Shown here: in pieces, positions 1 to 64,000 of the stretch
Numbering within the stretch: position 1 is the stretch's first letter
Layout: the number at the start of each line of letters is the position of its first letter
DNA from: Acidobacteriota bacterium
GTDB taxonomy: Bacteria; Acidobacteriota; Blastocatellia; HR10
Assembly (NCBI GenBank): GCA_030550025.1
Contig: JAUQQC010000010.1
Span: 1-64,000, forward strand
Length of the DNA: 64,000 bases
Direction of reading: 5' to 3'
Made by a program: the position numbers and the translations under genes
The notes under the pieces: model-generated
What the model was told of the DNA's origin: nothing
What the model saw: the letters and a program-made list of their open reading frames with translations, nothing else
Databases searched by the model: none

Positions 1-91
1 CAATCGAAGGGGCGATTGGGCGAGGGGGGAACAGGGGTTATCACTTTTGGCCTCCTAACCCCTTGAGCCACCAAAACTAAAACCCCCAACT
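1..91 (+). promoter_or_regulatory. Putative CRISPR leader (right-hand end of it)
   Basis: These 91 bases precede the first repeat, carry no convincing gene and include runs of A and C close to the array. I place the leader here because the degenerate repeat is at the opposite end and because the repeats end in GGATTGCGAC when read rightward, like known repeats whose last eight bases become the crRNA 5' handle. The leader presumably continues left of the window, so its promoter is not identified. Confidence 0.5.
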
Positions 92-1647
92 CTCCGAAAC
101 CAGGACTCGCTTCAAAGAGGATTGCGACCCGCCAAGACCTCGGCGTACCATCTACGCGAGATCATACTCCGAAACCAGGACTCGCTTCAAAGAGGATTGC
201 GACGGTGAAATTTTTTAAACCTTCGGTCACCGTCATAGCGTCTCCGAAACCAGGACTCGCTTCAAAGAGGATTGCGACCTGTGGAAGTAAACTTCCTCTC
301 TGACGACCTCCTGGTCGCTCCGAAACCAGGACTCGCTTCAAAGAGGATTGCGACCGTCCAAGATGAACATCACAAACACGTTTCCTTCTTCCTCCGAAAC
401 CAGGACTCGCTTCAAAGAGGATTGCGACCCATGGAAAAGGGATATGGTCATCGGATTGCCGGCCCGCTCCGAAACCAGGACTCGCTTCAAAGAGGATTGC
501 GACCTTGACGACTTCTCGATCGTCAAGGATGAGCATTACAAGCCTCCGAAACCAGGACTCGCTTCAAAGAGGATTGCGACAACGACCGCCGCCTGTACAG
601 CGCGAATGAAATCATCCACTCCGAAACCAGGACTCGCTTCAAAGAGGATTGCGACCCGAGGAGGTTTGGCTCGACGCCTGCTCGCTGTCGGCGGCTCCGA
701 AACCAGGACTCGCTTCAAAGAGGATTGCGACATCAGCAATTTCGCTAAATTAATCGCCACATCCCTACCCTCCGAAACCAGGACTCGCTTCAAAGAGGAT
801 TGCGACTCCTCGAGGACCTTCTTGTCGAAGTAGACTTCGTCGAGACTCCGAAACCAGGACTCGCTTCAAAGAGGATTGCGACTTTTCATCCTCTCTGCCC
901 TCATGTTTTCTCCTCCTTCTTCTCCGAAACCAGGACTCGCTTCAAAGAGGATTGCGACGAAGCCTCCCCAGCCGCTCCCTCAACCATTCCACCTCTCCGA
1001 AACCAGGACTCGCTTCAAAGAGGATTGCGACACGGCCCCCAAGTCATCGGCGAACAGGCGTTCGCCGGCTTCGACGCTCCGAAACCAGGACTCGCTTCAA
1101 AGAGGATTGCGACCTTTATGTCCCCCATATGATGTCCCTCCATATTATTTATTATTACCTCCGAAACCAGGACTCGCTTCAAAGAGGATTGCGACTCCAC
1201 TTCTATTTGCGCCCTTGCTACTTTCATCTTTCATCTCCGAAACCAGGACTCGCTTCAAAGAGGATTGCGACTCTCCCCTCCTATTCACTAAGAGGCCGTA
1301 GATGCTATCTCTCCGAAACCAGGACTCGCTTCAAAGAGGATTGCGACAACCCAAAGGACTTTCTTCATGCTTCTCCTCCTGTGAGACTCCGAAACCAGGA
1401 CTCGCTTCAAAGAGGATTGCGACACTCCCTCCGGGTCAGTGAGCAGGTCGTCCACCGTGGCTCCGAAACCAGGACTCGCTTCAAAGAGGATTGCGACAAA
1501 TCCTCTGGGTCGAAGGTCTGCCGGCAGAGCCGGCTCCGAAACCAGGACTCGCTTCAAAGAGGATTGCGACATCCTTCAGCCAGGAGATCGTCGTTGATCT
1601 CCAGGTCCCCCTCCGAAACGAGGACTCGCTTCAAAGAGGATTGCGAC
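92..1647 (+). CRISPR. CRISPR array, 21 repeats of 37 bp and 20 spacers
   Basis: A 37-base repeat that opens CTCCGAAACC and closes GAGGATTGCGAC occurs 21 times. Repeat starts are 92, 167, 242, 318, 392, 467, 544, 619, 695, 770, 846, 922, 995, 1077, 1159, 1235, 1311, 1387, 1461, 1534 and 1611. The last copy has C to G at base 10 (AAACC to AAACG), as expected for the old, leader-distal end. Spacers are 36 to 40 bases, except two neighbours of 45 (1032-1076 and 1114-1158). The repeat has only a weak TCGC/GCGA inverted repeat, so the crRNA would be little structured. The ATTGCGAC end resembles repeats of Thermus type I/III arrays (recalled knowledge). No cas gene is visible, so the type is unassigned; cas genes probably lie left of the window or elsewhere. 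Reading frames across the array are artefacts of the repeat. Confidence 0.99.
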
Positions 1648-1649
1648 AT

Positions 1650-1661
1650 GAGGATTGCGAC
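1650..1661 (+). repeat. Partial CRISPR repeat remnant after the last repeat
   Basis: The bases GAGGATTGCGAC repeat the final 12 bases of the CRISPR repeat, beginning only two bases after the terminal repeat ends. It is either a small tandem duplication or the eroded stump of a 22nd repeat. The stop codon of the convergent permease gene follows at 1677-1679. Confidence 0.8.
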
Positions 1662-1676
1662 GCGCGTGTCGGGCAG

Positions 1677-2792
1677 TCATTCGTACATCAAGGCTTGGAT
1701 TGGGTCTTGAAGTGCGGCGCGCAAGGCCGGATAGAGGGCGCCCAAGGCACCGCTCGCCAATCCCGCGGCGATCATCGCCAGGATCCATCGCCACTCCATC
1801 TCCACGCGAAGAGGCGTGAGCTCATTCAGCAACAGCTTCAGGGCGAACGAAAGGCCGAGAGCCAGCAGAATCCCTAGGCCACTGATCACCAGCGCTTGTT
1901 TCTCGATGAGTGCAGCGATGAAAGCTTTTGACGCTCCCAGGCTCTTCAGGATGCCGATCTGGCGCGTTTGTTCCAGCACGGTCGTGTACATGGTGAGCGT
2001 GACCAGGAGCGTGCTCACGATAGCGGCGACCAGGAGCATGGCCGTGAGGAAACCGGTGATCAGCGGATTCCCATCGGCGTACAGACGTGGGAGATCACGC
2101 GTGAGGAGGACCTGTCGGTCGGGGAGCCGTCGTTGCAATTCGGCGGCGATCGCTTCCTGCTCCTCTGTGCGCGCGCACTTGACGAGGAAGGCGGAGCCTC
2201 GGCCCGGAGCGCTGAGCGCCCGTTGCATCGTCTCCAGTGGGATCTTGATGCGCGGGCCGAGCGCGGGTTCATAGATGCCGACGATGCGGAACGGCCGGTC
2301 GAAGATCACGATCGTGTCGCCCACCTTCGCTTGTCGGGAGCGCGCTCGCACGATGTCAATGATGGCTTCGTCTCCCCCTTTCAAGCCACGTCCCTGGACC
2401 ACTCGCAAGCCCGTGAGCCGCGCATACTCCGGATAGTTCACCCCTTCGACAAGCCGGAGATCGAGTCCACGTCCCGTCGGTTGCAGATACTGGCCGACCA
2501 GGGTGAAGCTCTGAACGCCGGGGACTTCAGCGATCGTCCTCGCGAGCGTCTCTGGCAGAGTGAGCGCCGCACCGCTTGGCGTGAGGCCCGCCGTTCCGCG
2601 CTCGCGCACGAGGATTTCGACGCCCACGCTCGCCTCGCGCCGACCCCGTTCCTTCAACATCCCGCGCACCAATCCGCTCGTCATCACGACGAGCAGCATC
2701 GCGACGGTGACGCCCAAGACGCTCGCCGCCGTGCGCCGCGGATGATGCAAGAGCACGCTCACGACCAGATTATCGCGCCAGCGATCGCTCAT
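1677..2792 (-). CDS. ABC transporter permease, FtsX/MacB family
   Basis: 371 residues with the four-helix layout of FtsX/MacB permeases: a first membrane helix at about 20-42, a large extracytoplasmic domain to about 240, then three helices near 245-275, 295-320 and 340-362. The loop after the second helix carries Q-T-R-Q-I-G-I-L-K-S-L-G-A-S, the typical coupling segment of the family. Such permeases work as mechanical transducers or lipoprotein/peptide exporters with a cytoplasmic ATPase, which is not in this window. The start overlaps the end of the upstream phosphatase-like gene by 23 bases, so the two are probably translationally coupled. The gene ends 29 bases from the CRISPR array and transcribes toward it with no clear terminator between. 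The substrate is unknown. Confidence 0.85.
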   Translation of the reverse strand: MSDRWRDNLVVSVLLHHPRRTAASVLGVTVAMLLVVMTSGLVRGMLKERGRREASVGVEILVRERGTAGLTPSGAALTLPETLARTIAEVPGVQSFTLVGQYLQPTGRGLDLRLVEGVNYPEYARLTGLRVVQGRGLKGGDEAIIDIVRARSRQAKVGDTIVIFDRPFRIVGIYEPALGPRIKIPLETMQRALSAPGRGSAFLVKCARTEEQEAIAAELQRRLPDRQVLLTRDLPRLYADGNPLITGFLTAMLLVAAIVSTLLVTLTMYTTVLEQTRQIGILKSLGASKAFIAALIEKQALVISGLGILLALGLSFALKLLLNELTPLRVEMEWRWILAMIAAGLASGALGALYPALRAALQDPIQALMYE

Positions 2793-5307
2793 CGAAGACC
2801 TCCCAGACGATCTCTCCGGGCAGGGGGCGGAATCCCTTCGCCGTGGCGTCTTCGCTCAACTTCCCCTCGCGCGTCGCGCCGATCAATTCCAGCACCGTGG
2901 GCACGAACGAGAGGCTCTCATACGGGCGCGTGACGCGATACCCGCGCTTGAGGCCCGTGTGCTGTCCCCCCCACATCATCCAAGTCGCCTGCGTCGCCGT
3001 GCGATAGAAGCTCCCATGATTGCCGCCCGGATTGAAATCCCGGATATTGAAGTTCCAATACGGGTGCGCGTGAAGCAACAAGTCCGGCTCCATGTTCCGC
3101 CGCCGTCGCTCGAAGAAGCGAAGCAGCAGCGACGCCTCGGGCGCGTCGCCGTTCCTCTGGGGGGTCGCGAAGGCGATGCGTTCGGCCGCGTGCAACCTCT
3201 CCACATACCCCTCCGAGAGGAACGTCCGCACGGGTTTCCCCAAAAGCTCATACAGCCCGACGATCGCAATAGCGTATCGCGTGCCGTGCGCCGCTTCGAT
3301 CCACTCGCGCTCGGAGTGAAACGCCTCCAGCCAGGCCCGACGATCGCCCGCAACGCGCAAGCCCGCATCTTCCCAAAGCGCCAGCGGAAATCCCGGTTGC
3401 CATTCTCTCAGCTCGAAGGTGATCGTGCCGTCGGCCGACTGTCGCAGGCGCGCGATCGGGACGTAGCGCAGGAGCCACTCGTCCGGATCGGTGGGCGAGG
3501 GCTTGGCCAGCAGGAGCGCTTGCCGCTGTTCGCCTCCGTAGAGCCAGACCGCATCGTACCCAGTGTCCAGGGGCGTCCCCTGTAGCGCCGAGCGAATCTC
3601 CTCGTATGGGATGCGCAGGGCGAGGAAATCCACCGGATACGGCGAGACCTGTGGCTGCACGTTGTTGAGCGCGCGATGCTCTTTCAGGAGCCGAAGGTAA
3701 TCGAGCCGGCGGAACGTCGCCGCTTCGTCCACGTGCCCATCCGGGCGTAGATGGATCGTCCCATCCTTCAGCCCCACGACGTAGTTTTGCAGCTGATGGA
3801 CCGAGTTCCGCGCGCCGAACGTACGCGGGCGAATGAGGTCCTCCACGCGCACGGCGCGCGGATCGAAGTTCTCCGGATGCAGCGCGAGCAGATTCGCGAG
3901 CATCCGCAAATAGGCTTCGTACTCGGCCCGATACTCGGCCAGATTCCTCATCTGCACCCGCAGCTCCTTCCGCAGCTCTTCCTGCTCGGCCGGCAGAGCC
4001 GAGAGGGTGTTCTGCAGCCGCCGGAGCCAGGTGTCCAGCGCCCACAGCTCTTCGCGCAGTTCTCGACATTCGCGCTCCCAGCGCGCGCGATTCCGCTGGA
4101 GGACCTCGAAGAAGAAGGCTCGCAGCGCGCGCGCCTCGCGCTCCGGACGACGCCGCTGCAGCTCCTGCAGCAGGAGCTGCAGCAGGTTCAGATCCGAATT
4201 CCGAAAGTGCAACATCGCCCGCTCATTCCCATCGTAGTCGAGGAAGAGCGTCGGATAGTGCGCCTGCCCCTTCAGGTAGAGCGATTCGCGGCTCGGATTG
4301 ATGAAGCCTTGGGCGAGGAAGTTCACGCTGCGGAATTGAAAATCGTGCCAATTCGCTCGCTTGGTCAGGACGTGATGCCCGCCCCAGTCGGCGCGCGTGA
4401 AGTAGTTCACCAGATTGAAGCCTTGGCTGTAGACGTCCGGGTGCGTCGTGACGCCATGATCGGAGATGAGGATGAGGATCGTCTCCTCCGCGTATGGGCC
4501 TTCGCGAATGGCCGTGTAGAGGCGTCCGACGGTTCGATCCACCCGTTGCAGCAGCTCTCGGATCAACTCCTCGTGGTTATTGGTGTGCACGAAGTGATCG
4601 AAGAGCGTGTAGAATGCGCTCAGGTAGAGGAAGCGAGAGTCTTTCAGGTTCGCCAGAAGATGCTCCTCGTTGGCCAGGTCGAAGGCCTCGTGCGAATCCG
4701 GCCCGCCGAGCAGGTGCGCCAGCAATTCTTCGGCGGAGCGATAGGGGAACCGCATCTGCAACACGCGCGCGAGCGCCGTCCAGCTCGTCCCGCGTCGGAT
4801 CAATTCGAGTCCGATTCGTTTCTGGTCTGGCTCGTAGAGGTCTTCTAAAAGTGGCGCTCCTCGTTCGTCGAGCACTTCCACGGCTCGGGCGTGCAAGCGT
4901 CGGCCACGCAGCAGTTCGTATTGGATGAGGACGTTGTTCAGGTAGTCCTCCAGCCGCCCGGTCGCCCGATCCCATTCCACGTTTGAGAGGAGCGGCTGTG
5001 GACGTCCGGTCGCGAGCATGGCCCAGGAGGGCCCCGAGAGCGATTGCCCACGCGTGTAGAAGTTCTCGAAGACGATGCCTTCCTGGTAGAAGAGGCGTTG
5101 GATCCAGGGGAGGTAGCTCTTGCCCGTTTGGGGATTTCGCTGCTCGACGTATCTCCGAATGAGTTCGGGCGAGAGCCCATCGAACCGCAGCAAGACGATA
5201 CGTCGCGCGGGCTTGGCCGAAGGCTCGGCGGCTCGAACCCACGGTGCGCCGCCATCGAGCATGAGGATCAGCAGAGCGAGGCCGACCAATCGGCGAAGAG
5301 GCAGCAT
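2770..5307 (-). CDS. Secreted alkaline-phosphatase-superfamily enzyme (phosphodiesterase/sulfatase-like)
   Basis: 845 residues with a signal peptide (about 1-27, ending V-R-A-A). Motifs of the metal-dependent alkaline phosphatase superfamily are in order: D43 in R-F-D-G-L-S; S91 in S-G-P-S-W-A-M-L-A-T-G at the nucleophile position; a D-x-x-x-H in F-D-H-F-V-H; D-H in I-S-D-H-G-V; and a late H in G-G-N-H-G-S-F. These would hold two metals and a Ser nucleophile. Between about 385 and 480 lies an Arg/Glu-rich, probably coiled-coil insertion that is not part of the family core. It acts outside the cytoplasm. It sits 3 bases after the unrecognised secreted protein and overlaps the permease, so the three form one operon. 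The substrate (phosphate or sulfate ester, lipid or glycan) cannot be told. Confidence 0.75.
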   Translation of the reverse strand: MLPLRRLVGLALLILMLDGGAPWVRAAEPSAKPARRIVLLRFDGLSPELIRRYVEQRNPQTGKSYLPWIQRLFYQEGIVFENFYTRGQSLSGPSWAMLATGRPQPLLSNVEWDRATGRLEDYLNNVLIQYELLRGRRLHARAVEVLDERGAPLLEDLYEPDQKRIGLELIRRGTSWTALARVLQMRFPYRSAEELLAHLLGGPDSHEAFDLANEEHLLANLKDSRFLYLSAFYTLFDHFVHTNNHEELIRELLQRVDRTVGRLYTAIREGPYAEETILILISDHGVTTHPDVYSQGFNLVNYFTRADWGGHHVLTKRANWHDFQFRSVNFLAQGFINPSRESLYLKGQAHYPTLFLDYDGNERAMLHFRNSDLNLLQLLLQELQRRRPEREARALRAFFFEVLQRNRARWERECRELREELWALDTWLRRLQNTLSALPAEQEELRKELRVQMRNLAEYRAEYEAYLRMLANLLALHPENFDPRAVRVEDLIRPRTFGARNSVHQLQNYVVGLKDGTIHLRPDGHVDEAATFRRLDYLRLLKEHRALNNVQPQVSPYPVDFLALRIPYEEIRSALQGTPLDTGYDAVWLYGGEQRQALLLAKPSPTDPDEWLLRYVPIARLRQSADGTITFELREWQPGFPLALWEDAGLRVAGDRRAWLEAFHSEREWIEAAHGTRYAIAIVGLYELLGKPVRTFLSEGYVERLHAAERIAFATPQRNGDAPEASLLLRFFERRRRNMEPDLLLHAHPYWNFNIRDFNPGGNHGSFYRTATQATWMMWGGQHTGLKRGYRVTRPYESLSFVPTVLELIGATREGKLSEDATAKGFRPLPGEIVWEVFDERSLAR

Positions 5308-5310
5308 GAG

Positions 5311-7314
5311 CTATGGCTCTCTTGGGTGCGGTTCGAATCCGCTTGGGAGCGTGCGAGTGGCTCCATTTGAGGGAGAGGCGAGGCGCTCTTGCATCGCCCT
5401 CTCGCGGGCGAGCCGTTCGCGCAAGGCCGGGTGCGCTTCCGCCTCGCGCTCAAGGGCGAGCAGCACGCGCTGCGCCTTCTCGCTGCGGATCTCAGCGAGC
5501 GCGCGCAGGCATTGCCACCGAAACTCCACGTCCTGCGAACGCAAAAAGAGCGCCTTGAGCACGCCGACGACTTCCGGTCCGGCCAGCTCGGCATGCGCTT
5601 GGATGAACTCGAGCGAAGCGCGCAACGTGGCGAGATCGCGCTCCTCATCCACGCGAATGGCGCGTCGCACGGCCGCTTCGAGTTGCGCGTGATGAAAGGC
5701 CATTCGTCGCACCAGATCCGCCCGCGCGCGCAGCTCTGGCGTCAGCTTCTCCCGATGCGTGTACAGTCCCAGCGTCGCCACATGCGCCAGCGTGAGGAAC
5801 GCGCGCGCTACGGGCCCGTGACTCAACCGTCGGTACTCCCGCTGCCGATCCCGCTCCAGACGGCGCGCGAGCGTCCGCTCTTGGAGCGCCGCGCGCACCA
5901 ACGCCTCGTGCTGCCGCGTCGCGATCACCGATTGGTATCGCAACGAATTCTCTAACACCGATGCGCGCGCCTTCTCGGCCTTGCGCGCCAGCGCCGCTTT
6001 CAACGACGGATCCAACTGTTCATCGGTGAGCAGTAGCGCGCTCAGCTCCGCATGGGCCTTCAAGCGGCTCGGCTGATTCATGTCTATCCCTTTCTTCCGC
6101 GTCACGTAGTTCAAGAGCGAGCGGGTGAGGAGATAGCCCAGGTCGCCGTAGGGCGAGAGATTCAACAGATACCGGGCCGAATCCGCGAGCACTTTCCCCG
6201 AAGCGTCGCGCGCTTTGACGTGTAGCGCGCTGCGAAAGTCAACGAGCAGGATCGGGATCTTCGGGAAGTCCAGACCGTAGAGGGCGAGCGGGATCAGTTC
6301 CACCGCGCGCGCCTCCGGGTGATCGGGCGTCACGCGCCGATTCTCCGCATCCAGAAAAATCGTCTTCGTGTATCCCGACCAGCGCAGCAGCCGCTCGTCC
6401 GTCCAGGGACTCTTGATGTTGAGGAAGCGCTTGTTGAAAGCGCGCCGTCGGAAGTTCTCCCGAAGCGCTTCTCGCGATACCCAGAGCAGCGCGTGCGACG
6501 GCGGTTGGCTCGGCAACCCGAGCGGCTCGAAGATGAGCCCTTCTTCCTCGGCGCGCTGTCGGAGGAAATCCCAATTCACGGCGCGCCGCTCGCGACTCTT
6601 CTGTTCTTGCCGCAGCGTCAGGTCCGTCAGCGTCGGCTCCCGCAAAAAGGCGCTGAGCATGCTCTGCGGCGAGAGATACGCCTTGATCCGCACGATCTCG
6701 CTCTCGGTCAGGGTGGAGCGACCGGTCTTCTCGGCGAGGGAGAGGATCGCCAGAGCTTTGGCGATTTGCGCCTCGCGATATTCCTCCAGGTTCCGTTGGT
6801 GGGTGCGCGGCAAGGCGCGGAAGGTCCAGCCGCGCGAGTCGAGCACCGCGTTCTGGACCAAGAGGCGCGAGGCTTTCTCCCACACCGGTCGTTTCGGATC
6901 GGCCAGGTCCGCGGCAATCGGTGGAGGCGAATCGGCCTGCCGACGCGTCGTCACCTGGTGATAGAGGAAGGGGATCGCCGCCACAATTCGCTGCTTGAGC
7001 GTCGGCGGGGCATATGTGTAGATCCACACGTAGCGGAGCAAGTCGTTCTCCCGCTCGGCATCGCCGAACGTATCGCGCAGGACCGAAAGGATTGGGACCG
7101 GCGCCGGATGCTCCGGCGAATGGACAAAAAGCGTGATCAATTCAGCGCCATACTCGAGCGAGAGCCGCGTCTCCGTAATCCGCGTCTCTGAAGCGGCACG
7201 CGCGCGCTCGACTTCCCCGCCGTGATCTTGAGGCGGATGCGCCAACGCCACGCGAGCGAAGCCCAGGAGCAGACACCCGAGGATTCCTGTGCGTGCAACT
7301 GGTCGCATCAACAT
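5311..7314 (-). CDS. Secreted protein of unknown family with helical-repeat C-terminus
   Basis: I do not recognise this protein. About 667 residues, with a signal peptide ending A-L-A-H near residue 26. The remainder is rich in Arg, Glu, Leu and Ala and probably mostly helical; the last 150 residues look like HEAT-type helical repeats (for example F-R-W-Q-C-L-R-A-L-A-E-I). No catalytic motif stands out. The start at 7314 is chosen because GGAGG lies five bases before it; a GTG at 7326 is also in frame but overlaps that site. It is the first gene of the operon with the phosphatase-superfamily enzyme and the permease, and has its own TTGACG-N18-TAGAAT promoter. It may partner that enzyme outside the inner membrane (inference). 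Confidence 0.7.
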   Translation of the reverse strand: MLMRPVARTGILGCLLLGFARVALAHPPQDHGGEVERARAASETRITETRLSLEYGAELITLFVHSPEHPAPVPILSVLRDTFGDAERENDLLRYVWIYTYAPPTLKQRIVAAIPFLYHQVTTRRQADSPPPIAADLADPKRPVWEKASRLLVQNAVLDSRGWTFRALPRTHQRNLEEYREAQIAKALAILSLAEKTGRSTLTESEIVRIKAYLSPQSMLSAFLREPTLTDLTLRQEQKSRERRAVNWDFLRQRAEEEGLIFEPLGLPSQPPSHALLWVSREALRENFRRRAFNKRFLNIKSPWTDERLLRWSGYTKTIFLDAENRRVTPDHPEARAVELIPLALYGLDFPKIPILLVDFRSALHVKARDASGKVLADSARYLLNLSPYGDLGYLLTRSLLNYVTRKKGIDMNQPSRLKAHAELSALLLTDEQLDPSLKAALARKAEKARASVLENSLRYQSVIATRQHEALVRAALQERTLARRLERDRQREYRRLSHGPVARAFLTLAHVATLGLYTHREKLTPELRARADLVRRMAFHHAQLEAAVRRAIRVDEERDLATLRASLEFIQAHAELAGPEVVGVLKALFLRSQDVEFRWQCLRALAEIRSEKAQRVLLALEREAEAHPALRERLARERAMQERLASPSNGATRTLPSGFEPHPREP

Positions 7315-7342
7315 CAGCACCTCCACCGCTTGATGAGGTTCA

Positions 7343-7372
7343 ATTCTAGTCGTTCCGAAAGGCGCGCGTCAA
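7343..7372 (-). promoter_or_regulatory. Promoter of the 7314-1677 operon (TTGACG-N18-TAGAAT)
   Basis: On the minus strand TTGACG (7372-7367) is followed after 18 bases by TAGAAT (7348-7343). A start of transcription near 7336 would leave about 20 bases before the ATG at 7314. It matches the TTGACG/18-base pattern of four other promoters in the window. Confidence 0.65.
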
Positions 7373-7430
7373 TTTGCGGGCCTTTTTCGCGGGTCTGGGC
7401 GAAGCCTTCTTCGCCTGCGCGCGCCTGTGT

Positions 7431-7436
7431 TATACT
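7431..7436 (+). promoter_or_regulatory. Probable -10 box of the tRNA-Leu gene
   Basis: TATACT lies 62 bases before the mature tRNA. The -35 region is poor (TTCTTC-like), so only the -10 is called. Confidence 0.4.
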
Positions 7437-7498
7437 CGGCATGGCGCGCACGAGGCCGCTCGCAGGCCGTTGGTGGCAAAAGCGCAGTTGCCCTCTTG

Positions 7499-7585
7499 GC
7501 CGGGGTGGCGGAAGGGGTAGACGCTGGGGACTTAAAATCCCCTGCCCGAAAGGGCGTGCGGGTTCGAGTCCCGCCCCCGGCACCA
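7499..7585 (+). tRNA. tRNA-Leu (anticodon UAA)
   Basis: A full class II tRNA. The acceptor stem GCCGGGG (7499-7505) pairs with CCCCGGC (7575-7581), followed by discriminator A and an encoded CCA (7583-7585). The anticodon stem GGGGA/TCCCC (7526-7530, 7538-7542) holds the loop CTTAAAA with anticodon TAA at 7533-7535. A long variable arm (CCC-GAAA-GGG core) fits leucine, and the T arm is GCGGG-TTCGAGT-CCCGC. It decodes UUA and, by wobble, UUG. It stands alone, with an intrinsic terminator about 80 bases downstream. Confidence 0.97.
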
Positions 7586-7662
7586 CCCATGCGCGCCAGT
7601 ACGCGAGCACCTTCCCAAGCGGCCCAAACGGAGTCAGCTCTTCGGGCCATTGGCTCTGGATC

Positions 7663-7688
7663 GCCTCCCTCCCGTTGAGGCAATTTTT
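7663..7688 (+). terminator. Rho-independent terminator after tRNA-Leu
   Basis: GCCTC (7663-7667) and GAGGC (7677-7681) form a hairpin with a nine-base loop, followed by AATTTTT. It ends transcription from the tRNA side directly before the next promoter, whose -35 starts at 7691. Confidence 0.7.
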
Positions 7689-7690
7689 AC

Positions 7691-7719
7691 TTGACATTGC
7701 CGCATGTTTCTGCTAATCT
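7691..7719 (+). promoter_or_regulatory. Strong sigma-70 promoter (TTGACA-N17-TAATCT)
   Basis: TTGACA at 7691-7696, a 17-base spacer and TAATCT at 7714-7719 give a near-consensus vegetative promoter. Transcription would begin near 7726, leaving a 5' leader of about 130 bases before the beta-helix gene at 7857. Confidence 0.8.
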
Positions 7720-7749
7720 GAGGGCCGATCGCGGCGTGGGGTGGATGAG

Positions 7750-7825
7750 CCGCTTGAAGAGGTGAAGGGATGCTGAAGGCAGCATTCCAAGCGGAAGAAG
7801 GACATGACTCGCCCTCACGGGCGAG
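7750..7825 (+). promoter_or_regulatory. Folded 5' leader with nested helices (possible cis-regulatory RNA)
   Basis: Helix A pairs CCGCTTG (7750-7756) with CAAGCGG (7788-7794). Inside it, helix B pairs GGATGCTG (7768-7775) with CAGCATTC (7780-7787), including one G-U pair, around the loop AAGG. Downstream a 7-bp hairpin CTCGCCC/GGGCGAG (7808-7814, 7819-7825) has the loop TCAC and stands about 20 bases before the ribosome-binding site GGAGG (7847-7851). I match it to no riboswitch class I know. It could be an mRNA-stability element, a ligand sensor or a protein-binding leader. Confidence 0.5.
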
Positions 7826-7856
7826 GATGCGGAGAAATCTCATTATGGAGGATCTT

Positions 7857-9155
7857 ATGATGAAGCGACGGGTAGCAAAGACGGCCTTTATGTTGGGCCT
7901 GGTCGGGCTTTTGCTTTTGCCCGCTTTGGTCTACACGCAAGTCACGGGTCGGGTGTTGAATCCGAGGTCGCGGCAGACGTACACGAGCTTGTCTGCTGCG
8001 GTTGCCGCTGCGGCGGCTAACGACACGCTGCTGGTGAGCGGGACGTTGAGCGGAGCGAATGCGATCCTCGACTCTAGTGTCGACACTCCACCGGCTGGGT
8101 TGAAGATTCTGGCGGGACGTGGCCTTCGGGGAACGTTGCAAATCTCAAGCGCGGACTGTGCGGGTACGACTAACGGGGCCATACTGGATGTAAGCGCTCG
8201 TGCGGGGGCACTCACGATCGTGGGGCTGAAGCTCGTCGTGCCCAATGGTTGCATTGGCGTTTTTTCAGCTGGTGGTGGGAATCCGCTTACGGTGCGGAAC
8301 TTGCTCATCCAGAGGGCGACCACAACGGCGAATATTCAGGGGATCGTTTTGGGTAATGAATCCGGTGGGCCGTTTCTCATCGAAGGGAACACCATTCCGA
8401 GCGTGGGTAGCACTGCACCTTTTAGCGTAGGTATCTTGGTTGATGGTGACGGCGCGACCGCTATTGATGCGACCGTGAGACGAAATCGCGTGGGGAGCGC
8501 AGGTGCGCCGACCCGACAAGGGATCGTGATTACCGAGGCTCCTACTAACTCCTCAGTGCTCGTAGAGCGGAACATCGTGGATGGGGGGAACAATGTTAAT
8601 AGCCTTCTTGGAATCGGGGTGGGCGCCAGTGACACCGTGACCGTTCAACGGAATACGGTTCGGAATTTCGTGGGAGCAGCAGCACCAGACGCCATTGGGA
8701 TTGGGATTGGGGAGTCCACGAATGTTCAGATTCTCCGAAACGCCATCACGAACAATGATGTTGGGGTTGCGGTGTGCGATGGCGCTGCATGTGGTGGTAT
8801 AGATAATGCAGAAACCGCCGATACCGTCGTGATCAATTTCAACAACATCACGAGCACGGTCGCAAATGCGACGGGGTTGTTGTTTGTGCCAGATCCTGCT
8901 GCTACTGCTCCTTTAGATGCGACGCAGAATTGGTGGGGAGCAGCCGATGGGCCAAGGGATATAAACGGTGATGCGGATGCGTGTCCCGAGGCTTCTGGGG
9001 CAACCTGTGCTACACCTCAACCTGGTGCTCCTGATGGGACGGGCCTGCCTGTGGATGCAGGTGCAGGAGGCGGGACCCCTGAGTGCGGCACAAACCCTGG
9101 GGAGGTGACGACCTGCCCCTTCCGGACGTCGCCGGTGAGTCCAGCGGGGGCGTGA
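7857..9155 (+). CDS. Secreted right-handed beta-helix protein
   Basis: About 432 residues. A signal peptide (M-M-K-R-R, then a hydrophobic run to about residue 27) is followed by irregular 20-25 residue turns rich in N, T, V, G and I with phrases such as V-R-R-N-R-V, V-E-R-N-I-V and V-Q-R-N-T-V, the pattern of parallel beta-helix proteins (NosD/pectate-lyase-like fold). A C-terminal part has four cysteines spread over about 60 residues. The start at 7857 is set by GGAGG at 7847-7851; an in-frame ATG at 7770 falls inside a leader hairpin. No catalytic residues are evident, so it may be a surface adhesin or polysaccharide-binding protein rather than an enzyme. It is driven by the strong promoter at 7691 and followed by a tiny membrane protein. 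Confidence 0.75.
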   Translation: MMKRRVAKTAFMLGLVGLLLLPALVYTQVTGRVLNPRSRQTYTSLSAAVAAAAANDTLLVSGTLSGANAILDSSVDTPPAGLKILAGRGLRGTLQISSADCAGTTNGAILDVSARAGALTIVGLKLVVPNGCIGVFSAGGGNPLTVRNLLIQRATTTANIQGIVLGNESGGPFLIEGNTIPSVGSTAPFSVGILVDGDGATAIDATVRRNRVGSAGAPTRQGIVITEAPTNSSVLVERNIVDGGNNVNSLLGIGVGASDTVTVQRNTVRNFVGAAAPDAIGIGIGESTNVQILRNAITNNDVGVAVCDGAACGGIDNAETADTVVINFNNITSTVANATGLLFVPDPAATAPLDATQNWWGAADGPRDINGDADACPEASGATCATPQPGAPDGTGLPVDAGAGGGTPECGTNPGEVTTCPFRTSPVSPAGA

Positions 9156-9221
9156 AGGGTTTTTTTCGGATGGCCAGAAGACTATGGCCTCCGGTTCAAT
9201 CACGGTTGAAGAGGAGGGATT

Positions 9222-9464
9222 ATGAAGAAGCTGCTAGCGGCTGCTATGGGAGTAGGCATTCCGATGATGCTCGGGAACATGGCGGTCATGGTTCCGGGGA
9301 TCATCTTCCTTCTGGCTGGATTCTTCCTGACGTTTATCGGGCCGTTTCTTCTGATTGATGCCATTTTGGGCCTGGCGGCGATGATGTCGGTGGTCTTGTT
9401 TGGCATCGCGCTGGGGCACAGTCCGACGACGAGCTTGTTGCAAGGCTTGTTCGTCGGGTTATAA
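9222..9464 (+). CDS. Small two-helix membrane protein, 80 aa
   Basis: The protein begins M-K-K-L-L-A-A-A and is almost wholly hydrophobic, with helices at about 20-40 and 42-65 and a short polar tail. An excellent ribosome-binding site (GAGGAGGG) lies a few bases upstream. Family not recognised. It lies 66 bases after the beta-helix gene and may share its transcript. The N-terminus could also be read as a signal peptide followed by one or two helices. It is followed by a hairpin terminator. Confidence 0.65.
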   Translation: MKKLLAAAMGVGIPMMLGNMAVMVPGIIFLLAGFFLTFIGPFLLIDAILGLAAMMSVVLFGIALGHSPTTSLLQGLFVGL

Positions 9465-9485
9465 ACGTTCGTTCTTGGGATAGAG

Positions 9486-9518
9486 GGGGAGTCTGGTGGA
9501 GGCTCCCCTTCTTTCCTT
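9486..9518 (+). terminator. Hairpin terminator after the small membrane protein
   Basis: GGGGAG (9486-9491) pairs with CTCCCC (9503-9508) around an 11-base loop and is followed by the pyrimidine run TTCTTTCCTT. It probably ends the transcript started at 7691. Confidence 0.6.
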
Positions 9519-9931
9519 AGGAATTGCGACCGGCCGAGCGATCGAGCGTCCAGAGACCGGCCTCTGAAGGGGGCGTTGCTGATATAGCCTGGGGTAGGCG
9601 TGAGCGAACCTCAGGAAGCCCTAGAGGAAGATGTTCCCCCAAGGTGTGCGCAGCAGGCGGCTTGGATCGAGCCTGAGGTGAGGAGCGAACTTCGGGAACA
9701 CGCATGCGAGCGGCCCCGACGGATGAGGGGGATAGTGTTCTCCGAGCGCGCGAGCGATCACCCCTTGGATGGATGGGCGCGGTTGTCTATGGGCTCGCTG
9801 CGCGGCTTGTCCGAGGTGAGACGTGGCCGCTTGCTCCAGCAGGCTGAATCCGAAGTGATCTCAACGTGGCCGTCCTCCTCAGGTTCACCTGTGGCTCGCC
9901 TGCAGGCCGAATTGGGGCGCTTCGTCGGGGA
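9519..9931. other. Gene-free stretch with two extended inverted repeats (possible structured RNA)
   Basis: No reading frame here has a ribosome-binding site or a protein-like composition. Two foldable blocks stand out. CCTCAGG (9609-9615) pairs with CCTGAGG (9672-9678), with AAGCC (9616-9620) and GGCTT (9659-9663) inside. GAACAC (9696-9701) pairs with GTGTTC (9735-9740), enclosing CCCC/GGGG. An imperfect direct repeat GAGCGAACcTCaGGAA / GAGCGAACtTCgGGAA (near 9602 and 9683) is also present. A small RNA such as 6S is conceivable but I cannot match its signature. Confidence 0.3.
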
Positions 9932-11113
9932 TCATGGTGAAGGGCGGGCGAAGCGGGCCTGCGCCTGGCGATAGAGGGTGACGTTGGCCTGGTGTTCGGC
10001 GAAGGTTCGGGCGAATCGGTGCGCGCCATCCTGACGCGTGCCGTCTACGACGAAGTAGAGATAGTCGGTCTGGGCCGGATAGAGAGCGGCTCGGAGGGCT
10101 TCGCGTCCGGGCGATGCGATCGGGCCGGGGGGCAAGCCCGGATAGAGATAGGTGTTGTACGGTGAGCGTCGGGCCAGGTCCGAGCGATGGATCGTTCGAT
10201 CGTCCTCGCCATCCAGAAGCGCCGCGTACAGGATCGTCGGATCGCATTCCAACCGCATTCCCCGTCGCAACCGATTGTGAAAGACCGAGGAGATGAGGGG
10301 GCGTTCTTCGGGACGCTTGGCTTCCTTTTCGATCAAGGAAGCCAGAGTGACGACCTCTCGAACGGTGAACCCCAACTGCTGGGCGCGCGCGCGATCGGCT
10401 TCGGTGAAGACCTCGCGGAATCGGCGGACCATGCGCGCGATCAGGTCGCGCGCCGAGGTGGAGGGCGTGTAGGTGTAGGTGTCGGGGAAGAGGTACCCCT
10501 CGAGCGAATCGGCTTCTGGATCGAGATCGCGAATGAGGGTCGCGTCCTCGGTGAAGTCCAGGGCGCGTTCGGCATCGGGGATGGGGAGTTGGCGCAGCAG
10601 CGCGGCGATCTCGAAGCGGTTGAGTCCTTCGGGGATGGTGATCTTCTCGGCGATGACCTCTCCGCGTACGAGTCGGCGGATGACTTCCAGTGGCGAGATG
10701 GGGGAGGGGAAGCGATAATCGCCGGCCTTCAAGCGCGCGCCGTGATCGGTGAGGGCCAGATACGCCAGGACGGGAAAGGGGTGCGCGAGGATGCCCTGCT
10801 CATGAAGCGTGCGCACGATGCGGCGGGCGTCGGTTCCGGGTGCGATGGTGATCACGCGCGAAGCGGCGGCGTGTTCGTGTGGAGTCACGAGCGTGAGGAG
10901 AGCGGCGCCGAGTGCTCCGAGCGCAAGGACGAAGGCGAGTCCGATCGCGCGACGTCGCCATCGGCGAGGGGGGGTGCGCCGTCGCCGCCAGTGGTGCGCG
11001 CGTTGTGGGCTCACCCCCGGAAGCAGTGCGCGTGATGGTCGGCGCTGAAGGATTCGGCGCATCGCCTCGGCGAGGGCGTGCGGCAGGTCGCGGAAAGCGG
11101 CGAGGATCGTCAT
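9932..11113 (-). CDS. mltG: Endolytic murein transglycosylase MltG (YceG-like)
   Basis: 393 residues. A basic N-terminal tail is followed by one membrane helix (about 56-76), a LysM-like domain (about 85-155) and the YceG catalytic domain. The catalytic glutamate lies in A-S-L-I-E-K-E-A (residues 258-265), followed by S-V-F-H-N-R-L-R-R-G-M-R-L and the late S-P-Y-N-T-Y motif, all typical of MltG. The enzyme cuts nascent peptidoglycan strands at the membrane and limits glycan chain length. It starts 15 bases after ruvX, with which mltG/yceG-type genes are often linked. The arginine-rich cytoplasmic extension (about 20-55) is longer than in most homologues. Confidence 0.95.
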   Translation of the reverse strand: MTILAAFRDLPHALAEAMRRILQRRPSRALLPGVSPQRAHHWRRRRTPPRRWRRRAIGLAFVLALGALGAALLTLVTPHEHAAASRVITIAPGTDARRIVRTLHEQGILAHPFPVLAYLALTDHGARLKAGDYRFPSPISPLEVIRRLVRGEVIAEKITIPEGLNRFEIAALLRQLPIPDAERALDFTEDATLIRDLDPEADSLEGYLFPDTYTYTPSTSARDLIARMVRRFREVFTEADRARAQQLGFTVREVVTLASLIEKEAKRPEERPLISSVFHNRLRRGMRLECDPTILYAALLDGEDDRTIHRSDLARRSPYNTYLYPGLPPGPIASPGREALRAALYPAQTDYLYFVVDGTRQDGAHRFARTFAEHQANVTLYRQAQARFARPSP

Positions 11114-11128
11114 CGAGGGCTCTCCTTA

Positions 11129-11563
11129 TCAGGGCAAGTCCCACGCACGATCGGGCTGCGCGCGCAGAGCCGTGAGGAAATCCTGCAAGATCACGCACGC
11201 GGCCACCTGATCCACGCGTTCAGGTGTGGGACGCTCGCCCCGCTCGCGCAGCAGCGTCTCGGCCTCGACCGAGGTGAGGCGTTCATCCCACAGGGAGACG
11301 GGCACGCCTGCGAGCGCGCGCAGGCGGCGGGCCAGCTTCTCGGCGCGTCGGGCAGCCGGGCCGACGGTGCCATCCAGGTTGAGCGGCCATCCGACGACGA
11401 TCCCTTCGGCTTGATGCGCGCGAGCCAGCTCGGCGATGGCGCGCGCATCCGTCTCCACTCCGCGCGCCGCCAGCACCAGAAGCGGGCGCACGCTGATCCC
11501 CAGCTCATCGCAGAGCGCCAGCCCGATGCGTCGCGTTCCCGGATCAACGGCCAGAATCCGCAT
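11129..11563 (-). CDS. ruvX: RuvX/YqgF family RNase H-fold nuclease
   Basis: 144 residues, the usual length for YqgF/RuvX. It opens with the family motif A-V-D-P-G-T-R-R-I-G (D7 is the first acidic residue of the RNase H fold), has W-P-L-N-L-D-G-T-V-G in the middle, L-W-D-E-R-L-T-S near residue 97, and ends with a helix after D-Q-V-A-A. Family members process the 5' end of pre-16S rRNA, and a Holliday-junction role has been proposed. The promoter TTGACG-N18-TATACT ends 11 bases before the ATG, so its mRNA would be almost leaderless. It is the first gene of a pair with mltG. Confidence 0.93.
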   Translation of the reverse strand: MRILAVDPGTRRIGLALCDELGISVRPLLVLAARGVETDARAIAELARAHQAEGIVVGWPLNLDGTVGPAARRAEKLARRLRALAGVPVSLWDERLTSVEAETLLRERGERPTPERVDQVAACVILQDFLTALRAQPDRAWDLP

Positions 11564-11574
11564 GGCTCACCCTC

Positions 11575-11604
11575 AGTATAGGGAGGATCGGGCGGGGGCG
11601 TCAA
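11575..11604 (-). promoter_or_regulatory. ruvX promoter (TTGACG-N18-TATACT)
   Basis: On the minus strand TTGACG (11604-11599) and TATACT (11580-11575) are 18 bases apart. The start codon lies only 11 bases beyond the -10 box. Confidence 0.75.
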
Positions 11605-11646
11605 ACCCTCCCGTGCGGGCGCCTTGGTGAAGGCGTGCGTCTGGAC

Positions 11647-11676
11647 TTGACGCGACGGCCTTGTCGGTGCTACATT
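11647..11676 (+). promoter_or_regulatory. carD promoter (TTGACG-N18-TACATT)
   Basis: TTGACG at 11647-11652 and TACATT at 11671-11676 are 18 bases apart. Transcription near 11683 would give a leader of roughly 125 bases before the GTG start at 11810. It is divergent from the ruvX promoter. Confidence 0.6.
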
Positions 11677-11809
11677 TAGCTTCGCCAGCGATAGACGAAG
11701 CGCACCGTGAGCGTATGAGACGAGCAGGGGAGCGAGATCAAGTTTTTCACACCAGGATGGACCCTTCTTGTGTCCCACTGCCAACTTTTCTGCCGGTAAG
11801 GAGGTAGTC

Positions 11810-12349
11810 GTGGATTTCAAAGTCGGGCAAAAGGTCGTCTATCCGAATCACGGGTTGGGGGTCATCGAAGCGATTTGTGTTCGAGAAGTCTGCACGGGGC
11901 AGAGGTGCGAATTTTATCAGCTCCGACTGATCGCGACGAACTCCATCGTCATGGTGCCGACGGCCAATGCACGCGAGGTGGGATTGCGCCCGCCCATCAC
12001 GCCCGATGGCTGTCATCGCTTGCTTCAGGTCTTGGCCGAGGACTTCGAAGATCCCCCGATGGATTGGAAGGGGCGGTACAAGGAATTCACCGAGCGCATG
12101 CGGACGGGCGACATCTTCGAGATCGCGTACGTGCTGAAGACGCTCGTCTATTTGAACACGATCAAGCCGCTCTCTTTTCGGGAGAAGCGCCTTCTGGAGA
12201 AGGCGCGGTATCTGATCGTCTCGGAGGTGGCGGAAGCGTTGCGGCGCTCGGTGGGACAGATTGATCCCTTGATTGACCGGGCCTTGGAGCAAGCGTGTGC
12301 GAAGCATCAGAACGGGCGGACCTCGCGCGCCTTCGTCGCCGGGACGTGA
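11810..12349 (+). CDS. CarD/CdnL-family transcription regulator
   Basis: About 179 residues from a GTG start at 11810, chosen because AAGGAGG (11798-11804) precedes it; the longer frame from 11768 lacks such a site. The N-terminal RNA-polymerase-interacting domain opens D-F-K-V-G-Q-K-V-V-Y-P-N-H-G-L-G-V-I and is followed by a helical C-terminal domain with L-S-F-R-E-K-R-L-L-E-K-A. CarD/CdnL proteins bind the polymerase beta subunit and stabilise open complexes at promoters, especially rRNA-type ones. Two cysteines in C-V-R-E-V-C sit in the beta region. The protein is common in Acidobacteriota, Deltaproteobacteria and Actinobacteria. The gene is alone on its transcript or runs into the CorC-like gene 47 bases on. 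Confidence 0.9.
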   Translation: MDFKVGQKVVYPNHGLGVIEAICVREVCTGQRCEFYQLRLIATNSIVMVPTANAREVGLRPPITPDGCHRLLQVLAEDFEDPPMDWKGRYKEFTERMRTGDIFEIAYVLKTLVYLNTIKPLSFREKRLLEKARYLIVSEVAEALRRSVGQIDPLIDRALEQACAKHQNGRTSRAFVAGT

Positions 12350-12396
12350 GCGCGCTTGGAGCCCCGTCGGATAAGGGGGATCGGTGATGACGTGAG

Positions 12397-13791
12397 ATGA
12401 TGGATGACTCAAGTTTCATAGCGGGACTGGTTCGCCTCGGGCTCATTGTCCTTCTGGTTTTAGCCAATGGATTTTTCGTCGCCTCGGAATTCGCCCTGGT
12501 GGCCGTGCGGCGTTCGTGGGTGGAGACGCAAGCGGCCCGGGGGGATCGGCGGGCGCGCGCGTTATTGCCGCTTTTGGATCATCTGGACGATTACATCGCG
12601 GCCACGCAATTGGGCATCACGATCGCGAGTTTGGCGCTCGGGTGGTTGGGCGAGCCGGCGTTGGCGCGCGTGATCGCGGCGTTGCTGGAACGCGTGACGA
12701 CGGGGTTGCCCGCCGATCTCTTCGCGCGCGTGGGCGCGCCCTCGACGTGGCTTGGCCCGGTGGCCGTGCATTCGATGGCCATTGCGCTAGCCTTCGCCCT
12801 CATCACGTTCCTGCATGTCGTCGCGGGAGAGCTGGCGCCGAAGACGCTGGCGTTGGAACGCACTCCGCAGGTCGCCCTGCATATTGCCCGACCGATGGCG
12901 GCATTCTATCGCCTCTCCTTCCCCTTCGTGCGGTTGCTCAACCGTTCGGGATTGGGATTGGTTCGACTGCTGGGCATTCCTCCCTCGCGGACGCAGGGGG
13001 GGATGTACGCCGAGGAGATCCAGCATTTGATCAATCTCAGTCGCGAGCAGGGGCTGCTGGAGGCCGAGGAACATCAGCTCATCAGCAACGTCTTTCACTT
13101 CACGACGACGACGGCGCGCGAAGCCATGCGCCCGCGCGCGGATATGGTGGTCATTGAAGCCTCCACGCCGTTTGAGGAGATCCTGCGCGTCTTCGAGAAG
13201 ACGGGCTATTCGCGCCTGCCCGTCTATCGTGGGGAGATGGACAACATCATCGGGATCTTGCACGGGAAAGATCTCCTGCGTTACCTCCGCCAGCCCGAGC
13301 GCTTTCGCTTGGAGGCGGTGCTGCATCGGCCGCTTTTTGTGCCGGACACGGCGCCTTTGGATGAAGTGCTGCGCCAGATGCGGCAGCAGAAGAGCCATCT
13401 CGCTCTCGTGGTGGACGAATACGGCGCGATCGAGGGCCTCATCACCTTAGAGGACGTCCTGGAGGAGTTGGTCGGAGAGATCGCCGATGAACATGATCTC
13501 GACGAGGAACGGATTCACGTGAGGCCGGACGGGACGATCCTCATGGAGGGGAGCGTCACGGTTCGGGAGGTGAATCGGCGGCTGCAACTGAACATCCCCG
13601 AGTCGGACGAGTATACGACGATCGCCGGATTCATCATGGCCCGGTTGGGGAAGCTCCCCTTGCCGGGCGATCAGGTGGTGCACAATGGCGTGGCGTTCAT
13701 CGTGGAGAAGGTCGAGGGGCGGCGACTCGCGCAACTCCGCGTGGAATCGGTCGCTTCAGGCAGCGCGCAGGGCAATACACATTCCTCTTGA
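12397..13791 (+). CDS. CorC/HlyC-type membrane protein (DUF21 + CBS pair + CorC domain)
   Basis: 464 residues. The N-terminal DUF21 membrane domain (about 1-195) has four helices and the phrase A-T-Q-L-G-I-T-I-A-S-L-A-L-G-W, highly typical of the CNNM/HlyC family. It is followed by two CBS domains (about 215-345, including M-R-P-R-A-D-M and H-G-K-D-L-L) and a C-terminal CorC/transporter-associated domain (about 370-450). Family members move or regulate Mg2+ or other divalent cations, and older names call them hemolysins. Acidic residues V-D-E-Y-G in the second CBS fit nucleotide sensing. The stop codon overlaps the -35 box of the next promoter. Confidence 0.92.
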   Translation: MMDDSSFIAGLVRLGLIVLLVLANGFFVASEFALVAVRRSWVETQAARGDRRARALLPLLDHLDDYIAATQLGITIASLALGWLGEPALARVIAALLERVTTGLPADLFARVGAPSTWLGPVAVHSMAIALAFALITFLHVVAGELAPKTLALERTPQVALHIARPMAAFYRLSFPFVRLLNRSGLGLVRLLGIPPSRTQGGMYAEEIQHLINLSREQGLLEAEEHQLISNVFHFTTTTAREAMRPRADMVVIEASTPFEEILRVFEKTGYSRLPVYRGEMDNIIGILHGKDLLRYLRQPERFRLEAVLHRPLFVPDTAPLDEVLRQMRQQKSHLALVVDEYGAIEGLITLEDVLEELVGEIADEHDLDEERIHVRPDGTILMEGSVTVREVNRRLQLNIPESDEYTTIAGFIMARLGKLPLPGDQVVHNGVAFIVEKVEGRRLAQLRVESVASGSAQGNTHSS

Positions 13792-13817
13792 CGAGCGCAG
13801 AGGCTGCTCCCTATACT
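13788..13817 (+). promoter_or_regulatory. Promoter of the DsbA-like gene (TTGACG-N18-TATACT)
   Basis: TTGACG at 13788-13793 overlaps the stop codon of the preceding gene; TATACT lies at 13812-13817 after 18 bases. A large hairpin GGGAGCC/GGCTCCC (13853-13859, 13885-13891) followed by a T-rich run lies in the leader and could attenuate transcription or protect the mRNA. Confidence 0.7.
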
Positions 13818-13913
13818 GAAAGCGCCTCGCCTTCAACGGCATTCCCACCGCCGGGAGCCTTCGGGCGATCTCGGTCGTCCTGGAGGCTCCCTTTCGGGTT
13901 TGAGGAGGCAGAG

Positions 13914-14654
13914 ATGAGTCGGAAAGAGATACCGCCGTTGGCGAACCCCTATATCCTCCCGCTTGCGATCCTTCTCTCGGGCGCGATGATCGCCGGGGCG
14001 ATTCTCTATACGCAGTGGCCTGGGCGCTCTGGCGGTGCGTTGCCGACAGCTACGGCGCCAGCGCCGGCGGCGTCCCCTGGCGAATCGCGCGAAGTGGTGG
14101 TGGAGATTGCCGAGGCGCCACGTCGGGGACGCGCGACGGCTCCTCTGATGCTCATCGAGTTCTCGGATTATCAGTGTCCATTCTGCGCGCGGCATGTTCG
14201 GGAGACGTGGCCACAGATCGAGCGAGAATATGTGCGGACGGGAAAGGTGCAGTACGTCTTCAAGGATTTTCCACTGGAGCGGGTTCATCCGCAGGCGTTT
14301 CGAGCGGCCGAAGCCGCGCACTGCGCGGGCGAGCAGGGGAAATTCTGGGAGATGCATGACCGACTCTTCGCCGATCAAGCGGCGCTCAGCGCCGGAGATT
14401 TCCGGCGGCTGGCCGAGGAGCTGCGCATGGACCTCTCGCGGTTTCAAGCGTGCATGGAGAGCGGCCGGTACGCCGCGCGCATTCGTCGCGATCTCGCCGA
14501 GGGGAATCGCCTCGGCATCACCGGGACGCCCACGTTTCTGCTCGGCTTCACGCCGTCGAGCGGCGCTGCGGTGCGCGCGGTGAAGATCATTCGCGGGGCG
14601 AAGAGCTTCTCGGAATTTCAGCAGGCTATTGAGGAGCTCCTCGCCAAGCGGTGA
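13914..14654 (+). CDS. Membrane-anchored DsbA-like thiol-disulfide protein
   Basis: 246 residues from the ATG at 13914, which has GAGGAGG just upstream. One N-terminal membrane helix (about 14-32) leads to an Ala/Pro linker and a thioredoxin-fold domain with the active site C88-P-F-C91 in D-Y-Q-C-P-F-C, a DsbA-like helical insertion, and the cis-Pro motif T-G-T-P-T-F. Proteins of this BdbD/DsbA type oxidise or isomerise disulfides outside the cytoplasmic membrane. A further cysteine pair (C-A-G-E, and Q-A-C-M-E-S) lies in the helical part. The periplasmic clients here may include the Cys-rich cytochromes, but that is only inference. Confidence 0.9.
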   Translation: MSRKEIPPLANPYILPLAILLSGAMIAGAILYTQWPGRSGGALPTATAPAPAASPGESREVVVEIAEAPRRGRATAPLMLIEFSDYQCPFCARHVRETWPQIEREYVRTGKVQYVFKDFPLERVHPQAFRAAEAAHCAGEQGKFWEMHDRLFADQAALSAGDFRRLAEELRMDLSRFQACMESGRYAARIRRDLAEGNRLGITGTPTFLLGFTPSSGAAVRAVKIIRGAKSFSEFQQAIEELLAKR

Positions 14655-14712
14655 CCGATTGCAGGCGCACGGAGACGACACGAGAAGCTGGCCGAATGTA
14701 GCGGCGCACCGT

Positions 14713-14718
14713 TACACT
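14713..14718 (+). promoter_or_regulatory. -10 box (TACACT) nine bases before the nuclease start
   Basis: TACACT ends nine bases before the ATG at 14728, and no ribosome-binding site intervenes. This fits a leaderless mRNA. No good -35 box was found. Confidence 0.4.
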
Positions 14719-14727
14719 TGAAGACGT

Positions 14728-15669
14728 ATGGCGGAGATCACAAATGAATTCGCCTGGTCCGTGTCCCGGCATCGGAGCTTCCACGAATGCCTCCGCCTGT
14801 ACTATCTCGCGCATTACGCCTTTTGGGGGGGATGGGAGTGGGGGGCGAGCGAGCTGGCGAAGAAATGCTACCGATTCACGAAGATGAAGAACCTTGAGAT
14901 GTGGGCCGGCGAAGTCGTGCACGCGGTGATCGAATGGGCGTTGCGACGACTGTGGGAGCAAAAGCCGGTGACGGTGGAGGCCATGCGCGAACATGCTCTC
15001 TTGCGCTTGCGCCAGGGGTGGAAGGAATCGAAGGAGCGGCAGTGGGAACAGGATCCGAAACGGCACCTCAATCTCTTCGAGCATTACTACGGGATCGAGG
15101 TGCCGCGGGGGCGAACCGAGGAGATCAAACGGCGCGTGCTGTGCTGTCTGGAGAACTTCTGGGCCTCGGAGGTCTTCGCCTTCATCCGTTCGGTGGATCG
15201 CGCGGCGTGGAAGGCGATCGAGAAGATGGGAACCTTTCATCTGAACGGCGTGCGGATCTGGGTCAAGATTGACTTCGCCTTGGCGCATCGAGGAGCGCTC
15301 TACCTCTACGATTGGAAATCGGGGCAGGAGGACGCCGAGGATCTTCGGCAGCTCGTCTGTTATGCGCTCTATGCCATGGAGCGGTGGGCGGTCCCGTACG
15401 ATCGGATTCGGATCGTCCCCGTTTATTTGCAGGAAGGGATCGCTCGGGAGCAAGCGGTGTTGCCGGAGCAGATCATCGAGGTGAAAGAGGAGATTCTACA
15501 GAGCATCGCGCGCATGCGGGCTCGTCTGGTGGATCCGGAGCGAAACCTCGCTCGCCCGGAAGATTTCCCGATGACGACCGAGACGTGGCGATGTCGCCGC
15601 TGCTTCTTCCAGGAGGTCTGCTACGGGGGGAAGTACGAAGGAGCGGAATCCCGGGGAGGGGAGCGATGA
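14728..15669 (+). CDS. PD-(D/E)XK nuclease with Cas4/AddB-like Fe-S cysteines
   Basis: 313 residues. Conserved features are C21 in H-E-C-L-R-L-Y-Y, motif I histidine in [12 protein letters not shown], motif II aspartate in V-K-I-D-F-A-L, motif III in Y-D-W-K-S-G-Q, and a C-terminal C-x2-C-x5-C ([12 protein letters not shown]). One early and three late cysteines are the Fe-S cluster pattern of Cas4, AddB and PDDEXK_1 nucleases. It is longer than Cas4 and has no cas neighbours; the CRISPR array is 13 kb away. It is likely a DNA end-processing or repair nuclease. Its stop overlaps the start of the deoxyhypusine-synthase homologue (ATGA), so the two are co-translated, an unexpected pairing. Confidence 0.85.
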
Positions 15670-16775
15670 AGAAGAGGCATTACTTGTGCGGACGCGCGAT
15701 CGATCCTAAGCCGATCACGGCGACGACGACGATCGTGGAGTTGGTGGAGGAGCATTTTCTCGCGTACAATGCCGGGCGGTTGCATGAGGCCTGTCGGCTC
15801 TTCGTCGAGAAGATGCTGCAGGAGAATGTGACCGTCGGCATGAGCCTGACGGGCGCGCTCACGCCGGCTGGGCTCGGCATGTCGGCGATCGTCCCGCTCA
15901 TCGAGCACGGGTTCGTGGATTGGATCGTCTCCACCGGCGCCAATCTCTATCACGACACGCACTTCGCCCTTGGCTTCACGATGCACCGCGGGACGCCGCA
16001 CGCCGATGATGTCGAGCTCCGGCGGCATGGGGTCGTGCGCATCTACGACATCTTCTTCGACTACGAGGTGCTGCTCTCGACCGATCGGTTCTTCTACGAG
16101 ATCATCGCGCAGCCGGAGTTTCAACGGGAGATGGGGACGGCCGAGTTCCACTATCGCATCGGGCGATACGTGTCCGAGCGCGAGCGGATTCTGGGGCGCG
16201 GGACGAAGTCCATCCTCTCGGCGGCGTATCACTACGGCGTGCCCATTTACACGCCGGCGCCCGGGGATAGTTCGATCGGCATGAACGTGGCGGCGAAGGC
16301 GCTCTTGGGGAATCGCTTGAAGTTCGACGTCGCGCGCGATGTGAACGAGACGGCGGCCATCGTGTTGGGGGCCAAGCGCGATTATCCGGAGGGCAAAAGC
16401 GCGGTCCTCATCCTCGGGGGGGGATCGCCGAAGAATTTCCTGCTGCAGACGGAGCCGCAGCTTCAGGAAGTGTTGGGGATCGAAGAGCGAGGGCACGATT
16501 ATTTCCTGCAGATCACCGATGCGCGGCCTGATACTGGAGGGCTTTCCGGAGCCACGCCTTCGGAGGCGGTGAGCTGGGGCAAGGTGGATCCGGATCGGCT
16601 GCCCGATGCCGTCACCGTGTATCTGGACGCGACGGTTGCGCTACCGATCCTCACGGCTTATGCCGTGGCGAAGCATCCGCCGCGACGGCCCAAGCGCCTC
16701 TACGATCGCCGCGAGGAGTTGCTGGCGCGGCTGCGGCAGGAGTACGAGAAGGCGCGAGCGCGCGGCGATTTCTGA
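15666..16775 (+). CDS. Deoxyhypusine-synthase-family protein
   Basis: 369 residues from the ATG at 15666, which overlaps the previous stop. The sequence follows deoxyhypusine synthase: an NAD-binding S-T-G-A-N-L-Y-H-D region near residue 85, [37 protein letters not shown], and the catalytic lysine in A-V-S-W-G-K-V-D. The eukaryotic and archaeal enzymes move the aminobutyl group of spermidine onto a lysine of eIF5A; bacteria lack eIF5A and hypusine. Some bacterial members are reported to make homospermidine from putrescine, which is my preferred reading. No polyamine gene lies nearby. All key residues are kept, so it should be an active enzyme. Confidence 0.88.
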
Positions 16776-16779
16776 AGCC

Positions 16780-17955
16780 TCACGGCGCGAGCGCCGTCTC
16801 CCACAGGTCGAGGTATTTCAGCCCCGAGCCCGTATTGAAGAGGACGACGCACGCGTGGGGATGGATCGCACCTTGGGCGAGCAACCGCTTCAGGGCGGGG
16901 AGGCACGCCGCTCCTTCCGGGCAAGCGAAGAGTCCTTCCACGCGAGCCAGCTCGCGCATAGCGTCCAGGATCTCCTGGTCTTCGACGGCGACGGCGCCGC
17001 CGCGGCTGCGGCGCAGGATGTCGAGGATGAGGAAATCGCCAAGTGGGCGTGGGACGCGCAGTCCGGCGGCGATCGTGTGCGCTCTCTCTTCGGCTTCGGC
17101 TTCGGTCTTCCCCTGCTGGAACGCGCGCACGATCGGTGCGCATCCGCTCGCTTGCACGGCGAACATGCGCGGCCGCTCGGGGCCGATCCAGCCGAGCGCT
17201 TCCATCTCCTCGAAGGCCTTCCACATGCCGATCAGCCCCGTTCCCCCTCCGGTCGGATAGAGGATGACATCTGGCACCTGTCCCTGCAGTTGCTCCACCA
17301 GCTCGTAGGCCATCGTCTTCTTCCCTTCGACGCGGTATGGCTCTTTGAGGGTCGAGACATCGAAATATCCGCGTGCGCCCTTCTCTTCGGCGAGGCGTCG
17401 TGCGCACTCGGTGATGAGGCCGTCCACGAGGATGACGCGCGCGCCATAGGCTTCGGCCTCTCGACGATTCGCCACGGGGGCATCGCGGGGCATGAAGACG
17501 TCGGCCTCTAATCCGGCACGCGCAGCGTATGCGGCGAGTGCGCCGGCGGCATTTCCGGCGCTGGGGACGGCCAGGCGGGTCAGGCCCAGTTGCCGCGCCA
17601 TGGAGACGGCCACGGCCATGCCGCGCGCCTTGAACGTGCCCGTCGGGTTCGCCGATTCGTCCTTGATGAAGAGGGCGCGAACGCCCAGGCGCGCAGCCAG
17701 ACGCGGGCAGGCCAGAAGCGGCGTGAATCCCTCGCCGAGCGAGACGATCGCTGCGTCCTCATCCACGGGAAGGACTTCGCGATATCGCCAGAGCGTCGGC
17801 GCGCGAAGCGCGAGCGCCGAGCGCGTGAGCGTGCGCGCGGCCCGCTGCAGATCGTATTGCACCAGCAGCGGCTTGCCGCATTCGCAGAGTTGATAGATGC
17901 GTCCCGGCGGATACCAGCGCTGACATTTCGAGCACACCAAAGCCGTCACGTTCAT
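16780..17955 (-). CDS. thrC: Threonine synthase (PLP-dependent, zinc-ribbon type)
   Basis: 391 residues from the ATG at 17955; a longer frame to 18030 has no better start signal. The N-terminus carries a zinc-ribbon-like C-x2-C...C-x-C (C-S-K-C and C-E-C). The PLP lysine is in T-G-T-F-K-A-R-G, the substrate loop is S-A-G-N-A-A-G-A, and the PLP-phosphate loop is P-T-G-G-G-T-G. A late N-T-G-S-G-L-K-Y completes the threonine synthase signature. It converts O-phosphohomoserine to threonine in the cytoplasm. It converges with the deoxyhypusine-synthase gene, with only four bases between stops. A threonine dehydratase cannot be wholly excluded but lacks such an N-terminal ribbon. Confidence 0.88.
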   Translation of the reverse strand: MNVTALVCSKCQRWYPPGRIYQLCECGKPLLVQYDLQRAARTLTRSALALRAPTLWRYREVLPVDEDAAIVSLGEGFTPLLACPRLAARLGVRALFIKDESANPTGTFKARGMAVAVSMARQLGLTRLAVPSAGNAAGALAAYAARAGLEADVFMPRDAPVANRREAEAYGARVILVDGLITECARRLAEEKGARGYFDVSTLKEPYRVEGKKTMAYELVEQLQGQVPDVILYPTGGGTGLIGMWKAFEEMEALGWIGPERPRMFAVQASGCAPIVRAFQQGKTEAEAEERAHTIAAGLRVPRPLGDFLILDILRRSRGGAVAVEDQEILDAMRELARVEGLFACPEGAACLPALKRLLAQGAIHPHACVVLFNTGSGLKYLDLWETALAP

Positions 17956-18014
17956 AGCGCCATGACCGTAGCACAATTTCCACATCGAGGAAAGGGATCG
18001 TCGTCGCGCCTCCC

Positions 18015-18044
18015 TTGACGTCCCGCTCAAGGCGCGCGTACGGT
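18015..18044 (+). promoter_or_regulatory. Promoter of the HAD gene (TTGACG-N18-TACGGT)
   Basis: TTGACG at 18015-18020 and TACGGT at 18039-18044 are 18 bases apart. The ATG at 18055 comes ten bases after the -10 box, suggesting a leaderless or nearly leaderless mRNA. Confidence 0.55.
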
Positions 18045-18054
18045 TTCCATAGCG

Positions 18055-18894
18055 ATGCTGCGGCTTGTGGCCATTGACATTGACGGAACGCTGCTCACCT
18101 CGGCGCAGGTGATCTCGCCCGCGACGCGGGCGACGATCCGCGAAGTCCTGGAGCGGGGCGTGCGCGTGGTCTTAGTCACGGGGCGGAGCTTCTTTCAGGC
18201 GCGCGCGTTCGCGGAGGAATTAGGGCTGACGACGCCGCTCATCCTGCATAACGGAGCGCTCGTGAAGGATTCGGCGGGACACGTCTTCGAGGCGCGCCTC
18301 CTTGCCGGGGAGACGGCGCGCGAGGTCATCCGCTGCGCTCGCGCCCACTGCGTGGACCTCCTTTGCTTCGAGGATCCGGAGGGGGAAGGGCGCGCCGTCG
18401 CCGAGCCGATCGCGTCGGAGAACGATCGGATGCTTCGTTACCTGAGCCGGTGGCGACGGCCGGTCGAGCTTGTGCCCGACCTCTTCGAGTACGCCGATCA
18501 TGCGGTGCTCGCGCTGACGACGGTGGACCGATGGGAGAAAGCCTGCCGCTTCGCCAGCGTGATCGAGCGCGAATTCGGCGGGCGCGTGCGCGTCTGGCGG
18601 ACCGAATACCCACGGCGCGATGTGGCTCTTGTGGACGTCGTCTCGCCCGACTGCTCGAAAGCGAGAGCGCTCGATCGTCTCGCCCGCCACTGGGGGATCG
18701 CGCCCTCGGAGATCATGGTCGTCGGAGATAATCGGAACGATTTGGAGATGCTCGCCTACGCCGGGCTTGGCGTCGTGATGGGGAATGCGGAAGAGGAGTT
18801 GAAACGGCTCGGCTATTACGTGACGGGGACCAATGATGAGGATGGGCTGGCCCACGCCCTCCGGCGATTCCTCCTTGGCGGGGAGGTCGCGTGA
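18055..18894 (+). CDS. Cof-type HAD-superfamily phosphatase
   Basis: 279 residues, typical for the Cof/YwpJ subfamily. HAD motif I is A-I-D-I-D-G-T-L-L-T at the N-terminus (nucleophile D8, acid/base D10), motif II V-L-V-T-G-R-S near residue 42, motif III lysine in S-K-A-R-A-L-D near 203, and motif IV V-V-G-D-N-R-N-D-L-E-M near 220. A C2-type cap (about 85-190) includes F-E-D-P-E-G. These enzymes remove phosphate from sugar phosphates or cofactors such as FMN or PLP in the cytoplasm; the substrate cannot be told from sequence. It converges with holA, with three bases between stops. Confidence 0.92.
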   Translation: MLRLVAIDIDGTLLTSAQVISPATRATIREVLERGVRVVLVTGRSFFQARAFAEELGLTTPLILHNGALVKDSAGHVFEARLLAGETAREVIRCARAHCVDLLCFEDPEGEGRAVAEPIASENDRMLRYLSRWRRPVELVPDLFEYADHAVLALTTVDRWEKACRFASVIEREFGGRVRVWRTEYPRRDVALVDVVSPDCSKARALDRLARHWGIAPSEIMVVGDNRNDLEMLAYAGLGVVMGNAEEELKRLGYYVTGTNDEDGLAHALRRFLLGGEVA

Positions 18895-18897
18895 ACC

Positions 18898-20004
18898 TCA
18901 AAGGTCCTCCTCGGAAGGGGCGCAGAGCCGATAGAGGAGCAGTTCCAATTGCACTTCCGGAGGGCCGATGGAGCTCTTCAAGGCATCATCCGTGCGCGCG
19001 ATGTGTCGAAGGCCCGCGATGATCTCGTCGCGAGGGATGCGCCGCACGTGTTCGTTGAATCTCCCGGCGGCCGAGAGGGGCAATCCGGCCGCGCGTGCGA
19101 CCTCGGCGCTTGGGGCGCCGCGCGCCATCAATTCCTTGGCGAGCAGCATGCGTCGGTAGAGACTGGCGATGGCGCCCAGGAGCTTCACCGGCTCCTCTCC
19201 CGCGGCGAGCTGGCGGCGGAGGATGCGCCAGGCCGCCGCCGGTCGGCGCGCGAGGATCCAATCCGCCAGCTCGAAATTCGAGTGCTCGCGATGCCGGACG
19301 ACGAGCTGCTCGACATCCGCGCGCGCGATCATCCGTCGCTCGCCGACGTAAGTGAGGAGCTTCTCCAACTCGGCCGCCAGAAACGTCAGGTCTGAGCCGA
19401 CGAGCCCGACGAGCGCAGCCGCTGCCGCTTCCTCGATGACGGCCTGCTGCCGACGCACGTACCCCCTCACCCATTCGAGGGCCTCGCGCTCCGAGAGCCG
19501 CCGGAATTCGACGATCGTGCACGCCTTGAGCAAGGCCGTGACGATCGTCAGTCGGCGATCCACGTGTTCGAGGATGAAGACGAGCGTCGTCGTGGGGACG
19601 GGATGTTTGAGGTACTCGATGAGCGCCGCTTGTTCGGCCGGGAGATCGCGCGCCTCCTCGGCCTCTTCGCGCGCGCGCCATTTCTTGTCCAGATCGCGCA
19701 CGATCACGAGGCGTCGGGGAGAGAGCACGGGCAGCTCGCGCGCCATCGCGAGGAGGTCCGCCATCGGCGTCTCCAGAGCGGAGACCTGTGAGAGGTTGAA
19801 AGCGCGCGACGTGGGATCCAGCGCGCGGGCGACGAGCGTCTGCACGGCCTCGCGGAGGAGATACGCTTCAGGAGCATACAGCTCCTCATCGCCCGTTCGT
19901 CGCGCCTCTTCCGGGAGCCATCCGGTGAAGAGATAGAGCGGTTCGATCTCTCCGCGCTCGATGGTCTTTCGGAAGGTTTCGGGCGTGAGCCGTTTCGTCG
20001 TCAT
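18898..20004 (-). CDS. holA: DNA polymerase III delta subunit
   Basis: 368 residues, the normal size for HolA. The N-terminal AAA-like domain has P-L-Y-L-F-T-G and L-R-E-A-V near the place of the degenerate Walker region; the middle has D-L-T-F-L-A-A-E-L-E-K-L, the best conserved stretch of delta subunits, followed by the helical collar domain. As part of the clamp loader it opens the beta sliding clamp. It is the last gene of leuS-oxidoreductase-lptE-holA and overlaps lptE by four bases. An insertion around 38-60 (W-L-P-E-E-A-R-R and E-L-Y-A-P-E) is longer than usual. Confidence 0.92.
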   Translation of the reverse strand: MTTKRLTPETFRKTIERGEIEPLYLFTGWLPEEARRTGDEELYAPEAYLLREAVQTLVARALDPTSRAFNLSQVSALETPMADLLAMARELPVLSPRRLVIVRDLDKKWRAREEAEEARDLPAEQAALIEYLKHPVPTTTLVFILEHVDRRLTIVTALLKACTIVEFRRLSEREALEWVRGYVRRQQAVIEEAAAAALVGLVGSDLTFLAAELEKLLTYVGERRMIARADVEQLVVRHREHSNFELADWILARRPAAAWRILRRQLAAGEEPVKLLGAIASLYRRMLLAKELMARGAPSAEVARAAGLPLSAAGRFNEHVRRIPRDEIIAGLRHIARTDDALKSSIGPPEVQLELLLYRLCAPSEEDL

Positions 20005-20525
20005 GCTCCGGAGAGGAGGAGGGAGACGAGGCTTCGCGCGAACTCTCGCGCGATCCGATCCAAAGCAGGCCCTTCTTCGGCGAACAGGCTCTCGGGCCCT
20101 TCCGGGATCTCATATTCGCCGCGAAAGACGAAGCGCGGGACGTCCAGGAGGATGGCGTTGCGCGTGAGATCGCGCACGGTGACCCCGATGGTGATGGCGA
20201 TCTCATAGACGCGGACGCGCCCCATCTCGTCAAGGAGCACGCCACGAGAGGTGAGCGCGCGGATGTCCCCGATGAGCACGGCATCGGCGTGCTGCGGATC
20301 GGCGGTGATGCGAATGCCTCGGGTGCGGCGCAAGAATTCCTCGATGACGGCCTGCGTGAACCGATGCTCGACGCGATACTGCAGGCTCGTGTTGTGGAAC
20401 GCCGGGATCGCGAGCGTGCGGATATGAGCGGGCAGGGACAAGCGTGCGCGGCGATACCCGCACGGCCCGGTGAGCAGCAAGAGGGGGAGAATCCCGCCAA
20501 GGAGGAGGCGTCGTCCGCTCGTCAT
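20001..20525 (-). CDS. lptE: LPS-assembly lipoprotein LptE-like
   Basis: 174 residues. A hydrophobic signal ends L-L-L-L-T-G-P-C22-G-Y, where C-G-Y after the signal is the hallmark of LptE; the lipobox is imperfect because proline precedes the cysteine. The body has I-A-I-P-A-F-H-N, E-H-R-F-T-Q-A-V and a D-A-V-L-I-G-D-I strand pattern, as in LptE. LptE plugs and folds the LptD barrel that inserts lipopolysaccharide in the outer membrane. Position between leuS and holA matches the order known from Enterobacteria. It overlaps the oxidoreductase gene by four bases and holA by four, so translation is coupled. Confidence 0.8.
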   Translation of the reverse strand: MTSGRRLLLGGILPLLLLTGPCGYRRARLSLPAHIRTLAIPAFHNTSLQYRVEHRFTQAVIEEFLRRTRGIRITADPQHADAVLIGDIRALTSRGVLLDEMGRVRVYEIAITIGVTVRDLTRNAILLDVPRFVFRGEYEIPEGPESLFAEEGPALDRIAREFARSLVSLLLSGA

Positions 20526-21484
20526 AGGAGGCTCCTCCCGTACTCAGCGCGCACGATCGGGATGATCTCTTCGGCGAAGCGGCGAAGCGACGGCAGATGG
20601 AACGGCGGCCTCAGGACGCCGATGAAATGGGTGACGCCGACTGCGATGTAACTGCGGAGACGCTCGCGGATCTCTTCGACCGAACCCACCAGGACCGTCG
20701 GCTCGACGACTTCCACGGGTCGGCCGTAGGCCTCTGCGAGCGCCTGAAGCACTGCCGCTTTCTCACTCGCCGAGTCGGTCACGTGCAGGACGCCGGCCCA
20801 GGAGACCTCGATCTCCTCGGTCTGGCGTCCGACGGCTCGACCATGCTCGCGCAGGATGGCGATCTTCCTTCGGAAATCTTCCGGTGAGCCGAACGTGTTC
20901 CACTGATCGGCATGTTCGGCGACGACGCGCAGGGTGAGCTTCTCGCCTCCGCCACCGATCAGGATCGGCGGATGCGGACGCTGCACCGGTTTCGGCTCGC
21001 AATAGGCGTCCTGCAACCGATAGAACCGTCCCTCGAACGTCACCTGCGGCTCCGTCCACAAGCGCTTGATGAGGTGGGCGGCCTCGCCGAGGCGATGGAT
21101 CCGTTCGGCCGTCGTGGGGAAGGGGATGCCGTAGGCGGCGTGCTCCCGTTCATACCAGGCGGCTCCTAAGCCAAGGATCAAGCGGCCGCGACTGATGTGA
21201 TCGAGCGTCGCGGCCATCTTCGCGAGCACGGCCGGATGCCGGTAGGTGTTCCCGCTCACGAGCACGCCCGCGCGAAGGCGCGAAGTTTCCATCATGAGCG
21301 CCGTCAGCGTGACCCATCCCTCCAAGCACGGCCCCGAAGGATCGCCGAAGATGGGGAAGAAATGATCGAATGTCCACGCCGTGTCGTATCCCAGCTCATC
21401 CAGAAGGCGCCACGTCTGGCGGAGCTCCTCCCAACTTGTGTGCTGCGGTTGCGTCAGCGCGCCGAATCGCAAGGGTTTTCTCAT
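20522..21484 (-). CDS. Luciferase-like (LLM class) flavin/F420-dependent oxidoreductase
   Basis: 320 residues from the ATG at 21484, with GGAG a few bases upstream; the in-frame extension to 21802 is arginine-rich noise. The sequence follows the bacterial luciferase-like barrel: W-T-F-D-H-F-F-P, T-S-R-L-R-A-G-V-L-V-S-G-N-T-Y-R-H-P near residue 75, R-L-I-L-G-L-G-A-A-W, and R-P-H-P-P-I-L-I-G-G-G-G-E. These motifs are typical of F420-dependent LLM reductases, although FMN use is possible. It lies between leuS and lptE and overlaps lptE by four bases, an insertion into an otherwise conserved block. The substrate is unknown. Confidence 0.85.
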   Translation of the reverse strand: MRKPLRFGALTQPQHTSWEELRQTWRLLDELGYDTAWTFDHFFPIFGDPSGPCLEGWVTLTALMMETSRLRAGVLVSGNTYRHPAVLAKMAATLDHISRGRLILGLGAAWYEREHAAYGIPFPTTAERIHRLGEAAHLIKRLWTEPQVTFEGRFYRLQDAYCEPKPVQRPHPPILIGGGGEKLTLRVVAEHADQWNTFGSPEDFRRKIAILREHGRAVGRQTEEIEVSWAGVLHVTDSASEKAAVLQALAEAYGRPVEVVEPTVLVGSVEEIRERLRSYIAVGVTHFIGVLRPPFHLPSLRRFAEEIIPIVRAEYGRSLL

Positions 21485-21534
21485 CCGTCCACTCCGGTCG
21501 GCGCGGGATGAGCCTTCGCCACCAGACGCACAAC

Positions 21535-24078
21535 TCATTGCACGACGACGTTCACCAACCGATCCGGGATGACGATGATCTTGATGACCTTCCGCCCGTT
21601 GATGAAGGCCTGGACGCGCGGATCGGCCAAAGCGGCGCGTTCGTATTCCTCGCGCGGCGTCCCAGGAGGCAGAAAGATTCGGCTGCGGAGTTTCCCGTTG
21701 ACCTGCACGGGGATCTCCAGCGTCTCGGCTTGCACCCATCGGTCCTCGTAGCTCGGCCATCGAGCCTTCACGAGGCTCTCGGCGTGGCCGAGCGCCTCCC
21801 ACAACTCTTCGGCGAGATGCGGCGCGAAGGGGGCGAGCATCACCACGAGCGCGTGGATGGCCTCGCCCAGGACGGAGAGGTCAGCCGCCGCGGCATCGTC
21901 CGTCGTTGGGAAGCGCGCTTCGAACTCCCCGATGGCGTTCAGCAGCTCCATCAACTTCGCGATCGCCGTATTGAACTGGAAGTGCGTTTCGATGTCCTCG
22001 GTCACGCCCTTGATCGTCTGATGCGTCTTCCGAAGCAGTGCGCGCTGCTCAGGCGTGAGCTGTTCCGGCTCGGGTCGCGAGAGCGTCGGGAAGCGGCGCG
22101 CCAAGACCTCATGCCACTTCCACACGAGCGCATGGATGCGGCGGAGGAAGCGAAAGGCGCCTTCCACCCCCTCTTCCTTCCACTGCAACTCGTTCTCCGG
22201 CGGCGCGGCGAAGAGGATGAAGATGCGAAGCGTATCGGCGCCGTATTTCTGGATCATGTCGTCGGGGTCCACCCCGTTGCCGAGCGATTTCGACATCGCC
22301 ATCCACCGGCCGGCATATGGCCCCTCGGGGACGATGTTGAGCACCATGCCCTGCGTGAGCAACCGCGTCACGGGCTCGGAGAATTCGACCAGCCCCAGAT
22401 CGCGCAGGAACTTGCACCAGAAGCGCGTGTAGAGCAGGTGCATGATGGCGTGCTCGATTCCGCCGATGTATTGATCCACCGGCATCCAGTAGCGCACGAT
22501 CTCGGGATCGAAGGGCGCCTTCGCGTTCTTCGGATCGCAGTAGCGGAAGTAGTACCAGGAGGAGTCCACGAACGTGTCCATCGTGTCCGTGTCGCGACGC
22601 GCGGGGCCATGACAGGTCGGGCAGGTCGTGCGCACGAATTCCGGGACGTGATCGAGCGGGGATCCGTGCTCGCCGGTGAAGGGCGCATCGGGCGGCAGGA
22701 TGACGGGCAGTTGATCCTCCGGCACCGGGACAATGCCGCATCGCTGGCAATGGATCATCGGCACGGGCGTACCCCAATAGCGTTGGCGCGAGATGCCCCA
22801 ATCGCGCAATCGGTAGTGGACGGTCGCTCGTCCGAACCCGTGCTGCTCCGCATATTCGGTCATGCGGCGTCGCGCTTCGGCCGAGGCGAGGCCGTCGAAG
22901 GGCCCCGAATGGATGAGCACGCCCTCGCCCTCATACGCTTCGGTCAGCTCGTCGAAGAGGATGGGGCGCCCTTCTTCGTCCAGCGGCGCGATCACTTGTC
23001 GGATCGGCAGACCATATTTCCGCGAGAACTCGAAATCCCGCTGATCATGCGCCGGCACGGACATGACGGCGCCCGTGCCATACTCCATCAGGATGAAGTT
23101 CGCGATCCAGATCGGGAGGCGCTCGCCGGTGAAGGGATTGCGGGCGAACAATCCGGTCGCCATCCCCTCCTTCTCCGCCGCTTCGGAGGAGCGAACGCGC
23201 CGATCTATCTTCTCCAGGCGAGCGATGAAGTCCAGTAAGCGATCGCGATCGGCCGAGGCCTCGGCCAGGCGTCGAGCCAATGGATGCTCAGGCGCCAGCA
23301 GCACGGCGTTAGCGCCGTAGATCGTATCAATGCGCGTCGTGAAGATCGGGATCACTTCGTCGCGCCCCTCGAGGGGAAACTCCACCGTCGCGCCGACGCT
23401 TTTGCCGATCCAATTGCGCTGCATCGTGCGCACGCGCTCGGGCCACCCCTCGCCGAGTTCCTCTAAGCCTTGTAGCAGCTCCTCGGCATAGTCGGTGATC
23501 TTCACGAACCATTGTTCGAGCGGCCGCTGCTCGACCGCCGAGCCGCAGCGCCAGCATCCCCCTTGCGCTTGTTCGTTGGAGAGGACCGTTTGGCACTGCG
23601 GGCACCAGTTCACGGGCGAGAGCTTCCGATAGACGAGCCCGCGCTCATACATCTTGAGGAAGAACCACTGGTTCCACCGGTAATATTCGGGCGTATGGCT
23701 AGCGATCTCGCGGCGCCAATCGTAGCTGATGCCGAGTCGGCGGAGCTGTTGCCGCATGTAGGCGATGTTCTCCTCGGTCCAGATCGCTGGATGGATCCCG
23801 CGCTTGATCGCCGCCTGTTCGGCCGGTTGTCCGAACGAATCCCAGCCCATCGGATGCAGGACGTTATACCCCTGCAGGCGTTTGTACCAGGAGAGCGCAT
23901 CGCCGATGGTGTAGTTTCGGACGTGGCCCATGTGGAGGCGACCCGAGGGATACGGTAACATCTCCAGGCAGTAGAACTTCGGGCGCGCGGGGTCGGCCTC
24001 AACCTCAAACGCCCGCTCTTGTTCCCATCGGGCCTGCCACTTGGCCTCGACCTCATGCGGATAATACTTCGGTTTCAT
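21535..24078 (-). CDS. leuS: Leucyl-tRNA synthetase
   Basis: 847 residues, standard length. The HIGH-type motif is P-S-G-R-L-H-M-G-H near residue 43, the KMSKS-type motif is A-M-S-K-S-L-G-N near 580, and the editing domain has T-R-I-D-T-I-Y-G and a late [13 protein letters not shown] zinc-binding C-P-Q-C...C-W-R-C cluster is at about 158-178, with another in C-Q-R-C...C-P-T-C. It charges tRNA-Leu, of which one gene (UAA) lies in this window. It leads the operon with the LLM oxidoreductase, lptE and holA, driven by a TTGCTC-N17-TATAAT promoter. Confidence 0.98.
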
Positions 24079-24116
24079 CGTCGGTCGCCTCGCTCGTGAT
24101 CTCGGTGGAGGCTTCC

Positions 24117-24145
24117 ATTATAAAATCTTCGCGTCGAGAGAGCAA
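24117..24145 (-). promoter_or_regulatory. leuS operon promoter (TTGCTC-N17-TATAAT)
   Basis: On the minus strand TTGCTC (24145-24140) and a perfect TATAAT (24122-24117) are 17 bases apart. About 30 bases of leader would precede the ATG at 24078. No T-box element fits in that short leader. Confidence 0.75.
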
Positions 24146-24206
24146 TCACCATGCCTCGGCGCGCTGCGCGCAAACATGTCCCTTCCTAGTGCCGGACCGA
24201 ACGATC

Positions 24207-24479
24207 TCACCACTTCCCCAGCAGCATCGCCAGACCGATGAGGATGAAGGCGGCAGCCGCGATCTTCTGCAGGTACGCTTCGGGGACGTACCGAACAAGC
24301 AGCGTTCCTCCCAAGACTCCCAGCAGCGTCACGACCACCATGGCGAGCGAAGCGCCGAGGAAGACGGCCAGTGGAGACTTCGTGCGCGAGACCATGCTGA
24401 TGGCCGTCAATTGCGTCTTATCGCCCATCTCGGCGAGGACGATCAAGGCGAACGTCGTCGCAAACGCGTGCCAGTTCAT
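24207..24479 (-). CDS. GDT1/UPF0016-type half-size membrane transporter
   Basis: 90 residues from the ATG at 24479, preceded by GGAGGAGGG. Three helices are predicted, and the first carries the signature E-M-G-D-K-T-Q-L of the GDT1/TMEM165 family, thought to move Mn2+ or Ca2+. Full-length members have two such repeats; this one has a single copy, so it should act as a homo- or heterodimer. No second half is adjacent. It lies 99 bases downstream of the dipeptidase gene on the same strand. Confidence 0.85.
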   Translation of the reverse strand: MNWHAFATTFALIVLAEMGDKTQLTAISMVSRTKSPLAVFLGASLAMVVVTLLGVLGGTLLVRYVPEAYLQKIAAAAFILIGLAMLLGKW

Positions 24480-24578
24480 GCGCTCCCTCCTCCGCGGGAT
24501 CACTCTCTCGGCGAAACGGCTCCGGCTCGTTCGCGCGGGAGCATCGGTTCGCGCTCGCACTTCGCAGCCGAGCCGACC

Positions 24579-25823
24579 TCATCGCTGTTCCCGTTGCATC
24601 TGGCGGGCGACCTCCTCGGCGCGGGCGAAGACGCGCAGGAAGTTCTCGCCGAGGATCTTCTTGATGTCTTGTTCGCGATAGCCGCGTTTGAGCAATTCGT
24701 AGGTGATGAGCGGCAGCTTCGAGCAATCGTCCAGGCCTTCGGGCAGACTGTCCACGCCGTCGAAGTCCGAGCCCAGACCCACGTGATCAATGCCCGCCAC
24801 TTTGACGATGTGATCAATGTGGTCGATCAACCGACTGAGCGGAGGACGCGGGACGGGATGTTCGCGAAGGAGTCGTTCAGTCTCCTGACGAAGTCGGACC
24901 GGATCGTTCGCATAGCGGGCGCGCAGTGCTTCCAATTGCGGGCGAAGCCGCTCGCGTCGCTGCGCCGTAGCCTCGTTGTAGCTTTGATCCACGAAGCCGG
25001 AGCCGAAGTTGACCATGACCACGCCACCATTTCGGGCGAGGGCGCGCAACATGTCGTCGCTCATGTTGCGCGGGATGTTGGTCAACGCGCGGGCCGAGGA
25101 GTGAGAGGCGATCACCGGGGCGCGCGTCGTCTCCAGGACGTCGTAGAAGGTCTTATCCGAGACGTGGGAGATGTCCACGAGCATCCCGAGCCGGTTCATC
25201 TCGCGCACGACCTGTCGGCCGAACTCCGTGAGTCCATTGTGGCGGGGTTGATCGCCGGAGGAATCGGCCCAGTTGTTCGTGTTCGTATGCGTGAGCGTCA
25301 TATAGCGGACGCCCAGCCGGTAGAACATGCGGAGCGCGCCCAGGCTGTCCTCGATGGCGTGCCCGCCTTCGATCCCCATGAGGACGGCGATCTTCCCCGC
25401 GCGGGCGATGCGGCGGATGTCCTCGGCCGAGAGCGCCAGCTCCAGCTCGTTCGGGTACCGCTGCAGAGCGCGATAGACGACATCAATCATATCGAGGGCG
25501 CGGCGGGCTGCCCCTCCCTCGCGCGCGTACCGCGCGGCCACGTAGATGGCGAAGAATTGGGCATCAATCCCTCCCTCCTTCATCCGAGGGATGTCCATGT
25601 GTCCGTCGCTGGCGCGCTGGCCAATATCGAATCCTTCGTCGAGCATGCGCGAGGTCACATCTGAGTGCGTGTCCACGACGATGGCCTCGCGATGGAGGCG
25701 CAACGCTTCCGCCCAGAGCTTGTCGTCCTGGGGCGACGGCAGCGGGGCATCGGCTGAGGGAATGGCATTCCCGACAAGGAAGACCGTCAGGAAGAGCGAT
25801 CCGGCGATCTTGTGCCTCATCAT
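24579..25823 (-). CDS. Secreted membrane-type dipeptidase (peptidase family M19)
   Basis: About 414 residues from the ATG at 25823, which has AGGAGG just upstream; a GTG at 25829 is also in frame. A signal peptide ends near A-D-A (residue 26). M19 motifs follow: V-D-T-H-S-D-V (metal ligands H and D), G-I-E-G-G-H-A-I-E-D-S (bridging glutamate), T-L-T-H, L-V-D-I-S-H-V-S-D, A-S-H-S-S-A-R-A-L, and L-G-S-D-F-D-G-V. The two-metal enzyme cleaves dipeptides, sometimes with D-residues, outside the cytoplasm. Its neighbours (tyrS and the GDT1 protein) give no substrate hint. Confidence 0.92.
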   Translation of the reverse strand: MMRHKIAGSLFLTVFLVGNAIPSADAPLPSPQDDKLWAEALRLHREAIVVDTHSDVTSRMLDEGFDIGQRASDGHMDIPRMKEGGIDAQFFAIYVAARYAREGGAARRALDMIDVVYRALQRYPNELELALSAEDIRRIARAGKIAVLMGIEGGHAIEDSLGALRMFYRLGVRYMTLTHTNTNNWADSSGDQPRHNGLTEFGRQVVREMNRLGMLVDISHVSDKTFYDVLETTRAPVIASHSSARALTNIPRNMSDDMLRALARNGGVVMVNFGSGFVDQSYNEATAQRRERLRPQLEALRARYANDPVRLRQETERLLREHPVPRPPLSRLIDHIDHIVKVAGIDHVGLGSDFDGVDSLPEGLDDCSKLPLITYELLKRGYREQDIKKILGENFLRVFARAEEVARQMQREQR

Positions 25824-25841
25824 CGTCACCTCCTGATGGAA

Positions 25842-27092
25842 TCATGTGGAGATCGGATCCGTCGCCTCCCGGCTCCGGATGCGCAGGAAGCGGCGCTTGC
25901 CCACCTGCAGCACAAACTCCGGTCTCACCACGATGTGAGCGCGGGGATCGGCGATACGCTCGCCATCCACCTGCACGCCGCCCTGTTCGATGAGGCGCCG
26001 CGCTTCCCGCACGGACGGCGCCAGGCCCGACTGCACGAGCAGTCGAGCCAGCTCCAGGCGAGCGCCCACGGACGCCGGGAGATGAAAGATCGGCATCTCG
26101 CTCGGGAGGCCTCGCTCGCGAAAGATGCGAATGAACTCCTCTTCGGCGCGGCGCGCGGCCTCCTCGGAGTGAAATTCCGCGACCAGACGGCGCGCCAGTT
26201 GTGCTTTCACATCGCGCGGATTCAAGCGACCGGCTTCGGCCTCCGCCCGCCATCGGGCCAGCTCTTCCGCCGGCACATCGGTCAACAGCTCATAGTACGT
26301 CCACATCACCTCGTCCGAGATGGACATGATCTTGCCGTACATCTCCTCGGGCGGCTCGGTGATGCCGATATAGTTGCCGTAGGACTTCGACATCTTCTGC
26401 ACGCCATCGGTGCCCACCAGAAGGGGCACCGTCATGACGACCTGTGGCTCCTGTCCGAATTCGCGCTGGAGATCGCGCCCAACCAGGAGGTTGAACTTCT
26501 GATCCGTCCCCCCCAGCTCAACATCCGCGTGCAGCATGACCGAGTCGTAAGCTTGCGCAACGGGGTAGAGCAATTCATGAAGGCTGATGGGCGAGCCCTC
26601 GCGCAAGCGCTTTTGGAAATCCTCCCGTTCGAGGATTTGGGCGACGGTCACTTTCGCCGTCAGGCGAATCCACTCTTCGCTGCGCAGTGCGCCGAGCCAC
26701 CGGGAGTTGAATTCGATCACCGTCCGTTCGGGATCGAGGATTTTGAAGACCTGTCGCTTGTACGTCTCGGCGTTGGCTTCGATCTCTTGGCGCGAGAGCG
26801 GCGGGCGCGTGACCGAGCGTCCCGTGGGATCGCCGATCATGCCCGTGAAATCCCCGATGAGGAAGATGACCGTGTGCCCGAGTTGCTGAAACTGCCGCAG
26901 CTTGCGCAGGACGACGGCATGCCCGAGATGCAAATCCGGTGCCGTTGGGTCGGCGCCGAGCTTCACGCGAAGCGGGCGTCCGGTCGCTTGCGAACGTTCC
27001 AACTTCCGCCGCAGATCCTCCTCGCGAATCAGATCCACGACGCCGCGCTTCAGATAGGCGAGCTGTTCCTCGATGGTCATGTCCGTTCGCAT
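25842..27092 (-). CDS. tyrS: Tyrosyl-tRNA synthetase
   Basis: 416 residues from the ATG at 27092; a second in-frame ATG at 27080 is possible, and the extension to 27392 is not protein-like. The class I motif is A-P-D-L-H-L-G-H near residue 50 and the KMSKS loop is [10 protein letters not shown] near 230. An S4 RNA-binding domain (about 350-415) opens with [10 protein letters not shown]. It charges tRNA-Tyr and belongs to the TyrRS subgroup with canonical KMSKS. Its promoter TGGAGA-N17-TAAACT faces away from that of the NosL-like gene. Confidence 0.96.
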
Positions 27093-27124
27093 CGCCGGTC
27101 CGACCCCATTTCGCGAAGAGGGGT

Positions 27125-27153
27125 AGTTTAGCACCGATCGGGCGATTTCTCCA
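27125..27153 (-). promoter_or_regulatory. tyrS promoter (TGGAGA-N17-TAAACT)
   Basis: On the minus strand TGGAGA (27153-27148) and TAAACT (27130-27125) are 17 bases apart, with about 32 bases to the start codon. It is divergent from the next promoter. Confidence 0.5.
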
Positions 27154-27167
27154 CCGGGGCGGCGCGC

Positions 27168-27197
27168 TTGGGCGCTCGTGCCTTTGGAGAGTATAAT
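27168..27197 (+). promoter_or_regulatory. Promoter of the NosL-like gene (TTGGGC-N18-TATAAT)
   Basis: A perfect TATAAT at 27192-27197 follows TTGGGC at 27168-27173 after 18 bases. The GTG start at 27227 has GGAGGGG upstream. Confidence 0.6.
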
Positions 27198-27226
27198 TTT
27201 CTCGTCATTTGCGTGGAGGGGAAACC

Positions 27227-27718
27227 GTGCGGCGCGCGACGGCAAGCGGTCTGCTCGTGATCCTCGCGTTTGGGATCGGCGGATACGTCGTCGTCTCTCG
27301 CGCGCTGCGCGAGCGCGCGGCCCTGTGTCAGGTTTGCTCTCGTCCGATCCATCGCGGGCAGATGTTCGTGCTGCAGATGCGCGATGGGGCACGCGAGCGG
27401 ACGTGTTGTCCGCGGTGTGGCCTCCACGTTCGACTTCGCGCGCCGGAGCGCGTGCGCGCGGCCTGGGCGACGGATTTCTCCTCCGGGCGATTGATCGAGG
27501 CCGAGCGAGCGATCTACGTGGAGGGGAGCGAGGTGATGACTTGCTGCCGTCCGGCGCCGCTGCGCGAGCCGGGCATCGTGTACGAGCGGCACTGGGATCG
27601 GTGTTTGCCGAGCCTCATCGCGTTTGCGCGGGAATTCGACGCGCGCGCTTTTCAAGCCGAGCACGGAGGCCGCGTGCTCACCTATGCCGAGAGTTTGGTG
27701 AGCGTCCGAGAGCGATGA
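27227..27718 (+). CDS. Membrane-anchored NosL-like metal-binding protein
   Basis: 163 residues from a GTG start that has GGAGGGG at 27215-27221. One N-terminal helix (about 5-25) is followed by C-Q-V-C-S-R-P-I-H and, some 30 residues on, C-C-P-R-C-G-L-H; then [16 protein letters not shown] and, near the end, [15 protein letters not shown]. This order matches NosL, a Cu(I)-binding accessory protein of nitrous oxide reductase. No nos gene is nearby, and the oxidase genes are 30 kb away. The methionine of the NosL C-G-M motif is replaced here. A copper-delivery role is likely but unproven. Confidence 0.7.
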
Positions 27719-27727
27719 GGGGGCAGT

Positions 27728-28192
27728 ATGAATCTCTATCTCGTTCAACATGCCGAAGCGAAGCGCGAGGAGGAGGACCCCGCGCGTCCGCTGACGGAGC
27801 GGGGATGGGCGGACATCCGCAAGGTCGCCGCCTTTCTGCAAGCCCGTCCGTTGCCGCCGCTTCATGCGATCTATCACAGCGGCAAGACGCGCGCGGAGCA
27901 GACGGCTGAAGTCCTGGCCGGCGTGCTCGCGCCCATTGAGGGGTGTCGTGCGACCGATGGGTTGGAACCGCTCGCCGATCCAGCCATCTGGCTCGAACGG
28001 GTGAATGCGGCACGCGATGACCTTATGCTCGTCGGGCATCTGCCGCATTTGGATCGGTTGAGCGCGCGACTGCTCTCCGGTGGGACGATCGGTGAGGGAC
28101 TCATCGCCTTTCGCATGGGGGGGATCGTCTGCCTGCAGCGAGAAGGCGCCGCCTGGCGCTTGCGGTGGATGATCGTCCCGGAGCTTCTGTGA
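27728..28192 (+). CDS. sixA: SixA-type phosphohistidine phosphatase
   Basis: 154 residues, the SixA length. The histidine-phosphatase opening is L-Y-L-V-Q-H-A-E-A-K (H8 is the nucleophile; the usual R-H-G is Q-H-A, as in SixA), followed by L-T-E-R-G-W-A-D-I, Y-H-S-G-K-T-R-A-E-Q-T-A and L-V-G-H-L-P-H-L. SixA removes phosphate from histidine in phosphorelay or phosphotransferase proteins. It starts nine bases after the NosL-like gene and ends 12 bases before the radical SAM gene, so the three form an operon. Confidence 0.9.
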   Translation: MNLYLVQHAEAKREEEDPARPLTERGWADIRKVAAFLQARPLPPLHAIYHSGKTRAEQTAEVLAGVLAPIEGCRATDGLEPLADPAIWLERVNAARDDLMLVGHLPHLDRLSARLLSGGTIGEGLIAFRMGGIVCLQREGAAWRLRWMIVPELL

Positions 28193-28204
28193 GAGAGGAG
28201 AGGC

Positions 28205-29218
28205 ATGTGGGGAGGATGGACGACGGTCCCACGCGAGCTGCATGGAGACGGGCGGTTCCTTCTGTCCCGAAAGGATTTCACGCCCGCGTATCTGCGCACG
28301 TATGAAGAGGGGCGCTTGAAGGAGAAGGTCGAAGAAGCGCGCGAGCTGCTGCGCTCGTGCACCGTGTGTCCGCGCGATTGTCGCGTGAATCGGTTGGAGA
28401 ACCGGTTCGCCGTCTGTCGGAGTGGTCGTTGGGCGCGCGTCTCCAGCGCCTTTCCCCATTTCGGCGAGGAGGATTGCTTGCGCGGGTGGAATGGCTCGGG
28501 GACGATCTTCTTCGCCTTTTGCAATCTCCGCTGCGTCTTCTGCCAGAACTGGGAGACGAGTCAGTTGGGGGAAGGGCAGGAGCTCACCCCGGAGGAGCTG
28601 GCGGCGCTCATGCTCCGCTTGCAGGAAGAGGGGTGCCACAACATCAATTTTGTGACGCCGGAGCACGTGGTGCCACAGATTCTGGAAGCGTTGCCGCTGG
28701 CCATCGAGCGTGGGTTGCGCCTGCCGCTCGTGTACAACACGAGCGGCTACGATAGCCTCGACAGCATTCGTCTGATGGATGGCATCGTGGACGTCTACAT
28801 GCCCGATTTCAAGCTTTGGAATCCCGAGCATGCGCGAAAGTATCTGCTCGCCCGGGATTATCCGGAGGTCGCGCGCCGCGTGATCCGAGCCATGCACGAG
28901 CAAGTCGGCGAGCTGCGCGTGGATGAAGATGGGATCGCGCGACGCGGCGTCTTGGTGCGTCATCTGGTCATGCCGGGCCTCTTGGACGATACGCGCGAGA
29001 TCCTCCGGTATCTCGCTGAGGAGGTCTCCCGCGACACCTACGTCAACATCATGGACCAATATCATCCCGCTTGGAAGGCGCGCACGGATGATCGCTTCCT
29101 GGAGATCAACCGTCGGATCACCCGCAAGGAATTGGAACAAGCGTTCCTCTACGCGCGCGAGGTCGGACTCTGGCGCTTCGATGTCCGCTGGCGATGGGTT
29201 GCAGTTCGCATAGTGTGA
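28205..29218 (+). CDS. Radical SAM protein, PflA-like (pyruvate formate-lyase-activating type)
   Basis: 337 residues. The SAM [4Fe-4S] motif is C-N-L-R-C-V-F-C (C-x3-C-x2-C) in F-F-A-F-C-N-L-R-C near residue 105. Before it, C-T-V-C-P-R-D-C-R-V-N-R (about 57-68) forms a further cysteine cluster seen in this PflX/PflA-like group. Y-N-T-S-G-Y and Y-M-P-D-F-K-L-W follow. It would make a 5'-deoxyadenosyl radical, but no glycyl-radical enzyme lies nearby and the target is unknown. It is the third gene after the NosL-like protein and sixA and ends at a strong hairpin shared with the convergent HtrA gene. Confidence 0.85.
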   Translation: MWGGWTTVPRELHGDGRFLLSRKDFTPAYLRTYEEGRLKEKVEEARELLRSCTVCPRDCRVNRLENRFAVCRSGRWARVSSAFPHFGEEDCLRGWNGSGTIFFAFCNLRCVFCQNWETSQLGEGQELTPEELAALMLRLQEEGCHNINFVTPEHVVPQILEALPLAIERGLRLPLVYNTSGYDSLDSIRLMDGIVDVYMPDFKLWNPEHARKYLLARDYPEVARRVIRAMHEQVGELRVDEDGIARRGVLVRHLVMPGLLDDTREILRYLAEEVSRDTYVNIMDQYHPAWKARTDDRFLEINRRITRKELEQAFLYAREVGLWRFDVRWRWVAVRIV

Positions 29219-29220
29219 GG

Positions 29221-29255
29221 GGCCGGGCGCTTTCCGAGCTCCGAATCGCCCGGCC
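29221..29255. terminator. Bidirectional hairpin between convergent genes
   Basis: GGCCGGGCG (29221-29229) and CGCCCGGCC (29247-29255) form a perfect nine-base-pair stem with a 17-base loop between the stops of the radical SAM and HtrA genes. It lacks a clear T-tract, so termination may need Rho. Confidence 0.55.
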
Positions 29256-29266
29256 GCTCGGCGCGT

Positions 29267-30430
29267 TCAGAGATTCGCCGGTTTCTCCGTGAGCTTCACC
29301 GAGAGCGTCATGCGCTGTCGTCCTCGATAGATGGTGACGGTGATTGTATCCCCGGGGCGGAAGCGCGTGAGAATGCGCGAGATGTCGTCCACGGAGTTGA
29401 CCTTCTCTCCGTTGATCTCATAGATGATGTCGCCGCCCAAGTAGAAGAGGCGGCCGCGAATGCGCACCGGTTGATTCCCCCCGCGAATTCCCGCGCGATC
29501 CGCCGATTCCCCGGAGATGACTTGCGAGACCAACACGCCGGAGCGCACGGGCAATCCCAATTCGTCCGCCAAAGCTGAGACGGGGATCGGGAAGACGTCA
29601 ATGCCGAGCCACGGTCGGCGCACCCGGCCATAGGCGATGAGGTCGGGGACGACACGCCGCACGAGATTGACCGGAATGGCGAAGCCGATGCCCACGCTCC
29701 CACGCGACGGCGAGAGAATGGCCGTGTTCACGCCGATCATCTCGCCCCGCGAGTTCAAGAGCGGTCCTCCAGAATTCCCCGGATTAATCGAGGCATCGGT
29801 TTGAATCGCCCCTTCAATCAGGCGCCCGTTCTCGGCGCGCAGGGGGCGTCCCAGAGCGCTGATGATCCCTCGGGTGAGCGTTTGGCCGATGCCGAAGGGA
29901 TTTCCAATGGCCAGCACCTTTTGACCGACGGCCAGTTTCTCCGAATCGCCCATGCGCACGATGGTCAACTTCTCGCGCGGCGCATTGATCTTGATGACGG
30001 CCAGGTCCGTATCGGGGTCGCCACCTACGAGTGTCGCGCGGTATTCGCTACCGTCGGCCAGCGTGACGAAGAGTTGTCGGGCACCTTCGATGACGTGATA
30101 ATTCGTCACGATATGCCCCTGCTCATCAATGATCGAGCCGGAACCGCTGCCCTCCTCGGGATAGACGGCGAAGAAGTCTTGCACGAGGGTGACCGTGCGA
30201 ATATTGACAACGCCGGGCGAGACGGCCTTGTAGATCTCGACGTTGTTCCGTTCGTCCTCGGTGAGCGTCGCCGGGCCGGACGAGGCCTGTGGGAGATCGA
30301 ACGTCGGGGGCGATCCGAACAGGCTCGCCGGTCGGTCCACCCATCGCTGATAGCTGACGAACAGGCCAACGGCGATTACCCCCGAGAGAACGCCGATGAG
30401 CAAGAGGTGTCGAATCGAGAAGTGGTTCAT
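29267..30430 (-). CDS. HtrA/DegP-type serine protease with one PDZ domain
   Basis: 387 residues from the ATG at 30430, with AAGGAGG upstream. One membrane helix (about 8-27) anchors it in the inner membrane facing outward. The trypsin-like domain has the triad H in N-Y-H-V-I-E-G, D in T-D-L-A-V-I-K-I and S in N-P-G-N-S-G-G-P-L. A single PDZ domain (about 285-380) carries the L-G-G-D-I-I-Y-E-I-N-G loop, with an unusual N-Q-P-V-R-I-R-G-R insertion before it. This is the DegS/HhoA layout, for envelope protein quality control or stress signalling. Confidence 0.94.
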   Translation of the reverse strand: MNHFSIRHLLLIGVLSGVIAVGLFVSYQRWVDRPASLFGSPPTFDLPQASSGPATLTEDERNNVEIYKAVSPGVVNIRTVTLVQDFFAVYPEEGSGSGSIIDEQGHIVTNYHVIEGARQLFVTLADGSEYRATLVGGDPDTDLAVIKINAPREKLTIVRMGDSEKLAVGQKVLAIGNPFGIGQTLTRGIISALGRPLRAENGRLIEGAIQTDASINPGNSGGPLLNSRGEMIGVNTAILSPSRGSVGIGFAIPVNLVRRVVPDLIAYGRVRRPWLGIDVFPIPVSALADELGLPVRSGVLVSQVISGESADRAGIRGGNQPVRIRGRLFYLGGDIIYEINGEKVNSVDDISRILTRFRPGDTITVTIYRGRQRMTLSVKLTEKPANL

Positions 30431-30467
30431 CGTCGTGCCTCCTTGGCGAGCATCCTCCGAACTTTCA

Positions 30468-30496
30468 ATTATCCGCTTCGGCGAGCTGAGGAGCAA
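30468..30496 (-). promoter_or_regulatory. htrA promoter (TTGCTC-N17-GATAAT)
   Basis: On the minus strand TTGCTC (30496-30491) and GATAAT (30473-30468) are 17 bases apart. The -35 is identical to that of the leuS operon. Confidence 0.65.
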
Positions 30497-30513
30497 ATCG
30501 CGCATTCCGAAAT

Positions 30514-30542
30514 TTGCGCGAAGCGGCCAAGATGGCTAGACT
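30514..30542 (+). promoter_or_regulatory. hemL promoter (TTGCGC-N17-TAGACT)
   Basis: TTGCGC at 30514-30519 and TAGACT at 30537-30542 are 17 bases apart, back to back with the htrA promoter. About 30 bases of leader remain before the ATG at 30580. Confidence 0.6.
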
Positions 30543-30579
30543 ACGACTTGGTCTTCGCACGCGCGTTCGAGGAGGTGGT

Positions 30580-31872
30580 ATGCGACGGGAGCGATCGGCC
30601 GAATGGTTTCGTCGAGCGGTGCGGGTGATCCCCGGCGGCGTCAATAGTCCCGTGCGCGCGTTTCGCGCCGTCGGTGGAGAGCCAATCTTCATTTGTTCGG
30701 CCCGCGGGGCGTATCTCGAAGATGCCGATGGGAATCGCTTCATTGACTACGTGGGCTCGTGGGGGCCGATGATTCTCGGCCATGCGCATCCGGAGGTCGT
30801 GCGGGCGCTGGAGGAGGCCGTGCGGCGCGGGACGTCGTATGGCGCGCCGACCTCTTGGGAAGTGGAGATGGCGGAGGAGATTCGCCAGGCGTTGCCCTCG
30901 ATCGAGAAGGTGCGGATGACCAACTCGGGCACTGAAGCGACGATGAGCGCCATCCGGCTGGCGCGCGCGGTCACCGGACGCCGCAAGATCGTGAAGTTCG
31001 AGGGGTGTTATCACGGTCATGCCGATGCGCTTCTGGTGCGCGCGGGTTCAGGCGTCGCGACCTTGGGCTTACCCGACAGTCCGGGCGTGCTGCCCGAGCT
31101 TGCGGCGCAAACGCTCGTCATCCCGTTCAATGACGAAGGCGCGCTGGAGCAGACCTTCGAGGTGCACGGGCGAGACATCGCCGGCGTGATCATCGAGCCC
31201 GTCGTGGGAAATATGGGGTGCGTCCTTCCGAAGCCCGGCTTTTTGTCGAAAGCGCGGGAGCTGACCGAACGTCACGGCGCGCTCCTCATCTTCGATGAGG
31301 TGATCACGGGCTTTCGCGTGGGGTATCACGGCGCGCAAGGGCTCTATGGGATCCGTCCCGATCTGACGTGTCTGGGGAAGATCATCGGCGGCGGTCTGCC
31401 CGTCGGCGCCTTTGGCGGACGAGAGGAGGTCATGCGCGAGCTCGCTCCCGAAGGTCCGGTCTATCAAGCGGGCACGCTCTCGGGGAATCCCTTGGCCATG
31501 GTGGCCGGACTCACGACGTTGCGCATCCTGAGGCGGGATCGGGAGACGCTCTATCCACGGCTTGAGCACTTGACGACCCGCTTGGCCGAAGGGATCGCGA
31601 TCGAAGCCGAACGCTGCGGCGTGCCCGTTCGCGTGAATCATCTCGCTTCGATGCTCACGGTCTTCTTCACCGATCGCGAGGTCACCGATTGGACTTCAGC
31701 CGCTTCGACCGACCGCGCCCGGTTCCGACGGTTCTTCCACGCCTTGCTGGAGCGAGGGATCTATTGGCCGCCTTCGCCCTTTGAGACCGCCTTCGTGAGC
31801 GCGGCGCACGGCGAGGCGGAGATCGAGATGACCCTCGACGCCGTGCGCAATGCGCTCCGCGAGGTCGCGTGA
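30580..31872 (+). CDS. hemL: Glutamate-1-semialdehyde 2,1-aminomutase
   Basis: 430 residues from the ATG at 30580, chosen because GAGGAGGTGG lies just before it. Family signatures include I-P-G-G-V-N-S-P-V-R-A-F, N-S-G-T-E-A-T-M-S-A-I-R, G-C-Y-H-G-H-A-D, I-F-D-E-V-I-T-G-F-R, and the PLP lysine in L-G-K-I-I-G-G-G-L-P-V-G-A-F-G-G. It makes 5-aminolevulinate in the C5 heme pathway, feeding the heme enzymes encoded near 49-62 kb. Length and motifs are complete. Confidence 0.97.
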   Translation: MRRERSAEWFRRAVRVIPGGVNSPVRAFRAVGGEPIFICSARGAYLEDADGNRFIDYVGSWGPMILGHAHPEVVRALEEAVRRGTSYGAPTSWEVEMAEEIRQALPSIEKVRMTNSGTEATMSAIRLARAVTGRRKIVKFEGCYHGHADALLVRAGSGVATLGLPDSPGVLPELAAQTLVIPFNDEGALEQTFEVHGRDIAGVIIEPVVGNMGCVLPKPGFLSKARELTERHGALLIFDEVITGFRVGYHGAQGLYGIRPDLTCLGKIIGGGLPVGAFGGREEVMRELAPEGPVYQAGTLSGNPLAMVAGLTTLRILRRDRETLYPRLEHLTTRLAEGIAIEAERCGVPVRVNHLASMLTVFFTDREVTDWTSAASTDRARFRRFFHALLERGIYWPPSPFETAFVSAAHGEAEIEMTLDAVRNALREVA

Positions 31873-32035
31873 TCCATTGGAGAGTAGCTGGTCGAAGATA
31901 TTCTGGGCGAAAAGGGTTCCAAACTAGCGCTTGCTCGTCACAAGCGGGCGCAGATGGCGTCCGGGAGCATCCCGCTCTCGGGCCGCTCTTCTGGGGGCCG
32001 GCCTCACGGTATCGCGCTCGGTGTTCGTGAGGTGG

Positions 32036-32041
32036 TATACT
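32036..32041 (+). promoter_or_regulatory. Probable -10 box upstream of hutU
   Basis: TATACT lies 42 bases before the hutU start, and the ribosome-binding site GGAGG follows. No confident -35 was found. The 211 bases between hemL and hutU otherwise hold nothing I can name. Confidence 0.4.
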
Positions 32042-32083
32042 GTGAGTCGCATCAAGGGAGTTCGGAGGTGAGGAGGGGGGGAT

Positions 32084-33736
32084 ATGACCTCGCGCGTCAT
32101 TCGAGCCCCACGCGGTCGTGAACTGACGTGCAAGGGGTGGCATCAAGAGGCCGCCCTGCGCATGTTGATGAACAATCTCGATCCCGACGTGGCGGAGAAG
32201 CCCGAAGACCTCATCGTCTACGGAGGCGCGGGGAAGGCTGCGCGGAATTGGGAGTGTTTCGAGGCGCTCGTGCGCTCCCTGCGAGAGTTAGAGGACGATG
32301 AGACGCTTCTGGTACAGTCGGGCAAGCCCGTCGGCATCTTCCGCACGCACGAATGGGCGCCACGCGTGCTCATCGCCAATGCGAATCTCGTGCCCCACTG
32401 GGCGACTCTCGACGAATTCCTGCGCTTGGAAGCCCTGGGTCTCATCATGTATGGGCAGATGACGGCGGGAAGCTGGATCTACATCGGGACGCAGGGCATC
32501 GTGCAGGGGACATTCGAGACGTTCGCGGCGGTGGCCGAACGGCATTTCGGTGGCGATTTGCGCGGGCGGCTCGTCGTCTCCGGAGGGATGGGGGGGATGG
32601 GCGGCGCGCAGCCGCTGGCGGCCACGATGAACGGGGCAGCTTACTTGGGCATCGAGGTGGATCCGGCGCGTATTGAGCGGCGCATTCGGACGGGCTATTG
32701 CGATCGCATGAGCTTCGATCTGGATGAAGCCCTGCGTTGGGTGTTAGAGGCCAAAGCGCGAGGCGAAGCGCTCTCGGTCGGATTGGTGGGGAATTGTGCC
32801 GAGGTCTTGCCCGAACTCGTGCGGCGTGGCATCGTGCCCGATGTCCTCACTGATCAAACGAGTGCGCATGATCCGTTGAACGGCTATATCCCGGCTGGCT
32901 TGAGCGTGGAACAAGCGGAGGAGTTGCGACGCACGAATCCGCAGGACTACATCAAGCGCGCGTATGATTCGATCGCCCGACATGTCGAAGCCATGCTCGC
33001 GCTCAACCGCCAAGGGGCGGTCACCTTCGAGTACGGCAATAACATTCGCAAGCAGGCGGAGCTGGCGGGCGTGAGGGACGCCTTCGCGTTCCCCGGATTC
33101 GTCGTCGCCTACATCCGGCCGCTCTTCTGTCAGGGGCGAGGGCCATTCCGATGGGTGGCGCTCTCAGGCGATCCCGAGGATATTCGGAAGACGGACGAAC
33201 TGGTGTTGGAGCTGTTCCCCGAGGATCGCATCCTGCGCCGCTGGATCACGCTCGCGCGCGAGAAGGTGAGATTCCAAGGCCTGCCGGCGCGCATCTGTTG
33301 GCTCGGCTATGGGGAGCGCGCCGAATTCGGTTTGGCCATTAACGACCTGGTGCGTGAGGGGAAGCTCGCGGCGCCTATTGTCATCGGCCGCGATCATCTG
33401 GATTGCGGATCGGTCGCGTCTCCGTATCGGGAGACCGAGGGGATGAAGGACGGCAGCGATGCTATCGCCGATTGGCCGATCCTCAACGCGCTGCTCAACA
33501 CGGCCTCGGGGGCGTCTTGGGTCGCGTTCCATCACGGCGGGGGAGTGGGGATCGGGTACAGTCTACACGCCGGACAGGTGATCGTCGCCGATGGGACGAA
33601 AGAAGGGGCGGTGCGGCTCGAGCGCGTGCTCACGAACGACCCGGGGATCGGCATTGCGCGTCACGCCGATGCCGGTTATGAGGACGCGATCGCGACGGCG
33701 CGCACAAAGGGCATTAAGATCCCGATGCTCACTTGA
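32084..33736 (+). CDS. hutU: Urocanate hydratase
   Basis: 550 residues, the usual urocanase length. Signatures include [17 protein letters not shown] (N-terminus), [24 protein letters not shown], the dinucleotide loop [10 protein letters not shown], and [16 protein letters not shown], which contains the conserved cysteine. It converts urocanate to imidazolonepropionate with tightly bound NAD+ during histidine breakdown. The other hut genes are not in the window. Confidence 0.98.
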
Positions 33737-33837
33737 GCGGGCGATCGGCGAGGGCACGCTTGCGACTTCATGGAGTGATCGCGTAATTTTCGCTTCCTTC
33801 AAGTTGAGCGGCGGAGATGCCGAGCTAGGAGGACGCG

Positions 33838-35271
33838 ATGGAACGGGCGAGTGCGACGCAGTTGGCGGTCATCGGGAGCGGGCCGGGAGGATATGCGGCG
33901 GCTTTTCGCGCGGCGGATTTGGGGCTTTCGGTGACCTTGATCGGTCAGGAGCCGGCACCCGGAGGCGTCTGTCTGCACGTGGGGTGTATTCCGTCGAAGG
34001 CGCTCTTGCATGTCGCGCGCGTGCTGGCGGAAGCGCGGGAGGCCGAACGGTGGGGGGTCACGTTCTCGACGCCGCGTATTGATCTGGACCGCTTGCGAGC
34101 GTGGAAGCGCGGCGTGGTGGACCGGTTGACCGGCGGCTTGCGGCTGCTGGCCGAGCAGCGAGGCGTTCGATACCTGCGCGGGCGCGCGCGTCTGCTGGAT
34201 GCGCGGACGCTCCTTGTGGAGACCGGCTCCGGCGATGTCGAGCGCGTGAGCTTTCAACAGGCGATCCTAGCGACCGGATCGCGACCGGCCGAGCTGCCGG
34301 GGCTTTCGTTCTCGAGTCCGCGCCTCATGGATTCCACGCGCGCCCTGGAACTGGAAGACGTCCCGCGAACGCTGCTGGTGATCGGCGGTGGGTATATTGG
34401 GCTGGAACTCGGCACGGTCTACGCTACGCTCGGCGCGCGTGTGACGCTCGTGGAGATGCTGCCTGGGATTCTGCCCGGTGTGGATCGCGATCTCGCCTCG
34501 ATCGTGGCTCGACGGATCGAGTCGCTCTTTGAGGCCGTGCTCGTTAATACGGTCGTCGCTGAGATGCGAGAGGAGGCTGAGGGCGTGCGCGTGCGGCTGG
34601 AGGGAGTCGACGGGCAGGTCGTTCCGCCGCCGACCGAACGCGTGTTCGAGAAAGTCCTCGTCTGCGTCGGGCGGAAGCCGAACGCGCAGGACCTCGGGTT
34701 GGAGCGCACGCGCGTAGAGCGCGATGGGCGCGGCTTCGTTCGGGTGGATGCTCAGCGGCGCACGGCCGAACCGACGATCTTCGCCATCGGCGATGTCGCC
34801 GGCGAGCCGATGCTCGCGCATAAGGCCATGCACGAAGCTCATGTGGCCGTCGAGACGATCGTCGGCCATCACGCGACGTTCGCGCCCCGCGCGATCCCAG
34901 CCGTCGTCTTCACCGATCCGGAGATCGCGTGGTGCGGGCTGACGGAGACGCAGGCGCGACAAGAGAATCGGCCGATCAAGGTCGCGCGCTTCCCATGGGC
35001 GGCGTCCGGGCGCGCGGTGACGTTGGATCGCCCCGAGGGGGTCACAAAACTCATTCTCGATCCGGAGAGCGAGCGGATTCTCGGCGTGGGCATCGTCGGC
35101 GTGGGGGCCGGAGAGTTGATCGCCGAAGGCGTCCTCGCCGTCGAGATGGGCGCGCGCGCCTCGGACTTGGCGAAAGCGATTCATCCGCATCCGACGCTCT
35201 CGGAGACGCTCCTGGAGGCCGCCGAAGCGTTCCTCGGCGTGAGCCCACATCTTTATCGGCGCAAGGCATGA
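33838..35271 (+). CDS. lpdA: Dihydrolipoyl dehydrogenase
   Basis: 477 residues, with AGGAGG before the ATG. The FAD loop is V-I-G-S-G-P-G-G-Y near residue 12, the redox disulfide is G-G-V-C-L-H-V-G-C-I-P-S-K, the NAD loop is V-I-G-G-G-Y-I-G-L-E near 182, and the C-terminal catalytic pair is H-P-H-P-T-L-S-E-T (H and E). It reoxidises lipoamide in 2-oxoacid dehydrogenases or the glycine cleavage system, none of which is in the window. It lies 100 bases after hutU, perhaps on the same transcript. Confidence 0.96.
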   Translation: MERASATQLAVIGSGPGGYAAAFRAADLGLSVTLIGQEPAPGGVCLHVGCIPSKALLHVARVLAEAREAERWGVTFSTPRIDLDRLRAWKRGVVDRLTGGLRLLAEQRGVRYLRGRARLLDARTLLVETGSGDVERVSFQQAILATGSRPAELPGLSFSSPRLMDSTRALELEDVPRTLLVIGGGYIGLELGTVYATLGARVTLVEMLPGILPGVDRDLASIVARRIESLFEAVLVNTVVAEMREEAEGVRVRLEGVDGQVVPPPTERVFEKVLVCVGRKPNAQDLGLERTRVERDGRGFVRVDAQRRTAEPTIFAIGDVAGEPMLAHKAMHEAHVAVETIVGHHATFAPRAIPAVVFTDPEIAWCGLTETQARQENRPIKVARFPWAASGRAVTLDRPEGVTKLILDPESERILGVGIVGVGAGELIAEGVLAVEMGARASDLAKAIHPHPTLSETLLEAAEAFLGVSPHLYRRKA

Positions 35272-35316
35272 GCGGAACGTTCGGTCGAATCCATTCCTCT
35301 TGCGGGAGGGGGGGAG

Positions 35317-36627
35317 ATGAACGCACGCCGATTCTGGTTGGGGAGTGCCTCTGCGCTCATCCTGTTGTGCAGCGCTGTGTCCGCACAAGAGATGGCGCTG
35401 CGCGCGAACGCGGCGCGGATGGAGGAGCGCATTCTTCGTCTGGCCGAATTCGGGAAGGATCCGCGCGGTGGGGTCAGCCGCGTCGCCTTCAGCGAGGCCG
35501 ATCTCCAAGGGCGGGCCTACATCATCGCGCTCATGCGTCAGGCGGGTCTGGCCGTGCGCGTGGATCCGGCGGGTAATATCCTCGGGCGTCGCGAAGGCCG
35601 CGAACCGCACTTGCCTCCGATCGTCTTCGGCTCGCACATCGATTCCGTGCCCAACGGGGGGCGGTACGATGGCGTCGTCGGGGTCATCGGCGCGATCGAA
35701 TGCATCGAAGTATTGAACGAGCACGACGTGAGGACGCGGCATCCCTTGGAAGTCATCGTCTTCGCCGCTGAGGAGGGGGGACTCTTCGGCAGCCGCGCGC
35801 TCCTCGGGGCGTTGACGCCGGAAGCGTTGGCGGTCGTCAATGCGAGTGGGAAGACCGTGCGCGACGGCATTCGCACAATTGGCGGTGACCCGGATCGGCT
35901 CGCCGAGGCCGTGCGCCGTCCCGGAGAGATCAAGGCCTTCCTCGAGTTGCACATCGAGCAGGGGGGGACACTCGAAGCCGAGGGCGCGCAGATCGGCGTG
36001 GTCGAAGGGATTGTCGGCATCCGGCGGTGGGAGGTGGAGATCGAAGGATTCGCCAATCACGCGGGGACGACGCCGATGAATCAACGCCGCGATGCGTTGG
36101 TGGCAGCGGCCGAGCTGATCCTTGTTGTGAATCGCGTGGTGACGAGCACGCCCGGGCGTCAGGTGGGAACCGTCGGCCGCATCGCGGCTGAGCCCGGCGC
36201 ACCCAACGTCATCCCGGGGCGCGTCCGCATGAGCTTGGAGTTGCGCGATCTCTCGGCCGAGAAGATCGAACAGCTCTTCGAGCGCATTCGCGAGGAAGCG
36301 CGTGCCATTCAGGAGCGGCGCGGCGTGACGATCACCTTCACGCCCATTGATGCGACGGCCGTCCCCGCTCCAACCGATCCGCGCGTGCGTCAGCTCATCG
36401 CCGAGACGGCTCGCGAACTGGGTCTCAGCACGATCTTCCTGCCAAGCGGCGCCGGACACGATGCGCAGAATATGGCGCGCATCGCTCCGACCGGCATGAT
36501 CTTCGTCCCGAGCGTCGGCGGCATCAGCCATTCCCCGAAGGAATACACGCGTCCCGAAGATTTGGCCAACGGCGCCACCGTGCTGCTGCACACAATCCTG
36601 AAAATTGACCGAGGTGCCCTGCCATAA
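35317..36627 (+). CDS. Secreted M20-family amidohydrolase (carbamoylase/allantoate type)
   Basis: 436 residues. A signal peptide (M-N-A-R-R-F, hydrophobic run, ending V-S-A-Q near residue 24) is unusual for this normally cytoplasmic family. Metal-site motifs of the N-carbamoyl-L-amino-acid hydrolase/allantoate amidohydrolase group are present: G-S-H-I-D-S-V-P-N-G-G, D-G-V-V-G-V, F-A-A-E-E-G-G-L-F-G-S-R, L-E-L-H-I-E-Q-G, and G-A-G-H-D-A-Q-N-M. The dimerisation region has G-F-A-N-H-A-G-T-T-P-M. It would release ammonia or carbamoyl groups outside the inner membrane. It lies between lpd and an M23 peptidase. Confidence 0.88.
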   Translation: MNARRFWLGSASALILLCSAVSAQEMALRANAARMEERILRLAEFGKDPRGGVSRVAFSEADLQGRAYIIALMRQAGLAVRVDPAGNILGRREGREPHLPPIVFGSHIDSVPNGGRYDGVVGVIGAIECIEVLNEHDVRTRHPLEVIVFAAEEGGLFGSRALLGALTPEALAVVNASGKTVRDGIRTIGGDPDRLAEAVRRPGEIKAFLELHIEQGGTLEAEGAQIGVVEGIVGIRRWEVEIEGFANHAGTTPMNQRRDALVAAAELILVVNRVVTSTPGRQVGTVGRIAAEPGAPNVIPGRVRMSLELRDLSAEKIEQLFERIREEARAIQERRGVTITFTPIDATAVPAPTDPRVRQLIAETARELGLSTIFLPSGAGHDAQNMARIAPTGMIFVPSVGGISHSPKEYTRPEDLANGATVLLHTILKIDRGALP

Positions 36628-36631
36628 CGGG

Positions 36632-38449
36632 ATGTCCGTCGTGCGCGCGAGGAGGAAGGCGATCGGCCTGGCACTCGCCTTTTTAGGCGGGTTTCCCCCC
36701 ATCGGCCTCACGCGCGTCGAGGATCAGATCCAGCGGTACGTGAACGAGAAGCATGGATGCTCGCTCTACTACTTGCCCGCGAGATGGCGCCTGCAGGTCC
36801 AATCCGGTTCGGGAAGCGAAGCGGCGATCTTCACAGCGCGGGACGCCCCGGAGGTCATGGCTGTGCTCAATATGTTCGATCCGGTGCCGAACCTCACGCT
36901 CCATCCCCGACAGCTCTTCGATATGGACAAGGGCGCGCTGGCGACGATCTTCGGCGGACTGGAGATCCTGCAGGAGCGCACCCTCTCGCTCTCGGGCGCG
37001 ATGGCGCATCAGGTGACCTTCGAGGGGCGGGAGAAGCGGGTGACCCGGTACACGATCGTCCATCGCGGTTCCGTCTACTTGCTTGTGTACATCGCGCCGA
37101 AGTCGAAATACGAGTCGTATCTGCCGGGCTTTCGCCTCATGGTCGAGACGTTTCGCCTCTTCGGGGCGGGAGTTCCCGAAGTCGATCCCCGCGCACTCTC
37201 GCCGGAGGTCGTGGCCGAGCCCGCAGGCGAACACGCCTTGTACATCCGCACGCAGCCGGATCCCGTGTTCGTGGAGGTTCGAGAGGGGGATCAGAATTGG
37301 CACTATCATCTCCTTTTGGGGAATCCACACGAGACCGAGGTCGAGCTTCGGGAAATCCGCGTGAGGTATGTGAGTGAGGAGCGGGCGCTGGAGGAGATCC
37401 GGCTCGATCCTCCGGCGATCGAGCGGGTTCTGGAGGGAGGATCAAACCGCATTCCCCCGAAAGGGCAGGTGAAATGGCGCGATCACGCCGGGCATCGCGA
37501 GCGCGCGCCCGAGAGCATCGAGTACGTGATCTTCTTCCGCGTGGGAGATCGGTTGCTGCAGCGGGCGCATCGCGTCCGATTGCTCCGCTATCGGCAGAAG
37601 ACATGGTTCACGCTTCCCTTCAATGGAGTCTGGCGCGTGTGGCGCGGACATGACGTCTTCGAGGGGCATCGGCAACGGGCCGACGCGCAGACCTTCGCGT
37701 ACGATTTCGTCTACGAGCGCGGGGGGAGGGATCGCGTTCCGCCTGAAGCGCGCGCAGCGACTGAGGCGGGAAGACCATCGGCGAGGGTGCGTCGCGCACG
37801 GCCCACCGGCGGCAGCTCCGCCTCGGCGTGGTCGCTCACGGATTTTTATGCCTTTGGTCAGAAGGTCCTGGCACCAGCCGATGGGCGCGTCGTGCGCGCC
37901 GTGGATGGCGAGCCGGATCGTCCTCCGGTCAAGACGCGCCTGCGGCTGGCGCAACCTTCAGGAGAGGACCCACGCCGGATTTTCGGGAACTACATCGTCA
38001 TTGATCATGGCCATGGGGAATTCAGCCTGCTCGGGCATTTGAGGCGAGGATCGGTGCGCGTGAAACGCGGGGATCGAGTGAAACGCGGCCAGGTCCTGGC
38101 CGAATGTGGGAATTCGGGAGCGAGCGCGCAACCGCATCTTCATTTTCACGTCATGGATGGGCCGGATCCGATCCGGAGTCGAGGCCTCCCCGTGCATTTT
38201 GGGAACTACCGCCTCTGGCGCGCTGGACAGGCCTCTCTGGTTCGATCCGGAGCCCCTCGCGCGGGGGAGCTCCTGGAGCGCGTGGTCGAGCCCGTACGCC
38301 GTCGCGCCTCCGCCCGTCGGTCCATGCGCCCGACGAGACCGCGACGGCGCGCCGAGCTTCTCCCCAGGGATGAGGCGACGCCCCCCGTGGGAGATGCGGC
38401 AGCTGTCGGTGCAGCGCGGCATCGCGCTGCTTCTGGGGGCAGAAGATGA
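36632..38449 (+). CDS. Large protein with C-terminal M23 peptidase (LytM) domain
   Basis: About 605 residues from the ATG at 36632, five bases after the previous stop; an ATG at 36605 is also in frame. A signal-like segment (about 8-25) precedes roughly 350 residues of beta-rich sequence I do not recognise. The M23 domain (about 405-530) has D-F-Y-A-F-G-Q-K-V-L-A-P-A-D-G, I-V-I-D-H-G-H-G-E-F-S-L-L-G-H-L, and H-L-H-F-H-V-M-D. The first zinc-site H-x3-D is not obvious (D-F-Y-A-F-G replaces the usual R-x-H-x-G-x-D), so activity is uncertain and it may be a degenerate LytM factor. An arginine-rich tail of about 60 residues ends in an ATGA overlap with the next gene. Confidence 0.75.
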   Translation: MSVVRARRKAIGLALAFLGGFPPIGLTRVEDQIQRYVNEKHGCSLYYLPARWRLQVQSGSGSEAAIFTARDAPEVMAVLNMFDPVPNLTLHPRQLFDMDKGALATIFGGLEILQERTLSLSGAMAHQVTFEGREKRVTRYTIVHRGSVYLLVYIAPKSKYESYLPGFRLMVETFRLFGAGVPEVDPRALSPEVVAEPAGEHALYIRTQPDPVFVEVREGDQNWHYHLLLGNPHETEVELREIRVRYVSEERALEEIRLDPPAIERVLEGGSNRIPPKGQVKWRDHAGHRERAPESIEYVIFFRVGDRLLQRAHRVRLLRYRQKTWFTLPFNGVWRVWRGHDVFEGHRQRADAQTFAYDFVYERGGRDRVPPEARAATEAGRPSARVRRARPTGGSSASAWSLTDFYAFGQKVLAPADGRVVRAVDGEPDRPPVKTRLRLAQPSGEDPRRIFGNYIVIDHGHGEFSLLGHLRRGSVRVKRGDRVKRGQVLAECGNSGASAQPHLHFHVMDGPDPIRSRGLPVHFGNYRLWRAGQASLVRSGAPRAGELLERVVEPVRRRASARRSMRPTRPRRRAELLPRDEATPPVGDAAAVGAARHRAASGGRR

Positions 38450-38850
38450 ACGGGGGGAGTGGGGTGTATTGCGTGGTCGTGCGCCTGGAGCGCGAGGCGC
38501 GCATTCGCGTCGGGCGACTTGGCCTGAGGACGTTCGCGCCCGGCATGTATGTGTACACGGGGCGTGCGGCGCGCTGTCTCGCCGCGCGCCTCGCCCGACA
38601 TCTTCGGCGTCGAAAGCCGAAGCGATGGCATATTGACCATCTGACGACTCACCGATGGGCGCGCGTCGTCGGCCTCCTCGTCTTCCTCGGCGACGCGGCA
38701 CGGGAATGCCAAGTGAATCAGCGCGTGATGGCCTCGGCGCAGAGCGATGTGCCCGGCTTCGGAGCGAGCGATTGCCGAAGCGGATGCCGCTCGCACTTGG
38801 CGTACTTCGCGCCGCCGGGGCCGCCGCGTGTCATCGAGGAGAGAGAATGA
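38446..38850 (+). CDS. DUF123 (GIY-YIG-like) protein
   Basis: 134 residues. The pattern G-V-Y-C-V-V-V-R-L near the start, P-G-M-Y-V-Y-T-G-R-A-A, R-L-A-R-H-L-R-R-R-K-P-K-R-W-H-I-D-H-L, E-C-Q-V-N-Q-R-V and G-F-G-A-S-D-C-R-S-G-C-R-S-H-L matches DUF123. This small GIY-YIG-like domain is sometimes fused to endonuclease III and is common in archaea and thermophiles. Its function is unproven, with a nuclease suspected. It overlaps the M23 gene by four bases and the next small gene by four bases. Confidence 0.85.
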   Translation: MNGGSGVYCVVVRLEREARIRVGRLGLRTFAPGMYVYTGRAARCLAARLARHLRRRKPKRWHIDHLTTHRWARVVGLLVFLGDAARECQVNQRVMASAQSDVPGFGASDCRSGCRSHLAYFAPPGPPRVIEERE

Positions 38851-38984
38851 TGAGCTGGAGAGATCCGCAGGTGATTTGGCTCATCATCCTGACCGTCGTC
38901 CTGATCGCGCACATGATCAAGGACGCGACGGAGTTTCAGAAGATCCGGCGGCTGGAAGAGGAGATCGCGGCCTTGAAGAAATAA
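38847..38984 (+). CDS. 45-aa single-span membrane protein
   Basis: The product begins M-M-S-W-R-D-P-Q-V, has one hydrophobic helix (about 9-25, W-L-I-I-L-T-V-V-L-I-A) and ends in a short charged coiled-coil-like tail with E-E-E-I-A-A-L-K-K. It starts inside the stop codon of the DUF123 gene (ATGA), with GAGGAGAG upstream, which supports it being real despite its size. Function unknown; it could be a small subunit or scaffold of a membrane complex. Confidence 0.6.
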   Translation: MMSWRDPQVIWLIILTVVLIAHMIKDATEFQKIRRLEEEIAALKK

Positions 38985-39087
38985 CCCGACGTCGCGCTGG
39001 CACGTCGCCGGTCTTCATCTTCCGCCGCTCGCGGCGAGGGGAGCGTAACGCCATGAGGTTCAGAAGAGCGAACGTGGGGAGACGGCG

Positions 39088-39116
39088 TGGTCAAGCGGCG
39101 GTATCTCCGATAAAAT
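39088..39116 (+). promoter_or_regulatory. Promoter of the methyltransferase/MTHFR gene (TGGTCA-N17-TAAAAT)
   Basis: TGGTCA at 39088-39093 and TAAAAT at 39111-39116 are 17 bases apart. The ATG at 39126 is nine bases beyond, so the mRNA would be leaderless or nearly so. Confidence 0.5.
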
Positions 39117-39125
39117 GGTGAGGCC

Positions 39126-40994
39126 ATGGGCACGACGTTTCTAGATCGGCTCAATCGAGAGGTATTGCTGGCCGATGGGGCGATGGGGACGCTTCTTTTG
39201 GCGCGTGGGATTGAACCCAAGGCGCTCATGGAGCAGAACCTCACCCATCCTGACCTCATCCGCCAGATCCATCTCGACTACATTCGAGCGGGCGCGCAAC
39301 TGATCGAGACGAACACGTTCCTGGCGAATCGGCTGCGTTTGGCCGAATATGGTTTGGACTCGGAGCTTGAGGCGATCAACCGCGCGGCCGTCCGAATCGC
39401 GCGCGAGGCCGTGCGGATCAGCGGCGAAGAGGTCTTCATCGCGGGTTCGGTGGGGCCGCTAGGCGCATTGGTCAAACCATACGGGAATCTCACGCTGGAC
39501 GATCTCTCGGCGGCGTATGTCGAGCAGATCGCCATCCTCGTGGACGAAGGGGTGGACGTCATCATCATCGAGACGCATCCGAGTCTGCTGGAAGCCCTCG
39601 AAGCCGTGCGCGCGGCCAAGACCGTCTCGCCCACGACCCCTATCATCGCGCAGATGACGTTCTTGGAGGACGGGAAGTCGAAGTTCGGGGATGATCTGCG
39701 CCGTTCTCTGGAAGCGCTGGCTGCCGCCGATGCCGATGTCGTAGGCGTCAATTGCAGCGGGCCGCAGATGACCTATGACATCATCTACGGGTTTCTGACG
39801 ACGACCGATCTCCCCGTCTCCATCATGCCGAATGCCGGATTGCCGCAATTTATCGGCGGGCGGACGATCTATCTCTCCTCGCCGGAGTATCTGCGCGAGT
39901 ATGCGCGCCGTTTCGTCGAAGCCGGCGCTAATATCCTCGGCGGCTGCTGCGGGACGACGCCCGAGCATATTCGGGCGATGAGCGCCGTCGTGCGCGGCCA
40001 CGCCCCTCGGCGCGTGCGACAGCGCGTCGTCGTGTCCGTTGAAGTGAAGGAGGAGCCGACGGCCGCCCCTTCTGCTGTCCCGCTTCCGGGGAGATTCCGC
40101 GAACGGCTCGGTCGCGAATTCGTCGTGGCGGTGGAGGTGCATCCTCCTCGGGGGTTGGAATATCGAGCGTCGATCGAGCGGATTCGCCAGCTGGCGCGCT
40201 GCGGCGTGGACGCCGTGAGCGTTCATGATCCGCCGGAAGCGCGCGTGAGCCTGTCGAGTCTCGTCTTCGCCTACCTGGTGCAAACGCAGGCGGGTGTGGA
40301 GGCGATCTGGCACCTTTCTTGTCGCGATCGCACGCTCGCGATGATTCATTCGGAGCTGCTTGGAGCGGCCGCGCTCGGCGTGCGCAATGTCTTAGCCTTC
40401 ACGGGGGAAGCTGCGAGCGTCGGTGAATGGCCGCGCTGGCCCTCGGCTCATGATGTGAGCGCCACCGGAGTGGTGAAGATCATCGAGGGCTTGAATCGCG
40501 GGCGCACGCTGACGGGAAACGACATCGGATCGCCGACGGACTTTCGCGTCGGCGTGCTCGCGCAGGTCGGCGCCGAGGACCTGGATGCCGAACTTCGTAA
40601 GCTCGAAGAGCGCGTGGAGGCCGGAGCGCATTTCATCATCACGACGCCGGTCTTCGACATGGAGCGCTTCGAGTATTTCCTGAAGCGCTGTGCCGGATTC
40701 GGCGTCCCCATCCTCGTGGGAATCCTCCCGCTCAAGAGCGCGCGCCATGCTGAGTTCCTCCATCATGAGGTGCCGGGGATCACGATTCCCGACGCTGTGC
40801 GCGAGCGGTTGCGTCGGGCTCAGGAGGACGAAGCTGCCGAGGGGATGCGCATCGCCCGCGAGCTGATCGCGCAGCTTCGGCCGCATGTGGCGGGCGTGCA
40901 TCTGATCCCCCCTTCGGAGCGATGGGACGCGCTGCCGGACGTGCTCGCCGCCTGTCTTCCTCAGCAGCTGAAAACGGATGCGCTCGGAGCGTGA
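39126..40994 (+). CDS. Homocysteine S-methyltransferase / methylenetetrahydrofolate reductase fusion
   Basis: 622 residues in two parts. Residues about 1-295 are a BHMT-type homocysteine S-methyltransferase (L-L-A-D-G-A-M-G-T-L-L, G-V-N-C-S-G-P, and zinc ligands in G-G-C-C-G-T-T-P). Residues about 315-605 are a MetF-like barrel (V-A-V-E-V-H-P-P-R-G, V-L-A-F-T-G-E, I-I-T-T-P-V-F-D-M-E). This is the YitJ layout, coupling 5-methyl-THF production with methyl transfer to homocysteine, although the physiological methyl donor of such fusions is debated. A separate MetE-type enzyme lies at the right edge of the window. Confidence 0.93.
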   Translation: MGTTFLDRLNREVLLADGAMGTLLLARGIEPKALMEQNLTHPDLIRQIHLDYIRAGAQLIETNTFLANRLRLAEYGLDSELEAINRAAVRIAREAVRISGEEVFIAGSVGPLGALVKPYGNLTLDDLSAAYVEQIAILVDEGVDVIIIETHPSLLEALEAVRAAKTVSPTTPIIAQMTFLEDGKSKFGDDLRRSLEALAAADADVVGVNCSGPQMTYDIIYGFLTTTDLPVSIMPNAGLPQFIGGRTIYLSSPEYLREYARRFVEAGANILGGCCGTTPEHIRAMSAVVRGHAPRRVRQRVVVSVEVKEEPTAAPSAVPLPGRFRERLGREFVVAVEVHPPRGLEYRASIERIRQLARCGVDAVSVHDPPEARVSLSSLVFAYLVQTQAGVEAIWHLSCRDRTLAMIHSELLGAAALGVRNVLAFTGEAASVGEWPRWPSAHDVSATGVVKIIEGLNRGRTLTGNDIGSPTDFRVGVLAQVGAEDLDAELRKLEERVEAGAHFIITTPVFDMERFEYFLKRCAGFGVPILVGILPLKSARHAEFLHHEVPGITIPDAVRERLRRAQEDEAAEGMRIARELIAQLRPHVAGVHLIPPSERWDALPDVLAACLPQQLKTDALGA

Positions 40995-41052
40995 ACGCGC
41001 CTTCTCGCGCGCGCATGAGGGGCCGTCGCTTTCCCCACATGTTCGAATGGGC

Positions 41053-41058
41053 TAAACT
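41053..41058 (+). promoter_or_regulatory. -10 box (TAAACT) eight bases before the desulfurase start
   Basis: TAAACT ends eight bases before the ATG at 41067, with only T-rich bases between and no ribosome-binding site. A weak TTTCCC lies 17 bases upstream. It suggests a leaderless mRNA. Confidence 0.45.
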
Positions 41059-41066
41059 ATTTTCCT

Positions 41067-42221
41067 ATGCGGCGCGAGGTCTATCTGGACAATAATGCGA
41101 CGACGCCGGTCGCTCCAGAAGTCGTGGAGGCGATGGCTCCCTATTGGCACGAGCGTTTCGGTAATCCCTCGAGCGCGCATCGAAAAGGGGTAGAGGCCGA
41201 ACGGGCCGTGCGCATGAGCCGCGCGACGATTGCGCGCTTGCTGGGCGTGAACGAGAACGAGGTCATCTTCACGTCCGGGGGCACGGAGGGGGATAACTTG
41301 GCGATCAAAGGCGTAGCCCGCGCGCTGCGCCGTCGCGGGATGCATATCCTCACGACGAGGATCGAGCATCCCGCTGTCTTGGAGAGTTGTCGGGATTTGG
41401 AGGCCGAAGGCTTCCGCGTGACGTATCTCGACGTGGATGCTGAAGGAATGGTGACCCCTGAGGCCGTCGAGGCCGCCCTCACGCCGGAGACGATCCTGGT
41501 TTCGATCATGCACGTCAATAATGAGCTGGGGACGATCCTCCCCATCTCCGAGATCGCCGAGCGCGTGAAGCGTCGAAATCCGGAGATCGTCGTCCATTCT
41601 GATGGCGTGCAAGCCATTGGGAAGACGCCCGTGGATCTGGGCTGGGTGGATCTCTATACGATCAGCGGGCATAAAATTCACGCGCCCAAAGGCACGGGCG
41701 CGCTCATCGTGCGCGAAGGGGTGAGGCTCGTGCCGCTCTTGTCCGGCGGCGGGCAGGAACGGGGGTTGCGCTCGGGGACCGAGAACGTGGCCGGGATCGT
41801 CGGCCTGGCGCGCGCGCTGGAGCTGATGTATGAGGACCTGGAGGGGAAGCTCGCGTACTTTCGGACCTTGCGGGAGCGTTTTCTGGAGGGAGTGCGGCGG
41901 ATCCCTGGGGCGCGCATCAATTCGCCCGAGCGAAGCGTCTCGACGACGGTGAACGTCTCGTTCCCAGGCGTTCCGGCCGAAGTCCTGCTGCACGCCCTTG
42001 AAGAAGAAGGCGTGTTCGCTTCCACGGGGGCCGCGTGCGCGAGCCGGAAGCGGCGGCGCAGCCACGTCCTGGAGGCCGTCCACTTGCCGCCCGAAGTCAT
42101 TGATTCCAGCGTGCGCTTCAGCTTCTCCCGCTACACGACTGTGGAAGACATCGAATGGGCCGTGCACGCGCTCCATCGCGCTGTGGAGCGGCTCGCCCTC
42201 GGACCGTCCGCGCGCCGCTGA
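41067..42221 (+). CDS. Cysteine desulfurase (NifS/IscS type)
   Basis: 384 residues. Motifs are Y-L-D-N-N-A-T-T-P-V near the start, F-T-S-G-G-T-E-G-D-N, E-H-P-A-V-L near 98, H-S-D-G-V-Q-A-I-G-K, the PLP lysine in S-G-H-K-I-H-A-P-K-G near 200, and the mobile catalytic cysteine in G-A-A-C-A-S-R-K near 325. It takes sulfur from cysteine for Fe-S clusters and tRNA thiolation. thiI follows after 13 bases, so this enzyme probably supplies persulfide to ThiI for 4-thiouridine. The high demand for heme and Fe-S proteins in this genome also fits. Confidence 0.95.
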   Translation: MRREVYLDNNATTPVAPEVVEAMAPYWHERFGNPSSAHRKGVEAERAVRMSRATIARLLGVNENEVIFTSGGTEGDNLAIKGVARALRRRGMHILTTRIEHPAVLESCRDLEAEGFRVTYLDVDAEGMVTPEAVEAALTPETILVSIMHVNNELGTILPISEIAERVKRRNPEIVVHSDGVQAIGKTPVDLGWVDLYTISGHKIHAPKGTGALIVREGVRLVPLLSGGGQERGLRSGTENVAGIVGLARALELMYEDLEGKLAYFRTLRERFLEGVRRIPGARINSPERSVSTTVNVSFPGVPAEVLLHALEEEGVFASTGAACASRKRRRSHVLEAVHLPPEVIDSSVRFSFSRYTTVEDIEWAVHALHRAVERLALGPSARR

Positions 42222-42234
42222 GACTCAGTGGACG

Positions 42235-43437
42235 ATGACGCAGGCCATCCTCATTCGCTATGACGAGATCGGCATCAAAGGGAAGAATCGCCCGGATTTC
42301 GTGCGCCAGTTGGTCGCGAATATCCGGCGAGCCACCGGTCTCTCCAAAGACGCAGTCCAGATCGAGTGGGGACGGATTTATCTCCATCCCTCCGGCGATC
42401 CGCAGAAACTGCGTGAGCGCCTCTCGATGGTCTTCGGCGTGAGGAGCTTCAGCGTGGTCTTGGTCGTGCCGCATGAGCTTGAGCGTATGCGGGAAGCCGC
42501 CGTCGAACTGGCTCGCCGCGCTGTGGCGCGCGGTGCCCGAACCTTCAAGATCGAGGCGCGCCGGAGTTTCAAAGCCTTCCCGTTGAACTCGATGGAGATC
42601 AATCAAGAATTGGGACGCGCCATCCTGCGCGCGCTGCCCGAGCTGCGCGTGGATGTACATGCCCCGGATGTCACCATCGAGGTCGAGGTGCGGCATGAAG
42701 GCGTCTTCCTTTGTTCCGAACGTATCGCCGGTCCCGGGGGGCTTCCTGTTGGCGTCGCCGGTCGCGCGCTCCTATTGCTCTCGGGGGGCATTGATAGTCC
42801 CGTCGCCGGCTGGATGCTCATGAAGCGCGGCGTGGCCGTAGATGCCGTGTACTTCCACAGCCCACCTTATGTGGGCGAGAAAGCCAAGGAGAAAGTGCTG
42901 GAGTTGGGACGCGTCCTTGCTCGCTGGCGTGCCGAAGCGCTCACCGTCTACGTGCCGTGCTTCACGGAGATCCAAGTCGAAGTCTCGCGCGTCGCCCCGC
43001 CGTCACTTTGGACGATCCTCTTTCGCCGTTTCATGCATCGCGTCGCTGAACGAATTGCGGAGAGGTACGGCTATGGGGCTCTGGCCACTGGCGAAAGTCT
43101 CGGTCAAGTCGCCAGTCAGACGATGGAGAACCTGGCTTGCGTGGACGCCGTGACCCGAATGCTCGTCTTGAGACCCCTCATCGGCTGGGATAAAGCGGAG
43201 ATCGTGCGTCTGGCCCGCGAGATCGGGACGTATGAGATCTCGATCCTCCCCTACGAGGATTGCTGTGTGCTCTTCGCCCCTCGCCATCCGGAGACGCATG
43301 CGCGTCCGGAGCGCGTGGAAGCGATCGAAGCGCATCTGGAGGTTCCGCGGTTAGTTGAAGGCGCCCTGGACCGCCTGGAGGTCTTCTCCGTGACCGAGCG
43401 GGAGATCTCTCCAGTTACGGCTTCTCCCTCGACGTGA
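42235..43437 (+). CDS. thiI: tRNA 4-thiouridine synthase ThiI
   Basis: 400 residues from the ATG at 42235. The N-terminal ferredoxin-like and THUMP region (about 1-165) includes Y-D-E-I-G-I-K-G-K-N-R; the PP-loop ATPase motif is L-L-S-G-G-I-D-S-P-V-A near residue 183; and G-E-S-L-G-Q-V-A-S-Q-T and P-Y-E-D-C-C-V-L-F follow. It activates U8 of tRNA with ATP and inserts sulfur. There is no C-terminal rhodanese domain, so the sulfur donor is likely the adjacent desulfurase, as in Bacillus-type ThiI/NifZ pairs. Confidence 0.95.
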   Translation: MTQAILIRYDEIGIKGKNRPDFVRQLVANIRRATGLSKDAVQIEWGRIYLHPSGDPQKLRERLSMVFGVRSFSVVLVVPHELERMREAAVELARRAVARGARTFKIEARRSFKAFPLNSMEINQELGRAILRALPELRVDVHAPDVTIEVEVRHEGVFLCSERIAGPGGLPVGVAGRALLLLSGGIDSPVAGWMLMKRGVAVDAVYFHSPPYVGEKAKEKVLELGRVLARWRAEALTVYVPCFTEIQVEVSRVAPPSLWTILFRRFMHRVAERIAERYGYGALATGESLGQVASQTMENLACVDAVTRMLVLRPLIGWDKAEIVRLAREIGTYEISILPYEDCCVLFAPRHPETHARPERVEAIEAHLEVPRLVEGALDRLEVFSVTEREISPVTASPST

Positions 43438-43483
43438 TGCCCTTTTCCCGCGCGGGCGGCGGTCGCTTTCGTCTGGACTGAAA

Positions 43484-43512
43484 TTGAAAACCTTTTTCGA
43501 TTTTGCTATAGT
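43484..43512 (+). promoter_or_regulatory. FTR1 gene promoter (TTGAAA-N17-TATAGT)
   Basis: TTGAAA at 43484-43489 and TATAGT at 43507-43512 are 17 bases apart, with about 50 bases to the ATG at 43565. I saw no classical Fur box overlapping it. Confidence 0.65.
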
Positions 43513-43564
43513 CTTCCCCTTGCGGTCCGTCGAGGCCGCGCATGCAAGGGAGGAGGAAAGGGAG

Positions 43565-44359
43565 ATGACACAGGCGTTCGTCATCGTCTTGCGCGAAGGG
43601 TTCGAAGCGTTCTTGATCGTCGCCATCACGCTCACGTATTTGCGGAAGACGGGGCGGGTTGGGCTCATCCCGGCGGTCTACGTCGGCATAGGGTTCTCCG
43701 TTCTGACGAGCGCGATCCTCGGCTATTGGTTGCTGCAAGGGGTGAATCAAGCGCTCTGGGAAGGGATTTTCGGCCTCGTCGCTGCCGTGCTTGTGGCGAC
43801 GCTGGTGGTGCACATGTGGCGGACGGCGCCGCGATTGAAGCAGATCATGCATCGGCAGATTGATGAGATCGCGGCGCGGCGCACGCCGCGTGCGGCGTGG
43901 TTGGGCATGTTCGCCTTTATCACCTTCATGATCACGCGCGAAGGGATGGAGACCGCCCTCATGCTCATGCAGGTTCGTGGGGAATACTTTTGGGGAGCCG
44001 TCCTCGGCTTGGGGGCGGCGATCCTCATGGCGCTGCTGTGGGCGCGGTTTGGGCACCTGATCAATCTGAAGCTCTTCTTCCAAGTCACGAGCATTTTCCT
44101 CCTTCTCTTCGTCGGGCAAATCCTCATCTATGCCTTCCACGAACTGGCCGAAGCGGGCCTGTGGCCAAACAGCGAGTATCTGCACGAGATCACCGAGCCG
44201 TATTCTCCGACGGGCCTTTATGGTCGGTGGTTCTCGTTCAGCATCGTGTTGATCTGCGCCGGGTGGTTAGTCGTCGCCTGGAGCGTAGATCGCTTGCGCC
44301 GATGGGGCTTCCACGGCGGGCGCGTGCTGCGGAGAAGCGCGTTTCGGGATGCGGGTTGA
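43565..44359 (+). CDS. FTR1-family high-affinity iron permease
   Basis: 264 residues from the ATG at 43565, with GGAGGAAAGGGAG upstream. Seven membrane helices are expected. Two family motifs are plain: L-R-E-G-F-E-A-F near residue 10 and T-R-E-G-M-E-T-A near 122, the R-E-x-x-E iron sites. FTR1 permeases bring in iron (or lead) with a partner oxidase or extracellular cupredoxin, which is not adjacent here. The loop after helix 3 is basic and cytoplasmic. It would meet the iron demand of the heme and Fe-S genes nearby. Confidence 0.92.
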   Translation: MTQAFVIVLREGFEAFLIVAITLTYLRKTGRVGLIPAVYVGIGFSVLTSAILGYWLLQGVNQALWEGIFGLVAAVLVATLVVHMWRTAPRLKQIMHRQIDEIAARRTPRAAWLGMFAFITFMITREGMETALMLMQVRGEYFWGAVLGLGAAILMALLWARFGHLINLKLFFQVTSIFLLLFVGQILIYAFHELAEAGLWPNSEYLHEITEPYSPTGLYGRWFSFSIVLICAGWLVVAWSVDRLRRWGFHGGRVLRRSAFRDAG

Positions 44360-44402
44360 GATCGTCCGGTTGGGATGAGAGACCGCATCGGTCCGGGTGC
44401 TG

Positions 44403-44408
44403 TATAAT
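44403..44408 (+). promoter_or_regulatory. Perfect -10 box (TATAAT) eight bases before the lipoprotein start
   Basis: TATAAT ends eight bases before the ATG at 44417 and no ribosome-binding site fits between, so a leaderless mRNA is likely. No convincing -35 was found. Confidence 0.5.
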
Positions 44409-44416
44409 CCGAGCCG

Positions 44417-45907
44417 ATGGGCGTGCGTTTCAGCGTTCGTTGGCTCATCGCCTGTGGGCTTGCTGTCGGCTCGCTGAATGGATGCGGGCCACCGGAACCG
44501 GAACGTTCGCGGCCGCTGGAACGCGCGGTGTGGATCGAGCGCGCGGCGTGGACGGCGACGGCGGATGAGGAGCGAGCGCTTCGACTGATCGGGCCGCGAA
44601 AGATCTTCCTCAAGCTCGGCGACCTCGACGTAGATGGCGATCGCCTTCGGTGGGCGTCGGACTTACAGCCGAAGGCGTTACCTCTGCCGAGTGAGCTGAT
44701 CTTCGTCGTCGGGGGAACGAGGCGTTTCGTAGAGCGCTTGCCCCGGCTCTCGGAGGCGTCGCTCGTCGAACAGATGGGGGCGCTTTTGCGCGAAGCCATC
44801 GAGCGAGCGAAGAAAGTCGGCGTCTCCTGCTCCGGCCTTCATTTGGACCTTCCCGTGAGCGAATCGGCGCAGTGGTACGAGCGCGTGCTCGCGCGCGTGC
44901 GTGCACGACTGCCACGGCCGTTGACGCTTTCGGCAACGATTCCGGTCGCGTGGGGGCAAGGGCGCGTTCCTTCGGATCTTCTGCGGAGGCTCGACTTCTT
45001 CGTCTTGCGTCTGGTGTCGGATGATCGGCCAAGGGATCTGGCCTCACTCCGCGCGGGCGTAGACGTTCGGGAGATCGGCTCTTGGATTCGTCGGTTCGAG
45101 CAAGGGGGCGTTCCTTTTTACGTCGAGGGGCGCGTTCAAGGGCAGTGTTTCCTCCTCGATCCGGAGGGGAGAGTGATCTCCGCGCTGGGCACCATTCGTC
45201 CTTTAGATCTCCTGCGGCGGTTCAGCCTGCGGCTTGTGGAGAGCTATCCGCTCGGATTCGCCGAGGCGCGCATGCGGATTCCGACGGATTTCTCCGGAGA
45301 GTATGTCGTCCTTTTGGAAGCTCGGGCGATCTCTCGTGTGGGGGATCGCGTCCTGCGTTTTGGGGAGCGCCTCGCGTGTCGCCTGCCGACGGCGCGCGCC
45401 TTGCGCCGTCAGCTCGAGGCCATTGAGGCGACACCGGGGATGTGGAAGCGTGGCTATACGCTTTGGTTTTCGGGAGAAGATCTCCCGTTGGCGCAGATCG
45501 CGCTTCTGGTGCGCGGCGGGGCTCTGGAGCCGAAGTTGACCGTGAGGGGGGAAGTTCAGGCATCGTCCCTGATTCTTCGGGTTGAGAACGTGGGGCAGCA
45601 GGAGAGCGCCCTCATGCCGCGGGCCGTCGAAGTGCGCTTGCGCATCGAGGGTGCCGCGGTGCGCCGGATCGTTCCTGGAGATTTCACTGAAGTCGTGCGC
45701 GAATCCGCTTCGGATCACGACGCAGCGTTGGTCCGTCTCACGTTCTACGCCGATAGGGTGGGGGTGGGGGACATCCTGCGCGCGGCTGTGAGGATCGTGC
45801 CCCGTGGCGCGAGCATTCGAGTCTTCGCCTCGTCCCGCGTGCGGGATCCGGATGATTTCGTCACGCTTTCGGAACCGGAAGTGGAGATCCTCTCGCAGCC
45901 GTGGTGA
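44417..45907 (+). CDS. Lipoprotein, DUF3142-like
   Basis: 496 residues. A signal peptide ends in the lipobox L-N-G-C (cysteine at about 23), so the protein is lipid-anchored. The first half resembles DUF3142: A-V-W-I-E-R-A-A-W near residue 36, G-L-H-L-D-L-P-V-S-E-S near 143, and P-L-T-L-S-A-T-I-P-V-A-W, suggesting a glycosidase-like barrel with an acidic residue in L-H-L-D-L. The second half (from about 330) is beta-rich. Function unknown; a cell-wall or glycan role is conceivable. The next gene encodes a TPR protein. Confidence 0.6.
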   Translation: MGVRFSVRWLIACGLAVGSLNGCGPPEPERSRPLERAVWIERAAWTATADEERALRLIGPRKIFLKLGDLDVDGDRLRWASDLQPKALPLPSELIFVVGGTRRFVERLPRLSEASLVEQMGALLREAIERAKKVGVSCSGLHLDLPVSESAQWYERVLARVRARLPRPLTLSATIPVAWGQGRVPSDLLRRLDFFVLRLVSDDRPRDLASLRAGVDVREIGSWIRRFEQGGVPFYVEGRVQGQCFLLDPEGRVISALGTIRPLDLLRRFSLRLVESYPLGFAEARMRIPTDFSGEYVVLLEARAISRVGDRVLRFGERLACRLPTARALRRQLEAIEATPGMWKRGYTLWFSGEDLPLAQIALLVRGGALEPKLTVRGEVQASSLILRVENVGQQESALMPRAVEVRLRIEGAAVRRIVPGDFTEVVRESASDHDAALVRLTFYADRVGVGDILRAAVRIVPRGASIRVFASSRVRDPDDFVTLSEPEVEILSQPW

Positions 45908-45918
45908 TCGTCTACGGA

Positions 45919-45948
45919 GTGAAATCTTCTGACCGAACGTGATAAAAT
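45919..45948 (+). promoter_or_regulatory. Promoter of the TPR gene (GTGAAA-N18-TAAAAT)
   Basis: GTGAAA at 45919-45924 and TAAAAT at 45943-45948 are 18 bases apart. The -10 covers the ATG at 45947, so the usable start is the ATG at 45956, seven bases on. Confidence 0.45.
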
Positions 45949-45955
45949 GACCACG

Positions 45956-47323
45956 ATGCGTCGAGTGGATGGTTTGATGGGCAAGCTCGTCGGGCTGGCG
46001 CTTCTTGGAGGAAGCGTCGGATGGGCGGCTCAGCAACCGGTGTGGCCGCCAGACCCTCCGCTCCGCGAAGTGCACGTGGAGACGCGCGTCGAAGAGTATA
46101 CGCGCCGATTGCGCACGCTCTATCGGACGGCGGAGAGCTTGGCCGAATTGGGGGATTTTGAGGAAGCGTTGCGCTATTATGACGAAGCCCTGCAACTCCA
46201 GCGTCGGCATCGGGATCGGCGCGGAATGAGCCTCACGCTCGTGGCCATCGGCGACACGTACCTCTTCCGCATGGGGAAGCCCGAGCAGTCGCTCGATGCA
46301 TATGCGCGAGCGCTGGAGTTGAAGCGTGAGATCAAGGATCGGAAGGGAGAGCCCGAGGTATTGCACCAAGTGGCATATGCCTACTACGTGATGGGGCGAA
46401 TGGAAGAGGCCGAGCGCCTCTACCATCAAGTCCTCGAACTCTCGCGCAAGGCGAAGAATCGGCGCGCCGAGGGCAATGCGTTGAACGGATTGGGGAATTG
46501 TCGGCTCGCGCGAGGGCAGGCTCAGGAGGCGCTGGCGTTGTACGAGCAGGCGCTTCTGGTGCGGAAGAAGGCCAAAGACGAGCGGGGCGTCGCCAACACG
46601 ACGTACAACATGGGTCGAGCGTATATGGCGCTTGGGCAGACGGAGCGCGCGATCGAGTATTTCACCAAGGCGCTCGCGCTGCGTCGTGAGTTGCTCGACG
46701 TGCGGGCCGAGGCCGAGACGTTGTTCGATTTGGCGCGCGCCTCGGCGCAGGTGAGACGCCTGGACGAAGCGGTGCGGCATTTTCAAGAGGCGGCGCAGTT
46801 AGCCCGAAGGACGCGGCGGCCGCGTCTGGAAGTGATGGCGTTGTATGCGGCCGGGACGATCGAACTCGGTCGCGAGCGCGCGGAAGCGGCCATCGCGCTC
46901 TTGCGGCAGGCGCTTGAGCGCGCCCGCGGGAATCCCGATTTTCGTCGGGAGCTGCGGTTGGTCTTGACGAGCCTGGGATCCGCTTATTCTCTGGCCGGAT
47001 GGTACGGCGAGGCCACGCGGACGTATGGCGAAGGCGTGCGCGCGGCTTACGCCGATGGGGATCGCTTCTTGCTCGCCGAATTGTTGTTCGGGTTGGGGCA
47101 AGTGCAGGCGGCGCAGGCGAGCTATCGGCATGCCCTGGCGTGTTATTTCCAAGCGCAACGCCTCTTGTCGGAAGCGAATTCCCCTTTGGCCCAAGCCATC
47201 GAGCGCCATGTGCGCGGACTGCGCGAGCGGCTTGGCGAGGAGCGGTTCGCCGAGATCGCGGCAGAAGCGCGCGCGCACCTGGTTGGCCTTTTGCGCGAGC
47301 TGACTGGCGTGGAGCTGTGGTGA
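45956..47323 (+). CDS. Secreted tetratricopeptide-repeat protein
   Basis: About 455 residues from the ATG at 45956; the ATG at 45947 is rejected because it overlaps the -10 box. A signal peptide (about 1-24, ending W-A-A-Q) is followed by some eight to nine TPR units, for example A-E-L-G-D-F-E-E-A-L-R-Y-Y-D-E-A, A-L-N-G-L-G-N-C-R-L-A-R-G and T-T-Y-N-M-G-R-A-Y-M-A-L-G-Q. The repeat type (Y-x-x-A-L with R-x-x-G between) resembles kinesin-light-chain-like TPRs. It is likely a periplasmic protein-binding scaffold, with partner unknown. Confidence 0.85.
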   Translation: MRRVDGLMGKLVGLALLGGSVGWAAQQPVWPPDPPLREVHVETRVEEYTRRLRTLYRTAESLAELGDFEEALRYYDEALQLQRRHRDRRGMSLTLVAIGDTYLFRMGKPEQSLDAYARALELKREIKDRKGEPEVLHQVAYAYYVMGRMEEAERLYHQVLELSRKAKNRRAEGNALNGLGNCRLARGQAQEALALYEQALLVRKKAKDERGVANTTYNMGRAYMALGQTERAIEYFTKALALRRELLDVRAEAETLFDLARASAQVRRLDEAVRHFQEAAQLARRTRRPRLEVMALYAAGTIELGRERAEAAIALLRQALERARGNPDFRRELRLVLTSLGSAYSLAGWYGEATRTYGEGVRAAYADGDRFLLAELLFGLGQVQAAQASYRHALACYFQAQRLLSEANSPLAQAIERHVRGLRERLGEERFAEIAAEARAHLVGLLRELTGVELW

Positions 47324-47344
47324 TCGCGCCGCGCTTGTGGATCC

Positions 47345-48649
47345 TCAGCGTGTGGCGTTCTTCACGATGACTCCTCCCTTCATGACGAAGACGACGCGCT
47401 CCAGGAGCGTGATATCTTCCAGCGGGTTCCCCTCGACGGCGATGAGATCGGCGAACATCCCGGGTTCAATGGCGCCGACGCGATCCGCCCATCCGAGCAG
47501 CTCGGCCGCCCAAATCGTCGCCGAACGGATGGCGTCAAGAGGCGTCATCCCGTATTTGACCATGTAGGCGAATTGCTTCGCATTCTCGCCGTGCGGATAG
47601 ACGCCGGCGTCCGTCCCGAAGGCGATCTTGACGCCGGCGCGCACAGCGCGCGCGAAATTCTCCCGTTGGAGCGGACCGACTTCTCGCTCCTTCTCCAGCG
47701 CTTCCGGGAGCATGCCCACACGCTCGCCGTGTTGGAGGATGAACTCGTGGTTGTAGATGTCCATGACCAGATAGGTCCCCTGCTCCTTCGCCAGCCGAAG
47801 GCCCTCTTCGTCAATGAGGCTCGCGTGCTCGATGGAGGCGACGCCAGCGCGGATCGCCGCTTTGATCCCCTCGGCGCCGTGCGCGTGCGCAGCGACCTTT
47901 CGGCCGAACTTGTGCGCCTCCTCCACGATGGCGCGCAATTCCTCGAACGTGTACTGTTGCGTTCCGGGTCGATCTCCTTTGGAGAGGACGCCACCGGTAG
48001 CGCAGACTTTGATGAGATCTGCCCCATACTTGATCACTTCGCGGACCTTCGCGCGCGCGGCCCAAGGGCCATCGGCCACGGCTTCGGCTTTGTATCGGAA
48101 TTCCGGGGCGAGCAAGTTGTTGTCGCAGTGGCCACCGGTGATTCCCAGTGCCGGACCGGAGACCAGAAGGCGCGGTCCGGGCACATCGCCTTCGGCGATG
48201 GCCTCTCGCAGGGCGACGTCTGCGTAGCCGGAGGCTCCGAGATTCCGCACGGTCGTGAATCCGGCTTGAAGCGTGCGCCACGCGTTGGCCGCTCCGTGAA
48301 GTGCTTCTCGCGGCACCGAGACGCTCAAGGCTCGATACCCCGCATGTTCGGGATTGGCCGTCAGATGCACGTGCACATCAACGAGTCCCGGCAGGACGGT
48401 CAAGCGGCCGAGATCGAGAACCGGCGTCTCCTTCGGAGCACGCGCCAAGAGGACGTCAGCTGGGCCCACCTCCTTGATCCGATCCCCCTCGATGAGGATC
48501 GCGTGATTTGCGAGCACGCGCCCATGACGGACGTCCACCAGAGCACCCGCTTTCACAAGCAGACGCGTGGGGCCAGATCGCGCCCATCCCTTCGTCGCCA
48601 CCAGCAGGAAGGCAGTGAGAAGGATCACGACGATTCCCGCTTGTCTCAT
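47345..48649 (-). CDS. Secreted metal-dependent amidohydrolase (imidazolonepropionase/prolidase-like)
   Basis: 434 residues from the ATG at 48649, which has GAGGAGG upstream. A signal peptide ends near W-A-R (residue 24). Amidohydrolase motifs are D-V-H-V-H-L-T near 83, a lysine in D-L-I-K-V-C-A-T-G-G near 205, A-A-H-A-H-G, S-I-E-H-A-S-L-I and F-G-T-D-A-G-V-Y-P-H. This layout is shared by secreted Xaa-Pro and other dipeptidases and by imidazolonepropionase-like enzymes. With the M19 dipeptidase at 24.6 kb it suggests peptide use outside the cell. It converges with the TPR gene. Confidence 0.9.
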   Translation of the reverse strand: MRQAGIVVILLTAFLLVATKGWARSGPTRLLVKAGALVDVRHGRVLANHAILIEGDRIKEVGPADVLLARAPKETPVLDLGRLTVLPGLVDVHVHLTANPEHAGYRALSVSVPREALHGAANAWRTLQAGFTTVRNLGASGYADVALREAIAEGDVPGPRLLVSGPALGITGGHCDNNLLAPEFRYKAEAVADGPWAARAKVREVIKYGADLIKVCATGGVLSKGDRPGTQQYTFEELRAIVEEAHKFGRKVAAHAHGAEGIKAAIRAGVASIEHASLIDEEGLRLAKEQGTYLVMDIYNHEFILQHGERVGMLPEALEKEREVGPLQRENFARAVRAGVKIAFGTDAGVYPHGENAKQFAYMVKYGMTPLDAIRSATIWAAELLGWADRVGAIEPGMFADLIAVEGNPLEDITLLERVVFVMKGGVIVKNATR

Positions 48650-49097
48650 CTTCGGCCTCCTCTCGCGATACTGTCTGCGGAGAATTAGCACATCTTCGGG
48701 CTGGCTGGCAAGCGTCGTTCCGGTGCGTCTGCGAGCCCATGGCGCGGATATTGACAGCGCAAGGCGAGGCATAGTATAAGAGAGCCTCTAACGGCCCATG
48801 GGGCAAGGCGTGGCCGTGGACTTCAGGACCATGCGAGGAGCGAGGGCGCAGTTCTCAAGACGGATGTCTCGGCATGGCGGGGTTGGTTCTGCGATGAGAT
48901 TGGCCGCGGGGCGCTCGTGTGAGCATGCGTCATCATAATTCGCACATCCGTTGGGATCAGCACACGAGAGGGCGAGCAAACACGTGTTTCACAACTTGAA
49001 GTGCTTCTTCTTTCCCACGCGTTCGCGAGTCGTGAGCGTCTTTGCGCCGTCGGCGATGGTGCGAAGGGCTCGCGTTTGACATTTAGGGAGAGGGGGT
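48650..49097. other. 448-base intergenic region upstream of the bc-complex operon
   Basis: No gene is supported. It holds a three-helix foldable block: CTCGTGTG (48914-48921) with CACACGAG (48961-48968), enclosing TGCG/CGCA (48926-48929, 48941-48944) and an ATCC-GTTG-GGAT hairpin (48946-48957). The palindrome listed separately follows. A promoter for the Rieske gene must lie here, but I could not fix it. Confidence 0.4.
48978..48989. promoter_or_regulatory. 12-bp perfect palindrome, candidate operator for the bc-complex operon
   Basis: AAACACGTGTTT reads identically on both strands and lies about 110 bases before the Rieske start codon. Such a symmetrical site suits a dimeric regulator (redox or oxygen-responsive is a guess). 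A second copy was not noticed upstream of the oxidase operon. Confidence 0.4.
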
Positions 49098-49640
49098 ATG
49101 AAGACATCGCCACCGGCAACCCTCGAGCGGGAGGCACCGGCTGCCGAGGCGGCTGAGTCCTCGTCGCTCACGGAGACGGTCAATAAACTCCGGCGTCGCC
49201 TTGTGTGGACCTCGGTCTGGGGATTTCTGGCCACCAATTTCCTCATGTTCCTGCGCTTCTTCTTCCCCAGGGCGCTCTTTGAGCCGAGTCCGGTCTTTCG
49301 GATCGGCTATCCGTCGGATTTCAGCTTAGGTGTGGACACGCGGTTTCAAGACCAATATCGCATCTGGGTGGTGCGCACGACCGATCGGCTCTTTGTGATC
49401 TACGCCCGGTGCACGCACTTGGGCTGTACGCCCCTGTGGAGCCCGAGCGAGAACAAGTTCAAATGCCCGTGTCACGGCAGCGGCTACGACATGGAGGGGA
49501 TTAACTTCGAAGGCCCGGCGCCACGCCCGATGGATCGCGCGAAGGTGGAGCTGGACGCTGAAGGACAGATCGTCGTGGATGTGAGCCGGCTCTACACTTA
49601 CAAGGAATTCAACGAACCCGGTGCTTACATCCCGGTATAA
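49098..49640 (+). CDS. Rieske iron-sulfur subunit of a cytochrome bc-type complex
   Basis: 180 residues. A single membrane helix (about 36-57) anchors the protein. The [2Fe-2S] ligands are in C105-T-H107-L-G-C110 and C123-P-C125-H126-G-S-G-Y, including the second disulfide pair C110/C125. The protein passes electrons from quinol to the cytochrome c part. It is the first gene of a run with two cytochrome b halves, an octaheme cytochrome and a cupredoxin lipoprotein. Position and length match Rieske subunits of b6f-like complexes. Confidence 0.95.
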
Positions 49641-49686
49641 GCGCGCGGGTCATGGCGCGCGCCATCTCTTTTGTGGGAGGGCCACT

Positions 49687-50595
49687 ATGGATCGCGAGAA
49701 AGAGGGGCGAGGCGGCATTGGGGTCCTGGAGCGTGTTCGAGAGGAGACCGAACATCTCCGGGTGCGGCTCAAGGAAGAGCTGGAGGGGTTGAGACAGGAC
49801 CTCAAGGAGCCACAGCGCACGCAACTCTGGAAATCCATCTTTCGCGTCCCACATGAGCGCACGACGCCGCGCAATCGCACGCTCGCCGTTTTGGCCAATG
49901 TCTTCCTGCATCTGCATCCGGCGCGCATCAATCGCGATGCCGTCCGCTACAGCTACACGTGGGGCATGGGGGGCATCTCCTTCTACCTCTTCATCGTCCT
50001 CACGTTCACGGGCGTGCTGCTCATGTTCTACTACCATCCGACCAAGGTGCAGGCCTTCCGGGACATCCTCTATCTGGAGCATGACGTGCCGTTTGGGCGG
50101 CTGCTGCGCAATATGCACCGGTGGGCGGCGCATTTGATGGTCATCACGGTCTGGCTTCACATGTTCCGCGTCGTGCTCACGGGATCGTACAAGCGGCCGC
50201 GCGAGTTCAACTGGTGCGTGGGGGTGATCTTGCTGGTCCTGACGTTGTTGTTGAGTTTCACGGGATACCTTCTTCCGGACGATCAACTGGGGTTCTGGGC
50301 GGTGACCGTTGGGACGAACATGGCGCGTGCGACGCCGCTCATCGGGCACGAGGGGCCATTCGGGCCACAATTGGGGATGACGCCCTACAATGACGTGCGC
50401 TTCGCATTGCTCGGTGGTTCGATCGTGGACTCGAACGCGCTCTTACGCGCCTACATCTGGCATTGCATCGCGCTACCGCTTTTGGCGGCCATCTTCATGG
50501 GCGTGCACTTCTGGCGCGTTCGGAAGGATGGGGGGATTTCGGGGCCGGCCCCGGTGATGTTGGAATCGGAGATGAAGCCGGTGCGGAAGGTCTAA
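49687..50595 (+). CDS. Cytochrome b, N-terminal (b6-like) half
   Basis: 302 residues from the ATG at 49687, with GGGAGGG upstream. A charged, probably coiled-coil extension (about 10-55) precedes four membrane helices. Heme-binding histidines lie in N-M-H-R-W-A-A-H and V-W-L-H-M on helix two and in I-W-H-C-I-A and G-V-H-F-W on helix four. T-G-Y-L-L-P-D-D-Q follows the third helix region. The protein carries the two b hemes across the membrane. Because the C-terminal half is a separate gene, this is the split arrangement known from b6f complexes and several bacterial phyla. Confidence 0.92.
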   Translation: MDREKEGRGGIGVLERVREETEHLRVRLKEELEGLRQDLKEPQRTQLWKSIFRVPHERTTPRNRTLAVLANVFLHLHPARINRDAVRYSYTWGMGGISFYLFIVLTFTGVLLMFYYHPTKVQAFRDILYLEHDVPFGRLLRNMHRWAAHLMVITVWLHMFRVVLTGSYKRPREFNWCVGVILLVLTLLLSFTGYLLPDDQLGFWAVTVGTNMARATPLIGHEGPFGPQLGMTPYNDVRFALLGGSIVDSNALLRAYIWHCIALPLLAAIFMGVHFWRVRKDGGISGPAPVMLESEMKPVRKV

Positions 50596-50626
50596 TCCGA
50601 TTGGGCCCGTCGCGGGGGAGGGGAAT

Positions 50627-51562
50627 ATGGATTGGTATCAGCTTTGGCAGATCCTCTCGGCGCCCGACAATGTCCCGATCGTCGGGTTGCTCGTCATCGT
50701 CCCGTTCTACACCTGGTATGGATTGCGGCAAGCCCGAGCGAACGATCGGCTCATTGAGCAACTGGAGGCGAATCCTGAACTGGCCAAGACGCACCATCGC
50801 AAGACGTTCCCGTATCGGCCCGGCTGGCCGACCGAAGTTCACGTCTGGCCGTATCTGCTGCGCATTGAGTTCCTAGCGGCGATCATCGTGACGGCGCTAC
50901 TGATGGTGTGGTCGCTCACGCTCGATGCGCCGTTGGAGGAGCCGGCGAATCCGAACCTGACGCCGAATCCCTCGAAGGCGCCGTGGTATTTCGTCGGCCT
51001 GCAGGAGATGCTCGTCTATTTCGATCCCTGGTTTGCTGGCGTTGTGCTGCCGACGCTCATCATCATCGGGCTCATGGCCTTCCCCTATGTGGACGCGAAT
51101 CCGTTGGGGAACGGCTACTACACGTGGCGACAACGGACGGTCGCCATCGGGTCGTTCTTGATCGGCTTCTATCTCTGGATCGCACTGATCATCGTGGGCA
51201 CGCTGATGCGGGGACCGGGATGGATGCTCTTTTGGCCGGGGCAGACGTGGGATCACACGCGCTTGGTCTATGAGGTGAATCGAAACCTGCCGGATATCTT
51301 CGGGATCACGAGCGATTGGGGGAAGGGGATCTTCGGCTTCTTCGCCGTCGTGCTCTTTTATGCGCTCGCCGGTTTCGGCATTCACAAATTGGTGACGCGC
51401 TCGCCGCTCAATCGCAAGATCTATGAGCGGACGAGCCTCATTCAGTATCTCGTCTTCCAATTCTTCGCCATCACGATCCTGGTCGGTCTTCCGGCGAAGA
51501 TCCTGCTGCGGCTTCTGTTCCGCATCAAGTATGTGTGGATCACGCCCTGGTTCAACATCTGA
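50627..51562 (+). CDS. Cytochrome b, C-terminal (subunit IV-like) half
   Basis: 311 residues, twice the length of plant PetD. Conserved N-P-S-K-A-P-W-Y-F-V-G-L-Q-E near residue 115 corresponds to the quinol-site region of cytochrome b helices E/F (the P-E-W-Y element appears as A-P-W-Y). About five or six helices are expected, with an extra N-terminal helix (about 15-32) and extra C-terminal helices. It completes the quinol-oxidising site with the b6-like subunit. The next gene, for the multiheme cytochrome, begins 24 bases on. Confidence 0.88.
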   Translation: MDWYQLWQILSAPDNVPIVGLLVIVPFYTWYGLRQARANDRLIEQLEANPELAKTHHRKTFPYRPGWPTEVHVWPYLLRIEFLAAIIVTALLMVWSLTLDAPLEEPANPNLTPNPSKAPWYFVGLQEMLVYFDPWFAGVVLPTLIIIGLMAFPYVDANPLGNGYYTWRQRTVAIGSFLIGFYLWIALIIVGTLMRGPGWMLFWPGQTWDHTRLVYEVNRNLPDIFGITSDWGKGIFGFFAVVLFYALAGFGIHKLVTRSPLNRKIYERTSLIQYLVFQFFAITILVGLPAKILLRLLFRIKYVWITPWFNI

Positions 51563-51586
51563 GGGGGAGCGAACAGGGGGAGCGCC

Positions 51587-54500
51587 ATGGAGAGGGAGAT
51601 GGTCGAGCGAGAGAACCCAATGGGCGTTGAAGAACCCGATCCGATCACGAGCCGCTCGATGAGCGGTGCGTTACTGATCGCCTCGCTTGTGCTCGTGGGC
51701 ACGCTCATCTGGGCGCTCTACGATGAGGTTTATGGGCGGCGCCCATGGAAGGCGATGCAGCGGGAGTTCGTCGAGCGCTACACGGCCTATCTGAAGCGAG
51801 TCAAGCCGCGACAGGCGACGACCGAGGCGGCGCTCAAGCAATCGCCCGAGTACCGGAAGCTGGAGCAAGAGTTGACGGCCGCGCGCCAAGCCGTCGCGCC
51901 GCGTCTTCGGGAGATCGATCGCGAGTTGGCGGAGATTGAGCGGCAGCTGGAGGCCATTCGGCCGGTCTTTCAGGACGCTCGGGCGAAGATCGGAGCGCTG
52001 ACCTATGAATGGGAGGTGGCTGGCAGCGAACGCGCCAAGGCGCGAAAGATGCGCGAGATCGAGGAAGCCAAGCGCGGACCATTCCGCGTGCGCCTGATCG
52101 CCGCCGATGGAGAAGGGAAGAATGAGGAGTGGCGCCTAACCTTCGATGAGCTGCAGCGCCGATTTCTGGCCTTGCAGGAGCGGAAGGCACAATTGGTCTC
52201 CGAACGCGCCCGCTTGTTGGAGCCGGTCGTGGAGATCGAGAAGAAGATGAATCAATACCTGCAAGATAACCTCGTCGGGCTCGATCAGAAGCAGATTGAC
52301 GGCCTGCTCCGCAAGATGGAGACGTTCAAGATCGAGCTGAAGCAGATCCACGTTCAAGATGGGGATCTCGTTGACCGCTGCATCTCGTGTCATGTGGGGA
52401 TCTTGGAACCGCTGCCGCTGACCGAACAGATCATGGGGCGGAAGGCCTTCGTCAGTCATCCGAATCCTGCCTTGCTCCGAATTCATAATCCGGAACGGTT
52501 CGGGTGTTCTCCATGTCATGGTGGAAACGGGCGTGCGACGACCAACGTCGTGAAGGCGCATGGATTGAACAAGCATTGGCTGTGGCCGCTCTACAAGCCG
52601 GAGAATTATGAGGCCGGATGCGTCCAGTGCCATTTCCGCGATCGCGTCCTGGAAGGGGCGGAGGTCTTCAATCTCGGGCGCGATCTCTACGAACTGAAGG
52701 GGTGCGTCGGTTGCCATCGCTATGAGGGATACGATCGCGAGACCGACGCGCTCCTCGAGGTGCGAAAGACGATTCGCCAATTGAACCTGGAGCGCGCGGA
52801 GAACGAGCGCGAGATTCGGCGGGCGCTGCGCGCCGCCGATCAAGCGACCGATGATCGCGAGGCGCGTCGCCTCTATGCCCTGGCGGAAACCCTGCGCGTC
52901 AAGAACAGTCAAATCGCTGACCGGTTGGAGCAACTGGAGCTGCAAGCGAAATATCTCATGCAAGACCAGAAGAAGGTTGGGCCGAATCTGAAGGAGGTCC
53001 GCCTGAAGCTGCGCAAGGAGTGGATTCCCGTTTGGATCGAGAACCCGCACGCATTCCGGCCGACGACGAAGATGCCGCGCTTTCGATTGAGCCGGGAGGA
53101 GGTGCAGGCGATCTCGGCCTATCTTTGGCAGACGGCCTTGCGCGATCCGCTGCCGACACAGCCGCCGGGGGATCCTATTCGCGGGCGCGAGTTGTTCGAG
53201 ACGCGCGGTTGCCTGGCCTGCCACTCCATCGGCGAAGGCGCGCAGACCATCGGTGGGACGTTCGCTGCCAATCTCTCGCGCGTGGGGGAGAAGGTCAACT
53301 ACGACTATCTGGTCCGCTGGATTCACAATCCACGCGAACGTACGCGCCCCTATTGCCCGAACGAGCGCCGGGACATCGGACCGGAGGATTATGCGAAGAG
53401 GGGACTGCCGTTCCGCTTCGATCTCAATCACTCGAAGTGCCCAAGCTGTGGCTCTGAGATGCAGGTCCAGCAAATGACCGTCATGCCGAGCCTGCGCCTC
53501 TCTTGGCAAGAGGCGCGCGACATTGCCAGTTTCTTGATGACGCAACGGCGTTCGGGGGTATCGTATCCGCCGGCACCTTTCATGGACGATCCCAAGCTGA
53601 GGGCGCGTGGGGCACAGCTCATCCGCCGATACGGATGCGCCGGTTGCCACGAGATCAGTGGATTCGAGGAGGAGCCGAAGATCGGCACGGAGCTGACCCG
53701 TGAGGGGAGCAAGCCGATCGAGCAGTTGGATTTTGGGCTTTTGGCGCGCGAAGCGAAGCGCCAGGGTTGGTACAACCATAAGGGCTTCATCGAGAACAAG
53801 CTCCGGAGCCCGGACATCTACGATCGGGGCAAGCTGAAGGCTCCCGAAGATCGGCTTCGTATGCCGAATCCAAATCTCACCGAGGAAGAGATTCGAGCAC
53901 TAACGACGTTCCTGATCGGGAGCGTGAACGCGACGCTGCCGCCCAGCTACTACTACACGCCCGACGATCAGCGGAAGGACATTCAGGAGGGGTGGTGGAT
54001 CATCAAGAAATACAACTGTATGGGCTGCCATACGATCATGCCCGGACAGCGCTCGGTCCTGAGTACGCTCCCCCGGTATCAAGATCCGGATTGGAAGGAC
54101 CAATTGCCCCCGAGCTTGATCGGCGAGGGGGCGCGCGTGCGTCCGGATTGGCTGGCGCGATTCCTGGAGAATCCAGCGCTCAGCGAGACGAATCTGGAGC
54201 GCAACGGCGTGCGCGAGTATTTGAAGGCCCGCATGCCGACGTTCTATTTCTCGCCGAACGAGATTCGCATCCTCGTGCGCTTCTTCGAAGCGTTGTCGGC
54301 GCAGGCGCAGCCGTACATCGAACCAAAGCTGGAACCGATCACCGAGATGGAGCGCGCGCTGGCCCGACAGCTCTTCACCTCGCCGGCTGCCCCGTGCCTG
54401 CGATGTCATATGACTGGCGATCCCGCGCACGATCAGAAAGCGACGGCGCCCAACTTCTTGATCGCGCGCGAACGCTTGAAGCCCGGGTGGACGGCCCGGT

Positions 54501-54775
54501 GGATGATTGATCCGCAAGCCATCAGTCCAGGCACGGCCATGCCCTCGGGACTCTTCCGTCGTGAGGGCGACCGATGGGTCTTCGCCGGACCGCTGCCGGA
54601 AGCGTTCAAGGCCTATCCGGGTGATCATGTGGATCTTCTCGTGCGATACATGTTCCAGTTGACGGCTGAAGAGCAACGGCGCCTTTTGGCGGGCACGCGA
54701 ACCGCATCGCGCGCGCGCCCGTCGGGCATGCGCCTGGCCGTCGAGCGCCCACCGAGTCGAAGAGGGGGAACGTGA
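51587..54775 (+). CDS. Giant membrane-anchored octaheme cytochrome c of the bc-type complex
   Basis: 1062 residues. One membrane helix (about 26-46) is followed by a long coiled-coil-prone stretch (about 60-250) and then eight C-x2-C-H heme sites with cysteines at about 265, 307, 345, 373, 542, 684, 811 and 937. A further C-P-S-C-G-S (about 618) lacks the histidine and may bind a metal. A second helical, charged segment (about 385-465) separates the first four hemes from the rest, and the last four sites sit in class-I-like cytochrome c domains. Its place directly after the Rieske and b subunits suggests it replaces cytochrome c1/f and may pass electrons on to oxidases. It is far larger than usual c1-type subunits. 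Confidence 0.93.
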   Translation: MEREMVERENPMGVEEPDPITSRSMSGALLIASLVLVGTLIWALYDEVYGRRPWKAMQREFVERYTAYLKRVKPRQATTEAALKQSPEYRKLEQELTAARQAVAPRLREIDRELAEIERQLEAIRPVFQDARAKIGALTYEWEVAGSERAKARKMREIEEAKRGPFRVRLIAADGEGKNEEWRLTFDELQRRFLALQERKAQLVSERARLLEPVVEIEKKMNQYLQDNLVGLDQKQIDGLLRKMETFKIELKQIHVQDGDLVDRCISCHVGILEPLPLTEQIMGRKAFVSHPNPALLRIHNPERFGCSPCHGGNGRATTNVVKAHGLNKHWLWPLYKPENYEAGCVQCHFRDRVLEGAEVFNLGRDLYELKGCVGCHRYEGYDRETDALLEVRKTIRQLNLERAENEREIRRALRAADQATDDREARRLYALAETLRVKNSQIADRLEQLELQAKYLMQDQKKVGPNLKEVRLKLRKEWIPVWIENPHAFRPTTKMPRFRLSREEVQAISAYLWQTALRDPLPTQPPGDPIRGRELFETRGCLACHSIGEGAQTIGGTFAANLSRVGEKVNYDYLVRWIHNPRERTRPYCPNERRDIGPEDYAKRGLPFRFDLNHSKCPSCGSEMQVQQMTVMPSLRLSWQEARDIASFLMTQRRSGVSYPPAPFMDDPKLRARGAQLIRRYGCAGCHEISGFEEEPKIGTELTREGSKPIEQLDFGLLAREAKRQGWYNHKGFIENKLRSPDIYDRGKLKAPEDRLRMPNPNLTEEEIRALTTFLIGSVNATLPPSYYYTPDDQRKDIQEGWWIIKKYNCMGCHTIMPGQRSVLSTLPRYQDPDWKDQLPPSLIGEGARVRPDWLARFLENPALSETNLERNGVREYLKARMPTFYFSPNEIRILVRFFEALSAQAQPYIEPKLEPITEMERALARQLFTSPAAPCLRCHMTGDPAHDQKATAPNFLIARERLKPGWTARWMIDPQAISPGTAMPSGLFRREGDRWVFAGPLPEAFKAYPGDHVDLLVRYMFQLTAEEQRRLLAGTRTASRARPSGMRLAVERPPSRRGGT

Positions 54776-54809
54776 AGTCATCATCACTAAGATCCTGGAG
54801 GAGGTCACT

Positions 54810-55667
54810 ATGAGAATCGGGAAGTCGCCTTTGGTGTTGGTTCTCACCCTTGCGGCACTCAGCCTTCAGTGTGGGAAAAAGGAAGAAGTCGGAGAGGCTC
54901 CCAAGGAAGAGGGGGCTGCACCGGCCGTCGCCTATCAGCCGACCGGCGATGAGGGGACAATCACTGGCGTTGTGAACTTCACGGGGCAGCCGCCACAGCG
55001 GCGTCGGATCCAAATGGACGCCGATCCCGTCTGCGCCCAGAAGAATCCGAGCGCGCTGTCTGAAGACGTCATCGTCAATAATGGGAAGCTGCAGAACGTC
55101 TTCGTCTACGTCAAGAGCGGATTGGAGAAGTACTCGTTCTCCGTGCCTTCGGAGGAGCCCGTATTGGATCAGAACGGGTGCATGTATCGTCCACGCGTGC
55201 TGGGCGTCATGGCCGGGCAGAATCTGAAGATCATCACGAGCGATCCGACCAATCACAATATTCATCCGACGCCGAAGAACAATCCCGAGTGGAACGTGAA
55301 TCAACCACCGGGATCGGAACCGATCATTCGTTCCTTCCCTCGACCGGAGGTGATGATTCCCGTCAAGTGCAATCAGCATCCGTGGATGCGGGCGTACGTC
55401 GGCGTCCTGCGCCATCCCTTCCACGCCGTGAGCCGGGAGGATGGGAGCTTCGAGATCAAAGGCCTGCCACCGGGCGAGTATGAGATTGAAGCTTGGCATG
55501 AGCGATACGGCGCGCAGGTGGCAAAGGTGACTGTGGGCGCGAAAGAGACGAAGCAGATCGAATTCACTTACGCGGCCGGGCAGGCCTATCGTCCGGGATC
55601 GCTGCGCCTGATGCCGGCGCTCGTGCTGCCGTGCTGCGAGAAGACGATGGCGCGCGCGGCGAAGTGA
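54810..55667 (+). CDS. Cupredoxin-like lipoprotein with carboxypeptidase-regulatory-like domain
   Basis: 285 residues. A signal peptide precedes Cys21-G-K-K-E-E, a likely lipid-modified cysteine, though the lipobox L-Q-C is imperfect. The type 1 copper ligands are recognisable as H149 or H152 in N-H-N-I-H-P-T, and C187, H190 and M193 in K-C-N-Q-H-P-W-M. Its tail (about 203-255) is a beta-sandwich with D-G-S-F-E-I-K-G-L-P-P-G-E-Y, as in carboxypeptidase regulatory domains. It is well placed to take electrons from the octaheme cytochrome and carry them to the oxidase (inference). The C-terminus has C-C in L-P-C-C-E-K. Confidence 0.8.
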   Translation: MRIGKSPLVLVLTLAALSLQCGKKEEVGEAPKEEGAAPAVAYQPTGDEGTITGVVNFTGQPPQRRRIQMDADPVCAQKNPSALSEDVIVNNGKLQNVFVYVKSGLEKYSFSVPSEEPVLDQNGCMYRPRVLGVMAGQNLKIITSDPTNHNIHPTPKNNPEWNVNQPPGSEPIIRSFPRPEVMIPVKCNQHPWMRAYVGVLRHPFHAVSREDGSFEIKGLPPGEYEIEAWHERYGAQVAKVTVGAKETKQIEFTYAAGQAYRPGSLRLMPALVLPCCEKTMARAAK

Positions 55668-55679
55668 GGGTCCGAATGG

Positions 55680-55703
55680 GGGGAGATCGAAGGGTCTCTC
55701 CCC
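55680..55703 (+). terminator. Hairpin after the cupredoxin gene
   Basis: GGGGAGA (55680-55686) and TCTCCCC (55697-55703) form a seven-base-pair stem with a ten-base loop, 12 bases after the stop codon. No T-tract follows, so it may end or only attenuate transcription into ctaA. Confidence 0.5.
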
Positions 55704-55768
55704 GACCGTTCGACAGTGGAGTGGAGCGGGCGCGTGGTTGATGGTTTTCTTTCGCCGGAGGAGAGCTT

Positions 55769-56704
55769 ATGCCGGTGAGGGAGAGCGAGGGCTTATATCG
55801 GTTTGCTTTAGTGACGGTGGGGGCGACGTTTGTGCTCCTCGTGCTCGGCGCCCTGGTGACGAGCAACGAAGCGGGCGATTCCGTGCCGGATTGGCCCACG
55901 GCTTTCGGGCGATGGATGCCTCTTGATCAAATCGTCGGGAACGTCATCTACGAGTACACACATCGAATCGCGGCCGCGACCGTGGGGATATTGATGCTTG
56001 TGTTGGCCATGGGGGTATGGTGGAAGGAGAAGCGGGCCTGGGTCCGGCGATTGGGAGGGGTGGCGCTGCTGGCCGTCCTCGTACAAGCGGGGCTTGGGGG
56101 CGCGCGCGTCCTTTTCGTGGAACACCGGTTCGCCCTCGCGCTCATTCATGCCTTCATGGGGCAGTTCTTTTTCAGCCTTGTGGTGAGTCTGGCTTTGGTG
56201 ACTTCCCCGGGGTGGCGGCGATTGGAACAGAGCCGGTCGGAGATCCACCTACCAGCATATCTTCCTCGATTGTGCAGCGCGGCGGTCGTCGGGCTCTTTG
56301 TTCAACTCCTGCTTGGCGCGGGTTTTCGCCATCGGGGTATGGGGATTCTCCCCCATATCCTGGGGGCTGTTGGAGTGAGCGTACTCCTGCTCGGCATCAT
56401 CTGGAGCGTGCGAAAGGTGGCGCGGGAACGTGAGGTGGAACTTCGCGTGCTCTCTCGTCCGGCGCTGTGGGTTGCCGGATTGCTCGGCGCGCAATTGGGG
56501 TTGGGCATCGCGGCTTATTTCGCGCGTCGCGCGGCGCGATTCGATCCGCAACCGCTTGAGCCGATGATCTCTCTCACGGTCGCGCATGTTGCCGGTGGAG
56601 CTTTGCTGCTCGCGGCTCTGCTCGTGCTCACGTGGCGGGTGTTTTGGCTCAGCGGGATGAGGCGAGCGACACCTGTTCTGCAACCGGCTGGACAGAAGAT
56701 TTGA
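55769..56704 (+). CDS. ctaA: Heme A synthase (CtaA/Cox15)
   Basis: 311 residues with eight predicted helices. Family motifs are L-G-A-L-V-T-S-N-E-A-G-D-S-V-P-D-W-P, I-Y-E-Y-T-H-R-I-A-A (heme histidine), a later E-H-R-F-A-L-A-L-I-H, and histidines in H-I-L-G-A-V-G and T-V-A-H-V-A-G-G. It oxidises the methyl group of heme O to the formyl group of heme A. The stop overlaps the ctaB start by one base (TGATG). It follows the bc operon and faces the oxidase operon. Confidence 0.92.
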   Translation: MPVRESEGLYRFALVTVGATFVLLVLGALVTSNEAGDSVPDWPTAFGRWMPLDQIVGNVIYEYTHRIAAATVGILMLVLAMGVWWKEKRAWVRRLGGVALLAVLVQAGLGGARVLFVEHRFALALIHAFMGQFFFSLVVSLALVTSPGWRRLEQSRSEIHLPAYLPRLCSAAVVGLFVQLLLGAGFRHRGMGILPHILGAVGVSVLLLGIIWSVRKVAREREVELRVLSRPALWVAGLLGAQLGLGIAAYFARRAARFDPQPLEPMISLTVAHVAGGALLLAALLVLTWRVFWLSGMRRATPVLQPAGQKI

Positions 56705-57624
56705 TGAGTGCGCAAAGCGTGCAACTTCCCACGCTCGAAAAGTGGCGGCGGCATCCCGCGCTGGCCACGGTGTGGGCTTATCTCGAGTTGACGAAGCCGG
56801 ACATCACGCTTCTGGTCGTCATCACGGCGGCAGCCTCCTTTTGGCTCGGAGCTCGGCATCCGGTAGATGGCCTCCAGTTGCTGCACGTGCTTGTCGGAAT
56901 CACGGCGCTCTCCTCGGGCATTGGCGCCATGAATCATTACTTGGAACGGGAGATCGATGGGCGGATGCGTCGGACGAAGAGTCGGCCTTTGCCAAGTGGC
57001 CGGCTGCGGCCGCATCAAGCCTTGATTTTCGGCCTCAGTCTCTCGATCTTCGCCGAAATCTACGTGCTCCGCTTCCTCAACCCGCTGACGGCGCTCCTTG
57101 GCGCTGTGGCGTTCGCGAGCTATCTCTTCGCCTACACTCCCTTGAAGACGCGGACGACGTTCTGCACAACGGTCGGCGCCATTCCGGGCGCCATGCCCGC
57201 TCTCCTGGGCTGGACGGCTGCGCGCAATGAGATCACCCTCGGGGCGTGGATCCTCTTCGCCATTCTCTTCCTCTGGCAATTTCCCCATTTCTTCGCCATC
57301 GCATGGATGTATCGCGAGGATTACGCGCGCGCGGGGATTCGAATGCTCCCGGTCGTAGACCCGGATGGCCGGCGCACAGGGCGACAGATCGTCCTCTATA
57401 CGCTCTTGCTCATAGGCGTCAGCGCTCTGCCGACACTCCTCGGGCTCTCGGGATCGCTCTACTTAGTGGGGGCGATTCTTCTCGGAGGGTATTTCCTCTG
57501 GGAGGGCGTTCGCGCGGCGCGCACGCGCACGAGAGGACATGCTCGTCTGGTCCTGAAGGCTTCGATCCTCTACTTGCCGCTCCTTTTGGGCCTCATGTGC
57601 CTCGATCTCCCGACCTCTCCATGA
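56704..57624 (+). CDS. ctaB: Protoheme IX farnesyltransferase (heme O synthase)
   Basis: 306 residues from the ATG at 56704; the frame extends upstream to 56632 but that part lies inside ctaA. UbiA-type motifs are L-T-K-P-D-I-T near residue 30, N-H-Y-L-E-R-E-I-D-G-R-M-R-R-T (the N-x3-D-x3-D-like site), Y-T-P-L-K-T-R and W-Q-F-P-H-F-F-A-I-A-W. Nine helices are expected. It adds the farnesyl chain to heme B, the first step to heme A. Its last 32 bases overlap, tail to tail, the end of the small CxxC gene on the other strand. Confidence 0.96.
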   Translation: MSAQSVQLPTLEKWRRHPALATVWAYLELTKPDITLLVVITAAASFWLGARHPVDGLQLLHVLVGITALSSGIGAMNHYLEREIDGRMRRTKSRPLPSGRLRPHQALIFGLSLSIFAEIYVLRFLNPLTALLGAVAFASYLFAYTPLKTRTTFCTTVGAIPGAMPALLGWTAARNEITLGAWILFAILFLWQFPHFFAIAWMYREDYARAGIRMLPVVDPDGRRTGRQIVLYTLLLIGVSALPTLLGLSGSLYLVGAILLGGYFLWEGVRAARTRTRGHARLVLKASILYLPLLLGLMCLDLPTSP

Positions 57625-57907
57625 GGACGGGCTCACGCCAAGCCGAGGCGTCCTCCGCCCCTCGTTCGCTCCGGTCTTCTGTGCGGTTCCAGAAGGTGAG
57701 GGCAAGCCAGAAGACGAGACTGAGGAGGACGACAGGGGGGATCAATAGAGTGAGGATAGCGGTGTTCAAGACCCTCGCGATCTCTCCCAAATGAGAGGAT
57801 CCAGCGACGGCCGTTCGACACATGGCACATTGGGCGAGAAGAAAGGAGGCTTCGCCCCCGAATCCAAACGCGAATCCGAAGAGCAGGCTTTTTCCGAATC
57901 GGCCCAT
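57593..57907 (-). CDS. Small CxxC membrane protein of the oxidase operon
   Basis: 104 residues from the ATG at 57907, with GGAGAG upstream. A signal-like first helix (about 6-25) is followed by Q-C-A-M-C-R-T-A-V-A, then a second strongly hydrophobic helix (L-N-T-A-I-L-T-L-L-I-P-P-V-V-L) and a charged tail. Small proteins with a signal, C-P-M-C-x3-V and L-N-x-G/A-I-L are known next to oxidase genes in other phyla (recalled, not searched). A role in copper insertion or thiol chemistry during oxidase assembly is likely but unproven. It starts nine bases after subunit IV and overlaps ctaB on the other strand. Confidence 0.65.
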   Translation of the reverse strand: MGRFGKSLLFGFAFGFGGEASFLLAQCAMCRTAVAGSSHLGEIARVLNTAILTLLIPPVVLLSLVFWLALTFWNRTEDRSERGAEDASAWREPVLMERSGDRGT

Positions 57908-57915
57908 CTCTCCGC

Positions 57916-58227
57916 CTACCGGACGGCCAATCGAAGCGCGCGCACGCCATCCGGGAAGAAGACCGAGAGTAACGCGATACAGAGCACCATCGCGGGAATC
58001 AACGTGACGACCAGATTCAGTCGCTCGAAGCGCAAGTGCATGAAATGGGCCATGATGAGCGCCGCTTTGACGATCGAGAGCCCCAGCAGGAGAAAGAGCA
58101 TTAATTCGACTGGCAAGTGAAAGTACGCGAGCGTGACCTCGATGGCCGTGAGCACGAGCAACCAGACCCACGTCAGGACGTAGAGTTTCGGCCCCGTCTC
58201 GACATGTCCAGCATGCGTAGTCTCCAT
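57916..58227 (-). CDS. Cytochrome c oxidase subunit IV (bacterial CtaF type)
   Basis: 103 residues with three helices: about 18-38, 43-65 with the strongly conserved look of A-A-L-I-M-A-H-F-M-H-L-R-F-E, and 76-95. AAGGAGG lies just before the start. The small subunit stabilises the oxidase core. Its position after the two subunit III genes fits caa3/aa3-type operons. Confidence 0.88.
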   Translation of the reverse strand: METTHAGHVETGPKLYVLTWVWLLVLTAIEVTLAYFHLPVELMLFLLLGLSIVKAALIMAHFMHLRFERLNLVVTLIPAMVLCIALLSVFFPDGVRALRLAVR

Positions 58228-58241
58228 ATGGCCTTCCTCCT

Positions 58242-58871
58242 TCAGGGCATCTTCACCGAGAGCAGATATACCAAGGGGAAGATGAACATCCAGACGAGAT
58301 CAACGAAGTGCCAGTAAAGGCCGCTGATCTCGACGTCCTCGTGCGTGAAGCGGCCGCGCGAGACTCCGAGCGCAATGACCCCTAGGTAAATCACGCCGCT
58401 GATGACGTGCAGCATATGCAGCCCCGTGAGCGTGAAGAACGACGCGCCGAAAAGCGGTACGCCCCACGGATTCTCCCACAATCGGACGCCCTCCGCGATG
58501 AGTCCTGCCCACTCCTTCGCGTGCAAGAGGACGAAGAGAATCCCGCCGAGCATCGTGAGCGCGATGAAGCGGACGACGCGAGCGCGATCGCCCAGACTTG
58601 AGGCCCGCACAGCCAGGGCCATCGTCAAGCTGCTCGACAGCAGGCAGAAGGTCATCACCGTCGCCATAACGATGGTCGGCCAAAACTCAAACGGCATGGG
58701 CCAGCGTTCGTTCGCGATCCGCACGTAGCTGTAGCCGACCAAAAGCCCAGAGAAGGTCAAGGAATCCGAGACGATAAAGAGCCACATGCCGAGCTTCTTC
58801 GAACCCACGGCGAAGGGAGAAACCCCCCCTCCCCACTCGGCGAATCGAAGGCGTTCGACTTTCTCGGCCAT
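58242..58871 (-). CDS. Cytochrome c oxidase subunit III, second copy
   Basis: 209 residues from the ATG at 58871, with GGAGGTG upstream. The heme-copper subunit III family shows as G-M-W-L-F-I-V-S-D, F-F-T-L-T-G-L-H-M-L-H-V and Y-W-H-F-V-D-L-V-W-M-F-I-F-P. Five helices are expected. It follows another, only distantly similar subunit III gene after five bases. Such tandem copies may both enter one complex, one with the first two helices of the classical subunit III replaced. Confidence 0.88.
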   Translation of the reverse strand: MAEKVERLRFAEWGGGVSPFAVGSKKLGMWLFIVSDSLTFSGLLVGYSYVRIANERWPMPFEFWPTIVMATVMTFCLLSSSLTMALAVRASSLGDRARVVRFIALTMLGGILFVLLHAKEWAGLIAEGVRLWENPWGVPLFGASFFTLTGLHMLHVISGVIYLGVIALGVSRGRFTHEDVEISGLYWHFVDLVWMFIFPLVYLLSVKMP

Positions 58872-58876
58872 CAGCG

Positions 58877-59554
58877 TCACCTCCAGAGGAAGAGCAGAAT
58901 GAAGAGATACACCCACAGTCCATCCATGAAATGCCAGTACAGGGCCGCCGCGCCCACCAAGGCGTCGTAGTGCTTCAGGCGATCGGGCGTCCCCATCAAG
59001 ATCAAGCGCCAGCGCCAGCCGCGCAACGTGATGTATCCAAGTCCGAGGATTCCCCCGAGGACGTGGACGCCGTGCGCTGCCGTCAGCAGATAGAAGAACG
59101 AGCTATGCGGGTTCGTATTCAGGTAAACACCTTGAGCGACCAGTTGCCGCCACGCGCCATACTGGCCCGCGAGGAAGAGCAGCCCCAGCACCATCGTCAG
59201 CGAGAGCCAGCGCACGCCCTCCCGAATCGCTTCGCGCCGTAGGAGGGTGCGCGAGCGATGCAACGTCACGCTGCTCCCCAATAGCATGAGCGTATTCGCC
59301 CACAGGATCGCCGGCGGATCCAGCGGCTGCCAATCTCCACCGAGCCCTTGTCGCACGATGTACGCGCTCGTGAACCCCAGAAACAACATGCCGATCGAGG
59401 CGAGCGCAAAGAGCATGGCGAGGCGATAACTTCCCTCGGGCAGATTCGGCGGCTGCTCCTTCCCTCCTCGTCCGCCATCCTCCGGACGACCCGGCGGTCT
59501 CGGGCCGACGGCGATCGTCTCAAAGTCTCTGAGCGAGGTGATCGGTTTCGCCAT
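58877..59554 (-). CDS. Cytochrome c oxidase subunit III, first copy
   Basis: 225 residues from the ATG at 59554; a GTG one codon earlier is also possible. A proline/glycine-rich cytoplasmic tail (about 15-38) precedes five helices. Motifs are F-Y-L-L-T-A-A-H-G-V-H-V-L-G-G and Y-W-H-F-M-D-G-L-W-V-Y-L-F. It begins five bases after the ctaD stop, so translation is probably coupled. Confidence 0.9.
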   Translation of the reverse strand: MAKPITSLRDFETIAVGPRPPGRPEDGGRGGKEQPPNLPEGSYRLAMLFALASIGMLFLGFTSAYIVRQGLGGDWQPLDPPAILWANTLMLLGSSVTLHRSRTLLRREAIREGVRWLSLTMVLGLLFLAGQYGAWRQLVAQGVYLNTNPHSSFFYLLTAAHGVHVLGGILGLGYITLRGWRWRLILMGTPDRLKHYDALVGAAALYWHFMDGLWVYLFILLFLWR

Positions 59555-59559
59555 CACGT

Positions 59560-61323
59560 TTATGATTTCGTAGGGGCCGGCGGGGCCGTCTGAAGAAGGT
59601 AATCCTCGGCCGCTCCCGGCACGCTGTACTCATATGGGCCGCGATGGACGACGGGCGTCTGTGGTCCGAAGTTGTCATGAGGTGGCGGAGAGGGAATCGT
59701 CCATTCGAGCGTCGTCGCGCGCCAGGGGTTCATCTCCGCCTTTTTGCCCTTCCAAATGGACCAGAAGAAGTTGAAGAAGAAGAGCAATTGCGCGCCCGCC
59801 GTGATCAAGGCCGCGATCGTGATGAAGACATGGATGGGCTGCAGGGGCGTGAGGAAATCAAAGCCCGCGGTCTCCGCATATCGCCGCGGATGTCCGGCGA
59901 TCCCCAAAATGTGCATTGGAATGAAGATGGCGTAGATGCCAATGAACGTGAGCCAGAAGTGGAGCTTCCCGAGCGCGTCGTTCATCATGCGACCGAAGAT
60001 CTTCGGGAACCAGTAATACGTCCCCGCGAAGATGCCGAAGATCGCCGCTACGCCCATGATGAGGTGAAAATGCGCGACGACGAAGTACGTGTCATGCATC
60101 GGGATGTCGAGCGACGTCTGTCCCAAGACGATGCCCGAGAGTCCTCCGGTGACGAAGATCGAGACGAAGCCGAGGGCGAAGAGCATGGGGACGGTGAAGT
60201 GAATCCGCGCCTTGTAGAGCGTCGCCAGCCAGTTGAACGTCTTGATCGCCGAGGGGACACCAATTGAGAGCGTCAGGAGCGAAAAGGCGATCGCCGAATA
60301 CGGGCTCATCCCACTCACGAACATGTGATGTCCCCAGACCAGGAAGCCCAACAGACCGATGGCGAAGATCGCCGTGACCATCGCGCGATAACCGAAGATC
60401 GGCTTGCGGGCGAAGGTGGAGAGGACATGCGAGGTGATCCCCATGCCCGGGAGGATGGCGATGTAGACCTCGGGATGTCCGAAGAACCAGAACAGATGCT
60501 GCCACAGCAACGGCGAACCACCTTTGTGGGGCAGAATCTTATCGCTGACAATGAGTCCGCCGGGGACGAAGAAGCTCGTCCCGGCCACGCGATCCAGAAG
60601 CAACAGAATGCCACCGGCCAACAGCACGGGGAAAGCCAAAAGCGCGAGCACGGCCGTCGTGAACCATGCCCAAACGGTCAGGGGAAGACGCGTCATCGCC
60701 ATGCCCTTGGTGCGGAGATTGAGCGTCGTCGTGATGAAGTTCAACGCGCCCAAGAGTGACGCGATGCAGAAGAGAGCGATGCTGAGAATCCACAGATTCT
60801 GCCCCATGCCAAGTCCTGGTCCAGCGATCTCTCCAACGGCGCTCAGCGGGGCATAGGCCGTCCATCCGGAGATCGGCGCCCCCCCCGAGACGAAGAATGC
60901 CGCCATCAGCACGAGGAATCCGGCCAGTGTGACCCAGAAGGAGAGCATGTTCAAGACAGGAAAGGCCATGTCATGCGCCCCAACTTGAATCGGCAAGAAA
61001 TAGTTCCCGAATCCCCCCAGCGGCGCCGTCGTCAGCACGAAGAAGACCATGATCGTCCCGTGCATCGTCACCAGCGACAGATAGAACTCGGGGCTGATCG
61101 TCCCTCCTGCCATCGCATTCGGGAAGAGTTTCCCAAGAAGCGGCCAGCGTTCCGTCGGCCACGCCAACCGCAAGCGCATGTAGAGCGAGAGAACGATCCC
61201 GATCGCGACGGCCGCCATAGCCAGGAAGAGATACTGCAGCCCGATCACTTTGTGATCGGTGCTGAAGATGTACCGTCGGATGAAGCTCTTCGGCGCTTCA
61301 TGCACTGCAGTGGCCTGCGTCAT
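59560..61323 (-). CDS. ctaD: Cytochrome c oxidase subunit I (heme-copper oxidase, A-type)
   Basis: 587 residues from the ATG at 61323, with a G-rich ribosome-binding site. Twelve helices are expected. Metal ligands are seen in M-H-G-T-I-M-V-F-F (low-spin heme histidine), F-G-H-P-E-V-Y-I-A-I-L-P (Cu-B histidine with the cross-linked tyrosine), G-H-H-M-F near 315 (two Cu-B histidines) and H-F-H-L-I-M-G (the two heme-iron histidines). The H-P-E-V-Y tyrosine on helix VI marks an A-family, proton-pumping oxidase. It forms the core with subunit II just upstream in the operon. Confidence 0.98.
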   Translation of the reverse strand: MTQATAVHEAPKSFIRRYIFSTDHKVIGLQYLFLAMAAVAIGIVLSLYMRLRLAWPTERWPLLGKLFPNAMAGGTISPEFYLSLVTMHGTIMVFFVLTTAPLGGFGNYFLPIQVGAHDMAFPVLNMLSFWVTLAGFLVLMAAFFVSGGAPISGWTAYAPLSAVGEIAGPGLGMGQNLWILSIALFCIASLLGALNFITTTLNLRTKGMAMTRLPLTVWAWFTTAVLALLAFPVLLAGGILLLLDRVAGTSFFVPGGLIVSDKILPHKGGSPLLWQHLFWFFGHPEVYIAILPGMGITSHVLSTFARKPIFGYRAMVTAIFAIGLLGFLVWGHHMFVSGMSPYSAIAFSLLTLSIGVPSAIKTFNWLATLYKARIHFTVPMLFALGFVSIFVTGGLSGIVLGQTSLDIPMHDTYFVVAHFHLIMGVAAIFGIFAGTYYWFPKIFGRMMNDALGKLHFWLTFIGIYAIFIPMHILGIAGHPRRYAETAGFDFLTPLQPIHVFITIAALITAGAQLLFFFNFFWSIWKGKKAEMNPWRATTLEWTIPSPPPHDNFGPQTPVVHRGPYEYSVPGAAEDYLLQTAPPAPTKS

Positions 61324-61426
61324 CGCCTTCCCCCCCTTCAGGATTCTCGGATTTTTCCCCTGCGCGCTCACCGAAAAAGGCGCTGACGACGCGCCCATCC
61401 CTCTTTCCTCTTGCTTGGTTCCCGTC

Positions 61427-62221
61427 TCACGGACTCGCTCGCTGCTGCAGCCATCTCTCGAATTCCGGTTCGGAGAGGACCAAGAGGAATCCCCGCATCC
61501 GATGATGGGTGAGCCCGCACAGCTCCGCACACGCGATCTCGAACTGGCCCGTCTTCACCGCCTTGAAGTGAATATTGATGGCCAATCCGGGGACAGCATC
61601 TTGCTTCATTCGCAAGGGTGGAACCCAGAAGCTGTGGATCACGTCCTTCGAGCGCAGGATGACGTGGATGTCCCGATTCACCGGGATAGCCATCTGGTTC
61701 ACCGTCACGATGTCGTCTTGAGCCGCGGGATCGGTGAAGTCCAAACCAACGGGATTGTCCACGTCATTGATCAACTCCGTTCGCGTCCGGCCGAATTTTC
61801 CATCAGGACCGGGGTATCGGATGTTCCACACGAACTGCTGCGCTGTGACCTCGACCTGAAGCGCGCCCGGCGGCGGCGCGTTCAGGTGGAGCTTGGCCCA
61901 TACGCGTTGTCCGAGAACGGCGAGCGAGAGGAATACGACGGCTGTGATCGTCGTCCAGAGGGCCTCGAGCCGCGGGCTGTCGTGCCAATAGCTCGCCCGT
62001 CCCTCTCCCTGCCTTCGATATCGGACGATGAAGAAAGCGAGCGTCGCTTGTGCCAGGATAAAAGCGATCCCGATGATCGTGAGCGTAAGCATGAACTGCC
62101 GATCAATGCTCGGGCCATGTTCGGAGATCGCTTCGGGGAACCACCAAAAACGTCCAGCAAACAAGACGACGGTACCTAGGGTAATTACCCCAATGACCAG
62201 CGCCAAGGCAAATCCCATCAT
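61427..62221 (-). CDS. ctaC: Cytochrome c oxidase subunit II
   Basis: 264 residues from the ATG at 62221 (a second ATG follows at once). Two membrane helices (about 5-25 and 45-65) precede the CuA domain, whose ligands lie in S-K-D-V-I-H-S-F-W-V and C-A-E-L-C-G-L-T-H-H-R-M. There is no C-terminal C-x2-C-H, so it is not a caa3-type fused subunit; an outside donor (the cupredoxin lipoprotein or the octaheme cytochrome) must deliver electrons. It leads the oxidase operon and has a TTGACA-N18-TATATA promoter. A gap of 103 bases separates it from ctaD. Confidence 0.96.
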   Translation of the reverse strand: MMGFALALVIGVITLGTVVLFAGRFWWFPEAISEHGPSIDRQFMLTLTIIGIAFILAQATLAFFIVRYRRQGEGRASYWHDSPRLEALWTTITAVVFLSLAVLGQRVWAKLHLNAPPPGALQVEVTAQQFVWNIRYPGPDGKFGRTRTELINDVDNPVGLDFTDPAAQDDIVTVNQMAIPVNRDIHVILRSKDVIHSFWVPPLRMKQDAVPGLAINIHFKAVKTGQFEIACAELCGLTHHRMRGFLLVLSEPEFERWLQQRASP

Positions 62222-62262
62222 CTGACCTCGCCGTGCCCGTTCTCGCCTTGCTGGAGGCCCTT

Positions 62263-62292
62263 TATATAGCATGACTTGAATCGCCTTGTCAA
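62263..62292 (-). promoter_or_regulatory. Oxidase operon promoter (TTGACA-N18-TATATA)
   Basis: On the minus strand a consensus TTGACA (62292-62287) is followed after 18 bases by TATATA (62268-62263). It would give about 35 bases of leader before ctaC, making it one of the strongest promoters in the window. Confidence 0.75.
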
Positions 62293-62331
62293 CTGGTCAA
62301 GTCGAGCGCGCTGCGGCGAGGCCAAGAATGC

Positions 62332-62360
62332 TTCAGGCTCATGTCCATGTATGCTAAACT
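62332..62360 (+). promoter_or_regulatory. Candidate promoter of the 62411 gene (TTCAGG-N17-TAAACT)
   Basis: TAAACT at 62355-62360 is a fair -10 with a weak TTCAGG 17 bases before it. It diverges from the oxidase promoter. Confidence 0.35.
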
Positions 62361-62410
62361 GAGAACGCCGTGCGCGCCGGAGACGTAAGATCGCTTGGGA
62401 GGTCGGGCCT

Positions 62411-63367
62411 ATGGGGAGCAACGAAGGTCTCGGAGCTTTGAAGCGCGCTCTCGCGCGGAAAGCCCGCGAGCTGGACGAGCGCTATCGCCTTCGGGAGAAG
62501 CTCACGGATGTGGCCGCTGCCGTGACTTCGGCCGCGCAAAAGGGCGCAGATCTTCTGGCTGATGGGCTTGAAGCCGCTCGTCAACGGATCGAAAGCTCAG
62601 AAGTCAGCGGCAGCGTTCGCGAGGACGTGGGGCGGACGGTGGAGGAGATTCGAGAGGAAGTCGAGGTAGCGGCCCGCACGGCGCGCGAGAAGGCAGAAGC
62701 GTTCGCCCGCCGGATCGAAGCGGAGTATCACCGTGTGGAGACAGTCGCGCGCGCCTTCGATCGCGCGACCCGCGCGGAGGAGCATCTGCGCTCGGGATGG
62801 GAGAGCGTGCGCGCGTGGATCGCGCAGAATCCCGGGAAGACGGCGGCCCTCACGCTCTCCTTCCTTGCGGGCGTACGAGCCGGGAGCGCATTCCCGCATC
62901 TGGGAGCCGCGTTGCTCGGCGTCGGCGGGACGCATCACTGGTTCTTCCACAGTGCGCTCGCCCCGTATGGATTGCGCCGTCTCACGGAGATGTACATGGC
63001 ATACTTGCGAAAGCAGGAACGCCTCCTGGCTGAAGGACAAGTGGCGGAGGCCGAACGAACGCGGCTCGAGTTTCAACAGGCGATCACGCGGTACGTGGGA
63101 GCGCCGCTGCTTGGAGTCTTCAGCATCACGGTGGGGGGAACGCTCATCGCCGAAAGCCTCTCTCCGGCGCGACTCACCGGAGCCCCCATCGAGCTGATCT
63201 TCGGCGGCAATCCGATCCTCAACAGCCTTTGGCTTTTCTCCAATGGCCTCCTCTGCCTCCATAATGGCGTACGCTTTTTCCTGATCGCCTTCGCCGAAGA
63301 CGAGGACGTACAGCGGATCGTTCGGGAAATTCGCGGGATGCTCCCCGCGTCGGAAGGGCATGCCTGA
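62411..63367 (+). CDS. Coiled-coil membrane protein of unknown family
   Basis: 318 residues, not recognised. Residues about 5-130 are highly charged and alanine-rich with heptad-like spacing (for example V-E-E-I-R-E-E-V-E-V-A-A), reminiscent of apolipoprotein-like or DUF883-type helices. Then follow hydrophobic stretches near 145-175, 215-235 and 260-290 that probably enter the membrane. GGGAGG lies upstream of the ATG. It stands alone between the oxidase promoter and the MetE-type gene, with which it converges (five bases between stops). Confidence 0.65.
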   Translation: MGSNEGLGALKRALARKARELDERYRLREKLTDVAAAVTSAAQKGADLLADGLEAARQRIESSEVSGSVREDVGRTVEEIREEVEVAARTAREKAEAFARRIEAEYHRVETVARAFDRATRAEEHLRSGWESVRAWIAQNPGKTAALTLSFLAGVRAGSAFPHLGAALLGVGGTHHWFFHSALAPYGLRRLTEMYMAYLRKQERLLAEGQVAEAERTRLEFQQAITRYVGAPLLGVFSITVGGTLIAESLSPARLTGAPIELIFGGNPILNSLWLFSNGLLCLHNGVRFFLIAFAEDEDVQRIVREIRGMLPASEGHA

Positions 63368-63372
63368 CGGAT

Positions 63373-64000
63373 TCACGCGATGGCCGCGCGCATCCTTCCG
63401 ACGGCCTCCACGATGACGCGCAGCTTCGCGATCGCTTCTTCGACCGTCCGCGTCTTCAGACCGCAGTCAGGATCGATCCACAAGGCCTCGGCCGGCACCA
63501 CTTCCAAGCCCTGTCGGATACGCGCCACGACCGTCTCCACGTCTTCGATCACATGCGAATGCACGTCCACGACGCCGAAGCTCAAGTCTTTCGTGAACGG
63601 AGAGCGCTTGAAGTGCTCCAGAAGGTCGAGATTGCTGTTGGACATCTCTAGATCGAAATTGTCCACCGGCAGCGTGAGCATCTCCGGATAGATCTTCTCG
63701 AAAGCTCCATAGCAGGCGTGGCTGATGAAGTAGGCCGGAAGCCCATCGGTCACGATCTGCAACGCTTCGCGCGCAAGTGGCAGTTCCTGAGGGCGAACCG
63801 AGAGCGCCGGCTCGTCAATCTGAATGATCCGAGCGCCCGCTTCGATCAAGGCTTCGACCTCTTTCCGAATCTCGCGCGCAAGAGCCAAGCAGGTCGCTCG
63901 GCGATCGGGATAATATTCATTGAAGCACCAGTCCATGACCGTGTACGGGCCGGTGAGCATGCCCTTGACCGGTTTTGCGGTCAAGCTTTGGGCGAAGCGC
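63373..64000 (-). CDS. Cobalamin-independent methionine synthase (MetE type), 3' part
   Basis: The frame is open to the right edge, so the N-terminal part lies outside the window; 209 codons are visible. The catalytic domain shows G-M-L-T-G-P-Y-T, I-I-Q-I-D-E-P-A-L, the zinc-ligand pair S-H-A-C-Y-G, D-V-H-S-H-V and the last zinc cysteine in D-P-D-C-G-L-K-T-R. Zinc-activated homocysteine is methylated from a folate or other donor in the cytoplasm. The full length cannot be judged; short core MetE proteins and classical two-domain MetE share this end. It duplicates the task of the methyltransferase fusion at 39126. Confidence 0.9.
   Translation of the reverse strand, partial: RFAQSLTAKPVKGMLTGPYTVMDWCFNEYYPDRRATCLALAREIRKEVEALIEAGARIIQIDEPALSVRPQELPLAREALQIVTDGLPAYFISHACYGAFEKIYPEMLTLPVDNFDLEMSNSNLDLLEHFKRSPFTKDLSFGVVDVHSHVIEDVETVVARIRQGLEVVPAEALWIDPDCGLKTRTVEEAIAKLRVIVEAVGRMRAAIA

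Follow-up and report, generated by a model that had tools for sequence, protein, structure and literature searches.

Natural type III-A CRISPR arrays of a Blastocatellia bacterium and its relatives may record repeated sampling of foldable, transcribed sites in related invaders

Among described systems, the one most like that considered here is the type III-A system of Streptococcus thermophilus, which comprises Csm1-5, Csm6-like/CARF proteins and its own cas1-cas2, with no reverse transcriptase (RT). Acquisition by this RT-less system prefers stem-loops, the 10–50 bp that follow start codons, and the coding strand (Zhang et al., 2021; reviewed in PMC9048733). The arrays described below share its hairpin-rich spacers, its bias towards gene starts and its bias towards spacers antisense to mRNA; they differ in being natural arrays of hot-spring Blastocatellia, whereas the S. 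thermophilus preferences come from laboratory acquisition, and in showing repeated sampling of the same sites. A strand bias is also found in the RT-less type III system of Thermus thermophilus, where it has been attributed to selection for RNA-targeting spacers, i.e. those that pair with transcripts (PMC7515739); in that case the spacers were mapped to known phages, whereas here a hairpin bias points to a preference in acquisition as well. Antisense, transcript-related signatures are likewise features of the RT-Cas1 type III systems of Marinomonas and Fusicatenibacter (PMC9048733; PMC5513706), from which the present genome and its congeners differ in having no RT. More generally, about 65% of the type III spacers in databases correspond to the coding strand (PMC8482600). 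The system is of a known kind, and a type III preference for hairpins is known already from laboratory acquisition experiments; the more interesting result is a natural repertoire rich in hairpins, as evidence for the sampling bias of such a system.

The window (the whole stretch of 64,000 nucleotides that was analysed) is the beginning of a 112-kb contig in a genome of 3.17 Mb (29 contigs, 98.7% complete). Close to the contig edge, on the forward strand, lies a CRISPR array (positions 92–1647) made up of 21 copies of a 37-nt repeat, CTCCGAAACCAGGACTCGCTTCAAAGAGGATTGCGAC, and 20 spacers of 36–45 nt, all of them unique. With near-identical repeats in the range 23–50 nt, unique spacers of even length and a leader, it has the usual attributes of such arrays. 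The leader (1–91, forward strand), incomplete at the contig edge, is near-identical to the one that precedes a second array, on contig C14, with GGGGTTATCACTTTTGGCCTCCTAACCCCTTGAGCCACCAAAACTAAAACCCCC present at both, and the leaders found in relatives resemble it. Twenty of the 21 repeats are identical, the only mismatch being in the last (1611–1647). The leader shared with the C14 array and the confinement of repeat changes to the last copy give the direction of reading, from left to right; the newest spacers are on the left, and spacer 4 was thus acquired after spacer 6. Just past the last repeat is a truncated repeat remnant, ATGAGGATTGCGAC (1648–1665).

To which Cas proteins does the array belong? 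Contig C25 of the same genome encodes Csm1-5 (and thus Cas10/Csm1 together with Csm2–Csm5, the set that defines type III-A), with NCBIfam matches over the cut-offs; Cas1 and a Csm6-like protein of the ring nuclease family are encoded there too. Another contig has a Cmr module with Cas6, and there is a type I remnant (Cas3, Cas4, Cas1). Ten genomes of the order were searched for the repeat, allowing up to three changes, and six have it, this one and five others; the relatives that have it include the bins HRbin08 and HRbin10, which are from hot springs, and a bin labelled uncultured Blastocatellia. In two of the relatives (G004 and G005) cas1-cas2 leads directly into the leader and then the array, and in G005 genes for Csm6 and a TIGR02710 protein precede cas1-cas2; at the arrays of G000 the contigs break off. 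The Cas1 encoded beside the arrays of G004 and G005 is 90% identical to that beside the Csm genes on C25. From this cas1-cas2-leader-array linkage it seems most likely, as far as gene content and order can tell, that the arrays are those of a type III-A (Csm) module which lacks an RT and has a Cas1-Cas2 of its own, although the Cmr module with Cas6 and the type I remnant may share the array.

Two spacers in the window drew attention because of their similarity to each other. Bases 355–377 of spacer 4 (355–391, forward strand) and 521–543 of spacer 6 (504–543, forward strand) had been reported to match at 18 of 23 positions; they do so, with mismatches at columns 5, 7, 13, 17 and 22. These 23 nt are the first of spacer 4 and the last of spacer 6, and hence the entire overlap in that register, so no part of the match was picked out. 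The original prediction also gave the translations FVMFILD and LVMLILD on the reverse strand and, on the forward strand, V-Q/K-D-E-H. These are correct, the forward readings being VQDEHHK and VKDEHYK in full, as is the description of the reverse-strand changes as all silent or Phe/Leu; what does not stand is the weight placed on that description, for the same substitutions placed at random look as conservative with p=0.21 on the reverse strand and p=0.28 on the forward strand, so that by itself a conservative pattern is no evidence. The forward frame indeed has the better raw score, and the reservation that had been expressed about the coding strand proves to be justified, the changes being conservative on both strands. 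A pooled amino-acid conservation test that favoured the reverse strand (p=0.0002, with two of its pairs hand-picked) was dropped, because in an automatic version the controls were low too: calibration of this pooled codon test was poor, with chance pairs from different genomes also giving low p values.

The pair takes on more meaning when set among the spacers of the whole repeat family, for which 150 different spacers from the six genomes were pooled and compared all against all. At a score of at least 13, nine pairs were found within single genomes in the same orientation, against 0.39 expected (82 shuffles), an excess of about 20-fold; within single genomes in opposite orientations there was one pair (0.33 expected), and between genomes there was none (2.5 expected). 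The five strongest pairs were B6/B12 (31/37), G2a1/G2b2, G2a10/G2b11, G3a3/G3a14 and G3b2/G3b4. Spacers 4/6, and likewise spacers 3 (279–317) and 10 (807–845), both on the forward strand, stand at score 13, where there were four same-genome pairs against about 0.3 expected, so that any single pair at this level may still be due to chance. B6 and B12 (798–836 and 1252–1288 of L021), in the second array, match at 31 of 37 positions from the same first base, and spacer 16 of the window (1272–1310) resembles B6 (reverse strands YGLLVNRRG and YGLIERRKG); the three are possibly captures of one site. A likeness was also noted between spacer 9 (732–769) and B8 (949–985 of L021), which agree at 22 of 35 positions (reverse strands RDVAINLAKLL and RNAVVNLVKLL).

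Could a single invader have carried the same site twice, as a tandem repeat or in two paralogous genes, in place of two related invaders carrying it once each? Spacers 3 and 10 resemble each other in two registers (16/24 and 15/21), as would be expected of a repeated sequence, and in the relative G002 several spacers have readings that resemble a single repetitive motif, (A)PEDIAVPV. But spacers 4 and 6 match in one register only, and most of the other pairs show no sign of a repeat, so we consider this origin unlikely for the pair. (The tiling of one gene of about 105 nt by spacers 4, 6, 3 and 10 was also considered and rejected, the link between spacers 6 and 3, at 13/19, being at noise level.)

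Chance similarity among 20 spacers, aided by their composition and by self-complementary members of the set, has to be taken seriously in view of the several palindromic spacers, which raise the number of spurious matches (spacer 10 itself is nearly palindromic), and because under free local alignment the result is borderline: 305 of 5734 shuffled sets (5.3%) reach the same score. A truly shared site, however, must match from edge to edge, and when the complete overlap was scored accordingly the best pair was as good in only 0.25% of 4376 dinucleotide-shuffled sets (P=0.0025). When the null was natural DNA, each set consisting of 20 viral or 20 host fragments chosen so as not to overlap (truly overlapping fragments inflate matches), 0.6% of viral and 1.1% of host sets were as good, giving a range of 0.006–0.011. 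Moreover, composition and palindromes act everywhere, yet the excess of look-alikes is confined to same-orientation pairs from the same genome; the opposite-orientation and cross-genome controls share both properties, so neither can be its cause. In the 138 spacers of Escherichia coli type I-E arrays, similar pairs numbered two and three in the two orientations, about equal, as expected for DNA targeting. Chance is thus improbable, and the proposal that two independent captures of one site explain the match better is upheld both by the pair itself, whose complete overlap matches beyond chance, and by the excess in its class. Very probably, spacers 4 and 6 are records of a single place shared by related invaders.

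The invaders had been taken to be viruses. Of that reading, the homologous site is well supported; a viral source is not, as neither spacer had a protospacer among phages, plasmids, IMG/VR (searched with patterns) or relatives. BLAST of the spacers against phages gave chance hits only (E=0.7) and plasmids no match; in IMG/VR, patterns for the 4/6 site had 6 and 11 hits, with flanks that do not match, and six other pattern scans had no hits; tblastn of merged peptides from both strands found none in phages. Spacers 5 and 20 had near matches among the relatives, but these lie in ordinary chromosomal genes and stop at 21–26 of 38–40 nt, and were dismissed as due to chance.

The orientation of the spacer set as a whole can be judged from three signatures that are independent of the look-alike pairs. 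Reverse complements of the spacers are purine-rich (0.557 ± 0.008; 103 spacers are above 0.5 and 39 below), and GGAGG or AGGAG occurs in 28 reverse complements as against 8 forward strands. A Shine–Dalgarno sequence combined with ATG is present in 17 reverse complements and one forward strand (shuffle mean 6.6, maximum 14). Within the window, the reverse strand of spacer 11 (883–921; AAGAAGGAGGAGAAAACATG) and that of spacer 17 (1348–1386; ACAGGAGGAGAAGCATGAAG) both read as Shine–Dalgarno plus ATG, and that of spacer 14 (1114–1158) as Shine–Dalgarno plus a start codon. The reverse complement of positions 874–911 of L021 does likewise, and here too the gene-start bias is on one strand. Taken as a whole, the set favours crRNAs that would be antisense to mRNA; the 4/6 pair alone does not decide the matter. 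It seems probable, all told, that a type III-A system captured one homologous site on two separate occasions, as spacers 4 and 6, from two copies of an invader's gene that had diverged, and that both spacers are most likely antisense to the mRNA of that gene.

A second peculiarity of these spacers is their capacity to fold. The best stems of the 150 spacers exceed those of dinucleotide shuffles (Z about 9), and all six genomes show the excess. Of the 150, 46 have stem scores of 6 or more, against about 19 in viral or host fragments matched for GC content and length, and 10 have scores of 8 or more, against 1 to 2 in the matched natural fragments. The same genome was searched for an array of another CRISPR type that might act as an internal control; none was found, and the E. 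coli type I-E arrays took its place. Their 138 spacers showed no excess in the same stem test (Z=0.3), whereas spacers of the present family trimmed to 32 nt retained Z=6.2. In spacer 6, an inverted repeat at 504–527 has 8-bp arms CTTGACGA and TCGTCAAG (504–511 and 520–527; p=0.003 against shuffles), of which the right arm is mostly inside the stretch common with spacer 4. Others are at 1048–1067 in spacer 13 (1032–1076), with 8-bp arms CGGCGAAC and GTTCGCCG, and at 1580–1605 in spacer 20 (1571–1610), with arms CCAGGAGATC and GATCTCCAGG; spacers 1 (129–166), 3 and 10 of the window also have inverted repeats, as do spacers in the arrays of L021 and L065–L079, and spacers 2–4 of the G004 array have perfect stems of 10–12 bp.

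How might stems, orientation and recapture be connected? The simplest account combines biased sampling of foldable sites with selection for antisense spacers: Cas1-Cas2 would take prespacers preferentially from DNA that folds, such as hairpins and gene starts; foldable sites would become acquisition hot spots; type III interference would then retain a spacer only where its crRNA base-pairs with a transcript; and on the arrival of a related invader the same site would be sampled again in the same orientation. The enrichment of stems suggests the sampling bias, and may have come about through acquisition or through invaders that were themselves rich in hairpins, while the orientation of the spacers points to the selection for antisense ones. 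We therefore put forward only tentatively the full scheme, in which an RT-less, folding-steered Cas1-Cas2 recaptured hairpins, antisense to mRNA, from successive related invaders in natural type III-A arrays. If it is true, the trace in natural arrays, which is independent of the laboratory work, statistically strong and absent from the type I-E control, would show that a preference for hairpins shapes immune memory in the wild, and the repertoire could be read as a map of hot spots that fold and are transcribed. The recapture of one site in one orientation would also offer a route, from spacers alone, to the hot-spot genes of hot-spring invaders.

Copying of the spacers from RNA by an RT-Cas1 would suit the antisense bias, the motifs of gene starts and the folded sequences, and would account for both the orientation and the preference for gene starts. 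This origin is highly improbable, and was rejected, because neither Cas1 gene carries an RT domain and no match to PF00078 was found in this 98.7% complete genome, its four congeners or G008, all of which share the repeat. Repeat-spacer units are known to be duplicated within arrays (PMC9048733), but that one spacer was duplicated within the array and then mutated is scarcely credible for spacers 4 and 6, since no duplication could produce the 17-nt offset of their shared stretch, and since it is implausible that 23 nt of spacer gathered five mutations where 20 of 21 repeats have stayed identical.

Finally, we draw attention to the surroundings of the second array, array B. Upstream of it (1–380 of L021) a leader-like motif, GGGGTTATCAC, occurs twice, as if the leader had been duplicated, and directly after it is a TIGR02710 CARF gene (1771–3084 of L021) in two open frames, covering profile positions 3–105 and 113–377; the gene is probably either broken or split by an assembly error.
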